Shown here piece after piece: positions 1 to 64,000 of a DNA stretch of 64,000 nt. The number at the start of each line of letters is the position of its first letter. Position 1 is the stretch's first letter. Below the pieces are notes generated by a model. It searched no databases. It was not told the DNA's origin and saw only the letters and a list, made by a program, of their open reading frames with translations. The stretch covers positions 37,014,001 to 37,078,000 of the forward strand of contig OZ017797.1 of the NCBI GenBank assembly GCA_963969395.1, in the 5' to 3' direction. This DNA is from Pseudoscleropodium purum. Its lineage: Eukaryota > Streptophyta > Bryopsida > Hypnales > Brachytheciaceae. The translations under genes and the position numbers were made by a program.

Positions 1-203
1 CATATTAATAAATGAAATGTTGAAACTATTAAGACTATATTAAATAAATTCTATTGATATTTTTATTTTTAGACTAATCACAACCTTGGTTCATCATGTA
101 AGTTATATATTTTTTCATGACACTTGTGCAAGGTATACTCCTTTTGTTTTAGCCTTAATGTAATTTTCTTTGTCTATATATATTTAGGATGATTAATAAA
201 AAT

Positions 204-239
<36 letters not shown>

Positions 240-3200
240 ACTATCAAAGGCTCCAAAAGAATAATATCAATGTAATTCCAGTGTTTGGAATCACTTTATG
301 TTCATTGTAGTTATCAAAATCATTGAGCAAGTCCTCAATATTGCCCAACTATAGTTGCTACACAAATAAAAGAGCAATTATTAGATCAAAATTCAAAATC
401 TCTTTTGGTCTATTGAATCTAGCAATTCTAGAGCTGCTTTGACTATATCTATCTATCTAAGTAAATATTCTACAACCATAGAAGGTGCTTACAATTTACA
501 CACCTATAATATAGGTATTTATAACATGTCATATATATCCTATAATCATGAAAGATTTCTATAATATGGACACCTATAACTCTATAAGATAGATGCATAG
601 AGCCTAATGCTCATGTACTCATGATTTTAGGCTCACATAATAGCAATTGTTAGGTAACTAAGGGTTTACACTTTCAAAATGATTGTTTGGTTTGAACATC
701 TTATCTACCATTCTCAAATATTTGTGGCATCGTTTTATGGCATTTGAGGTAGGATTGTCTTCTCTAACAAACAGACCTCAAGATGAACACAATGTCTAAA
801 AGCCCCTCCGTACGTTTAATAAAGTTTAATAAAGTTAACTTTAAGTTTGATTTTCAAATAACTTTCAAAGAAAGCACTATCTCTTTTCAATCTTAACATA
901 TTAAAGTTTCATTTTATTGAAGTGTCTCAATTGAATTAAAAATTATTATATTCTAAATTTTTGAATCATACTTGCAAAGAGGTTTCTATAAGCAATCAAC
1001 TTCATAGAAGACCTTATTAGACATGTTCAGACTGACAAATTGTTGTATAACATATGACTTTAGATTGACAATCCTAAATTGTGTTTGACAAAACAACCAT
1101 GATTTCAAGGTCATTTTGTTGTCTATTTTTGTTGATTGTGTTTGGTAAACATAGGTCTGTTGAAGCGTTCTTGCAGACATTGAGGTTGCTTTTTTAATTG
1201 CCACTAAGGTAGCATTGAGCTTCCCACGCAACAAGGTCGTCACTCAAGATTGAGGAGAAAAAATAGTCTTATAGTTTAGACTCACTGTTCAATCTTCCAA
1301 CATTAATGATCCACATCTTGAGGTAATAAAATCTGTTGTTCGATAGTTGTTACTTTAGTTTATAAATAAACTTGGTTAATGTATATGTTGAACTAGTTGA
1401 TTTCTTGACATCCATTTAGCACAAGGAACTGCAATGTGTTGGTATTGGTGGGTGAACTGGACTGATAGCATGTTCTATAAGGTAGTCTACTCTTAAAACG
1501 ACCTTTTAAGAGTTGATTGCATTTTGGGAGAAGCTAAACTCCTTGAAAAAAGTTTTAAGCAAATTTTTGTAGGAAGAAAAATGGAATTCAAGTATCTAAA
1601 TCAAGTTGTGTTTCATATTTTATAGATCTTTGTGGAATTAGTTACTAATTCTTGAAGTTGAAATGCAATTGTCACTAATTGCAACCACCTCCTGAAAATG
1701 TATACTATTGATATATTGAAGAAAGAAAAATATACATTTGTGTGAATGGTTGCTTTTAGAGTACCTTGTCTTAAACAAGATCATAGGTTGATGAGTGTCA
1801 AGGTTGCACTAACACCTAAGAATGATAGGGCAATGCTCTAGTTCCACCAACTATATCTACCTTTTATTTTCATTTTTTATAGATTTTAAAGTGAAGACTA
1901 CAATGATTTGTCCTTGTTAGTTAAAATGCACTTAAAGAAAACAAGTATTACTACAAAATTTTATTTTTGTGGAAATTAGTAAAATTTGTTAATATTTCAA
2001 GTTGTATTAATTTCCTTATTGTAAAAATAATGTGAGTTTGATAAATTAGTGTTGTACATACTAATAGGACAAATAGGACAAACTATTGCAGTATTTTTTT
2101 TGAGATTAGATGCCACTTGATAAGAAACCAACCATATACTGTAGTTTAGAGGAATAACAAACTACGAACTACAAAATGTATGGGTTAAAAATTTGATCTA
2201 TTTTCAACTTATATGTTGAATATGAAATTTAGGAACATATAAAACCTTTTTAAAACTACAAAAACTTTGTAAACAAGTATAACATGGAAGAGATAATCGT
2301 AGATGAAGTTTGAATATGCATTTGCCAACCTATGGATGAAAAATCATCCCAAATTTCCAATGAAAAAATGACAATGGTATAGGCAATGATAGAAAAGGCT
2401 ATATTCAAACAAGTTGTTCAAGTTATGTTGCAATGTTTGTACCATATTGCAATAAGGCATCTAGCGATGTCCAAAGTTGTGTCCATGCTCAATAATAACA
2501 AAATTGTGGATGATTGTACTTTGAAAGACTATCATGAACATTCAAGCTCGTCATAAGTTTGAGATCACTTAGTTTTTGTTTTTCTACATTAGTCTCTTCT
2601 TTGCAATGTATTGCAAAAGATGATAACTATTTACATTTAGATTCTCAGAGTCACAAACAAGCACTTCATTTGTGTGAGAAATACCTACTTATAGGCTTCA
2701 ATTGTATGTATTATAAGTTGTAATTGGTGTAAATCATTTTATAGCTCATGTAGTACTTTTAGAGATTTACTTTTCAATGAATAAAATTCTTTTGCTTGAG
2801 ATCAATATTTTTTTAGTTTCAATTGATTTGATCTTAGATGTTCTTAATAAAAAACTCTTTTTTATAAATAAAATGAAACCTTCTCAACGATTGTCTATAA
2901 TATTATTTTAGATATTATATCATAGGATTTATTTTCTTTCTCATTATTGTTGACTTATTAAACCATAGTTTGGTGAAGGTATGCACAAATGTCAATGATT
3001 TTTTGATAGAGTGAGATATATTGTATTTCAAAGAATAATTTGAGCTTTTGCATCAATTGAATAAATTTATTTGTTGTAAATCTTAAGAATGAAAAGTGAA
3101 TAAAGTGAAGTTTTCACCATCATAAAATCTTGATAATTAATTTGGTGGTAGCAAAGATGAATGATAATGCTTTTGCACATAGTTTTAGAATATGATTTAA

Positions 3201-4205
3201 AATTTTGACCAGTTCAATATAAATATACCATGGAACTAAATGCAAGGAAAATGAACCAAGAATTCATTTCAAAAATGAAAAAATGAACTTTTCATAAATG
3301 AAAGGTCGATCTAAGATCTATAATATTATATTTAGACTTCCCAAATTAGAAAGAACTTGCAAAAATCAAGTAATTCAACTATGCACATATACCACTTTTG
3401 ACACTACCATAAATGAGCTTACATCTATAATACTATGACTAATTTAAAGCTTCTTGATTAAAAAGGTAGGGGTTGAGGATTGAAGCCCCCCCAAAACCCA
3501 TCCTATATTGTATTCAATGGATTCTTTAATTAAACTTATCTAAATAATTAGGTTGAAACTCATCTACAAGCCCGTACTTATTATACCACATCCATCCAAA
3601 TTCAATTAGTGTAAAGGGTCTAATACCATTCAAATGCTTTCTCTTGTTGAAGTAGTATAAATCTTTTTGGAACATTTACTGAGAAATAAATCCCTTCTCT
3701 CATTGAATTGCTACAAAACATTACAAAGAGGGGCTACTAGACTATTAAAGTAGTAGTTTGATGTCATTGAATAAAAAAAATATTATTTTAAAATAATTGC
3801 AGTTTGGTATTGCACTGGGTTGCAATTTATTAATTTAAAAACTATCCCCCCCCCAAATGTTATTTCTTTAACTCAACCACATTAAATTGTTGGTCCAAAG
3901 TCTAGTGACCCTCGTGGGGCCCTATTTTTTTTCCTAATATCTTGAGATGGTATCACTTTCTTTGAATGAATGTACAGTTGGATAGAAAATCATCTTTCAT
4001 CCATTTAAAATTTTTTTTAACCTTGGACATAAATGAAATTGTAAACTCTACTTCAAGATGCTCACATCTTACTTTGACAAGAGCTCCCGCAAGAGCTACA
4101 CATGTCATAAAAAAACAATTCATGAACACCATTAGAGAAAATTAACAAAACTAGCTTGCATATACAAGCATTGCTTTTCTTCTAGGCACTTTGGTTGTTG
4201 GGATA
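1..4205. other. AT-rich intergenic DNA without a gene
   Basis: I see no protein family, splice-consistent exon chain or RNA gene here; open frames are short and of low complexity. It includes a (CA)n microsatellite at 209-236 and a short poly-C run near 3846. Probably decayed repeats. Confidence 0.6.
209..236. repeat. (AC)14 microsatellite
   Basis: A pure AC dinucleotide run of 28 bases. A shorter (AC)n/(TA)n compound microsatellite lies at about 7384-7410. Confidence 0.95.
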
Positions 4206-5484
4206 ACAATAGTGGAATACCAATCAAAATGGCATATTCAAATTTGCAAGTGAAAGAAATTTCAATGCTGTCAACTTTGACAACCTTCTAAAAGCTGAAA
4301 AATTGGTATTGTACCATTAATTTTTTTCATGACATCAAATTTATGTTAATAACACGTGTACCAAATTTCAAGTTCAAAAGATATACCAAATCTACTAACA
4401 TGTGTAGCTGTCAAAAAATTTTCTACTACCAACTTTGACAACCTCCTAAGGATTGAAATTTTATTTTTTGGCCATGAAATTTTTGGTATAAGACCATATA
4501 TATGTTGATTACATTAAAAAAATTCATGTCCAAAATTTAAAAAAAAAATAAGATATTCAAAATCTACCAACATGTGTAGTTGTGAAAAACAATTTCACTC
4601 TTGCTAACTTTCACACTATCTCAAGGTTAAAAAATTGTCTATTTACGATGAATTTTTTTTCATGAGGATCACTTCTATATTAATAACATTTGTGCCAATT
4701 CGCAGGTTGAAAAAATCATTCTCACAGCTATATATGTTGGTAGATTTCAAATATTTTTTTTTGCATGCATATTTTGGCCTTGAAATTTGGCACACATTTT
4801 ATCAACATAGAGATGGTCTTATACCAAAAATTTTATAATTAAAAAAAATTCAGCCCTAAGAAGATGTTGGAGTTGGCAGCCTTAAATTGTTTCTCATAGC
4901 TACACATGTTGGTAGATTTTATATATCTTTTTTTTGTATGAATTTATTGGCCTTGAATTTTGTTGCACATGTTGTTATCATACAAAGAATTTAGTGACAA
5001 AAGTTTCATAGTAAATAAGCAAATTTTTAGGCCTTGGGAGGGTGTCAAAGTTGGCAATAGTGAAATGGTTTCCATGATTGTTTTTCAAAATGACACATGT
5101 TGGTAGACTATAAATATCTTTTTGTGTATTGATCTTTAGGACTTGAAATATAGAATGTTTGTTATAAGCATAGAGGAATTGATATTCCAAAAATTTGATG
5201 GCAAAAAAATAAAAAATTCAATCCTTGGGAGGCTATCAAAGTTGGCAACAATGAAATTTTTTCACAACTACACATGTTGGTAGATTTTAAATATCTTTTG
5301 TCTTGCAAATCTTTTGGCTTTGAAATTTGGTACATGTGTTATCAACATAAAGCTGATGTTGTGACAAAAATTTCATGGTAAAATACCAATTTTTTAGCTC
5401 TTGAGAGGTTGTCAAAGATGACAATATTGAAATATCTTTCATTGCAAATTCAAAAACGCCATTTTGATCGGTACACCATAGTAT
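4206..5484. mobile_element. Foldback-type element of inverted ~175-bp subrepeats
   Basis: The two ends are inverted copies: CAATCAAAATGGC at about 4221 pairs with GCCATTTTGATCGG at 5459, and the similarity continues inward for hundreds of bases. Each arm is itself a tandem array. The motif CTACCAACATGTGTAG lies at about 4394 and 4565, and its inverse near 4734, 4908, 5094 and 5270, spaced 171-186 bp. Thus about 2.5 units face one way and 3.5 to 4 the other, with the switch near 4700-4740. No coding capacity is seen. This architecture matches foldback (FB/Galileo-like) elements; an inverted satellite is the alternative. I saw no clear target-site duplication. Confidence 0.7.
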
Positions 5485-5559
5485 AGCTTAGAGTAAAAGC
5501 AAGCTATGAGAGTATAAAAACTAAGGTCCTTTATGAAATTTGTACTAAAAATTTAGGCC

Positions 5560-5803
5560 TACACTAAATAGTGAAATTAGGTTGCCTTACCTTAAGAAAT
5601 AGTTACATTACAAGTCATCAAAGTCAATAGATATTTCTATAGATATTTTCATTTGTACACATGAAAGTTCATAAGTCCTAATTGCACCAAGACCTAATTC
5701 AAAAGTATTGTATTCTTGTTCGATAACAATAAATATTTATATAGTATACAATTTCAAGAAATTAGTGAAGAGCAACCTAATTTTACTATTTAGTGTAGGC
5801 CTC
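5560..5803. mobile_element. MITE with ~30-bp terminal inverted repeats
   Basis: The end at about 5561-5592 (CCTACACTAAATAGTGAAAT followed by TAGGTTGCC) is repeated in inverse at 5772-5803. The interior is AT-rich and non-coding. A third, direct copy of the end lies at 5868-5898, so a second, shorter arm pair (5772-5898) overlaps it. A diverged interior copy lies at 26782-26980. Confidence 0.65.
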
Positions 5804-5867
5804 ATACTTCGTATCTAACAATTCTACATGATAAGAGAGCACTTTCATGGAACAAGCGTTGCTAACC

Positions 5868-5898
5868 TACACTAAATAGTAAAATTAGGTTACCCCAC
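5868..5898 (+). repeat. Third copy of the MITE terminal repeat
   Basis: It reads CCTACACTAAATAGTAAAAT then TAGGTTACC, matching the left end at 5561 and inverse to the end at 5772-5803. It may be a remnant of a second or nested MITE. Confidence 0.6.
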
Positions 5899-7452
5899 AA
5901 TGTTGCAATGTTGCACCAAAAATCTATGCAAGTCCTTGCTTGAGCAGATGAGAGTACATTGTAGCATAGAGCTGATGAAAGTTGCAATTTATGGTGTGGC
6001 AAGAATCACACCAATTTAATAAAATTTGACTATTCTCAAATTTTGTTTCTTCATGATATGATAATTTTTTTTTTCTTTCTAAAATTGTTGAGCACTATAG
6101 TTGAACTGGACTGAATCCTACGTTTGGCTCCAATTTGTTGAAGATTAAATCACTTGGCGTTACCTATTTGTTTCAATATTGTGTACTTGCATGGACACTA
6201 GAGTTAAATGTGTGTTCAAGTTAAACTGCAAATGTATTGTACATATAAAATGAGAATTGTTCTTATGAAATCCCAGAAACCTCATTCACTTGTTATATGG
6301 TCGAGCAGCCCAAGTCCATCATTCATCCAATTTCGTGATCTACCAATTTGCCCCATTATCATCACTCTCCCATCCATTTTTATAAAGTGGATAAATGATG
6401 TACTTTGAGCAAGTAATTGGGTTTAAAGTTGGTAAGATATGGTTTAATAAATGTTAAGTTAGGTGAACTTAGTTGTGAATAAATATTTGTGAAAATAAAT
6501 TATAAATTTGACTAATAAAAGAACTTTTTTGAATGTTGAATTTGTGCTTTTAAAACACTCATCTAAAAGAATTACGGTGGTCAGTCACTCATTTTGAAGC
6601 TTTTTAAGATGGTCACAACCTCCACCCACTAACGATTTTCTATTTTGGGTTTGAAAATTCATATCAATTCAAGTTTCTTATTGGATTAATATGATTCCAC
6701 TTGTGTTTAAATCAATTCACTTAATTCTTTCTCTGAAAAATATAGGCAACTATGAACACATTTCACAAGATATCTAGATTGCAAATCAAAGTCACAATAA
6801 ACTATTCTACCTTATATTGGCAAAAGTTTTGTGTCAAAATGTGACATTCAAGAGCTGAAGATTACGGCTTTAATTTACAATTTCATATGGGATTTCAGCG
6901 TCAACAAGAATCTTGGAATCTTTTTATCTAGGTGCTTTATAGATCTGAGATTTCAGATGAGTGTCCCAAATTGCTCCAGTTCCAGATAGGCATCGAAACT
7001 GTTGGAGTTCCTTGTACAAATCAAAGCTGTTCTCTAAATGCTCAGATTCAATCTGTGAAATTACACCAACAAACCTGAACATCAGTAATCATAATAGTGA
7101 ATTTGATATAGTTTGAAGCATGGAAAATTGGGGCATTCAAGTGCATGGGGATCAAATTACTCGGACATGTAAAGTGTAAAGAATGTGAGCTGGCGGGGTT
7201 GTTTGCAGAAATTTTATTCGTACCTACATGTTTTGAAGGTAGCTTAATTCCTTCCAATCAGGAGGGGTCTTTTAGTTTTCAATGCCCAAATCTTGTGTCT
7301 TTTAAATGTAACTTTGTGATGCACTCCCTATCTCAGTGTGGTCAAGTTTTAATTCCAAACCGATTAAAAGTTATTGAATTAAAACACACACACACACAAT
7401 TATATATATATTGATAGCAATAAGGGTAGTCATTGCTTCAATTAGAGTTCAA
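5899..7452. other. Intergenic DNA, nothing recognised
   Basis: AT-rich sequence with only short open frames on both strands, none resembling a known family. Confidence 0.5.
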
Positions 7453-8363
7453 TTAATCTGTAAGGATAAGACCTTTTCTTTGCCAAAAAAGAGTCAAAAC
7501 TGCCATTTCTACAGCATAAGGTGAAAAACCATTTAAATTGTTTTTTTTCACATCTAACCCTAGGGTCTTACACTTAACTAGTATGAGAATGTGTCAAAGT
7601 TCAGGTTTGTTGGTGCACAGATTGCAGGATATCTGCATTTAAAGTGAAAAAAAACAACTTTTTCAGCACATTGTGGGATTAGATTTTTTGACTTTGAACA
7701 TTTTTAACTTTGCTTTTTTGCACTACAAAGTTTTGAGCTTTAAATCTTTATGATATAGAATTGAGTTGAGAATCTAATAAAAAATATAGATTTCAAAAAA
7801 CCTTAGTTTTTATTCTTTAAAAAATTGTTAAGTAGAAGTAGGTACAAGCAGATAGAAAGAAAATCTAAATTATTAATATCTCTAAAATGGAATTAAAATG
7901 AAATAGTGACAATAGTAAGATTGTTCTAGTAAGCAAGATAAACCATGTGGAACTTTTTTGGGGGGAAAAATTGTAAAAAATGCATTTAGAAATGAATCCT
8001 ACAAGTTATTTTTTCAAGAAGATACTCTAATTGCCCCAAAAATAAGATTGTTCATAACTTTCTTATAAAAAATCCAAATGGAATGAATGAAATCTTTCCA
8101 TACACACAAAAATAAAATCTATGAGGAAAAAAATTTAAAAACAATAAATAAAAAATGAATTGTTTTTGCTACCCTTCATCTCCTGTTTTGTGCTTATTTG
8201 AGCATTACTTTTGCTCTTGGGCACCAATTGAAAAAAAATCATATTCCCATGAAACTAATCAATCTTTTCATCTTCAAAAAAAATTAAAAAAAATTAAAAA
8301 AATGTAGATACTTGCCTAAAATCCCATTTGTCCCTTTAAAAAAAATGGTCCTTCAGGGGTTAA
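7453..8363 (-). mobile_element. TTAA-flanked TIR element, family A copy 2
   Basis: It is an inverted, diverged copy of the element at 28195-29161. Matching blocks include the stretch with TTTAAAGTGAAAAA and the GACTTTGAACATTTTTAACTT region. The right end reads CCTTCAGGGGTTAA and the left end TTAATCTGTAAGGA, so TTAA flanks degenerate CCCCTAAAGG-type termini on both sides. No open frame of transposase size exists; it is non-autonomous. Confidence 0.65.
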
Positions 8364-8953
8364 TGGAGAAATAAGGCATGGTGCTTTTCCATTGGCTATC
8401 CGGATATTGTAGAGCTCCCATTCCCCATTTATTGAACCAACCCATTCTTATCCTCCATAGCTAGAGAAATGAGCATTTGAAAGATTTCATGGATAATATT
8501 TTAGTTTCCGCTAAGGAATTTTCACCCTTGTGTTGTCGATTTCACCATCATTTTTTACTTCACTGTTGTTGTTGCTCAAAGACACTATTGCCACAAACTT
8601 ATCCATCCAATACATGCATGTATATCCATTCTCCAATTTCCATTCTCTATGCTTGACACATCAAAAAGGGGTGCTACACCTTTTTCATGTACAATGGCTC
8701 CTCATTGGCTCCTTTTTTCTCTCACCAACTTTTCATTCTTGAAGAAATTTTGCTTCTCAAAGGAGATGTGACATTGTGACTACCTTTATTGATGATGCCA
8801 TGAGGTTTTAGACAATTGCCAAAAGAATCCACTCTTTTGAAATTTTGCCATTTTAAATAGCGAGGCAAATATCTACTTCACAAAAATGAGTTTTGTCAGT
8901 TTTATGTCACTTTCTAATATCAATAACAATCATAATAACAACAATGTTGGTCC
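8364..8953. other. Spacer between two TIR elements
   Basis: A 590-bp AT-rich stretch between family A copy 2 and family B copy 1. I see no gene, repeat or RNA in it. Confidence 0.5.
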
Positions 8954-10285
8954 TTAATCCCTAAAGAGTAAACATGATTTTTTGAAAACATAGCATTTGG
9001 GGGCAGCTCACTATGAATGGAATTTTTTTTCTTTGAAGTTTTCACTCAACATGTGCTTGAGGAGTAGCTTTAAAGCACAATAATTTTCATAACTTTTGAC
9101 TACATAATAAAAAAATTATTGTATGATATATTGTTTTCATTGCTCAATGGGCAGTTCAAAAATTTCTTAAAAAATCACTTTTTAAAAAAATAAAAATTTG
9201 AACTTGGTTTTTTAGATTTATGTATATGTGGAAAGATTTGAATCATTCTATTTTGATTAATGAGATGAAAGTTATGAGGAGTTTTAGTTTGTGGGCAATT
9301 ATAGAATGTCCACTCTAGAATAAACTTTGAAGTCCTTTATTTAACTCTATTTTCAATATTCTTAAAAAAAATAAAAGCACTAGATGTAGATTTTTTATTA
9401 CAACATTAAAACTATTGGGATTCACATTTTAAAATTAAATAATTAAATTCTTAACAATTTAATATTTTGAATCGTTGTATACTTCTTTCTGCTATATATT
9501 TTTTCCTATAAGGTAGAATAACCTATTACCATCCTAATTAGCGATCTAACTAGCTTTAGGAGAGGTTCATATTTTTCAAAGTTGTGTGCTTGTTTCGCAA
9601 ATCTAACACAAGTAGAATTATAATTTTTCCATCAAAATTGTAATTTCTGTGAATTTTTAAAGTAGGCTGCTCTAAAATTACAAAACCATCCATAGGATGG
9701 GGTCAAAAATGTCTCATGAACAGTCCATTATCATCTTAACATGTATCTATTGGCACTTAAGTTCCCACCAATGAAGGATTGACATGTTACCCCTTTGGGC
9801 ATTAATGCACTAAAATTGTCAGGAAAGTGAATGGATATGGGTTTTATAGTCAATAGAATTGGGGCCAAAGTGTAGGTAACAAAATTGGGAAAATGACGGA
9901 ATTGGGTAATTCTACCTTATGTTGTACAATTCTAAATGATTTGAAATTTTTCAAGCATATTTCTAACTTGCCTTGAAGAATGAATCCTAAGAGTAACTAT
10001 AATTTTGGATATTTTTTTCATAAAAATGTGACTTTGTAAAGTGCAACTACTTGGTTTTTGCATGGCCAAAAAATTAAATTTTATCAATTCAAATGCTAAT
10101 ATCTTGCCATCTACATGGTAGAAAATTCTGAAATTTTTCACTTTTTTTCAAAGTAGTGAATAAGAAGATCCTATAGTTCCATATGTCCCAATATGTTTTT
10201 TTGTCTAAAATTTGGTACTTGTACTAGAAATGGCAATTTTGGAGCATTTTTGGTGAAAACATAGTCAAAAACCTTTAGGGGTTAA
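8954..10285 (+). mobile_element. TTAA-flanked TIR element, family B copy 1
   Basis: The left end reads TTAATCCCTAAAGAG and the right end CCTTTAGGGGTTAA, a short terminal inverted repeat flanked by TTAA on both sides. About 450 bp of the left part (to about 9400) is repeated at 61026-61480, where the copy also begins at a CCTCTAAAGG end, which supports the boundary. The last 250 bp resemble the right end of family A. No transposase reading frame is visible. Confidence 0.6.
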
Positions 10286-11610
10286 ACCATCATAAATCAA
10301 GATTCTTTTAAGGGAAGTTCAATCAGCCATGCCTTAGAGACATGAGTAGTGAAGGCTACTCTTGTTGCCTCCTTTTGTGAGTTACACAAAATTAACATAC
10401 ATTTCTTTTGAAAAGTAATTTTGAACGTGAGATCTAATTATCTACAAATACTATAATTTGGATGTCAAATAATTTTCAAACCCAATGTGACTTAGCCTTT
10501 GGAAGTATCCATAATTTTAACATCCATTATATAGAAGAATTGGGATGCCAACAACTAGTACATTCTGAATGTACATGTTTTATAAACTTTAACATTTGAA
10601 ATAAGACATGAATTGCTAGAAAATCCAAAATATTTGTAGATGTCACTTTGTATACAATTACAAACTTTTACTATTTGAGTATAGAATTTCCTCTATTGAC
10701 ATTCTTGTTCAAAGATTTTACAACACATTGATAAACCTTGTATTTTGATTATGATGGTTCAACTCAAAATATGAAGCAAATTATACAAGAGGCATTGTCC
10801 CATATCAATTGTTAATGGTACTAATTTATGTTTTGAAAAAATAAGCATTGTATAATGGGTAGACAAGAAGCATTGCATTTGATTCAATGTTTTGATTTTT
10901 AAGATCAAAAGACTTTTGGAATCTTTGCCATGTTGAAATCTAGGGAATTTGGGTGATTCTAAAAATTAGATGGATTTGAATACACTAAGAACCTAAAAAA
11001 CATTGAAATTGAATTGACCTCTTCACCTTCCATTACTAGCTCCAGAGAGATTGTAGTGGCTTTAGTATAGGGCAATGCCCGAGGAGGAGGGTGTTTTGGG
11101 AAATAATGGGCCAATGAGGAGGGTGGAGCCCGAAGAGGAGGCTTGTTATTTCCCAAATTGCTTGATGACAAGGAGCCATTTTCCAATGTAAATCACAAGT
11201 AGAAGGATGAAAAATCGAAGTCAAATGAGTAATCTATAATGACCGATTATGCAAGAAAACCTGAGCAATTGGACATTACGTTGCAAAAGCCTCCTAGAAA
11301 ATGAACGGGAAATTTCTTGGGAGTGGTTTATGGTGAATGCAAATGGCCATTCAAGAGCCAGATGTAGCTGGCAAGAAAACAGACTTCAACATTTTTGGGT
11401 GCAACAACCCTATCTTCTTCCTTTAAACTCCTAATCTTCAAGTACTACATTAGGAAAATTTTCAGCCCTTGAAAGGGGCACAAGTTTCGCCCCCCGCCCC
11501 AGTGCAATTAGAGAGGAATTCCAGTTTTTTTTAATTTTTTAATGAACATTGCTGATGTGGTGCTACTTGTGCCACATCCATGCCACATCAGATTATTATT
11601 ATATTTATGT

Positions 11611-11650
11611 GTTTTTTTGTTTTTTTGTTTTTTTGTTTTTTTGTTTTTTA
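11611..11650. repeat. (GTTTTTTT)5 microsatellite
   Basis: Five tandem copies of an 8-bp unit, G followed by seven T. Confidence 0.9.
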
Positions 11651-13369
11651 AGATTCACATTCCAAGTGTGAGAGTCTTAAACTAGAATAAGTCTCTCTTC
11701 AAACTCTTATGTTTTAAAAGATTCTAGAAGTCAAAACATTAACGTACACATGATTGCTATAGTTAACCGTTCACAAGATATGATTCTAGTTTGTCTAAAG
11801 GCATATCTTGACAACTAATGAGTCTAAAATCACACAAGCTAAAGATGAAGATCCAACATGTCTACTTCGTTATTCAGGTACGCTTGCTGGTCCTGTTGAC
11901 CCCAACTCCATGACTGAGCGGGTATCGGGCCCGGTTCTCTTTACAGGTCGGGTATCGACCTAGGGCTCAAAAGCGACCAGGAACTGTCATTCGAACTTCA
12001 GAGCACCCGGAGCTGGAGTGCTGGAGTTTTTGAAAGCTACGAACGCTCAATTTCTCTGAGTACAGCTGGGAAACCACAACCGGTTCCTGAGACATAGCAT
12101 CTCCATCTTAGCAAAAGCTCTGATCTGTGTCAACAATTTAGGAGAGAATATTTTTCTTTGAATGTGCGGCAGGACAAAATATGGCGGCATCACAGCAAAA
12201 CAACAACAACCAAGTTCAAGAAGATCGACTGTGGCTGTGGAGTTCACACGCGTAACACGCGTTGTGGTCTGTAGACACCCGTTGCACCTCACTAACTAAA
12301 CATTGGATTGTTTGGGTTCTTGGGATGGGTATAGGTGAGGACCACATTCTCTTGGAGCTTTTTAAGCGTTTTGGAGCAAACCACAAACTCCCACAGTACT
12401 TCTAATTACCTTAGGCCTAAGCTCTTTGGAGCTTTGTATAAACCTTATGGGTATATGAAATGTACATAAGTGGTTACTTAGATTATCTTACTAAGAGAGG
12501 ATGATGCTTGAAAAAATATTGTGATTATTTGGTGCCTAGGATCAAACGTATTATGTCTCTCAAAAAAATATGATGATTAGTTATTTGTTTTGCATGCCTA
12601 AGGGCTGATTTTACATGTCTCAGAGTCTTGAACTTGGACATACATAGTTGAAAACTATGACTAGCAAAACAAAAACAAAAAACTTAGGAGAGTAAGTATG
12701 GTAGGCAAATATAAGGTTTGATTATCATCTCTTGTGATTAGATACAAATATGCCTTACCTAAACAAAAAAATAGGATGAGTTTGTCTATCTAGCATAAAG
12801 AGAGCTATACCACAACTCTCTAACACGAATATGAAACTAGGTTGGGAATCAAAGTTTATATGACAAATGTAAGATAGAATCGCACCCTCTAACAGGGATG
12901 TTCTAGAAAAGGAATTCTTTCTTCCTATTTCAGAAAATATATATATTTAAAAAAAATTCTATAATTGCACTGCAAGACTCCGGAAAAGGAATTCTTAACG
13001 GCCCTTTGCAGGGTTTAGAATTTTCCTAATGCCAAAAAAATTACAAATCGTTATAGAATTGCTCATTTTTTTTGCGAATTTCACATTCTAGACTTTCAAG
13101 CATTGCACCATGTTGGAGGGCTCCATGATACCCACAAAAAAATGTACTCCAATTTTTTTCCAAATCACTTTTTCCGAACTCCATTTTTCATGGAATAGCT
13201 AGTCCCCCTTGTGCAAATTTCATGTTCTCTACACAATCCTTCTGCAAACAGTGTGCAAACGAAGCTACAAGAGTAAAGCTGAGCCAATTGTGCCATCTCA
13301 GTGCCATCATACGCGGCAAGTTGTAGTCACTGGAGCCAATTGCGATTATTTTTAACTTCCACCACAGGA

Positions 13370-13430
13370 TTTCCTCACTGAAAGCAGCCGGGTTTTGGTG
13401 CTTGAACGTCGACGTTGACCTTATTAGTGA
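13370..13430 (-). repeat. Relic resembling the dirigent promoter region
   Basis: The 15-mer CCGGGTTTTGGTGCT at 13388-13402 is the exact inverse of 16312-16326 upstream of the first dirigent gene. Looser similarity extends to about 33 bp, including TTTCC and CACTG before it. A TTGACC lies just after. It looks like a fossil of a third copy of the promoter. Confidence 0.45.
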
Positions 13431-13776
13431 AGATTGAAGAATTGATTTCCATTATTTTTGTAATGTCAAGGTCAACAACGGAATGCTGGATCTGTACCAA
13501 AAGAATCAACTCAATTCAATTATCGACATCAATTATTAACTTGTAAGTACGGAATCTAAGAGTTTAGTCAAACTTTAGAATATCTTTCATTTTGTCGGTA
13601 ACTATGCTTCCATTTTGACACCAAATTGGAACGAATTTTGCTTTATTTTATCCCATAGTGAAATCAACTGTTTTTTTTTAATAAGTCACGAGGTTTTCAG
13701 AATTTAAAATTATCCTGATTTTCTTTTTGAAGAAAATTAAAGCTAAGAAACTTCATGACGGATACAAAAAACATGC

Positions 13777-14663
13777 TTAACCCCTAAAGGATCATTGGCC
13801 CTATGGGGGACAAAATGACAAATGGAATTTTAGGCAAGTATTTACGGGTTGAAATTTTTTCATGATTTTTCAAAACTTTTTTTTGAAGATTGTAAAATTG
13901 ATTAACTTTATGAGAACATCGTTTTTTTTTCAATTGATGCTTGAGAATAAAAGTTATGCCCAAATAAGCTCAACACAGGGGACGGGGTGTAACAAAAAAA
14001 ATTCAAATTTTTTTAATTTGGATAAAAAAAAATCTTTTCTCATAAATTATATTTTTTTTCTACATGAAAAACTTTGATTCATTCCATTTAGATTTGTTAT
14101 GAGAAAGTTATGGGCAATTTTATTTTTGGGGCAATTAGAGCATCTTCTTGAAAAAATAACTTATAGGATTCATCTATTAATGCAATTTTTTCAGTTTTAA
14201 AATAGTGTGCTTGCTAGAATAATATCACCATTGGAATTAATGGATTTCAATTCTATTTTAAAGATACTAATAATTTAAATTTTCCTTCTATCTCATACTT
14301 ACTTCTATTTAGTAATTTTTTAAAGGATAAAAATTAAGTTTTTTTGAATCTTTTTTTTCCCCTAGACTCTCAACTCAAATCTCCACTTTGAAGATTTAAA
14401 GCTCAAAACTCTGTAGAGCAAAAATTTTAAGTTAAAAATGTTCAAAGTCATAAAATCTAGTCTTGCAATGTTATGAAGAACTTGTTTTTTCACTTTAAAT
14501 GCAAATATTTTGCAATTTGTATGGTCAAAAACTTTGAAATATTTATCATAGATAATTATTCATACCAAGTTTCCAAATCATAGGATGAAACTTGATTTAT
14601 ACTTCTTTAGCTTAAGTCTAAGACATTAGAAGAAATTTGGGATCTCCATAGGGTTGTGAGTTA
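13777..14663 (+). mobile_element. TTAA-flanked TIR element, family A copy 3
   Basis: It begins TTAACCCCTAAAGGATCA and runs parallel to 28195-29161. It shares the GGGACAAA block, the AAGCTCAA...GTAAC block (where the other copy carries a G24 run), GAGAAAGTTATGG and TTAGAGCATCTT. The right end is degraded; a GGGTTGTGAGTTA near 14651 is the best candidate. No coding capacity. Confidence 0.6.
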
Positions 14664-14774
14664 TCAACCCCTGTAAAAGCTGAAATTCTTGTAGGAATGC
14701 AAATTTGGCATGGTTGAGAGAGTGCCACATCATCAATTAAAAAAAAAATTTAAACATTTATTTTGCATTTCAGG

Positions 14775-15060
14775 ATCAGGGTTGTCAGGACGTCTGGACG
14801 CGGACGCTGTGTCCGCAGCGTCCGTTGACATTCGCGTCCTGGCGGACGCAGAGTCTGCCCGTCTACTCGTTCGTCCGCCCGATTACGGCCGTCCGATCGA
14901 CGCGCGGATTGATCTGGTCCACACGATCTGGGCGTCTGCCTCGGGCCATCCACCCCGTTCGTCCACCCTGTCCGTCCGCCCCGCCCGTCCGCTTTCCGAC
15001 GGCGGTCGGGACGTTGCGTCCGCCAGCGTCCGTGCGTCTGGACGTCCGGAAAACGAATGC
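14775..15060. other. CpG-rich GTCCG/CGGAC island with inverted ends
   Basis: About 285 bp of strikingly GC- and CpG-rich DNA sits inside strongly AT-rich sequence. It is packed with GTCCG, CGTCC and GGACG words in both orientations. The start (GGACGTCTGGACGCGGACGC) and the inverse of the end (GGACGTCCAGACGCACGGAC) resemble each other, so it may be the terminal or subterminal part of a DNA transposon. Open frames exist on both strands, but their Arg/Pro-rich translations follow from the repeat and resemble no family. Confidence 0.55.
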
Positions 15061-15141
15061 TATTTTGGGGCGGATGTTGACATTCGTCAACCTTGTTCAG
15101 GACCAAGCATTAAAAAAAATTTGGGGTAATTGTTGACCTGA

Positions 15142-15292
15142 ATGGTTGTCATACTGGACAAGTTACTATTCATTTCATGTCCTGTAGGACGAGTTATTAT
15201 TCATCAAATGTACCTCTTAGGTACATTTGATGAATAATAACTCGTCCTACAAGACATGAAATGAATAGTAAATTGTCCAGTATGACAACCAT
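15142..15292. repeat. Near-perfect inverted repeat, 74-bp arms, 3-nt loop
   Basis: 15142-15215 is the inverse of 15219-15292 at 72 of 74 positions, with only CTT between. The ends read ATGGTTGTC and GACAACCAT. A transcript would form one long hairpin. It could be a foldback MITE or a young miRNA/siRNA hairpin locus. No clear target duplication is visible at the edges. Confidence 0.85.
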
Positions 15293-16100
15293 GATCACCA
15301 CTCCATTGGATAGGTAGAAAAGCATTCTATTTCGTAATGTTGTCCCACATTCTACACCCTTGTATATGCATTTAATATGAACATTTGTGATTGAACTAAA
15401 TTAGGACTTGACATTATGTTCCATAATGCTCAATCTTGAGTGTCCCACTTCATGGGGTTATCTAATCCATAAATGTAACCTAATTGTAATTTGGACTCTA
15501 CCTTCAATGGATATTTCATTAAAATGGCAGTATTCCACAAACTTTGCACTTTTAGGTTTAGAACGTGCGGTCAGAACTGTATACCAGTCCTAGATTTCAG
15601 GGTCTGAAACCAACACCAGTCTTAGAAAATTAATGGAAAAATGGTGGAAAAATGGCGCCATATTAACGAAATATCTGTTCTTCTCAAATGAGCTTAAAAT
15701 GAATACTGTATGCCTATATCCTTAGTACACTGGAGTAGTCAGGTTAGCCGTTTCACTGCCATCTCGTCCGGTTTCTTTTGTTTTTTCCATTCTGGAGATA
15801 GCTTCGCTTTAAGTTGTTCTTGGTTCCTTAACTTACTTAAAAATGGCTTGCCACTTGCGGAGGTGCCCATGTGTTTCAGAACTAAAAACAAAATTCAAGA
15901 GAAAAACAAAAGAAACAAAAAAATACCGACTCGCTGTCTCTCGTCCTGTTTTGTTTTAAAAATTTGAAAATGTTTTAGAAAATGTAAAAAACTCCGCCGA
16001 GGAGCGTTGTCCTCTGGCGCTGTGCACTCTTTCCTTTTTCATGGAAAACAACAACAAAAAACTAATACAAAAAATCTACCGTACAGTCGATAAGTACCCA
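15293..16100. other. Intergenic DNA upstream of the first dirigent gene
   Basis: No gene recognised. Open frames at about 15408-15593 and 15710-15967 have no family features. Confidence 0.5.
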
Positions 16101-16110
16101 AGTCCGTAAA

Positions 16111-16248
16111 GTCAACCTTCAACTGCGGAAGGTTGACCCTGCTTCGATGCATCCCGAAAAGTTACAAAGTCAGCGATTAGTTCTTTGGAATCAAGGATCG
16201 ACCCGGTTGACATTGAATCGTTCAGCATAGGTCGTCTCCCGAGGTCAA
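16111..16248 (+). promoter_or_regulatory. W-box cluster upstream of dirigent gene 1
   Basis: Four TTGAC cores occur in 138 bp: inverse at 16111, forward at 16133 and 16207, inverse at 16244. The first two form a perfect inverted pair, GTCAACCTTC and GAAGGTTGAC, separated by 7 bp. The block with the last two is conserved upstream of the second dirigent gene. TTGAC(C/T) is the core bound by WRKY factors, so induction by defence signals is a reasonable inference. Confidence 0.6.
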
Positions 16249-16406
16249 CCTCGTGTTTCTATTTTTTCATTACACAGCCTGGGCATTCCATATATCGACA
16301 AGTCAAGCTCTGAGCACCAAAACCCGGCGATGTGCAGTGGAAATCACTAAAATAATTGTCATGAGGTATCGTGGGGAACCTCCCAAATTCAACCCTAACA
16401 TCGATG

Positions 16407-16414
16407 TATAAAGG
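16407..16414 (+). promoter_or_regulatory. TATA box of dirigent gene 1
   Basis: TATAAAGG lies 417 bp before the start codon and about 160-200 bp after the conserved TTGAC cores. The same octamer occurs at the matching place upstream of the second copy. Confidence 0.6.
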
Positions 16415-16823
16415 TACAGATCATTCCAAGTGATTCATATTAGCTTTACAATCTCGTCTAATTACTTGTGACGACAGTCAAGGTTCTGCATTGCCTAGCT
16501 GCCTTGCCAAGGGAGTTCTAGACAGACCTTCGAACTAGTACCAAAGGTAGCAGCAGTACCACTTTGAAACATTTTGATTGTGCTTAATATGTTATTTCAT
16601 GTTGGCTTTAGGTAGACTTGATCGAATGCTTGTTTTTTTTATGTACCCACTTCCGTATCTTCTAGTGATGCTAGGCTTGGTAGCTAGCTAGGTATTGCAG
16701 CTTGTAAGGATTTTACAGTGGTAGGCGATCGTCGGGATGTAGGAATGGCATTATTAACGAATTGTTGGATTGTGGATTGTTGTTGTATGGTTACCAGCTA
16801 GGTTACCGAATCGCAGGGCAACC

Positions 16824-17729
16824 ATGGCATCCTCAGTGGCTTTCGCTTTGTGCATCGTGCTCTGCATTTGCAGTCTGCAGACTGCGGTTCAGGGTAAGCC
16901 CTTTATTCCATAACTATAAGCATCCTAGTTCATATGCTTGTCTTGTAACTCCCCAAAGATACATCCGCCTCTATATTAATTCATCGATTGCATCGATCCC
17001 GCTTACAGTGTTCGATCTCCATATTAATTAAATACCTTTTGTCAAACTTTTTAGCCCAGTTCTCTTGTGAACTTAATAGCTACTGCCTGAAATCATGTGG
17101 TTCAGCTGGCGCATTAATTCTCGCAACTTCATAACCTCGATCGGTAGCTAGTTCTCCTCTTCATGTCTCCGATCTCTGTAAGTAGAGTTCAAATCTAGAT
17201 ATCCACCAGTTGAGTACTACAAAAAAGTTCCAACAATGTTGTGATTGCAACTGTTGCAGCAAAGAAGGAAAAGCTTACGCTTACCGTGTACGTCAACGAG
17301 ATCCGCGGCGGCCCCAACGTCACAATCCTGGCAGCCGCAGGAACAGGCCAAGGCAACTTCTCTGCTCTGGGCTGGGGCAGCCTCCTCGTCTCCGAAAATA
17401 TCCTGAAGGAAGGCCCCTCTCCAGACAGTCCTACTCTCGGAAGAGTAACAGGCTCCGGGCTCTTGAGCACCAAGGGAGGCTTTGCTGACGGCGGAACGCA
17501 AGTGATCAACAAGTTTTGGTTCTCTCCCACGTCGAAGTACCTGGGCTCCAGTATTACGGTCTTGGGAACATTGGCGTACCCGTTGGCGCCATGGGAACTC
17601 ACCGCCATCGCTGGGACTGGACAGTTCCGGGGATACTACGGATACGTGTTAGCGTCGCCGGAGCTTTCCTTCACCGTGGCTCCACTCTTTGTTTACAAGT
17701 TTGAGTTCCACCTTTACCAGTTGTTTTAG
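16824..17729 (+). CDS. Dirigent protein, copy 1 (two exons)
   Basis: Join 16824-16893 and 17260-17729; 540 nt, 179 residues. Exon 1 encodes a typical signal peptide (hydrophobic MASSVAFALCIVLCICS) and ends in phase 1 at AGG|GTAAGC; the 366-bp intron ends in TTGCAG. The mature part has dirigent landmarks: LTLTVYVNEIRGGPN near the N-terminus, GSLLVSENILKEGP, a central LGRVTGSGL, then YLGSSITVLG and WELTAIAGTGQFRGYYGYV. Dirigent proteins are secreted beta-barrel proteins that direct stereoselective coupling of phenoxy radicals (lignans, lignin-like polymers) in the cell wall; the substrate here cannot be told. Length is usual for the family. The start is the first ATG before the signal peptide and is conserved in copy 2, which lies tail to tail 2.2 kb away. 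The promoter carries W-boxes. Confidence 0.9.
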
Positions 17730-19968
17730 TTCCACCTTTACAAGTTGTTTTAGTTTCACCGAGCTTCAGAAAACCAGAATATGTTCCTTGCAAATTTATA
17801 ATGGTGTCAGCGGTTGTGGCAGTTGTTTGAGAAGATTAGTTCTCCATTTGAGGGTCTGCGGAGCTGGAGTGTGTCTGTTTGATTCGTCGAGCTAGAAGAG
17901 GGGCCAGATAGATAGCAGCTGGGATGCATTTCCGATTGCAGTAATTGGTGTACAATGCATTTGTTTGTACGTTTTGGCACAAATGCCTGCGTACTGCTTG
18001 ATTTCATTAAGTTTTGTATCAAAGTGATTTGTTGCAGCGAAATTTCACAGCACTAGCTGTCCTGTTTCTTGTTCTTCTGATTCTGCGCTTTTGCATCATA
18101 TTTGCGAAAGGAAATGATTGCATACGAATCGTCGATGTTCGGATGTTGTGCGTAACTGGCGGTTTGTATCGAAACGACTAACTTTAGTTGATGGTTAACG
18201 TTCGGACTTTTTTCAATTTTGTTCTGAATTTCAAAACATTTGATTCCATAAGTTGGCATGTTTTTATATTATTTGGAACTTATGTACTTTATGGTATTAA
18301 GAAATCTCTTCGCTTCAAAACGAATTCTTCTGTAGCCCAATATCGTATGGCATACGCCGTTTTGACAGTTACGGAGAACATTATTTGCTGAGCCGATACA
18401 CGCAGATGAATATCAGTAAATTACATTTCATTCACGACATTCACAAGGCAGTTTTAAAAGTTCACTATGGAGGGAATGAAGCGGAGTTTGCTAAGGCCAC
18501 TGATCACTTGATTGTTCCATAATCACTTGCTAAGTTGATCATTGCTCCATTTCTTTAGCACGATGGTAAACTAGTAGATTTCCCTTGTGATTGTGCACTT
18601 CTGAGCAATTATTTCCAAGCCCATCCCTTGTCGACTCTCAACATCATTTCATTTTCTTCCTTGCTAGAGGGTTTAGACGTTTAGTATGTCATTTTATTGC
18701 CAGTCCTAATCATTTAACGAAATTGATGTTGGATGCATTTGAAACGCTCAGGATAGTTGGTGTCTCGATTTGCATAAATGAAATGCAATACTCATTTTAA
18801 CACAACGAATCAACGAGTGCGTAATGGGCTGTGTTTGTTGAGTACGAATAGGATTAGAACGCCGCAGGCGTTTCTATAAATAAAGGTAGCTATTTACAAA
18901 CTACGGAGCATATTTTATGCAGACAATTTCTAAGTAACTGGTGCAATTATTGAATTTACATAACTCACTGATACATGCTCAACTCCCTTGAATCATTGCC
19001 CCCATGTATACTGATAACTCAAACCCAATTCTATGCAGGACAGGGTCAACAAATGAAACGTCCCATTTCCCGAAGCACCATTTTTTATAACCTCCTGGAG
19101 CATGTTCTGAACGGGTTATAGTTGGGTAGGTGGAAATGGGGAACGTTACAACCCCTCTGGCCTTCTCATACTACGATCTGAGAGATTTATAATCAAATAA
19201 GTGGGAAAATTCATGAAACGAATAAATTTTCTTATATCAGCAGTTGCACCTTTGCTTTCAGCACAAATGAAAAAAATTCCATTGTCGCAGGTTGAAACTC
19301 ACTGGCGTCGACGGAGCTTTCGGTGGCGCCACGCGACCTGAAACCAAAATCTATACGTGTCCTACTGGTTTGTGGCCAAAAACTAGACCTTTGTGAAGAC
19401 ATGTGTCACAATTTTTGGCTTGTGGAATATCGTCGATTTAACGAAATTGACGTTAAACAAAATTGAAAAAAAATGAAACTGCTTCGAAGCCCCCGACCAA
19501 GGTGATTTGTAACATAAGCGCCATATATGTCACATTGTCACTGACTCTCAAACTCTCAACGTAACGTCCATGATTCCTATGCAAGAACCTCGCTCCACTT
19601 ATATTACAAACACGATGCGAAAGTGCCTACAAAGTGAGAAAACTTTTTAAGTGCAAGAAATGAACTCAAAAATCCGTCCTTTATTTCACACTATATATAT
19701 ATTTGTGCCGACATGTACAAACAATTTGAATGTACGCAAATTATTGCCATTCGATCCCGGAAATGCAAGCGCGCTGGCTGCAGTCTGACCCCGCTTTGAA
19801 CAATCAATTGAATCAAAGAGATCGACACACTCCATGTTCCGAAATGGACAATCTCTCAATACGGCCAAATCGATCCGCCTTAAGGCTTCGATCAGTGTAA
19901 TAAAACTGATCGATATATCAATCCTACTTCGATTAATTCCCAGTCGGCGTGGATTTATATCATTTCAA
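17730..19968. other. Spacer between convergent dirigent genes
   Basis: It holds the 3' untranslated regions of both genes and no recognisable gene. Just after the first stop, the phrase TTCCACCTTTACAAGTTGTTTTAG nearly repeats the end of the coding sequence (a tandem duplication of about 24 bp). A small hairpin lies at 19055-19149. Confidence 0.55.
19055..19149. repeat. Imperfect hairpin
   Basis: AACGTCCCATTTCC at about 19057 pairs with GGAAATGGGGAACGTT at about 19132 (one gap, one mismatch). Inside it, TTATAACC pairs with GGTTATA. It may be a tiny MITE. Confidence 0.5.
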
Positions 19969-21041
19969 TTACCACAACCTGTAAAGGTGGAACTCAAACT
20001 TGTAAACAAAGAGTGGAGCCACCGCAGACTCCGTCGACGCCAACACATATCCATAGTACCCCCTGAAATGCCCCGTGCCAGCAATGGCGGTGAGTTCCCA
20101 GGGCGGCAACGGGTACGCCAAAGTGCCCAAGACCGTGATGCTGGAGCCGTTGTACTTGGACTCGGGTGAGAACCAAATCTTGTTGATCACTTGAAATCCG
20201 CCGTCTACAACTCCTCCCTTGGTGCTGATCAGACCGGAGCCTGTCGATCTGCCCAACACAGCACTGTCTGCAGAGGGGCCTTGCTTGACGATGTTTTCGG
20301 AGACGAGGAGGCTGCCCCAGCCCAGAGCAGAGAAGTTGCCTTGGCCTGTGCCTGCGGCTGCTAAGATTGAGATGTTGGGGCCAGCTCGGGTCTCGTGTAC
20401 GTAAACTGTGAGGGTCAGTTTCTCACGTTTTGCTGCAATGCCAACAATACAACACAATCAGCTAGTTGTAAATACTGACTGTCAGCTTGTGGATTCGAAC
20501 AGGGATCCAATGTTACCGATCGATCGGTCGATTCTAGGCAGTACGTTGCTTCCAGATCCACGAAAGGCTTATTGAACTGGGTTACAATAGAGGAGGAATC
20601 CGAAACGTCCATCTGGAGTTTTAGAAGAATTTCATCATCAACGACCAGTGTCGATAGACCGAATAGCCAGGGTTCATTAGGATACACAAGCAATAGAATT
20701 TGGACACGAAAGGACGTTTGTACAATTTTCATACTGGAAGTTTCAATCTCCTTTGCAAGTTTGATACATCCGCTTCATTATATTCATTACGTGTGAGAGA
20801 ACAGGAGTATGATCGACGCAGTCGTAGTCTCCTAGATCGACGCAATACGTCGGTAAAAGATTCTTATGTGTTTTTGGTACATTTTGGAATGAATTCCATG
20901 AGCATTTCGAAGGATAGCCAGTTTCTGATCAGCAAGGTCAAGTTGCTTAGTCATGGAATGAAAGGGCTTACCCTGAACCGCAGTCTGCAGACTGCAAATG
21001 CAGAGCACGATGCACAAAGCGTAAGCCACTGAGGATGCCAT
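19969..21041 (-). CDS. Dirigent protein, copy 2 (two exons)
   Basis: Complement of join 19969-20432 and 20972-21041; 534 nt, 177 residues. Exon 1 differs from that of copy 1 at one of 70 bases and has the same phase-1 AGG|GTAAGC donor; the 539-bp intron ends in TTGCAG. Landmarks match copy 1: LTLTVYVHETRAGPN, GSLLVSENIVKQGP, LGRSTGSGLIS, YNGSSITVLG and WELTAIAGTGHFRGYYGYV. The two proteins are roughly 83% identical by eye; copy 2 is two residues shorter, with changes near the C-terminus (ASTESAVAP against ASPELSFTVAP). Presumed role: secreted coupling-guide protein in the apoplast. No disabling change is seen, so it is likely functional. Codon use is GC-richer than the surroundings, as in copy 1. 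Confidence 0.9.
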
Positions 21042-21480
21042 GATTGCCCTGCGATTTGGTAAGCTAGCTGGTACCCACACAACAACAGTCCACCACATGT
21101 CGTTAGCAATGCAGTTCCTAAATCCTGACTATCGCCTATAATTAACACTGTTACACAGTAAAATCCTTCAATTCTAAGCCCCAAATGTATTTTCCTTCGT
21201 GAAATGCCTAGCAACCATCACCGACAGCTTGAAGCTCCGAGACAGGTGACATCGGTGCTTCATGTCTTCCTAAAGACAACAAGAGAAAGCATAAGCTAAA
21301 CATAATCATGGTGCTTTGAGTTGGTACCAGTTGCTACTACCTGAAAATTGGATCGTCTGTCTAGACTCCGGTGTAAATGTAAATGTGTTGCCTGTTCTCA
21401 CTCGTACCGTACGAAAGCAGAAGCACTTGCATGCAATTGTAAGCCGAAGAGTCTGATATGAAAAACATGAAACGGTTTCT

Positions 21481-21488
21481 CCTTTATA
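21481..21488 (-). promoter_or_regulatory. TATA box of dirigent gene 2
   Basis: On the minus strand this reads TATAAAGG, 447 bp before the start codon, at the place equivalent to 16407-16414 of copy 1. Confidence 0.55.
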
Positions 21489-21652
21489 CTGCGAAGCCAG
21501 GGTGGAGTTTGGTGACGCACCCACCAATTATTCTAGTAATATTCTCCATTGAAAAGCAAGTTACCATCTAGGCGGTTTCAATGTTCAGAGCTTGACTCGT
21601 CGCTCACATAAGTTATGGCCTTTACTAATCAGTTAACAAGAAACACGGCGAG

Positions 21653-21695
21653 TTGACCTCGAAAGACGACCTAAAGCTGAACAAGTCAATGTCAA
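21653..21695 (-). promoter_or_regulatory. W-box cluster upstream of dirigent gene 2
   Basis: TTGAC cores occur at 21653 (plus) and at 21685 and 21691 (minus). The block reads, towards the gene, CGGTTGACATTGA, GTTCAGC, TAGGTCGTCT, CGAGGTCAAC, matching 16205-16248. The preserved order and spacing after duplication suggests functional promoter sites. Confidence 0.6.
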
Positions 21696-21749
21696 CCGGA
21701 GAGAGGCTGCTTGGTTCAATTCCAAAGTACAAAAACGCGAGTGTCGCAA

Positions 21750-24029
21750 CTGCTTTTCCCGGAACTCGCGTGGAAGCACTCTGTCAGTTGCAATTAAACT
21801 ACAATAGTTTTGTAAGAAGCTCCATTTGATGAATCATATAAAATTTAAAATTTAAATTAAAAGTTGAGAAAGCCGTTGACGTGTTGACTTGCTCTCGCTT
21901 TTGTGATGATTGACGGATGTTCAAGTTTTTTGTGAATAAAGAAGTCGCCGGCACGGCATTATTGAATATTGAAGCTAAATTTAAGGTAATTCGGTGTCTT
22001 ATCTGTTTTGGGACTAACTGAACCGCCGCGTAGGGAGCAATTGTACTGCTGTACGCTTCTACTGCACAATTCAAGCCAGGGTAGGTTTATGGGTAAGCGC
22101 GTCTAGAAACCGACTATCTTCCTCAAATATAATTTTCTATCTTTCTGTCCCAAAAAATACATCTTTATTTGTAGAAAATAGGAAAAATAATTTTGAACAA
22201 AACTAAAAATTGGTCATTTGGAAGGACTTCTTGGTGATGAGATTTGACTAATAAAACTGAAGTCAAAACCATCTCTAATGTTTAGAAATGCATGCGTAAG
22301 GGAGGCCTATTTGCACAATTGTGGAGGCTATAAAATAATGTATTTTTAGATGATCTTTGGTAGGAATGTCTAACTATTAGGAGAATATACTATAAAAATT
22401 TCAACTAAAAATCATTAATTTAAACTGCTCAATAGTACTAAAAAACCCTAAATGTCAAAGTGTGACAAATTAATAAAATTGAATTTTAAATATAAAATGA
22501 TTTTTTTTAATTTCTGAAAAATAAGAGATACAATTACAATCAAGACATCTAGGAACCATTTTTTTGGTTTTGGCATTGAACCTAGAAATCAAAAGTTATA
22601 GCAAAAGTTATAGCGGTCCCAAAAAAGAATGCAACCCAACAATACAAGTATTTCTTGCAATCACCCACCTACTATTTTTTTTCTTATTCAATAAACTATA
22701 TTTACATTTTCATGGAAAAAAAGGTTTCTCGACATTCCACTGGCAAAATTCCTCTTGAAATTCACCAAGTTCGTTGTCATTTTCATCGGTTCGCAGTACA
22801 TTGACCTTCGGTTCACTCAATCATACCGATTATGGTTTCTATAGTCGTTGTAAACATTTTCCTCCTTTGTTTACGTGGAAGGAACAGTTGATTGCGTTTG
22901 TTGGTCTGTCCAGTTTCCTCGTCCCAGTCAATCGCAGAATATAACTTAAATTTTTATTCGTGTTTTTGCACCAATAACCAGGTTCTGTAGTTAGTAGCAG
23001 ATCCATTCCAATACCCTGAATTTTTTATTTTTTATTTTTTATTTTTGGCATAAACGAGGAAGGACAGCCATTGCATTAAAGGTACTGTAGAAGGAGTAGT
23101 CCATGTGTTTCTAGAAGAAGGAAAAAAAGGAAGATATATAATTTTATGGCGGAGAATTCGGAAATGTTCTTGGCCATCAAACCACGTGCAATCAGTCTTT
23201 CATGATGTCCAATTTTAGCTGCAGACGTGGATCACCGCTGGGTATCCTCGCTCGGCTGTTGATTGATTAGCCAAAGTGAATCTGATCTGATTTTGTGTCT
23301 AAATTCATTTCCTGTTTCTATTCAGTGCAGCAAGGCGAGCACAATAGTTAAATTGGGAAGCGTTGCATTCGCCCTTCTTTAATCTTTTCTTTTCGAAACA
23401 CAGGAAACAGAGTTCAGTTCGATTGCTAAGAAATAGAGTGCAAGGAAACCACCTCCGGACGGACTAAAATAAAGAACAGTAACCGGACTTTCGATCACCC
23501 ACCCATCTAAACACTAGAGCATCAATGCCCAACGGACTTGCAAAATGGACCCTCTTCAGCTCCTGGCTTGAAAATCTTGCCCGACAAGCAGGAATTACGT
23601 TACTGAGGTGATTCAAGTTCATTCGGAAATAGCGGTACCACCTCTGAGCTCCGACAGTCGAGTACCACCTCTGGCTGCGCTCTGATCGATCGTCCTGCAC
23701 GTTTCGATTTGCTTTGGCTGCTTTAATTGCGGTGTTTCAGCTTGCAACAAGATGATGGGTCCGGAAGAAGAGGCTTCCGCCGCATGAGCCCTCGGTTACC
23801 CTTGTTTCTTCTGATTTGGCGGAGGCAAAACGATGGGACTCAGATTAGAAACGCTGCAAGATGAAATGAAATACTGGATGATGCTTTGAAAAGGATGTTC
23901 TTCTTCTCGAGCATGGTGGCCTTCAACATTGTCGCTTTTGTTCAATGTTCACATGAAGCTCTTGCCAAAAAGAAAATGGTACTTTGAAATCAAATCCAGA
24001 AGGGTTTGGTCCGAAATGACCCCTAAACT
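21750..24029. other. Intergenic DNA, mixed composition
   Basis: No gene is recognised. 22700-23900 is less AT-rich. An open frame on the minus strand at 23464-23700 resembles no family. A (TTTTTTA)n run lies at about 23019-23045. Confidence 0.45.
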
Positions 24030-24160
24030 ACCCTGGGTGATGGGGCAAGTGCTAGGGGCTTTTGGGTGCATCGATAAGGTTGCCGGTTCAATTCCTTGTA
24101 CTAATTCTGTTAGCATGGGTCTTATTCATGTCTCTTTTCTTGTGTTTTGATTGCCATGGA
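24030..24160 (+). mobile_element. Possible tRNA-derived SINE relic
   Basis: GGTTCAATTCC at 24085-24095 matches the tRNA internal B box, and TGGGGCAAGTGCTAGGGGC at 24041-24059 resembles an A box about 25 bp upstream. No acceptor stem or good T-arm stem closes, so it is not a functional tRNA. T-rich sequence follows. A chance match remains possible. Confidence 0.35.
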
Positions 24161-26781
24161 TGTGTTGTGACACTCCTCATTGCAACCCTTGAAGGTTGTA
24201 TGTTTTCAAAAAAGAATCCAGAAGGTTTTTAATCAAAATTGCGAGAAATTGAGAGCTAACAAAAAAATTGGCAAAGGAGGTTGTAACCCTAATTCTCCTT
24301 TTGACCAGAAAAGAAATCATGCATTCCAACCAACAAGAGAATGATTTCAATCTAAGATTAGGGAAACTATGTAGTCCTCCATCAATCTTTGCAATAGCAA
24401 CAAGCACACCAATTACTAACACTAGTTACAAAGAAGAGGTGAATAAAATCCTTGTTTGAAAGCAAGATTCACCCCTTTCAATCTCAAATCATTAGGAAAA
24501 AAATGGGGCCTTAAGAGAGTCATTTAACACTAGTCAAAAATGAAAAAGGAGAAATAACAAAAACAAGAAATAATTCTTTATTTGTTTGTTATTTCGTAGT
24601 ATTTGCATTCTTGGTTCAAAGTCAAACATCTCTTTGAGGTCCTATTGTTTTTCTAATTGCAAATCCCTATAGTTAACATATCATTACAATTGCAATGAAT
24701 TATGAAAACATTTTCATGTGAGTAGCAATGGATGTGATGGAAATTGTTGCCTCAATGGCAACCAATCAAAAGTCTTTTCACAATAATGAAGTAGAGTTGG
24801 TAAGTTCACTAAATTGATTCACTTAAGTCCTTAGTACTCAAATGTCCAAATCTATTTGTACGATGATAAAGAAGTTCTAAGGACTTTTTTGACCACAGAA
24901 CTTCTCATTCATCCAAACCAATACTTGGCATTTTAAAAATCACTCTTTTTCTACAATGAAATTGACGTAAATAATATATATTTATAAAGATATAAACTAA
25001 AATATATGAAAAAATTCAAGAAAAGACTCGAGAACAAAGGGATGAATCCTAAAATGACATCATGGACACTTTGTATTTGATGGATGAATTTGCAAAGCTA
25101 TGCAAAATGGATAATTGATATTTAACTTTTAATTAATTTTTTGGAACATAGGGGGTGAATGTTGTCATGGGATCCATAAATTTGCCTTATAAAATGTACA
25201 TGAGTTTTGTTTCTTTCTATAAAACAAGATTCGAAATAAATGTTTAATGGCTATAGATTGAAAACAATGAGTAACGGCCTTAGGTTAAGCATGCTCAAGC
25301 CTAAATTTTTGCATTTAGACTAGTTATTTTCAATTATTTTTAGCATCAATAGTTTCAAGACACATTTTTATTGGATTAAGGTAACTGCCACTTCAAATTT
25401 GTGGGTACCTTATATGAAGGTCTGATTTGGCTTTGAGGCACCGAAATTGAATTTCTACATCATCGAGGTTTACATTACTTCACACCATTCACAAAATGAC
25501 AAATGCCACTATTATACAAAAATGACTTAATTTACAATGAATTTGACCTTCACATAGGGTAGTTCACAAAGCAATGACTTTCAATTTTTAAAAGTTGTTA
25601 CTTCCTACCATTGTTCATAGTTGTCTACTACTCTAATGTATTGGGGTTCACAAGTAAGAACATGCAGGCTACTCCCTTTCAATAATATAGAAGAGAATTG
25701 TTTAAATTTTTACACTTCCTTTTACAAATGATGTTAGTCCTCTACGCAAACAAGTGCTTTATTCTACTTTTCTTATCCAGCAAAATAATTTAATTGCAAC
25801 AAGTCCTAATGCCATGCCTAGACACAATTAAAGGATGTTTCATATAGGGTTACCTTGTGTCTTGTGAACCTACTAAGACTAAAAAATGACAATCATGATT
25901 GTGCTAATAGGAGTCTAGAAAAATTGAAGTGGTTGTTTTATTTATTGTCCAATTAGATAAGACATACCTAATAAATCAATGTATTTTGAAATTAAGATGC
26001 CATTGTGAAACACATTTGACCTTTCAACATCTTTAGTAGAAAAATTAGTAATTCAAGGCATTGAAGGAGATTTTGATAGTGACATAGTATGTGAAAAGTA
26101 TGGAAACATTGAAATAATGGAAAAGGTATACATCAAATGCAAGGGACACTTATAGGGAAGGACCAAGCTAAAAAGTTGCATAAGTGTCATTCACATAGTC
26201 ACAATAGGCAATTTCTTTTTGCCTTGGTGCCTCTTTCTAAATTTTCATGCAAATTTTGGAATATGTGCATAATTGCAATAGGATCATTCAAAGTGAATAG
26301 AAAATATTTACCTCACAAAATGTTGTCTTTAGATGTCATTAAGATGAAAGAGATGGATTCTTTGAATTGGAAGTTGAATTCCTCTAGAAAAATTTGTTAT
26401 GTTGTTTAGAAAGACAAAAAATTGTATTGCTTCAATCTATAAACACTTGCAAGAACCTAGCTAATTCACCAATAGTGCATATCCAAATGATGAAGAAGAG
26501 ATGGAAGGGTTGAAGTACATATGTAAAGATCTTATGTATTTTTAATATTAAAAAAAATATAAGAAGAATAAACAATGCCAATCATTTACATGGCACTTAT
26601 TTGACATTGACAAGGAGTTAGAAAGGATGGCATAGAATTTTTTATATTCTTCTTGACACAACCATTAATTCATGGATTGTGCATTCAAATGTTAATTTTT
26701 ACCATCTTACTAACTCTATAAGTTACCTTTATTACAATTGTAGTTGCAAAAGTAGCTAGCAACAAAGAATGGTCTAGACAA
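24161..26781. other. AT-rich intergenic DNA, nothing recognised
   Basis: Only short, low-complexity open frames are present. No splice-consistent exon series, tRNA-like fold or clear inverted repeat was found. Confidence 0.5.
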
Positions 26782-26980
26782 CATAGAGAATTTAGATTGT
26801 CTTACATTAAGAAAGTTACTTTACAAGCCATCATGTCAACAAATATTTCTAAAAATGCTTTCATTTGTATACATGGAGGTTTACAAGCCTCAATTACAAC
26901 AATACCTAGTTCAAAAGTAGTGTATTCCTATATAATAATTGAAAATACTTATTTAGTGTCAAATCTTGAAAAATTAGTAT
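26782..26980 (+). mobile_element. Diverged copy of the 5.6-kb MITE interior
   Basis: It aligns with about 5578-5780: TAAGAAA.AGTTAC, TTACAAG.CATCA, AATATTTCTA, TTTCATTTGTA.ACATG, CCTA.TTCAAAAGTA and TATTTATATAG/TACTTATTTAG occur in the same order. The terminal repeats are no longer clear. Confidence 0.55.
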
Positions 26981-28194
26981 GGGGCCGGGTCATTGCAAGA
27001 AACACTAGTCCTATTTCTCATCACAATTGGAGTGGTGTTGTTATCTTTTAGTATAAATTTTAAATCCCAAGTCCTAAGAACTCGAAATTTTTATTGGAGA
27101 TATCTAACTTGATAGTAATTAGATCCTTTATTTTTTAGAAATTAAAAAAAATCATTTTATATTTAAAATTCAATTTTGTTAATTTGTCACAATTTGAGAT
27201 TTAGAGGTTTTCACTATATTTGGAGTACTCAAATTGAGTGATCTAGGGTTGAAATTTTGGTGGTCTATTTCTACACTAGGTGGTTGTATGCCTACCAAGG
27301 GGCATCTAAAAATATGATATTTTATATCCTCTAGGCCCATGTAAATAGGGCTCCCTTGCACAAGCATTTTTGAACATTGAAAATGGTGTCGACTTTATTT
27401 TTGTTGGTAAATTTTGATCATCATCAAGTCCTCTTAAATTTTTTATTTTTTATGATTTTTTATTTATTTTTTATTTATACCTCATTGTTTCTATGTTCCA
27501 TGACAATCTATCTTTTTTTTCTCATAGTACTATTTTAGTACTCCCAAGTAGTCCAACAATACTATTCACTATCAATTTTTCCAATCAATGGCTAAGATGT
27601 TACATTACGTAATACTTGTATTCATAGTATTTTATGGCAAAAACACAATAAAAAAATCCCCAATATTTCTTGCAATGACCTAACAATATAATTTCACTTT
27701 TTTGTTTAGATAAACTAGTGGATGGACCATGGCCAAAGGAGTGAAAACAAATGTTTCTGTGTCCAAGTTGAAGACCTAGAGAATTATTATTTGTGAATAT
27801 TTACGTTAATACAAATGTTATTGGTCATACATATACATTTTTTCTTTCATAGAATATTAGAGATTTGTCAACTTAATCTATAGAAGGCATTTCATGTTTG
27901 TGAATACAATACATGTTGTACTACTTAAGACTCATTTTCTAGTGTACAAATTACCTTGTTACTTTGAGGATTTGGAACAATTTTACCAACACCAAATTTA
28001 GTCATCTACAACAAGAGATGGTTTCTCAACTACTCAAATGAACTACAAGTGTTCTTTTAGCATTTTCCTAACCAACAAAGCAAATTAAAAGATATGCAAT
28101 CATGATTTTTGCACTTGAACATATAAAATTGCATTTACTAATCATACAAGCATTGGAAGGAAAATTTGATATGGTAGAAGCACCCATTGTCAAC
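26981..28194. other. AT-rich intergenic DNA
   Basis: No gene recognised. Contains T/A-rich simple sequence near 27435-27475. Confidence 0.5.
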
Positions 28195-29161
28195 CACTTA
28201 ACCCCTAAAGGACCAGTGTCCCTTCAAGGGACAAATGGGTTTTGGGGTAGAAGTCTATGGGCTGAAGTTATTTCTTTATTTTTTGAAATTTTTTTGGAAG
28301 ATAGAAAAATTTATTGGCTTCATAGGAATATAATTATTTTTTTCAATTAGTGCCTAGGGACAAAAGTTATGCCCAAATAAGCTCAAAAGAAGGGATGGAG
28401 GGGGGGGGGGGGGGGGGGGGGGGTGGTAACGAAAAAAATTTCAAAAATTTCAATTTTCAATTTTTTCTCAATTTTTTTCCTCATAGATTATATTTTTATG
28501 TACATGTAAAGCTTTAATTCATTCCATTTGGATATTTTATGAGAAAGTTATGGACAATCTTGTTTTTCAAGCAATTAGAGTATCTTTTCAAAAAAATAAC
28601 TTAAAGGATTTATTTTTTAATGCAATTTTTACAATTTTTCCAAAAAAAAAGTTCCACATAATCTATCTTGCTTTCTAGAACAATCTCACTATTGGAATTA
28701 GTGCATTTTTATTCCATTTTAGAGATATTAATAATTTAGATTTTCCTTCTATCTAGTACCTACTTCTATTTAACAATTTTTTAAAGGCTAAAAATTATTA
28801 TTTTTTAAAAATTTTAAAAAAAATTTCTAAACTCTCAAGTCAATTTTAAACTATAAAGATTTAAAGCTCAGAACTCTATATACAAAATTTTAAAGTTAAA
28901 AATGTTCAAAGTCAAAAAATCTAAGCCCCCACAATGTGCTGAAAAACATGCTTTTTTCACTTTAAATGCAGATATTATACAATCTGTGCGGTCAAAAATT
29001 CTAAAAAATTTTCCACACATTCTCATACTAATTAGGTATAAGATCCTACTATTAGATGTGAAAAAAATATATTTTTTAATCTTTTTAATTTTTGCTATAG
29101 AAATGGCAGTTTTGAGTGTTTTTTGGCAAAAAAATGGCCTTGGTCCTTTAGGGACTAAGTG
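28195..29161 (+). mobile_element. TIR element, family A copy 1 (best preserved)
   Basis: Terminal inverted repeats of 21 bp match at 19 positions: the left end reads CACTTAACCCCTAAAGGACC and the inverse of the right end CACTTAGTCCCTAAAGGACC (20 of 21 bases shown). The TTAA directly before CCCC is kept in most related copies (7453-8363, 8954-10285, 13777). Length 967 bp, AT-rich, no transposase. A G24 homopolymer sits at 28400-28423. Ends of TTAA plus CCC resemble piggyBac-type termini, but CACTA-like ends (CAC...GTG) cannot be excluded for this copy. Confidence 0.65.
28400..28423. repeat. G24 homopolymer
   Basis: Twenty-four consecutive G on the plus strand, inside family A copy 1. The equivalent place in copy 3 (about 13978-13988) has only GGGGACGGGG, so the run expanded after the copies separated. 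Confidence 0.9.
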
Positions 29162-31019
29162 ATTTGCACATGTTCTGAAGTAGTAGAAGGTAATGTAAAT
29201 TCTCTGGCTTGTAGGAAGATAGAAATCATTGGAATTGCCAAATTTTTGTGATTTTATTCTTCGAATTCAAATTACTATGAATTTATGAAGTGGATAGCTG
29301 GTCTAAACTATAGCCAATATGTAAAGTCTTCCAACCCTAATCATTCAAAAACTTTCCACTTACTATTTTGGGATATGTGTCATGACTTGATTAGTCTTCA
29401 CTTTGAAAAAGAGAAAAAATCCATTTAAAGTATTAGTTGAACATTTATTTAAGCCTTGGATAGAAATAGTGCACCCTACAAATTGGAGATGAATCCCTAG
29501 TCAATACCAATGGGTGGTTCTAACATAGTTGAAGATACACTACAAAAGAGGATTCAGAACATTGCAAACATATTACTTAAAGACCAAGGTGAATTGACCC
29601 CTCTCATACCTCTACACTTTACCCTTTGAGAAAAGACAAAAACTTTTTATTTGTTATCTATGATAAAATTAGAAATTTTTAAATCCATATTTGAAATGAA
29701 ATATTCCAAATTAGCTAAGAATAGGATAAAAATACATAATTAAGTACAAAATAGGAAGCACTTTTTTGCATTTACCTTTGGCTAGAAGAACAAGAGAGTC
29801 AATTCACCCTAGCCATGACAAAATGCTTGACTTGTTGTAAATGTGGCACATTATTGATGTTGCTTTATTGTTTGCCACATAACCATATGAGGATGAAGGA
29901 GGTCTACAATGGAAGGAGTTGATTGTCTCAAGTCTAAAGGCATTCTTGGTAGTGCTATTGTATTGTATATGTGCATAAAATATCAATTAAATGTCAATCA
30001 CTCTATCCAGAAAAGCAGTTTAAAATCAGCTGCGACCAAGTTTAACCGATTCGTCCATGAGACAATTAGACAAGTTATCCCACAACAAATACAAGAAATT
30101 AACTGTCGAGCATAGACGACCGCAGCTCAAGGCTGCCATTCAGAGGATGTGAGAAGAGGTAGGGATCCAGCAATACAAAAGAAACACTATTTACAAAACT
30201 ATCTACAGTCACAAACAAACAGCCCTTCCACAGTTTTATTCGTGCAAACATGAATATATCAACACCTCGCCATCATTTGAGACAGAAAAAGATAAGGATA
30301 CAATTAAGTAAGGGGATGTTCCGCTCTAAGAAAGAATTTATGTACCTAGTTTTAATTCCTATGTGGACACCTACATTCAAGCTTCCTCAACAAGCCCTGC
30401 AGTTCATGAATAAATGTATTCCATCGAAAATGAATCTGCAAAGAGCCATACCAAAGCAGATTAGTAAGAGAACTAGTTTACGTGAGGACGACTGAAAGAA
30501 CAGTAGGTCAATTCTAGAACGGCAAGAAAGAGATTTAAAAAATATTACATATTCTCAAAGAAAATCAAATTACCTTCCTTCCCTAGTATTCAAAAGTAAG
30601 ATAAAAAAAACATGCGAGTTAAGGCATGTCACATCAAACACTCCGTAGACGATTTTGATGATTTTGCATACTAAGGAAAAGAATTACCACCTGACATATT
30701 AACTTCTTGAAAATTTGAACAATAATAACAATTACTGTTTGACTGAAAGCTAAATCAATATTCACGCCTATTTAGAAAATTTCTGAAAAGGAGGTTCTGA
30801 TCACAATCTACAACTCGTTTAAAGTATGTTCAAAACCCGTGGCTAGAAGTCTGACTAATGAATCCAAAATAAGGACACATTACGTCCAGCCATCTCTGCG
30901 CCTAAAGAAAGTGTTCTCTCATAAGCCATTTTCACACTTGTGGAATGAAGAGAACCGAAGACAAACCTGTATTGAATCTGGACGATGCTCAAACAACGAA
31001 AAATCTCTTGGAGAGTGAT
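29162..31019. other. Intergenic DNA downstream of the MTP12-like gene
   Basis: No cation-efflux (CDF) domain exon or other gene was found on either strand. An open frame at 30250-30495 (plus) shows no family features. Confidence 0.5.
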
Positions 31020-31143
31020 TCGACTAGTTCTGCAGGTTGAGAGGATTTGGAATAGACGTCTTTAAATTTACACAATGCCAGGCAGTAAGTGGATCTCCAC
31101 ATCCTCCGCTTAGAACGTACAAGGGATCTTCATCTGCCACAGC
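31020..31143 (-). other. Possible 3'-untranslated exon of the MTP12-like gene
   Basis: On the minus strand an acceptor-like CTGCAG precedes GCTGTGGCAGATGAAG, opening a frame of about 40 codons that ends in TAG near 31025. A donor-like CAAG|GTAAGA lies about 20 bp after the gene's stop at 31767. Together they would make a spliced 3' UTR or an alternative end. Weak support. Confidence 0.25.
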
Positions 31144-31335
31144 CTGCAGCATTCAAAATTGGAGGTGTCATCCACGCTAAAAGCGCATGCACTTGCATGG
31201 GACCCCTACCTCGTGTTCACCTATTTAAACCATAAATGCCCGAAGTAAACATAGAAAGTTCAATTGGAAACAAACAGTCAATTATATTAACTCCCAACAC
31301 ATACTCTTATCATTGAAAAATTGTAGGACACTTTG

Positions 31336-31640
31336 AAACCTCTTTGTTACCTACCTTGAGGCTTCCTAAACAATTTATTTGAACATAAATACAGAAGCGG
31401 CCGCTTTGGGTCAATTCGGTACTCAGGGGTTAAGACTTGCACTACACAGCTGACCACGCTCTCTTCGCTCTTAATTAACCCCTACAGTAACAAGAAGCCC
31501 GACTTGGGCCTCATGCTTTTGATAGCAGTTTGAGTATAACAGATGGAGATTCTGTTCTGTACAATTGTATTTATCATTTTGATGACCAAATGCAATGTTC
31601 TTCGCTGATACTGCTGATATAAAATTTGACCCAATCTGGC
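31336..31640. repeat. Dispersed repeat, family C, first copy
   Basis: 31336-31432 matches 49598-49705 (TTTGTTACCT.CCTTGA, GCTTCCT, ATTTATTT.AAC, GGGTCAATT/GGCCAGTT, AGGGGTTAA). 31456-31640 matches about 55150-55325 (AAGAAGCCC.A.TTGGG.CTCATG, ATTTTGAT). Two AGGGGTTAA/TTAACCCCT words face each other at 31420 and 31455, as if two TTAACCCC elements abut. Confidence 0.5.
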
Positions 31641-31766
31641 AAATAAGTTTTACAATTTGATCAATCGAATTGGGTCAATTTTAGAGCATAAATTCATGCC
31701 CTTTTCGAGGTTAAAACAAATACCAAGAAGGTTCCGTTGCATGATCCTAGTCTTACCTTGAACATT

Positions 31767-34700
31767 CTAAGACGGAAGTGCTGACATATTGACAGGTGGA
31801 CGATCTTCCTTCAAGAAGCCGTTTCCTTGGTCAAGGTCGTGAGTACTTGGGTCTGTCGCCGTTGCCTCAAAAATTCCTGCATTTTCATACAAGTAAAATC
31901 TACTTAAAAAGACAGAATAGCATATAAACAACCATTTTCAACACCTCAAGTCATGTTTAAAACCGAGGACGAGCACAACTACCTACAATTCCGTAAAACA
32001 TGACTTGTTAATGAGTTTTCTTAAAATAATCCGCTCCTCAAGGTTTATGCGGGCATGCCATTAACAACTCTCCTATGGACACGCACGAAGAGTTGATAAG
32101 AATGGTTGTAAAGCTCACCTAAACCAAGTACTGTTGCACAAACGATGAAGCCAAAGAATGAGAAGTCCATCCCGTAAATATACTCAAAAATGATTATGCC
32201 TACTGCTGTAACCACAATATGTAATGGAGAAGCAACCACAATGTGCAACCTGCCAAACCAGCCAAGTATCAGAAAACAAATAAGCCACTTATTGTTCAAA
32301 AAGTGATAATTTGGAAACATGTACAGAATCAAAAACACATGAAGACACATTCAACTGACGATTCAAAACTAAAGTCCAGACCTTGGCCTAAATAAGCGAC
32401 TTTTATGAATCCTATGAAAAGAGCAGAACAAAGAACCAGCAATCTCCCTAGCAGAACACTTGCCCTCAAAGTACACAAGCAAAACCCCACTAAATACGAC
32501 ACGTACTTTCGCTTACATATCTAGATTCAAAAACCAAAGTAAAATAATCTAAGAGTAAATAAATTACGATACCTGTCTTCAACAAAAGTATCGACATAAA
32601 AAATTAGCACGACGCCAAATAAGATGGTGCTTATGTATGCCCATGCAGCAGATCCATGAGGCTCAGCTGATGGATGTTGCTTTCCCTGTCAGCACACAAG
32701 ACACTCGAGAGTCATGCCTGGCCGAAAGAAGATTGAAAAACTCGGTTAAAACCTTTTTCAAACGTTTCGAAATAGAATACACAAAAATGCCACAAATGGA
32801 ATATTTTGGGATGCAAAGAAAATGCTTACAATAGCCAATTTGAACATGGCAAAAGGAAATATGAAGCATGCAGCAGCAGCAACTGTTACTGCATGCAACC
32901 GCTTCTTGGCATTGCTCTGTAAAGTCCGAATTTTTAAGATTAGTAATTACTGGTGAAAAGTTAATTCCCAATCTATCCGGGAAATTGAAAATACGTCAAA
33001 CATGACCATTAAATGATGCTAAAATCATGTTCCGATACTAAAATGATTGTATGCGGCCTTCCAGGTACATTACATTTCATTATGCAGTTCGGAGACACTA
33101 TGAAATTCAAAGACATTAATGGCATTCCAGTAACTACCTTCGTATACTCTCGGCGGCTGATGATACGTCGAATGGCTGCTAGGATCCCTGAGAATGCCGG
33201 TAATAACATGGATGACGACTTGATGAGTCCCTCCTCAGTCTCAACCGCTTCCACTTTCACCGCAGATGATCCAAAAGGTAGCTAGAAGTCAAGGATAAAC
33301 GCATTGAGAAAATCAAGAAACAAATACTTTCTTTCTAAAATAAAGGAACATGCTTTGAGTTTCTGAAACTTGGAATGGAATCTGAAATCACTTGTGGTAT
33401 GAAACTAAAGTTGTTAACTTCTTGTTCCAAAAATAATGTCTGCAACTTGCGACCCACATACATGGAAGGAGGATATAGAAAGGAGAGTAGCTTGACATTG
33501 CCCACCCTCGAGAGAGAAAGTAATATGCTGCACACATGGCCAACAATCCTACTATCTGCAAACCAGACAAAACAAAGTTCAGTCCAATCCTGAGCACCCT
33601 CCTCTAATTTTCTTGACTGCTACTCTGAACAGTAAGCTCCTTGACTCCACTTACTGTCATGTAGGTAAGTTACTTCAAACGCATGTCGCGTATTGACAGA
33701 CTCTAGAAAGCATGAGTTTCTGAAGGTGCAATTTTCAACAGCAACAAAATTCTCTCAATTTAAAGAAATTCAGACCATACGATAACTATATTCTTTCTTT
33801 GCTCGTAAAATCCCTAAAAATAGAAGAATTACAGCTTTTGAACACCTTGAGTAAGAAATTATACAGAATTATCGTGCCATGCTGATAGACTTACAATTTC
33901 ATTCAATCATACCAAAATCGAAGTACCTAAAATACAAATTTCATGAAATTTCAAAGTTAATTGATTTCACAAAGATCTATAAAGATTTTCTCAATGGATA
34001 ATTTCTGAGCATGCTAAACAATTATTTTTTTATATCGACTTCAAATAAGCCTGTGAAATTACTATTTCTAAGCATATCTAAGTTTCATTCCATTTAGCTG
34101 CTAAATATTCCATACACCTCCATCGGATATTAATAGACTTTCTTGGATTTAAAGCAAGTATGTGGCATACCCGCCTCCATACGAGGCCGTTTCGGCTGAA
34201 TAGTAAAGTCGATAATGCCCCCAGAACCGCCCCGGCATATTCTCCCAGTATGGTCCTAAACAAATAAGGTCATAAAAGTCATAAGCCAATGAATAAGGTA
34301 GATGCCCTAATTGCATCTAGCTCCTAAATTATACATCCATAATATCACTCAATGCCATCAAATAGCAACCTTAAACCAAAATATGCTACATGCTAAGATT
34401 TGTAAAAGCTCGTTACTTTTAACCTTCTCATGCAGACGGTCAGAATACGCTTGGTCTAGTACATGGTCTCGGGAAAAACACCACAGTGACTTTGAAATTC
34501 ATAACTAATTCAATACACTTCAAAAAATACGAAACAACTCGGATTAGGTTCCATTTGCTCTTGGTAATATTCAAAATTAATTCTCACCTAGTGCAAATAG
34601 GTCAGATTCATATTTCGACAGTTTTCGAGGGATTTGACCTTACTTGGAAAGATAGTTCTCTACAACGAGAATTAAGATCAACAATATTCAATACCAGACA

Positions 34701-35772
34701 TTCAATTATAGACCTGCCGAGGGAAAAAAGAGAATCAGTGTAAGATTGCAATACCTGACAGGACCACAGTTGCGAAGTCCATTAGCCCACAACAATAACG
34801 AAAACGCCATTACACCTCCGTTTACAAGGGCAGGTACCAGCTGAACACCACCCCATAAACCACCCCTTCTGTCAGTGCACGCCTATCTTCACACCTAATC
34901 CTCATACCGACTCTAATGGTGCAATGCAGAACTTCGGAACAATACATGGAAACTGGAGGTGACCTTGATCGATTTCAAATAGTAGATAATTACTACCATT
35001 TATTCTCTGTAGTGTATGATACAACAATTCATAGGTTTAAGGCCAATTAGAACACTGTGAACTGGTGTACACATTGATGGATAAGATTGAAACACCACTT
35101 AGTGCGCAATGCATCCTGTGTTAGCCGCTTATTGACTGACTGTCCCCAAGCTTATTGATGCTGTTCCAAAGCACATTACTAAGCAACAAAAATCCATTTC
35201 CTCAATAAAACCCTATTTTGATTTTCCACTAATCCCTGAGCGACACAATCCAGAATGAAAGGCATACCAGGCTATTAGGCAGAGGTCGGCCCCGCCAAGG
35301 TGTCTGCAACGTCGAAAAAACTGCCGCAGACCCCAACAAGCAGACGAAGCAGAAAAACGTGAGCGACACTCCCCGCGCGATCACATAATGGTAAGCTGCA
35401 TACACGGACACCAGCCGCAAACAGCGCCCCACAATGTGAATGGCATGCATCGGCGCCATCCTGCCACACCAACCACCCTTAGATCGCCTCCAACCTCCAA
35501 CATTACCACAAATCCGACTCCCACCCCCCAAAAAACCCTAATTCAATAAACCAAACCCTCAAAACCCTCACAAAACAGAACTCACAACCATCACGCACTC
35601 CACTCAAAAACACCAATCCATCACCAATCCACCAATCCATCAATCCACCAATCCATCCATCGAATCCATCCCATCCAAACCCTAATGCGCGTCAAAACTC
35701 AAAGCGCGAAGAAACTAACTGCGTGGCAGCTGGAGGGAGCGCGTAGGCCTCCGCATTGCGCTGCGTCGGCAT
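31767..35772 (-). CDS. Polytopic membrane protein like the N-terminal half of MTP12/ZnT5 zinc transporters
   Basis: Ten exons on the minus strand: 35720-35772, 35268-35460, 34755-34840, 34171-34255, 33454-33555, 33138-33281, 32830-32916, 32573-32685, 32119-32249, 31767-31876; 1104 nt, 367 residues in one frame. About eight or nine hydrophobic segments are visible, e.g. VSLTFFCFVCLLGSAAVF, IVGLLAMCAAYYFLS, CFIFPFAMFKLAI and FSFFGFIVCATVLGLG. Blocks GEYAGAVLGALS, NAKKRLHAV, VDTFVEDRLH.VVASP and VLGLGIFEAT recall plant MTP12, a Golgi zinc transporter that pairs with MTP5; this is from memory. MTP12 continues into a cation-efflux domain; here a TAG follows NMSALPS just before it, and no such exon lies downstream. 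The end of exon 5 is uncertain: the in-frame donor GTCGCA is poor, while a strong GTATGT 8 bp earlier would break the frame. The start is the first ATG of the frame, spliced through CA|GTTAGT. Confidence 0.65.
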
Positions 35773-37219
35773 GGCAGCAGCCAGATCTGTGACGATTGAT
35801 TGCAACGAGATCAATGCGGCCGAGCATCCCGAAACATGGTGGCGATTGAGAATCTCACTGGCACAGCAAACGATTGAGGTTCCAAGCAAGCGAGAAGGAG
35901 ATCAGTAATGGAATGTTCCAAACAAGCAGGAGACGGAGAGGGATGGCGTTGGTTGTGTATTATTAGTAAGAGTGTCCGTCTGTCTGTCTGATTCTCTCCT
36001 GGGCAGCCGCGTAACTGCTGCGCGATGTTGCGGAAGTGCGGGATGTTGCCAAATGGAGGAGAACTAGAGAAGCCCCGTCGATTTTCTTTTTGTTCTTTTT
36101 GTTCTGGTTTGAAAACTCCGGGAGTTCAGTGGTGAGTGCCTCACTTGCCGTGGTGACGAAGTTGGTTGTGCTATTATTGCAGTGCCTGGGACCCTCCGCC
36201 ATAGCCGACGTTTCTGGGAAGCTTCGTAGCTGCGAGACGATGACGAGATGCTTTTCTTTGGTTTGGAGTACTTTTCTTTTGGATCCGACTTACTTTTCTT
36301 TCAAAATGAGATCTTCATTTTCTGAACTTCTGTAACGTAGACTCAAAAGCTCAGCTTAAATATCAAAGGAATTATAAAGACAGATCTCCTCCTCCCCCAT
36401 AGCATAGATAGTAAAAGAATCATAAAAGATAAGAAGGTCAAATCCAAATGAAAAGCACCGGAAACAAAGAATTTTAAAAGATAAAGTAAGCCAAATCCTA
36501 AAGAAAAGGATGGAGAACCAAACAATTATAAAAGATAACTAAGCCTGATCTAAAAGAATAGCACAGGAATCAAAGAATCATAATGAACCAGTTAGCCAAA
36601 TAGAAAGAACAAAAGAATTGCAAAAGATATGAAAGCCAAATTAAAAGGAAAATCACTAAAAACAAAAGAATTGCACTATTCTTTTTCTTTTCATCTTCTT
36701 TTTATGAGTGTTTTTTTTTCCAGATTTATTTCATATCATTTGTTTTGTATACACTTCTTTTCCATTATTCTTTTATTTTCTATGATTCTTTTTTAGATTA
36801 TTCTTTTATTTTTTAGTTGTTTCCTAGTTTCTTTCAAAAGTTCATTCCCATTTGTCTTATATCAATTGTCCCATATCAAATGTCCCATATCAATTGTAAG
36901 GAGTATCATTAGATTGGACATATAAGATTCGTTAGTTGTTGCAATCTTCTACTAAGAATTATTTTGATTGAACTTTAAAATTTCTACAATCTGTAGAAAT
37001 AAAAGAAATAATTAAAAGTCAAGAAATCTAAAAAATTGAATTTTTGAAATCTAAAAAAAAATAGATCTAAAATTTTAAAATCTGAAAAAAAGGTAGTTTT
37101 AAAATCCTAAAATCTAGAAAGAAGATAAATATGAAATTTTGAAATCTACAAATCATTGAGATAAAATTTTGAAAGTCTACAAATTTGCAAGTTGCAAACA
37201 AATTCAAAATGTCAATGAC
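35773..37219. other. Upstream region of the MTP12-like gene and purine/pyrimidine-biased DNA
   Basis: 35773-36330 is the presumed promoter and 5' UTR, with a (GTCT)n run near 35975-35990. 36360-36680 is purine-rich with loose tandem repetition of CCAAAT...AAAGATAA units. 36680-36880 is pyrimidine-rich and partly its inverse. 36990-37200 repeats short AAATCTAAAA words. An 80-codon minus-strand frame at 35963-36202 is not convincing. Confidence 0.45.
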
Positions 37220-37224
37220 GTTCT
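37220..37224. other. Left target-site duplication of the copia element
   Basis: GTTCT directly precedes the 5' LTR and is repeated at 42837-42841 directly after the 3' LTR. Five bases is the usual Ty1/copia duplication. Confidence 0.85.
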
Positions 37225-37679
37225 TGTTGAAGATATTGAGTAGGATGCTTTGGATTGTTTGTGAAAGCTCGTAGTATGGGCTAACGTTGGATAGGTGTTG
37301 TTTGTAGCCAAAGCAAGAACAATATAGGATCGCCACATGTCATGCATAGGATAGGCAAGGACACGTGGAAGGAAGCATGTTGGCGAAACGCCACGTGTCT
37401 TGCATGTAGTAGGCAAAGACACGTGAAGGGCATAGGATAGATGGACCGACACGTGTCTAGACACGTGGAAGGTCGCATGAGGACGGACCGCCATGTGGTC
37501 CATGAGGTGGCAAGAGGTGGCTTACAAGTGGCATTCGAAAGGACTTGCAAGACACTTGAGACGCCACCAAGTAGTAGTATAAGAGGAGAGCTCTTAGCAA
37601 CGGCTCACTACCCTTTCTCACACTTGTTTGTAATCCCCCTTCATTAGAATATATTGGCTTAGTGTTTCTTTTCTCAATA
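37225..37679 (+). repeat. 5' LTR
   Basis: Begins TGTTGAAGATATTGAG and ends TTCTCAATA. It holds five CACGTG sites between 37362 and 37467, two of them within the perfect 18-bp palindrome CACGTGTCTAGACACGTG at 37450-37467, and a TATA box at 37578. CACGTG is the G-box bound by bZIP and bHLH factors, so this is the likely enhancer of the element. Confidence 0.92.
37578..37583 (+). promoter_or_regulatory. Putative TATA box of the retrotransposon
   Basis: TATAAG lies about 110 bp downstream of the G-box cluster and about 100 bp before the LTR end, a fitting place for U3. The 3' LTR copy is at 42735. Confidence 0.55.
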
Positions 37680-37693
37680 GGTTATGGGCCCAC
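37680..37693 (+). other. Primer-binding site for half initiator tRNA-Met
   Basis: GGTTATGGGCCCAC abuts the 5' LTR. It is complementary to the anticodon arm (GTGGGCCCATAACC) of plant initiator tRNA-Met as I recall it, not to the tRNA 3' end. Drosophila copia primes from the 5' half of the same tRNA in this way. The usual plant site TGGTATCAGAGC is absent. Confidence 0.75.
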
Positions 37694-37978
37694 TCATGTG
37701 AGTTACTATTAGAGATTGGATCTCATTGCAAGGTGTGTTGGAGGAGCATTATTGGAGTTTGGAGCAAGTGGAGTTTGGAGTCATTTGGAGCATTTTCATT
37801 GAAGATTTGGACCTTTGGGTGAGGTATTTTGTTGTTTGGGGTTCATTTGTGCTCATTGAGGTGTGATTTGGTGCTTCATAGCCTTTGTTGGGAGCTAGAG
37901 TTTAGCTCTTCCTCCAAAGGGGCTAATTTGTGCATTTAATACTTCATTGAGGTGATTTGAAGCATTTGAGTGCTCATA

Positions 37979-38265
37979 AGAGAGATTTGCATCATTTGAG
38001 GTCTGATTTGAGTGTATTAGATCATTTGGAAGTGCATTGGAGAGATTTGAACCACTTGGGGTCTGAATTGAGTGATTTGGAGCGCTAGAGTGTGCATTGG
38101 AGAGATTTAGACCATTTGAGGTCTGAATTGAGTGATTTGGAGCACGAGAGTGTGCATTGGAGAGATTAGAGCCATTTGAGGTCTAAATTGAGTGATTTTG
38201 AGCACGAGAGTATGCATTGGAGAGATTTGGGCCACTTGAGGTCTGAATTGAGAGGATAGGACCAT
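37979..38265 (+). repeat. 60-bp tandem repeat in the retrotransposon leader
   Basis: About 4.5 copies with an exact 60-bp period: GGAGAGATTT, then CCA.TTGAGGTCTGAATTG, AGTGATTTGGAGCAC and GTGTGCATT. It lies between primer site and start codon, in a part of the transcript that normally carries packaging and translation signals. Confidence 0.85.
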
Positions 38266-38407
38266 TGAGGGTCTTATTAAAAAAATTGAGGGTATTTGGG
38301 ACCCTATTGGACTTGTTACAACCACGAGGGAGTGAGTTGTGCATTTTGAGGTTACATTGAAGTGATTTGGATCACTTGGGGTTGTAGTAGAGTGGGAGGT
38401 ATTCACC

Positions 38408-41400
38408 ATGGCCACTAGTGATGGAGATAGCGTGAGGGTCATTGACAAGTTCAATGGAGAGAACTTTGGCCTATGGAAATTCAAGATGGAGATGATCTTG
38501 GCCGAGAAGGACTTGTGGGAGATTGTGGAGGGCACCGAAGAAGCACCCGCAACCGATGCGGACGCCAAAGTTAAGAAGGCCTATGAGAGGAGGGTCAAGA
38601 AGGCCTTTTCCATGATTGCTTGCAATCTTGTGGATAGGCAACTTGCACATGTTCGCGCATGCAAAGGACCCGCAGAAGCATGGAAGGTGCTTTGCAACAT
38701 CCATGAGACCAAGAGCTTGTCCAACATGCTTTTCATTCGGCGCAAGTTCTTCACGTGCAAGATGCAAGAGAATGAAGACATGCTCGACCACATCAACAAG
38801 GTCAAAGCGCTTGCAGACCAACTCACTTGTTTGGAGGTGCCTGTGACAGATGGAGATATTGTCATGACTTTGCTTGATAGCTTGCCATCTTCATATGAGT
38901 ATCTTATCACTGCATTGGAGACAAGACCCATGGAGGAGCTCACCCTCAACTTCATCACCGCAAGATTGATGCATGAAGTGTCCAAGAGGAAGGAGAATGA
39001 GCCCCAAGAAGGAGGGGCCGCACTCTATTCACGAATTGGACAAGGAGGAAGCTCACAACCACGCAAAGAGACACGCATGTGCTACAATTGTGGTAAGCCC
39101 GGCCACCTTGCACGGTTTTGTAGGTTGCCCAAGAGGGAGAGCGCAAACAAGGCAAGTGCCAAGGAAGTGGAGGAGGACTTTGCGTTTGCAGCCAATGATG
39201 GGTATGACAACACCGACATGTTCACATGGATCATTGACTCGGGTGCAACGCAATATATGACTCCACATAGACAAGCTTTTCTCACTTATAAGCCTATTAG
39301 CAACCACAAGGTGTATTTGGGTGACAATGGCGTGGTGGATGCAATTGGCATGGGGTGCATCGTGGTGGAGGTGAAGGGCCAAAGGAAGACCATTCGCATC
39401 CAAGATGCGTTGCATGTGCCCAAATTACATGCCAACTTGCTCTCGGTGAGCAAGTTGGTGTCACAAGAGCTGAAGGTGCAATTCAACAACAAGGGTTGCG
39501 ATTTGGGTGCACCCAATGGAGAGATGATTGTGACCGCACCTAAAGAGGGCAACTTGTATCAATTGAGGTTCAAAAGTGTGAATGGCACAAGAATGGCATG
39601 TTTGGCCCAAGGAGCACTCCACCAACACTCTTTGGAGCTATGGCACAAGAGATTGGGCCACCTCAATGAGAAGAGCGTCAAGACCCTTCAAAGCATGGTG
39701 GGAGGCATGCAAGTGGAGAAGGGCTCTTGCGATTTGAAGTGCGAGGCTTGCATTGAAAGCAAGCAAGTAAGGCAACCGTTCCCAAGGGATGGAGGCACAA
39801 GGGCAACCAAGGTGTTGGAGATTGTGCACTCCGATGTGTGTGGCCCCATGAAGACCACTTCCATGGGTGGTGCAAGGTATTTTTTGACCTTCATTGATGA
39901 TTTTTCAAGGAAGATATGGGTGTTTATGCTCAAGTGCAAGAGTGATGTATTGGAGAGGTTTAAGGCATGGAAGGCACTTGTGGAGAATGAATCGGGGCAC
40001 AAGGTGAAGGTGTTGCGGTCGGACAATGGAGGGGAGTACATGTCCAAGGCCTTTGAGGCTTTTATGAGAGAACATGGCATTCAACACCAAACTTCAGCGC
40101 CTTATACTCCACAACAAAATGGTGTGGCGGAGCGTGCCAATCGCACACTTATGGAGATGGCTCGGGCCATGTTGCATGCCCAAGGCCTCACATATGATCT
40201 TTGGGCGGAGGCTATATCCAATGCGGCCTACACACGCAATAGGTGCCCCACCAATGCAATTGCATCTATGACGCCACAACAAGCTTGGAGTGGGAAGAGG
40301 CCCAATATTGGGCACATGCGCATTTTTGGATGCGTTGCATATGCTTTAGATTTGAGTCCCAAGCGTTCCAAGCTTGATGCCAAGGGCATTAAGTGTTTGT
40401 TGGTGGGCTATTGTGAGGGCTCCAAAGCTTATAGGCTCATGTGTATAGAGACGAAGAAGATCATCAAAAGTCGAGATGTCACATTTGTGGAAGAGAAGCA
40501 AGGGGCAAGCCATGATTTGGAGATGTGTCCAAGTGGGAGCATGGAGGAACCTAATATTGAGGTGGACAAATCTCCAAGCATGGAAGCTTTGCCCAAGGAA
40601 GATGAAGAGCATGATGATTCACCACCAACGCCCACAGAGAAGACATGTCCATCAACGAGTGCGGCACCAAGTGAAGATGAAGAAGAAGATACTTCCAAGG
40701 TGTCTAGATATCCTACAAGAGAAAGGAGGCCGCTTGGAGAATGGTGGAAGAACCACATCTTACCTCAAGAGCATGTGGAGCACGTGAATGTGGCGTATGC
40801 AAGAGATCCATGCAATGTGGGAGAAGCCATGAAAAGTGCGGATGCAAGCAAGTGGGAGCAAGCCATGAAAGAAGAGTATGCCTCACTTATGGCCAAAGGT
40901 ACATGGGAACTTTCTCCCCTTCCTCGTGATCGTACAAGTGTTGGATGCAAGTGGGTGTTTTGCACCAAGAGAGATGCATTGGGTAACATTGTGCGCTACA
41001 AAGCGAGATTGGTAGCCAAGGGGTATTCTCAAGTTGAAGGGGTGGACTTCAAAGAGACTTTTGCTCCTGTGGCCAAGTTTTGCACCATTCGATGCATGGT
41101 GGGAATCGGGGCAGCCATGGACTTGGAAATGCATCAAATGGATGTGATCACGGCGTTTCTTAATCCTTGGCTTGAAGAGGTGATCTACATGGATCAACCC
41201 AAGGGCTTTGTGCAAGAGGGCCACCAACACCTCAAGTGCAAGCTCAAGAAGGCCATCTATGGGTTGAGACAATCCGGAAGAGCATGGTACATGGATGTGG
41301 ATGCATTGTTTGCAAGAGAGGGCTATAAGAGGAGTCATGCGGACCACTCTCTTTACATCAAACAAACAAGTGCATATTTGGTGATTGTCATTGTATATGT

Positions 41401-42400
41401 GGATGATTTGATCATCATGACCAACACCATGAGTAAGATGGTGGAAGTGAAGGCTATGTTGAAGAGCCAATACGATATGAGCGACCTTGGTGAGCTACAC
41501 TATTGCCTTGGAGTGGAGTTTACAAGGCAACGAGCTGCCCGCACCATCACCATGAGCCAAAGCAAGTATATTGAGGGCGTATTGAAGCGCTTCAACATGG
41601 AGGGTTGCAAATCCGTTGGAACACCTCTTGATATGAAGGAGAAGATGCCTAAGCTCACGGAGGAAGAGTATGAAGGAGTGAGGGCGGAAATGCAAGATGT
41701 GCCGTACAAAGCCGCGGTAGGGAGCTTGATGTATGCCATGGTAGCTACAAGGCTTGACCTAGCATTTGCTATGAGTGTGGTGAGTCAACACATGGTCAAA
41801 AGTGGGCCAAAGCATTGGGCAGCGGTCAAGAGGGTCATGCGATACCTGCAAGGTTCTTTGGATGCCAAGTTGGTACTTGGAGGCAAGAGCCTTGCATTGG
41901 TGGGTTTTTGTGATGCAGATTGGGCCGGAGATGCAACGGACCGGAGATCCACAACGGGCTATGTGTTTATACTTGGAGGCGGTGCCATTTCGTGGAACTC
42001 GAAGAAGCAACCCACCATTGCATTGTCTACCACAAAGGCCGAGTACATGGCTATTAGCCAATGCACAAGGGAGGCCATATGGCTAAGGCAACTCATGAGT
42101 GATGTGGGATTGGAGCAAGAGAAGAGCACATGCATCATGTGTGACAATCAAGGTGCCATAGCCTTGGTGAAGAATCCAATCCATCATTCACGGAGCAAAC
42201 ACATCGACATTCAACACCATTTCATTCGTGAGAAGGTTGAAGAAGCTGTGATTGAGATGAAGTACATTTCTACGGAGCGCATGGTGGCGGATGTGCTTAC
42301 CAAGGCACTTGGTAAGCCGCGACATGAAGTTCTTCGCAAGGCCATGGGTTTAACATTGTTTGGCAACAAACAAAGTGGGAGTGTTGAAGATATTGAGTAG
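38408..42400 (+). CDS. Copia gag-pol polyprotein (1330 residues, intact)
   Basis: One uninterrupted frame encodes all retrotransposition functions. In order: gag (UBN2-like, residues 1-220) with zinc knuckle CYNCGKPGHLARFC (C225, C228, H233, C238); aspartic protease with DSG at D277; GAG-pre-integrase with H413 and H418; integrase with D476, D539 and E575 (the 35-residue D-E spacing); an acidic Ser/Pro/Glu-rich linker near 730-800; reverse transcriptase with YVDD at 997-1000; RNase H with CDADW near 1168 and TKAEYMA. The ATG at 38408 is preceded by CACC. The frame ends with TAG 19 bp inside the 3' LTR, so its last codons overlap the polypurine tract and LTR. No stops, frameshifts or lost catalytic residues were seen. 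Codons are GC-richer than the flanking DNA. Confidence 0.95.
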   Translation: MATSDGDSVRVIDKFNGENFGLWKFKMEMILAEKDLWEIVEGTEEAPATDADAKVKKAYERRVKKAFSMIACNLVDRQLAHVRACKGPAEAWKVLCNIHETKSLSNMLFIRRKFFTCKMQENEDMLDHINKVKALADQLTCLEVPVTDGDIVMTLLDSLPSSYEYLITALETRPMEELTLNFITARLMHEVSKRKENEPQEGGAALYSRIGQGGSSQPRKETRMCYNCGKPGHLARFCRLPKRESANKASAKEVEEDFAFAANDGYDNTDMFTWIIDSGATQYMTPHRQAFLTYKPISNHKVYLGDNGVVDAIGMGCIVVEVKGQRKTIRIQDALHVPKLHANLLSVSKLVSQELKVQFNNKGCDLGAPNGEMIVTAPKEGNLYQLRFKSVNGTRMACLAQGALHQHSLELWHKRLGHLNEKSVKTLQSMVGGMQVEKGSCDLKCEACIESKQVRQPFPRDGGTRATKVLEIVHSDVCGPMKTTSMGGARYFLTFIDDFSRKIWVFMLKCKSDVLERFKAWKALVENESGHKVKVLRSDNGGEYMSKAFEAFMREHGIQHQTSAPYTPQQNGVAERANRTLMEMARAMLHAQGLTYDLWAEAISNAAYTRNRCPTNAIASMTPQQAWSGKRPNIGHMRIFGCVAYALDLSPKRSKLDAKGIKCLLVGYCEGSKAYRLMCIETKKIIKSRDVTFVEEKQGASHDLEMCPSGSMEEPNIEVDKSPSMEALPKEDEEHDDSPPTPTEKTCPSTSAAPSEDEEEDTSKVSRYPTRERRPLGEWWKNHILPQEHVEHVNVAYARDPCNVGEAMKSADASKWEQAMKEEYASLMAKGTWELSPLPRDRTSVGCKWVFCTKRDALGNIVRYKARLVAKGYSQVEGVDFKETFAPVAKFCTIRCMVGIGAAMDLEMHQMDVITAFLNPWLEEVIYMDQPKGFVQEGHQHLKCKLKKAIYGLRQSGRAWYMDVDALFAREGYKRSHADHSLYIKQTSAYLVIVIVYVDDLIIMTNTMSKMVEVKAMLKSQYDMSDLGELHYCLGVEFTRQRAARTITMSQSKYIEGVLKRFNMEGCKSVGTPLDMKEKMPKLTEEEYEGVRAEMQDVPYKAAVGSLMYAMVATRLDLAFAMSVVSQHMVKSGPKHWAAVKRVMRYLQGSLDAKLVLGGKSLALVGFCDADWAGDATDRRSTTGYVFILGGGAISWNSKKQPTIALSTTKAEYMAISQCTREAIWLRQLMSDVGLEQEKSTCIMCDNQGAIALVKNPIHHSRSKHIDIQHHFIREKVEEAVIEMKYISTERMVADVLTKALGKPRHEVLRKAMGLTLFGNKQSGSVEDIE
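42372..42381 (+). other. Polypurine tract
   Basis: AAAGTGGGAG abuts the 3' LTR and is the expected plus-strand priming site. It also encodes residues near the polyprotein C-terminus. Confidence 0.75.
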
Positions 42401-42836
42401 GATGCTTTGGATTGTTTGTGAAAGCTCGTAGTATGGGCTAACGTTGGATAGGTGTTGTTTGTAGCCAAAGCAAGAACAATATAGGATCGCCACATGTCAT
42501 GCATAGGATAGGCAAGGACACGTGGAAGGAAGCATGTTGGCGAAACGCCACGTGTCTTGCATGTAGTAGGCAAAGACACGTGGAGGGCATAGGATAGATG
42601 GACCGACACGTGTCTAGACACGTGGAAGGCCGCATGAGGACGGACCGCCATGTGGTCCATGAGGTGGCAAGAGGTGGCTTACAAGTGGCATTCGAAAGGA
42701 CTTGCAAGACACTTGAGACGCCACCAAGTAGTAGTATAAGAGGAGAGCTCTTAGCAACGGCTCACTACCCTTTCTCACACTTGTTTGTAATCCCCCTTCA
42801 TTAGAATATATTGGCTTAGTGTTTCTTTTCTCAATA
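42382..42836 (+). repeat. 3' LTR
   Basis: Same length as the 5' LTR. Visible differences are ACACGTGGAGGG for ACACGTGAAGGG and AAGGCCGC for AAGGTCGC. The palindrome with two CACGTG is at 42607-42624. Confidence 0.92.
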
Positions 42837-42841
42837 GTTCT
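42837..42841. other. Right target-site duplication of the copia element
   Basis: GTTCT, identical to 37220-37224. Confidence 0.85.
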
Positions 42842-45800
42842 TCGCATGCTATTGGATGACCAAAAAGCATGCAACTAGATGCAACTTGTTCATTGCAACT
42901 ATGGGCTCTACATTATCACTTAGTTATAAATGTCCTATACAACTACAAAATGAGTTGCACACTGTAGTTGCAAAACTCCTCATTTTCTTCTTGTCTATTC
43001 TATTTGATTAAATATAAAAGAAGTGTTTCATAACTAAGAACTCAAAATTTTGTTGAGAAATATTTACTCCAATCCTTTTCTATTTAATCCAATCCTTTTT
43101 TTAGGTTGGTGTGAATTAAGGGCATGTTTATATTAGGTCCCGCTTACAACTACAATTGGTTGAAGGAGTGATTTCAAATCTATATAATTTAATCATTACA
43201 AAAATTCTAATAGTAAGAGGGAAGCTCTATAGAAACAATTGTTGTATAACAATCATTTAGTTATTTATTTTCTATTTAGCACTAAATAATTTAATTGGTA
43301 GATGAGATATGTATTGTATAATTGGTGTACATGTAAATAATTGAATGTTTATTTGTAGTTGGTGAGAATAATATTTGTTGGAAGTGAATGGGAGTAAATT
43401 GTAATTTGATGGTTTTTTGTTTGACTGTTTGATGTTTTTTTCATAGAGGATCTACAATATTAAGGATGGGTCAATTATTCTCTAGTCTTCTTTTGTTGAG
43501 GAAAGTGTATTCTATGTACACAATGGCTATGGTGTTAATGTGCAGAAGGGTCTTTAATTGTGAATTTTGGGATTTGAAATGTATTTAGAGGCATTGATGG
43601 ACGTAGAATGTAGTGATTTTAGCACCTACTACACGAAATATGAGTGGTAGTGTATTCCACACATACATTTGAGTATTGTATATGAAGGAACTTTAGCACT
43701 TGCATTTAACCTTTAGCTCAAGATAAATATTGTATTTTCAAAAACAAGGAAAAAAGATGATGTTACTAAGCCACTTCATGTACAGAAAGTCACAAAAAGG
43801 AACAAAGGTATTAATTGATATCAAAGGAGATAGTTACCATTGTTATTTTGGAGAATTTTACAAGAATAATATTAATGTAGCCTAATTTGATAGGTGTTTA
43901 TAGATTCATTTAACTTATTTAGACAATGTCAAAAAATGTATACTAAAATGCATTAGAACCCTTTTTCACTAGCCAACAAGATCCAATGAAATTTTTCTAA
44001 GTAGTTCAATAATAACAAACATGCTCAAATGCTTGTTTGGACACTTACAATACAAATGTTGTATACATTATGTGCACTTTATCTTTTGAACCTACTTTTT
44101 TTGGCTTTTTTCTTTTACATGCCATTTTTGATCCATTTTTTCTTAAATTCTTTCATTCAAATAATTGTAAAATCTACACAATCCACAATATAGCTATTGT
44201 GTTTTTTCAAAACCTTACATTTTTAGTATACATGCCTTCCCATGTTATTCTTTTGTACTCAAGTTACCTCTAAGTTTCATTGATTCTTTCATTGTATTAT
44301 ATGCACCAAGCACATACTAATCACCAAGAAAGTAATCAAACACACTTTGGGGAACCATACCTTCAATGATATTTTCCATTCAATTCTTCTATAGGATAGA
44401 AGTACTTGATTTCATATCCCCCTTTTGTCATATTACTAAATGATTTTGGATCATTCTCAAGGCACTTCTGAAACATACACCTATTGAACACTTTGAAATT
44501 TCTTTTAAGTCTTAACTTTGAAATTCACAGAAAAAAAATAATAAACACTGCAAATTTTCTAATTTGGGGGGAATATTTGTGATTTCCATTCATCTACACA
44601 TCAAAAATTACACCTCATTGCAATTTTGACTCCATCTATACACATCAAGGTTGACATAGATTTTTCTACCTTGCATTCTGCAATGATTGTCGTGCTTCTG
44701 AAGTAAAGAAGCCTTCCAGACATTTGGCGCATTGTGAAACCAGAATACAGGTACTGCTTAGATACCATTAATATTCAATGACCTTAGTGAATTTAGAAAC
44801 ACAGTAACTGATACAAAACAAGTTAAGAAAAGAAACCACAAGATCAGAAATTATTATCACAATCCCTGCAACTTAGAGTGTCGTAAGTTCACAATTAAGT
44901 TGGTACTTGTAGTAATCCAGTCACACAAAAGATAGCAAAACGTCTTTCATCTAATGGAGTATCGATAATACCAAATTTTGTGAGACAAGGGCTTGAAACT
45001 TGCACATCTCAAATTCACGCACTTTTCATATGAACATGTACTCGACAATACTATAGCAAGAATACTATAGTAAGTCATTAATCATTACTGAGTTTCGCAG
45101 TACAAACTCTATCATCAACACTGCAGTCGGATCCAGCGTTAGAGACGGTGGTGCATCACTGACCACATGAATCAGTCATCACCTTCTCAAATGCTGGAAG
45201 CCTGTCAACTAGATTGATCATGTACGTTGTTGATATCCTCGCTCAGAAAAAATGACGTCATGCTACTGAAATCTTACCCACTTCTAAGGCAACTGTCCAC
45301 TCCATATAGCCAATGATTCATTGATAATCATACAATGGTGATGCTTCTAAAAGAATTTCTGTACTTCACAAAAACCTAACAAATACTTGAAATCACTCTT
45401 CTGCAGCAGCCCCCACATGGTCCAACAACAGAGACTCTATTGAATCGGTTGATCTTTGGATTAGTCGACATGAATTTTGCAACACCAAAAGAGACCTTGA
45501 ATAATCCAGCAGGGTTTTAGATTGTGATGCACATACATACTACAGTAGATCCACTGAAATTCCTTGTTACACGCTGCACAACTTTCTATACAATCTGATG
45601 TTTTTGTACTTCACCCTATCAAGATGATGCCCACAATCGTCTCCAGATGGATTGGTTAGGTGGAGCCCGGAAAGCTGGATCTGTACCTCGCCACAGCGCA
45701 TTTGTGGTCCACTGGCCTCCCGTGCTTGCGCTTCTCCTACACCCAAGCAAACATACTGTCAGCTCCAACAAACCGTGGTTATTAATATTTCACACGAATT

Positions 45801-46297
45801 TCTTATATTTTACTCCTTGGGACTACTCAGCACTCGTGCGTTTCAAAGCCATTGTGATTTGTCCACAACTCTGAAATTGAAGGGGGAATACTGGGAAGCA
45901 TTTTAATCGGATGTACATCATCTATTACTCATTTGATGGTTCTTGACGAACTGCTAGTTAAGAGCAGTTGCATGGCCTCCAAGCTTGATAGAAATTTTGT
46001 AGCTTCTCAGGAACCCTTGATAGATGCAGAACAGATAAATCAGGTTACCTAATAATAAGAGAGTGCCTCCTTATTTTGGAACCCAATATGCAGGAGAGAT
46101 TTTAAGAAACATTTGCAATACAATGAGAATGATATAAGGAATCCAATTATTGATCCATCATAATAATCAAAGAGCTGGTCCAGCATCCAAGATTCACTAA
46201 TGCAATAGACTAATATCACTTGACACCTATCCCAGAAAGACACATGCTACATATACTTGTCTGCGAGTAACGTGACTAACTTTTCAAATCAAATCTT
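42842..46297. other. Intergenic DNA downstream of the SLT-like gene
   Basis: 42842-44600 is AT-rich with nothing recognised. 44600-46297 is less AT-rich and probably includes the 3' UTR of the minus-strand gene; no further exon was identified. Open frames at 45647-45906 lack family features. Confidence 0.45.
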
Positions 46298-49200
46298 TTA
46301 ATTAGGATGAGTCTCATACTGAAGCTCTGGAGGGAATGCTTGCCGATGGGCCAAATACTTCTGGTAAAATATCCCAGCTGATGGCTCCTCCCAGCCACTA
46401 GGACCTGCGTAGTAGGCCCGCAGCACAAATTCATCCGTTCTGGGACTGTCACACGAACACTCAGCATTTTAGGACAATGCTATACGTGAACCAGCACCAA
46501 AACAAAATAAAAAGAGATGCTCATAGCGTTGTCAATGTATTTGCACATGCCGCAAAAGAATGGATGAGCGGGTCCACAAGCGGGCAGGTTGATACCTTCC
46601 ACTATATTTCGTTAACCAGCAAACATATGCCGCACCAAAATACATGGCCAGGAAAGGATTGGAAAGGTCTTCCCGAGATCGCAACTTATACGCCTTGTAG
46701 CCCATGTCTCTGCATCCCCCATGCAAATTAGCATCAACAAATCACACTAACATACGAAGGAAACCAAATGCTTTCTCAGGACAGGATTAAAACGAGCATG
46801 ATAAAAAAACTACATGATGTTAGAGCCCAAATAGAGGTACAGTACTTGTAGAGCCAGGCAGCAGTTGGATAGGCGGTTTGCATCAACCCTGAGATTCCAT
46901 CGGCTCCATGTAGCAGTCGTTTGCTGCTGACCTCCGCAATTGTCCGCAGCATCATCTGCTCAAGTGAAAAATCCAACTCAGCAATGCCATCGCTTATAAG
47001 CAAAAACTTAAGAGCTGTTCAAGCATTTGCAAGTTGAGATCCTAACTAGCAGACATCAAAATACATAACAAGAGCTGTCAGAGAATAAACGTCAAGGACC
47101 TTAATTCATTTGCCTACGCACCCACTACACATATTTTTCCAAACCTGACAGATATTCTTTGCATGAAAAGATTCAGAAAGAATACATACTGGTGATACTC
47201 GATCTGTAAAGTATCTCGAGACAATTATCTCCGCAACCGTCTGCATCCACAAGTTAACCAACAAAGACGATCACAAACTGCAAAAGACAAGAACAACGAA
47301 TACTGTAGTTGAGGATACTCAAGGGGTTAAAGACTAGCACTAGGTGAAATCGCAACTGACAGCGTCAAAACAGTCTCTTAAAAGATATGAATAACGAATT
47401 CTCTGTACACTCAAATCTGCAAATGACTATGAGGAAATCAAATCTCTGTTCAGCACCTTGAAATATAAAACTATTCAAAATTCTTGCAGAATTGAGATTG
47501 TACAAGTGACCTTGTTTGTCAGTCATTGTGACCTACTTGTTGTCAGAATTGTGATTGTACAACAAGTCCAAATTATATTTGGAAGTTTTAATTTTTTATA
47601 AACAAAATTGTCCATGTCGGCTGGAACATATTCTCTGACGTCAATTCATCCACCACTGCATCCATAGTTATCGGTACATCCACGCACCTTCAGCTCAGTT
47701 GTGGTCAAGTAAGGCCTTTGCTCTGCATCTCGAGCAAACCTCACTTGACCTCTCTTCTCATTTGATGATGTCCATTCCTTCTTCACTTGAGGATGGCGCC
47801 ACATCTCATCCAAATCCTCAGGAGAAACCTTCTCATCCCAATAAGTCCACTCGTTGTCTGGCACAAAACAAGCATGGCCGTTGATGTTGGAGACTTCCCC
47901 ATATCTGAGAGATGCTGCTTCAGCAATAAACTGAAAGTAAATGCAAAATCGTGCCCTGAGAGTCCTGAGTTCATGTGACGCTGTAGGGACTCACCCGTTA
48001 CGAATGCTAATACAAAAAAAACACAACAGCAAGTCACTGAAGTCAGAGCGTACTTTGAGTGTTTGCCGAGGAGCTGGACTTTGGCTTAGAGCTATTCGGT
48101 TGAACTAAGGGTTTGGGTTTGGGTTGAGCGACGGTCTCTTTCACACTGCCAGGTTTTGATTTTGTGATTTTCGGTTGTATAACAGGTTCTTTGACACTGC
48201 TGACTGTCGAAGTTGTGCCCCTTGCCTCCCTGGCAATGTCTTTAGCACTGCTGGGTGACAAATTGAGGTTCTTCAGTTCCCCAACCGCGGCCTCAACACT
48301 GCTCGGTCTGGTAAACTGATACTTGGAAGCTTTCGTGGCCACGGGAGGTGGAGGAGGAGGAATGATCGTGCTCGAGGAATGCTTTGAAGCCAGAGGAGGA
48401 GCGATGACCGGGCTAGGGGGTCGAGGAGGGGCAGAAGGAGGAACGGGTGTTACGAATATGATTGGCGACTCGCTGCAGAAAATAGAAACAGAAACCATTC
48501 AGGATTGGTCTTTAACTTCACAAACAAAATACTGAGCAAGTGAAATAAAATCAAGAACTACTGCATTTCATAGTGCTTCCAAAAATAATGAGGTACCTAC
48601 TCCAATTGTGGTTCGAATACATAACATTCATGGAGGGAGCTGCGAACACCTTAGGCGCCCATTAATAGTTGAAGAATCAGGGTGTTCAAGATGCTTCAAT
48701 TCTCTACCATTTTCTTTCTTTGGTTCAGATCCTCTCGCATCTTGTGTTCAAGAATGAAAGCATTGATACTGCGCCAACTATTGTAGACAAGTGTAGATAC
48801 AGCTACAGCGAAAAGGGTGGGTAATCAACACTGCTCTAAATGTTAAGTAAGCATCTGCGCAAGGATTTATATTGTTGGACTAAATTGAATTTTGTTGGAT
48901 GATATTAAGGACTTGAAAGAGGATTTCAATGCACTTTAGCATGTATTTTGGACACTATGAAATAACTAAGAATTTTCAAAGTTTTCATTATGGACTAAAA
49001 ATCAACCCTTAGACTCTCATGGTGAGATTGGTAACATCCTTGTAATCAACATCCACTTTAAACAAGAATCTCAAGAGATCACTTTTGGTTAAGGGTCGCA
49101 ATTGGGTGTGTAAAACAAGTAAGCATGACAAAAGTCCTAGACAAGCGATTAAATATTGAAGTCTCTAGAGAGTTTTTCACCTGATATTAGGGAGGCTTTG

Positions 49201-51747
49201 TTTTGCTTGCAAGTATTTGTTCCAATAAGCTAACGTGCTAGGCTTGTTTGCAGCTTGAGGCCCTCCATTGTACCCACGGACCATAAACTCCTCGTTTCTC
49301 TTCCTGCATCAATCACAAAGACATTGAAAGCTTCGGAAACAATACTGAACAAACATAATTCAAAGACAGCTACTTTTCTTTACGTTTTTTTTCGTTTTTT
49401 TCCTTCGTTACTTGATGGGGAGCGCTCTAAAGTTCTCTTGCTTACATACTGTAACGGAGCTAAAAATAGAGTTCCACTTTCGAAGCTAATAGTTGGTTAA
49501 AGTGACTTTCAAAACATATTTCTATTGTTCAGAAATGCAAGGTGTGACTTGTTCATCTCAAAATCTCCTGAATCTAAGCAACGAAACATTTTCTACTGAT
49601 ACATTTTGTTACCTCCCTTGAAACTTCCTTACTGATTTATTTCAACTTTTTAAAGATATGGAAGCAGACACTTTTGGCCAGTTGGGCACTTAAGGGTTAC
49701 TAAACAAGTGAGCATTGCAGATAAAATACTTTCTACTTCAGTATATCCAGAGGATGTTGAAGTTAAATATTTAAAGAGTCCATTCCAAAACAAGACACTG
49801 CCAATCTCTTACTTCCAGCGAAGTAAATCCAGACATGGTTCGTAACTAGGCCACTGTGTCTTCATAATAGCCACACACAGATGTGTAGGAGACTTTGCTT
49901 AATATTTCATCTCAAAATCTCCTGAATCTAAATAACGAAACCGGGACTCACTTGCCCTCGTAGGTTGACAGCCATTTCAAGAATGCAGCTCCAAAATACA
50001 CGCTCACAAAAGGTCGGTACAACAATGCAGACACGCTCTCAATTGCGTATGCACGATAACCCATGTCGCTGCAATCACAGCCAGAGGATTTTGAGAGGAT
50101 AGTTTCGTAACATTAATACACAATACTGAACGTCAAAATTACAGCAAAAAACTCAATGTGACAACAACCAACTCCACATATAAATAATTACAAACGGAGA
50201 CAGAGTCGCACAGAGCTTAAGAAGGTATAGAGCTTAGATGTAACTGGCTCCTAGAGACTGATCCACACTAAAGTTTCCAAAACGAAGTAATTTCAAAGAA
50301 GAAAAGGGCTTACGTGGCCAGCCACTCGGCTGTCGACTGAAGCGTCTGCATAAGTCCAGTGCTTGCTTCGTTCAGATTTGGCTCAAAACGGTAAGCGAGA
50401 GGTTGTCGTGAGCTCTCAATTTCAGCAATCGCACAGATCATTCCCTGCTTCCCCAGCAGTACCCATGAGCTTTTCATGTGCATGCTCTAAAGCATGAATT
50501 GGAAATTATAATGGAGAGGATGCTGAAACCGTTAGGACCTAATCCAGTCACCTATACGAATCCCTGTTACCAACAGCAACTCATCTATTCATATACTTGG
50601 TTGGACATCCTAGCAAGTGGTGCAAGCATGACTTCGCTAAATGACTATAGCCACTAATCTTAAATGGAAATGGGGTTCTTTACTGTCACTTACAGTGATC
50701 CGCAACCCCCCACTTGAAATTGCATAAGAAACTCACACACTGATAAAATTTGATCTCGACAATTTCGTTATTGTAAGCAAGCTCCATACTGATCTCCCAA
50801 AGTGACGCAATAAGTATCCTCTACCCCAAGAGTCAATTATTTGAGATGGTTCAGAATTTCCCCCTCCTACGAACAAGGTTGAATTCTCAGCTGTGAACTT
50901 ACCACATCCAGTCGCTTGAAATATCGGCGTGTGATTATCTCTGCCATGCCCTGAAATTTCACAACGGAGGTACTCTAGTGTCATTGGATTGACATTATGA
51001 GCAACAGTGTATGCCGCAGGAGTGACTAACTGGAATTAGCTAACTGGAATTTGTTAGCTAATTCCTACAGGCTCACTGGAATTTGTTACTAAATGACCGC
51101 ACTACCCAAGTTGTCCCTTAGAAAATCGGTGCTGAATCCCACTAGCTAACTTGCAATGAATTTACATTCATTGCCATCAGTTAATCGAACTCCCTGGTTT
51201 GGACCAAAAAAACTGTGCCTATACCAATTTAAGAGCAAAATCCAACCCCCAGTAGCAAAGTTAGCTAACTTGAAAGTCAAACTCTCCATTGGTTACCTTG
51301 CAAGTGCGGGTACTCAATAGGTCAATTATTTAACTTCCAACTAGCTAATGGACCCTGGAACCTCAGCTAGCTAATAGGCGCAATTTTGCTTGGTGTGGGA
51401 GGGGCCTATAATAATATAACTGCCTCCGAAAACAACAGCCAAGACGGGTTAAAATGCGCAGATTTCTCCATGTCTCTAAATCCTTTGTAAAACCTGAAGC
51501 AACTTTTGAAGAGCTCATGTACAGTACAGCAGAATCAGTATAAAAGAAATCTCGAAGGATAGTCGTTGACCTTCATCTCTGTGTGAGTAACATACGGCTT
51601 CCCATCGAAGTTCCTTGACATATGAACCTTCATACCACGCTCTTCACCTGCACGAAGCCACTCTTGACGCACCTCCGGATGGTTCCACATGGCCTCCATG
51701 TCCTCCACGTCCACCCAATCATCCCAAAACTTCATGTTCGGCGCCAT
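46298..51747 (-). CDS. Tandem lytic-transglycosylase-like (SLT/lysozyme-fold) protein, eleven exons
   Basis: Minus-strand exons: 51571-51747, 50903-50950, 50314-50444, 49952-50068, 49181-49303, 48054-48472, 47688-47914, 47190-47240, 46846-46955, 46596-46709, 46298-46445; about 554 residues. Each half starts with a W.D..V..ED.(E/D)(A/E)MW.HP.V..EW module (residues 8-30 and about 354-378), then an SLT-like domain. Half 1 keeps IAEIESSRQPLA (E85 the likely catalytic Glu) and GLMQ (105-108), then FVSVYFGAAFLKWLS. Half 2 has IAEVSSKRLL (Ser in place of E85) with GLMQ and FLAMYFGAAYVCWL, so it is probably inactive. A Pro/Ser-rich linker (199-335, with PPPPPP) joins them. SLT enzymes cleave peptidoglycan; the plant substrate is unknown. 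No signal or transit peptide is evident. Exon 3 may instead begin at 50486 (+14 residues). The exon 7 acceptor (GAAGCAG) was chosen for phase. I recall the two-module layout from land-plant homologues. Confidence 0.75.
49598..49705. repeat. Dispersed repeat, family C, intronic copy
   Basis: Similar to 31336-31432 and lying in intron 4 of the SLT-like gene. The AGGGGTTAA word has decayed to AAGGGTTAC. Confidence 0.45.
51040..51380. repeat. TAGCTAA-rich stretch in intron 1 of the SLT-like gene
   Basis: TAGCTAA occurs six times (near 51044, 51057, 51141, 51258, 51341 and 51368), partly in AACTGGAATT-containing tandem phrases at 51027-51075. No longer common unit links them. Confidence 0.5.
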
Positions 51748-52830
51748 TCTTAGGGAATATGGAGACCAAGAAGAAGGAATTCTCACGCTCTTATCAATTA
51801 CTTCATAACGACAGATAGTGGGCTTCTATGGCAGACCTCCAATTCAGCTTGGCTCCTTAAATTGTAACCTACAATTTCTCCCAAATACAATCTAAGTCAT
51901 GATTGTAAACTATCATTAAAAGAAATCTTCAATGAATGAAAACTACCATATGCGAAGATTCAATTCGTGGCAATATTGTTGGTTGTAACCTTCTCAAGAA
52001 ATTTAGGACACTTGGAAGTATAGTCTAGTTCTTGGTTTGGGAAAGTCACCACAATGACTTTGGAATCCATAACCAATTCAATACAGGTCCAAAAACTACA
52101 AAATAATCTGGGCTGAGCTTCATTTTTATTGGCTTTTCTCATAAAACTTATGCCTTATTTTTTCAACCCCGCAATCTCAGCACCAATTACTTCAGAGGTT
52201 TAAGGAGAAATACCTTAAAATCTGGAGACATTGATCACTGCTGCCCAGTTAAGAGACCTCCGAGTTTCACACGCCACACATTTGTCCCTATAGCTGGCAT
52301 TAACAACAATAAAAAAATTCTTTGATTATTGAATTCATGTCAAGTGAATATTTAAACATAGACAGAAAAACTGATGCTCAATCTCAACTTGTTTGCAATC
52401 GATACCATGCCTTAATGCTTCTCAATGGCCATGGGAACGGACCACATTATCGATATGGTGAGCACATTCAAACCTCTTTATTATGACATCCAAAATAACA
52501 TTCTAGAATATCCTGCAGACTTGCCACACTATCATCGATTGTCACAAATTCAACTATATAAGAAGTTGCAAACCCAGGTGGTAAGACTTAAAGAGGTTTG
52601 AGTGTAATACGAAACCCTACTCGAAACGTCGACACCGTGGCAAATTGCAAAGGGCCGGCAAATTGTCGGCAACAGAGCATGAAAGGTATGCAAATATCGT
52701 TTTCTCGAGCTGCTAATCGAATAGCGAGATAAGGAAAATCACGCGCAGTCGCTTGTCTGATCACTAGCATGACAACCTACAAACTCATGTCTCGTGAGAC
52801 TATTAAGAAAGACACGAATTACCAGTTACC

Positions 52831-52966
52831 GGACCAATTGTTTGTTCCCCCGCAGAATGAATGCTTGCTGCTAAAAGAATTCGTCTGTGTAAACTAATGG
52901 ACCAATTGTTTGTTCTCCTGAAGAACGAATGCTCACTACTCAAAGAATTCGTCTCTGTAAACTAGA
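52831..52966 (+). repeat. Tandem duplication of 68 bp
   Basis: Two adjacent copies start GGACCAATTGTTTGTTC and share GAATGCT, AAAGAATTCGTCT and GTAAACTA, with about ten differences. Confidence 0.8.
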
Positions 52967-54186
52967 GCTGCTCGTTGCAAAGATTTTTATCAACAAGAAA
53001 GGGATTCAGAGTCGCTGGAACAACACGAGGGCAACCATTGTGCAAGAAAAGACGCAAGCGCAGCAAGGATGCAAACCTAAACCATCATTATACCTCCTAA
53101 TTAAGAAGTAATTATCGAATTCCCAAACCTCAAGCAGTGGGCAACCACTTGCTTAGCCAAATCCTAAAAAACTCTCAAAGCATCCCTCAAAACCGACAAG
53201 AGATGACTAGGTACTGTCGAAATTCCAAAGACCCACCACACAAGGGTAGCAAAAAACACAACACGGGTAGCACAAAACAGGGGAAAGTTAGACCAGTAGC
53301 ACCACCTCAGCCCAACCTCACGAGAGCCTCAGTGCGCAACCAGAGCTCCACCATCTGCAAGTAAGTACACACGCAATCAGAACCAACAAGCGAATCAAAC
53401 TAAGGAGCAACTCCTCTCACGCAATCCAACGTACAAGCAACACAATAGCATCCATCACCAAACCGCCATTCCTACCAACCCCAACAAACATGAACACAAC
53501 AGGCACTCGTCACTTCAATTCCTCGCCCTACAAATTACCATCTCCTGCTTTCCACAACACCCACAAAGCTAAAGAAGCTCCATCCGACACAGCAAAAAGC
53601 TCCATTACTGTGGGAGACATTACCTTACCAATCATTTTGCCCCACGAGACCATTACTGTTGTGACGACGATGACAAATGGTAGCTCCTAGCTGGTGACTA
53701 ACTTACCAACAATCCTCCTACAAAATCAACAAGGCAACTCACCAGAAATGTACTTCGTTCATCGAGTCCTACAGTTGCTTTTCGCAGTAACAGTAAACTA
53801 CGGGGAGCTTCGTCGACATGGAATTGCTTGCAGGCTTGCTTGTGGCGCTAATTTTATATGCAATTGGGTGATTTTCTGTTGCAATTTTTCAAGGATGTCG
53901 AAGCTCGTCGGTGATGAGAACGACAAGGGGTGGGTTCAAATTGGGCTGTGACGGACTTCGGGGCTTTCATTGCAGGCTTTGAAGAGAGCTTTGAATGGAG
54001 TATCTGGCTTATTATAATATGGGGAGTTGGGGACCCTGGCTTGGTTTCATTTTACTCAGTCTTCTGCAGTTGCAATTTTAAATCCATTTGGGTCCTTGCT
54101 TTTGGTGTCTTCCTCTGACCGTGTGTGAGTTAATAAGTTTTTATAGGCTCTAATAAGTTTCTTGGAATTATTGCCTCTGGATTGAA

Positions 54187-54297
54187 GGGGAGGAGGCTTT
54201 GCATTGACAAAAGCCATAAGGTACGTAAACCCAGAAAAGCAAGCTTTGCATTGACAAAAGTCTAAAGATATGTAAGCTTAACACACAGAAGAGCAGC
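54187..54297 (+). repeat. Tandem duplication of about 55 bp
   Basis: GCTTTGCATTGACAAAAG occurs at about 54197 and 54243, each followed by a similar TAAGGTACGTAA/TAAAGATATGTAAG phrase. Confidence 0.65.
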
Positions 54298-55149
54298 CCC
54301 AATGACAAGGTGATCTGGGACGAACACAGGCCACATCGCATGCCTTTTGGTGTTGCGGCCTCTTGGTCGATTGAAGTTGTTCCAATGTGAGGTTGCTTCA
54401 TCAAACCCTAAACTTAGTGAAACATAAAATTTTGAAGTTAGTGATTGAAGGTAGAAGGAAAAAAACAGTTGGGGCCTTCTCCAATAGGGTTTGCATAGTT
54501 TGACTCAACTTGGTGGAGAAGGAAGCACCATCCAACTTTAGGAACTTAAACCATTGGGTAGGTAGTTATGTCAATTATTAGAATGTTTATTGATATTAAG
54601 TAAACTCAGATGCTATAAATGCTAATAAGGGGGGCACTCACCTTACATGTAAGGAAATTTTGATAAAGACCTTGCTTGAAAGCAAACCAATGCTATAAAG
54701 AGAGTGGCTCTTGTAAGGTATACAAATTTAAAATCACCCCAAACCAATTGACCCCCTACTTTTGGCTTCAATTGTGCCATGTTGCATCCTAATGTAGTGA
54801 AAATTATAAAAGCTTAGCATTATGCCAATTTCAAGGAATATCACCATGTAATTTCTATATATGGCAAAGGTTCATCCATTAAATATCTCACATACTTAAG
54901 TGACAATTTTGGATTACCATTGCAACCATGTAGGGCGCCCAAGAGCCAAATTAGAATTCAAATGGACAAGAATAGTACCCCCTGGGGACAACAATTTGAT
55001 TTAACCATCTATAATGTGTGTTTTTTCCCCTCAAAAATGAGTTGATTGAAATGCATGTGAAAAATCCACTAATTTGACTCTTGTTTGATTACAAAAAAAT
55101 AAATTATGAATTTGATCAATCTATATATATTCAATGACCAAAGGAAGCG

Positions 55150-55325
55150 ATATGGGATCATCCTACTTTTAATGATTAAGAAGCCCAAATTGGGTCTCAT
55201 GTTTTTTTAACAAATTTTGAAGAATTTATACGGGGATTTTTTATTTATTTTGATAATCTTTTTAATGAAACCAAAACAAACAATGCTCTTATATCAAGCT
55301 AATGATATAATAAAATTTTCCACTT
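55150..55325 (+). repeat. Dispersed repeat, family C, third copy
   Basis: Shares AAGAAGCCC, TTGGG.CTCATG and the ATTTTGAT.A...AATG blocks with 31470-31640. More AT-rich and decayed than that copy. Confidence 0.45.
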
Positions 55326-55401
55326 AGACTATACTTTCTACAATATGATAAATTAAAGTTGATCTGCAGCTTAAAATCATGAATTCTTAGTACGTAAAGG
55401 G

Positions 55402-55747
55402 TTATCTTCTAAAGTTCCATTTGCCCCTACAAGGGACAAAATGGATTTTGAACATGTTCCTACAATCTCAATCAAATCGTTGTGTTTTTTTTAAACTTTT
55501 TGTGAAGATAGAGAAATGCATTAGTTTATATCTTGTCACCAACACAATCAAAGTTTCCAAAATCTCTTCCTCACATTCTTGCATTAGACTATAGCAAGAT
55601 CCTACAATTAGATATGCAAAAAAAAACAATTTTTTGGCTCCTTGCAATTGAAATGGCAATCATAAGTGGTTTTTGAAGGAATAAGTGATTTTTGAAGGAA
55701 TAAGTGATTTTTGATTGGAAAAAAAGCCTCAGGACTTTAGGGGTAAA
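55402..55747 (+). mobile_element. TIR element, family A copy 4 (internally deleted)
   Basis: The left end reads TTATCTTCTAAAGTTCCA, then ACAAGGGACAAAATGG as in copies 1 and 3. The right end reads GGACTTTAGGGGTAAA. Only about 345 bp remain. A 21-bp phrase (TTTTTGAAGGAATAAGTGAT) is tandemly repeated at about 55667-55710. Confidence 0.55.
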
Positions 55748-58700
55748 AGTCGCCGGTTTTTGTTTTGCTGATGATCAAGATATTTGATCAAAGTAAGCTT
55801 ATCTATTTTTTTTTCTACATTAGCTTCTATCTTCAATTGCAAAAGAATGTCAGATTTTTCTCAATAATCCTTGTTGGACCCATCCTCGACTCATGGGTTG
55901 CTTTCAAAATGAAACCAGATCACCAATAAGCACTTAGATTGCCTTGAATCAGTAAACCCAACTCATGTGTGTATGATGTCCAAAAAATATACATTGAAAG
56001 CATAAAATGATCACAATGTGTGCATTGAAAGCCACAATTATCACTCACATTGATTTTGTAACAAGCTTATGATCAAAAATAGAATGACCCATATAACAAG
56101 AATAGGTTTCGCAGAATCTTTACAAAATTTATGGTAATTTCATTTTCGAGGAAAAAAGATGTAAAAAAAATATTCAAACCTTCTTAAAATCTATTTCCCT
56201 ACACTAAGAATTTTTTTTCCCTCACCAATACCATGCTACAAATATGCTCAATTCCTTAAGTGGTTCGAAATGGGTCATAAGCTTTTCTATCTTTGTTTGT
56301 GTGCAATTCAAAGACGTATCATCCATATTAAATTAATATTGATGGTGACTGACCATTGATGATTCAGATTTTCCGACACTGGAACTACTGCGCGTGGAGG
56401 AGCTGAAATAATCAACAGAAAACTTATTAATTTATTGTAAGGAGACACAGGCAAAGGTCGAGTGAATGGGAACCAGGAACAGCAAAAATGCAATCATGTG
56501 CATTTGAATTGAACCCCTCGTCTTTGCAGAAATATTTATGAGGGAATTGAATGTGTCTGGTATTGATACCTTAACTGGGCCCTCACGGCCCCTTTTTGTC
56601 CGCGGCAAATGTGAGCAAAGCGTGAACACCCAAGATCAAACGTTATAATCTGAAAATGTAGTCCACAAAAATGGTGTTCGACATGCCTCGAAGGTAAGGT
56701 TGCATTACTGAAAGTCTTTGAGCTAATCATAATGTATGGGAATTGTGCTATAATTAATCACTCCTCATCAACATTTGATTGGAAAGAGGGCAGCCTATAC
56801 CATAGAAATGTGATTAAAAATGAATCAGCTCATTATAGATTGAGATTTATTTAGTTCATAAGCTACTTTTAGAATCATATAATATCAACTTCAACTTATA
56901 GGCTTAGTGTGATGACCACTCTATCTTAGTTGTAAAAAGTGGTCATTATTCTTTTTATAAGCCTTGTCAAAATTTAAATTTTTAAATTTTGAATGAATTA
57001 GAAGTAGTAGTTCAAGTACTACAAATTATATCTTGGTTTGAGTATACCATATTAATTAATCCAATATAAAACAAAATAATTTTCATATTATTTATTGCAT
57101 TGTGAAGAAAAAAGCATTTAAAAATATCATTAATCCCATGTCTCTTACTTGGAGTATATATGAATTTATACTTTCACATTTACCTCATAAATTTAGACAT
57201 TGAACTCAAAACTTAAAAACTAGGTGTTTATGAATTTAGTTATTTGAAATCTAAATTCCACGATATCACTATTCTTTGTTGGACAAAAAAATAACTAAAA
57301 TTCTATTATCTGTACTTTTGATATCCAAATTATTTCCTATTTATTAGTTGATGGAGATTTTTATAAATTAAACATCTTTCCAACCATTAATAAGAAAATT
57401 CAATGACATATCCATAACATTGTTGAACAAGCTATATTGAACAAGCATTGTCTTCACAATAAATACATACATAGGGAATTTCGTTAAATCGGTGGTATTC
57501 CAAATGTCATTTTCACATCTTGACATCTAGGACAAATATACATTGCTAACATCTAGGTCAATTTTAGATTTCAAAAATTTAGGACAAACATAGATATTAG
57601 ACCAAGTAGTCTGAAAAATCTAGGATTGGTATAGATTTCAGATATCTAGGAAATATATAGATTTCAAATATCTAGAACTAATATAGATTTTAGTATAGAA
57701 AAAACACTTTAGAATGCATAGTCTGAACTACTAAAACTGCCAAATTAACGAAATACCACTATTTTAACAAAATTCGCCATATACCAACAAAATGTTCAAG
57801 AATGATCCAAGTTCTTCATCCTAAGAAAAATAGAGTCCAATAAACTACACTTGAATCATATCTCAGCAACATCATTTGATGAAGATCCCCAATTTTGCAC
57901 ACAATGTTTCATTTTAGAAAAAAAGCTTGTTAGTATAACCTTTAATATATATTTACAATAATAGCCTAAAGTTTATTTTGGGAGGAAATCATTCTATGTA
58001 TATGTAACCACTCACTTTATAACAATATTTTCTTCAAAATAAATAATAGCATTTAAAAAAATAATTTTCTTGAGTTCTTTTGTTTTATTCTTGTTTTTTT
58101 TATGTATATGATATTATTGAAAAACACTAGTGGGGGCCTTTTGCTCCTTCAGAAAGCAAGAGCCCCAAATGTTGCAACTTCTCAATGAGCCAATGACTCT
58201 TTGCAACTTTCTAGTCAACCAATGACACTAACATTACAACTTTGTAGTTAACCAATGATTCTCTACAAATTAAATTAAATTCTTTTGTAGGGATCCATGG
58301 AGAGATTTTCCCAACCTCCACAAGGGGAATGGTTCATGAATTGTAGGGGTGATGAGATGGAGGCTTAAGGTGGCCCCTCCCCCTCCAAGTGTGCTAGTGA
58401 CCCTAAACCTTCATCTTCATTATATGCATCTCCAAAATCAATTATGTACCTATGTAGAAGAATCTATTTGAAAACCACCAAACTTCATTCCTTCATAACT
58501 TTTACATACAGTATCCAAATATCCTACTCTCTAGTGTGTTGGAACCCCCTTTCAAGTGCCAACAAGAGAATCAATGAAAATTTGACTAGTCTAACAATAG
58601 TAACCAAGCACCAAAGCAAAAAATTAGGTGGTTGTAAGGGGTGAAAGTGGGCCAAAATTGAAAGTCAAACTTTTTTTTTAAACAAATGAAATGAATTTCA

Positions 58701-61025
58701 TTACAAAAATCAAACTTTCACAAGCATCCACGAATAGTAATGGTGACAGTCATGTCACATAGCTAGACAAAGGTGACAACTCACATTTCATCATAGGCTG
58801 AAAGTTTACTACCGGGATTGAAGTGCCCAATTAATTCCATATCCAAATAAATATCATAAGAAGTCTCCCAAAGTACCCGTGTGATGTTATGTGGAGTAGA
58901 GTATAGTTACTTCCCCCAAAGAGACATTGAAAATAGCACTCACATTTTTTTTCTAGGTTATGGGGTGGAGTTAGTAAAACTACTTTTGTTTGTGATGATA
59001 TTTAGACCAAAATAATCTCCTTCTAATAATATTTAAAGACGGTGACTAGATAATATAACCGAAAAAATAAACTTTCACATAGTAGAGTTGATCATAAACG
59101 TCTCTCCAGTTTGTAAAAGGGTGTGAAGGGAAGGTTTGATTGAGAATAGTACAAAAGAAACACAATACTAGTTGGCAAACACTATTAGACCCTAATTTTG
59201 TTGCTTCAAGGAGTTTCATCTTGTGTTTTTTTCAAACTGCAATTCTTCTTCCTTCATTTCACATACATTAAAAGTAACTCTACTTTGTCATTGATGTATG
59301 CAAATTGATGTAGATTGATGTCTAGTCACCTTATGACCACAATAATAGTAAAAAAGGGGTCCACAAACACCAAGCTATATAAATATTGTAGCTAACTAGC
59401 AACTTGAACAACTTTTTGCATAAGTATTAATGTCAGTTTAACCATGTGAAAAGACATTTTAGATGGTTAAGCCAAATAGGTGCTTAATCATGTGAAAAAA
59501 CATTAATTTTCCAAATCGAGAGTTCGCAAGTGTGAATTATATTAGACAAGTGGGAAGAGTTGGTAGCTGGAGATGTAAAGAGCCAATTTGGAGTTGGTTT
59601 AAAATGAATTTTAGTGTGTCAACACCTTTTAGGAGGGGAGCAACTTCATTTTTCTTTCATCTGCTACAAGAGAGTTGAGTGTGAGTTCCAACCCCAAAAG
59701 GTTGTGTATTTCTTTTTGTTTTTTGAATTTAGAAGATGGAGATTGTAATGGAAGAAGTGGGGATTTCTAAGTGCTAATTGGATGAGAGGGGATGTGAAGG
59801 TGAATTAGTTGTTGATGCAAGAAAATGAAGATTGTAATTTGGAAATATGCTCATGATTCAAATTAATATGATGATATATATTCTTAGTCTAATTGGTCTC
59901 ATTGTATGATGTTTGTCCATGTGTTAGGTCGAATTGTGTAGAGTTTGAAAGATTGTACATTGTGAGCTAAGTTGAAATTATCGTATCATAATAAATAATG
60001 AATATTGTGGATTTTATTGTTCAAATCGGATTTTGATTCTGATTGGTTGAGTGTTTCACATTTGTACATCAAAGTTTGAATATTAAAATGAACTATATAT
60101 TTTATTGATTGGTAATATAAGATTTTTTTGAAGATGGATAAAATTGAATATTCTATTTTGTCTTCCTCATTAAATATTTCCTTTAGTTTGAGCTTTTCAT
60201 AATAAAGAATAATTTCCTATTTGGTCATTATTCCACTCCAACATGGAACAAGTTGAATACCTATAAACTAATCAATTTTTATTTATATATGTGTATGTAA
60301 AGATTGGAGGGTCAAACTGAATTAGTAATTTTTCCAAAATTTAGGCAACCTTTTAATTATTTAATTTTTGACCATGTATGAGGAAGCTATAGTACCAAGA
60401 GCATGGTGCCCAAGACCTCCCTTCTTGCTACTTGTATCACATGGATCCATCTAAGAGTGAGGGAAAACCTCCAAACCTTCTCATTTGATTGATGTAAATC
60501 AAGAATATATTCATCTTGTATTCCATCTAACTTAGATAAAGAGGGTCTTAGGATTGTTTTATACTATGGTGGAGAAGTGCATTGATAAGAAGTTTTTGGC
60601 CAACAAGATATGGTTATTTGAGACAACCAATGGGATGTTGAAGAAGATGAAAAGATAATAAAATAATGCCATATCAAGCTGAGATGTCTTCCAAACAACT
60701 TCATCAAAAGGAGAGGTTGGCTTTACACCATGGTAGAGAAGAAGTAGAGAATTAGCTAATGCTATTTGAAATATAATTGCCCTCAATTGTACAATCTCAA
60801 TTGAGGTTGACCAAGAAATTTGACCTTTTAAGAGCTCTCTTTACAAAATGTGTTACTACACAGGTAGCTATGTCATTTTTTCATCTATGTTTGAAGATCT
60901 CTATCTTACAAGTCTTGGTTGTAATAAAAATCCAATTTGGTGAGGAAAATAATTTCTACCAATTATATTGCTCTATTTCTTGACAATTTTTGACTGGTAT
61001 ACTTCTCCAGCATAGTATAAAGCAG
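55748..61025. other. AT-rich intergenic DNA
   Basis: No gene recognised. It includes a degenerate tandem repeat at 57528-57700. Remaining open frames are short and without family features. Confidence 0.5.
57528..57700 (+). repeat. Degenerate ~30-bp tandem repeat
   Basis: Variants of ATAGATTTCAAATATCTAGG with ACAAAT or AACTAAT spacers recur about five times. Confidence 0.6.
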
Positions 61026-61480
61026 CCATAAACCTCTAAAGGTCAAAATTGTGTTTTTTACAATATAGCAATTTTGGGTAGCTCACTACAAATGAAATTT
61101 TTTATTTTTTTTCCTTTGATGAAATTTTCACACAATATGTGCTTAAGGAGTAGCTTTTAGGCCCAACAATTTTCATAACTTTTGACTATGTGGTTAAAAA
61201 GTTATTGCATGATATGTAATTTTCAATGTTCAATGGGCAACCTAAAAAGTTCTTAAAAAATCACTTTTTTCAAAAATAAAAATTAGAAATTGGTTTTCCA
61301 GATTTATATATATGTGGGAAGCTTTGAATTATTCCATTATGATTTATGAGATGAAAATTATGAGGTGTTCTAGTTTGCGGGCAATATGGATTCCCTACTC
61401 TAGAATAACCTTAAGAGTCCTTTTTTCAACTCAATTTTTAATATTTTTTTGAAAAAAAATAAAATCATATGATGTAAATT
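61026..61480 (+). mobile_element. TIR element, family B copy 2, left part
   Basis: Aligns with 8950-9400: GTAGCTCACTA, GTGCTTAAGGAGTAGCTTT, AATTTTCATAACTTTTGACT, CAATGGGCA, TTCTTAAAAAATCACTTTTT and CTCTAGAATAA occur in order. The left end reads CCTCTAAAGGTC. No right end was found, so it may be truncated. Confidence 0.6.
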
Positions 61481-64000
61481 TCTTATTACTAAATTAAAAG
61501 AGCTAATATAAGAATCTACAAACATTTAGATGAATGAGAAAAACAAAATTTTGAGTAATTGAAATTTTAATGTTTTTGTTCATATGCTATTCAAAATTTG
61601 AATGTTTGGACCTTTAAATACTAATTAAGAAATGGAATGTGTTGGTATGCAAAAGTTATGGAGTCAAATGAAAAAGGGACATTTTTAAACTATAAAATCA
61701 TAAAATAATTTTATCAATTTATCAATAGCTTGCATTTTAAGCAATAATTTGTAGGTGTCAATTTGGAAAATATGTATCAATTCATAGTGAATTTTAGCAA
61801 TCCAACATCTAGTTATTTTAATATAAGTTGACTCAATATTATTTGTAGGATTGAATTGTATTGAAGTTTCCTCTGAAAATCACAAAACAATAAGAAAAAA
61901 AACATGATAGTAAAGAAAACATTTCTATATCAAAATAAAAAAAACAATCTATTAGAGTTGGTAATTACAAATAATTAATAAATTTAGGTCAATGTTTCTA
62001 GTCTTGACTATTATTCGTTGTAATCTTGTGGAAAGTTTGTCTTTTGAGTCACTCAAAAGATAGGTTATCAATTAGTTTTTGATGTTAAATTAAATGTTTT
62101 GTTTGAATTGAATTTGTAAACCTCCTTTCCTATTCATATTTTTGAGTGGCTCTTGTGGTGACAATCTATGTGGGATATTGCCACCACAAGCATTTCAATA
62201 TTCGTACTTTGAATTGTATTTTGTACTCATATTATATTGTGTCTATATTTGGTATTTGTATGCAATATTATGTATTCATAGTGTAATCAAATCAATAACT
62301 TTAGTTTTTTCACAAAGAGAGGGGATTTGTAATCGATTTAATGGCTCGTGTTTTTTCATAGAGGTGTGTGAATAATTAAGTGTTTCTGTTTGCAAAGTTT
62401 TTTTGTTTCACTAGAAAAAAATTGAATTCATAGCTACGATGGTAATTGATAGTTTAATCAGTGGTTCACAATTTTCCTTAAAGGAAGGAGGGGCCAAGCC
62501 TATAATCACAAGAGATAGTAATCTTTTCAAATAATTTTTATATTTGTTTTGTTTCATTTTTTATTTGGTCTCAAATGATTTTGAATTAGGATCTAATACA
62601 ACCTATCTTACTTGGGACAAGATGCAAGCCTTTTTTTGTTGTTGGATCAATAAATACAAGGTAGTGAGTATTGAAATTGTCTATATTCTAAAGATGTCAC
62701 CAAATACAAAGTTACATATTGGATTTTCTGCAAATCAACAAGTATTGAGCAACAATGTGGTGAAAAGATGAGAACAACCCTGCCCTACAATTTCCCCCTC
62801 TCCTTCGGGTGAAAAAATCACAACCATTGATCTTTTTACAAAAAAAAAATGCCCCCTTTCCAATATTTAAAAAGGTAAACAATCACTGTTGATCACACCA
62901 TCCTGAGAAACAATCTCAATTGTTAAAAAGATTAGGGTTTGGTACTCTCTCTTGATGAAATTGTTGGTTGTATTTGACCCTTTACTTTATAATTGAATTT
63001 AAATTTTGGGTGCAAGTAATTCTTTGAATTTTTGTTTGTTTTCCGTTTCTTTTGTTTTCAAGGCTATGGAGATTTGTATTGATGTTGCCGCTATGCTTGG
63101 CAAAAAAATTGTCATTAACTCCTAAGTGCCCAGGTTTTTTCAAGTGTGTTTTGACTATGAAAAAAGAGCATGGACTTATAGTTATTCTCAATGAAGCAAA
63201 TTGTTGTTTTTTCAAAATCCAACCATATGGATGTTTAAAGAGCTTACTTATTAGTGTACACACCAATTTTGAGTGCAAAATTGCATGAGAGTTATGAGGT
63301 TATAACAAGAGAAATTTAAATTTTTCTATTTTTAGAATATTGCCCCTTCCTACAATGTTTCAGAAATTTGCACACAAAAGTTTTTTGGGATTGGAGGTGA
63401 CATGAACAACTACAAATTGTGTTAGTACACTAAAGTGCACTTTCAAAAAACTTAATCTCACATGAAAAGCTATTAAACTCATTATACAATCCACCTTGCA
63501 ATTGTTGAGATGCAAATTTTTTTTATAAGTATAAATCACATATAATTCCAAATCAACACTTGCTTGTTTAAATTTTTAATGGTGAAAATCATGAAAACAC
63601 TTTACTCTTTCTATTGGGACTATTTTCAAAACAAATGGATAGGTACAAGTTTTTAGATCTCAAATCAAGTGAAATTGCTCAAAGTTGGGAAATGAAGTAA
63701 AATTAGCAAGCTTTACTCTTCCACAAGTGGACATATATGGATTTGGAGACTTTTCAACAATCAAATATGTATGTTTTTCAGTGAAAAATGAAAGTTTTCA
63801 ATAGTTAACCCTAATAACTCCCTTAATTTTTTTAAACTGTCAAACAAATTTAATTGCCTATACCTAAATGAACTTGAAATTTTAATTCATTCATATATAG
63901 TCAATTGGGCATTTAGGGGTTAAGACTTGAAGTTGGAGAGCACATTGCTTGATGGAAGCCTTGCATTACTTCAAGGTCATCTATGATTTTGATTACTTAA
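61481..64000. other. AT-rich intergenic DNA to the window end
   Basis: No gene recognised. At 63900-63925 AGTCAATTGGGC.TTTAGGGGTTAAGACTTG-like sequence matches 31405-31430 (family C or a TTAACCCC element end); the rest lies beyond the window. Confidence 0.5.

What the first reader, a model, noticed from the sequence alone, without database searches (positions are those of the whole stretch)
37680..37693. Copia element apparently primed by the 5' half of initiator tRNA-Met
The base right after the 5' LTR starts GGTTATGGGCCCAC, complementary to the anticodon arm of initiator tRNA-Met rather than its 3' end. This is the half-tRNA priming known from Drosophila copia. Most plant copia elements use the tRNA 3' end (TGGTATCAGAGC). 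Here the site lies in an intact, apparently young plant element, so the mechanism is probably in current use.
Basis: partly seen in the sequence, partly recalled or inferred. Interest (0 to 1): 0.75.

Follow-up and report, generated by a model that had tools for sequence, protein, structure and literature searches.

The report
Moss-type copia primed by half tRNA
An apparently intact, young plant jumping gene carries a start site that fits the broken-off front half of the cell's initiator tRNA; this is real but already described for moss elements of this kind.

Summary
A copia element lies at 37225-42836: two 455-bp LTRs with 2 differences, 5-bp TSD GTTCT, one open 1344-aa gag-pol frame. GGTTATGGGCCCAC (37680-37693) abuts the 5' LTR and pairs 14 of 14 with nt 26-39, the anticodon arm, of the host's initiator tRNA-Met (four genes found). 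The genome holds 219 exact copies of the 14-mer, the four tRNA genes included, against 1 for the reversed control. Of 72 contexts read, 70 follow an LTR-end-like string and 2 are tRNA-iMet genes. The host's 3'-end site and a self-primer are absent. Priming by a 5' tRNA half is the best reading; cleavage and use are inferred.

It is not new for plants: PMC6317226 (passages) reports half-tRNA-Met sites in Osser, Bryco and part of Gymco-II. The element resembles moss RLC5/Bryco: 38 of 42 LTR matches lie in one tight cluster on each of 10 of 11 large contigs, as reported for putative moss centromeres. The window copy is off-cluster. Verdict: new member of a known kind.

The parts
37220..37224 (+). 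5-bp target-site duplication, GTTCT (left copy)
37225..37679 (+). 5' LTR, 455 bp, TGTTG...CAATA
37680..37693 (+). primer-binding site GGTTATGGGCCCAC, complementary to nt 26-39 of host tRNA-iMet
37695..37699 (+). CATGT, possible second pairing block with tRNA nt 21-25 after a 1-nt bulge (weak)
37946..38252 (+). 60-bp tandem repeats (5.1 copies) in the untranslated leader
38366..42400 (+). gag-pol frame, stop to stop, 1344 aa: gag, zinc knuckle, integrase, reverse transcriptase domains; integrase DDE (D490, D553, E589) and RT YVDD (1011-1014) lie in invariant columns, protease DSG (291-293) in invariant or nearly invariant ones
40901..41629 (+). reverse transcriptase domain (residues 846-1088) used for the genome search
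42368..42381 (+). purine-rich tract AAACAAAGTGGGAG before the 3' LTR, identical in all five LTR pairs examined
42382..42836 (+). 3' LTR, 455 bp, 2 transitions from the 5' LTR (at 37426 and 37473)
42837..42841 (+). 5-bp target-site duplication, GTTCT (right copy)

Best explanation
A young, structurally intact Ty1/copia retrotransposon, most likely of the moss Bryco/RLC5 type, whose reverse transcription is primed by the 5' half of the host initiator tRNA-Met. Shown: the site abuts the LTR and pairs exactly with tRNA nt 26-39; several families in the same genome share the 14-mer and then diverge. Inferred: the tRNA is cut after C39, the new 3' end pairs with the first G of the site, minus-strand DNA starts at the last LTR base, and plus-strand copying of the annealed tRNA renews the 14-mer each cycle.
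For: 14/14 pairing with the four host tRNA-iMet genes found. 219 genome copies (4 of them the tRNA genes) against 1 reversed control. 72 occurrences read: 70 follow an LTR-end-like string, 64 of the 70 exactly CAATA, and 2 are tRNA genes. Of 30 LTR loci of this family, 10 are followed by the site and agree over the first 24 letters; 14 are 3' LTRs with the purine tract upstream, 5 look like solo LTRs with matching 5-bp flanks, 1 is unclear; none is followed by leader with a broken site. The base after the 14-mer is never the matching C in the 70 contexts (54 G, 9 T, 7 A). No 3'-end iMet site in the first 60 nt (best 4 mismatches of 12) and at most 4 nt of LTR self-complement. Half-tRNA-Met sites are reported for Bryco (PMC6317226, passages).
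Against: No cDNA, tRNA-half or particle data. Genome counts are of exact sites only; in a 50-kb cluster sample 2 of 6 sites carry 1 or 2 mismatches. Lineage was not placed against REXdb or RLC5 reference sequences, which were not available, and in the RT tree the site types do not sort into clean clades. A survey reports that 4-bp TSDs are commonest for Bryco (PMC6911290, passages), whereas all 5 pairs here have 5 bp.
Confidence: 0.86

Rival explanations
1. Same half-tRNA primer, but the half is a ready-made host fragment (a 5' tRNA half made by a host RNase), not one cut inside the particle by the element's own enzymes.
For: Plants make tRNA halves cut in the anticodon region (recalled, no call). 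The sequence data fit either source equally.
Against: The LTR junction implies one exact 3' end (C39) in all five pairs; a mixed pool of host fragments might be less exact.
Confidence: 0.3
2. The primer is the 3' end of some other tRNA that pairs with TGGGCCCAC starting 5 nt after the LTR.
For: TGG lies at offset 5, within the 0-5 nt range used for 3'-end sites in PMC6317226.
Against: It leaves GGTTA unexplained, although GGTTA pairs with tRNA-iMet and stands at the LTR end in every context read (those contexts were found with a pattern that includes GGTTA, so only the place, not the presence, is informative). No such tRNA was looked for in the genome.
Confidence: 0.03
3. Self-priming by a fragment of the element's own transcript.
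For: Predicted for the plant TAR and Tcn1 lineages (PMC6317226, passages).
Against: The longest complement in the LTR starting 0-5 nt downstream is 4 nt, below the mean of 5.2 for random sequence.
Confidence: 0.01
4. Chance or a promoter-like GGGCCCA motif rather than a primer site.
For: The motif resembles a plant promoter box (recalled).
Against: 219 against 1 in the reversed control; 70 of 72 contexts read stand at an LTR-end-like string.
Confidence: 0.01

Closest known systems
Bryco lineage of plant Ty1/copia (REXdb, PMC6317226)
   Same: Moss copia elements with a site complementary to 1/2 tRNA-Met (passages).
   Different: Not placed against its reference sequences here; TSD 5 bp in 5 of 5 pairs here, while PMC6911290 (passages) found 4 bp commonest for Bryco.
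RLC5 copia of Physcomitrium and Sphagnum (putative centromeres)
   Same: One dense cluster on each of 10 of 11 large contigs; RLC5 is said to be of the Bryco clade (PMC12885004, passage).
   Different: RLC5 sequence not at hand; one large contig (C1) has no cluster; the window copy itself is off-cluster.
Drosophila copia and genus Hemivirus
   Same: Short initiator-tRNA segment as primer (genus criterion, PMC8515867, whole text); the animal-type site in L017, a contig filed under a bacterium, also starts GGTTATGGGCCCA right after CAACA.
   Different: 14th base is C as in this host tRNA, G in L017; RT of L017 is 37% identical. The sequence of Drosophila copia itself was not fetched.
Copia elements with a 3'-end tRNA-Met site (most other plant lineages, PMC6317226)
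   Same: Same domain order.
   Different: They start TGGTATCAGAGC (seen exactly in L003, L004, L006, L011, L016 and with 1 mismatch in L018; in L006 and L018 it does not lie before the matched stretch); that site is absent here.

Membership tests
Half-tRNA-primed copia (Hemivirus-type priming) | Site next to the 5' LTR complementary to an internal initiator-tRNA segment | tested here: met
   14/14 with nt 26-39 of host tRNA-iMet
Half-tRNA-primed copia (Hemivirus-type priming) | tRNA is cleaved and the half primes DNA synthesis | not testable with these tools
   needs cDNA or particle RNA
Bryco lineage | RT/RH/INT phylogeny with Bryco references | tested here: inconclusive
   RT tree of 45 rows groups it with L001 and metagenome proteins P0001, P0006, P0010 and P0030 (100/100), apart from rows with 3'-end sites and the named plant proteins sampled, but no Bryco reference was held
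Bryco lineage | 1/2 tRNA-Met site | tested here: met
Bryco lineage | Moss host | tested here: inconclusive
   land plant by two dirigent-like genes; their 3 relatives found are unnamed metagenome proteins
Bryco lineage | 4-bp TSD most common (survey tendency, not a strict criterion) | tested here: not met
   5 of 5 pairs have 5 bp (PMC6911290)
RLC5 | One dense cluster per chromosome | tested here: met
   10 of 11 large contigs, C1 without; 38 of 42 LTR matches; 20 of 23 RT matches at 98% or more. Both searches score only the best candidates.
RLC5 | Sequence similarity to P. patens or Ceratodon RLC5 | not tested
   no reference sequence held

The most novel reading that the evidence does not exclude
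The primer site is bipartite: after the 14-mer and a 1-nt bulge, CAYGY pairs with tRNA nt 21-25 (the D-arm side), so the tRNA half, once freed from its 3' partner, opens its D arm and pairs over 19 bp. The same block is seen in L001 and, by eye and after a 2-nt bulge, in the animal-type element L017.
Probability: 0.15. Interest if true: 0.5.

Novelty: new member of a known kind. Interest (0 to 1): 0.3.

Why it matters
It ties two described traits to one element in one genome: half-tRNA priming and one tight, centromere-like cluster per chromosome. A rare off-cluster copy such as this one is useful for asking what normally directs or keeps these elements at the cluster. The host tRNA genes and many copies make the exact primer end directly testable.

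Tried and rejected
Rejected: chance, self-priming and a 3'-end iMet site, and a 3'-end site of another tRNA at +5 (argument only). Viral contigs gave no relatives; the first genome-contig scan confirmed none and the second gave 34 loci, of which the ones examined look like contaminant eukaryotic elements. Host naming by a dirigent-like protein gave 3 unnamed metagenome hits. A search of viral contigs for the iMet anticodon arm found five tRNA-Met genes that share the arm but differ from the host gene elsewhere, so they were not used; they also show that this arm is not peculiar to plants. The second pairing block was tested by shuffles: 7 of 8 contexts beat the shuffle mean, with fractions of 0.018 to 0.137; one (L041) did worse, at 0.908. 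This is post hoc, the contexts are related, and by eye I saw no CAYGY in the five elements with GGTTATGAGCCC, so it is kept only as a lead. The search for 3'-end-primed copia in this genome (TGGTATCAGAGC) did not complete, so I do not know whether the host also has such elements.

Full report
Observation. The window holds a Ty1/copia element on the + strand, 37225-42836. The two LTRs are 455 bp each and differ at 2 positions, both transitions. The flanks show a 5-bp TSD, GTTCT. A stop-to-stop frame of 1344 aa (38366-42400) carries gag, zinc knuckle, integrase and reverse transcriptase domains. In an alignment of 35 proteins the integrase DDE and RT YVDD residues are invariant and the protease DSG invariant or nearly so, and the window protein has them. 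GGTTATGGGCCCAC follows the LTR at once (37680-37693) and is the only match in the window with up to 3 mismatches. No tRNA gene was found in the window itself.

Host tRNA. The genome containing the window is 313 Mb in 52 contigs; eleven large ones make up 312.0 Mb. An exact 17-mer of the initiator anticodon arm finds four places. All four fold as tRNA-Met(CAT), with two sequence variants (three genes and one) that share the anticodon arm. Genes that differ in the 17-mer would be missed. The primer site pairs with nt 26-39, 14 of 14.

More than chance. The 14-mer occurs 219 times in the genome, the four tRNA genes included, against 1 for the reversed control. Copies multiply by descent, so these are not independent events. 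I read 72 of the 219 occurrences (69 loci), all on C1 and C40-C43 because only the first 100 places are listed, and chosen mostly among the isolated ones to find tRNA genes. Of these 72, 70 follow an LTR-end-like string (64 exactly CAATA; the LTRs themselves were not traced) and 2 are tRNA genes. At least three kinds of leader follow the 14-mer (TCATG..., GCACT.../ACACT..., AAACT...). The fifteenth base is never the matching C in these 70 (54 G, 9 T, 7 A), so the shared unit stops where the anticodon arm stops. For the element's own family, 30 LTR loci were examined: 10 are followed by the site and agree over 24 letters, 14 are 3' LTRs with the purine tract upstream, 5 look like solo LTRs with matching 5-bp flanks, 1 (L049) is unclear. 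Sites with mismatches do exist: in a 50-kb sample of the C41 cluster, 4 of 6 sites are exact, one has 1 and one has 2 mismatches. No 3'-end iMet site (best 4 mismatches of 12) or self-primer (longest 4 nt) is present.

Mechanism. Shown: site, position, pairing partner, conservation. Inferred: the tRNA is cut after C39, as recalled for Drosophila copia; the new 3' end pairs with the first G of the site; minus-strand DNA starts at the last LTR base; copying of the annealed tRNA renews the 14-mer. The TSDs in 5 of 5 LTR pairs put the LTR end exactly at that junction. Whether the cut is made in the particle or by a host RNase cannot be told from sequence. Current activity is not shown. Two differences in each of five LTR pairs mean recent insertion, but no rate for this host is known, and gene conversion could also make LTRs alike inside clusters.

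Genome setting. The LTR search gives 42 matches (a lower bound: 40 of 89 candidates were scored), 38 of them in one cluster on each of ten of the eleven large contigs, with cluster spans of 6 to 85 kb. The RT search scored 150 of 851 candidates: 74 of the 150 lie in ten 150-kb windows, the densest on each contig and so picked after the fact (0.5% of the genome), and 20 of the 23 matches at 98% or more lie there. No random-placement control was run. C1 has no cluster. In the 50-kb sample of the C41 cluster copia matches cover 22,085 bases, unevenly (456 to 9,448 per 10 kb), against 1,092 bases in five 10-kb stretches of window sequence outside the element, two of which overlap by 3 kb; these 1,092 fall in the stretches that hold the dirigent-like genes, whose relatives were in the query set. 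The window copy, 3.7 Mb from the C41 cluster, is one of 3 off-cluster copies among those 23.

Relatives. An RT tree of 45 rows puts the window with L001, P0001, P0006, P0010 and P0030 (100/100); L001 also has CAATA followed by the exact 14-mer, but the site types overall do not form clean clades.

Comparison. PMC6317226 (passages) reports 1/2 tRNA-Met sites in Osser, Bryco and part of Gymco-II, about 2% of elements having half-tRNA sites of either kind. PMC12885004 (passages) states that P. patens centromeres are enriched in RLC5 of the Bryco clade; PMC7466625 (passages) and PMC9946827 (passages) describe one RLC5 cluster per chromosome in P. patens and at least one in Sphagnum. The ICTV profile PMC8515867 (whole text) separates Hemivirus by use of a short tRNA segment; PMC3599292 (passages) finds that genus unclear in phylogeny and says that Sireviruses, too, use a short (9-bp) tRNA segment. 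PMC5408687 (passages) places Drosophila copia in Hemivirus; its text has no occurrence of 'tRNA'. So the trait is known in plants. I did not find a paper that states half-tRNA priming for RLC5 by name: none of the 10 papers listed holds both RLC5 and 'half-molecule tRNA', and the searches gave no such paper in their listings. The P. patens centromere paper itself was not read, so this is no claim of absence.

Limits. Lineage references were not available. Against a simple Bryco label, 5 of 5 TSDs are 5 bp while PMC6911290 (passages) reports 4 bp as commonest for Bryco.

Noticed in passing
window 16824-17726 (+) and 21041-19972 (-): Two dirigent-like genes, tail to tail, as an inverted duplicate (83-88% DNA identity), each apparently of two exons.
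   Followed up: partly
window 7462-8332, 13817-14544, 28230-29148: A dispersed repeat of about 700 bp in three copies, 77-81% alike, unidentified.
   Followed up: no
L058 (C40:45346330-45346784): An LTR with the purine tract on one side and the primer site on the other, that is, a tandem LTR-internal-LTR-internal arrangement.
   Followed up: partly
L001-L030 (genome contigs): Contigs filed under bacterial or archaeal genomes that look like eukaryotic copia elements, that is, likely contamination of those assemblies.
   Followed up: partly
L007:821, L014:1922, L015:127, L019:941, L020:501: Unassigned elements with AACA followed by GGTTATGAGCCC, which fits an initiator tRNA with U at position 33 (yeast-like, recalled). 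If hosts were known, the site could be tested for covariation with the host tRNA.
   Followed up: partly
G000 clusters on C40, C41, C43, C44, C45, C46, C48: Seven of the ten copia clusters lie within about 3 Mb of a contig end, which would suggest near-terminal centromeres.
   Followed up: no
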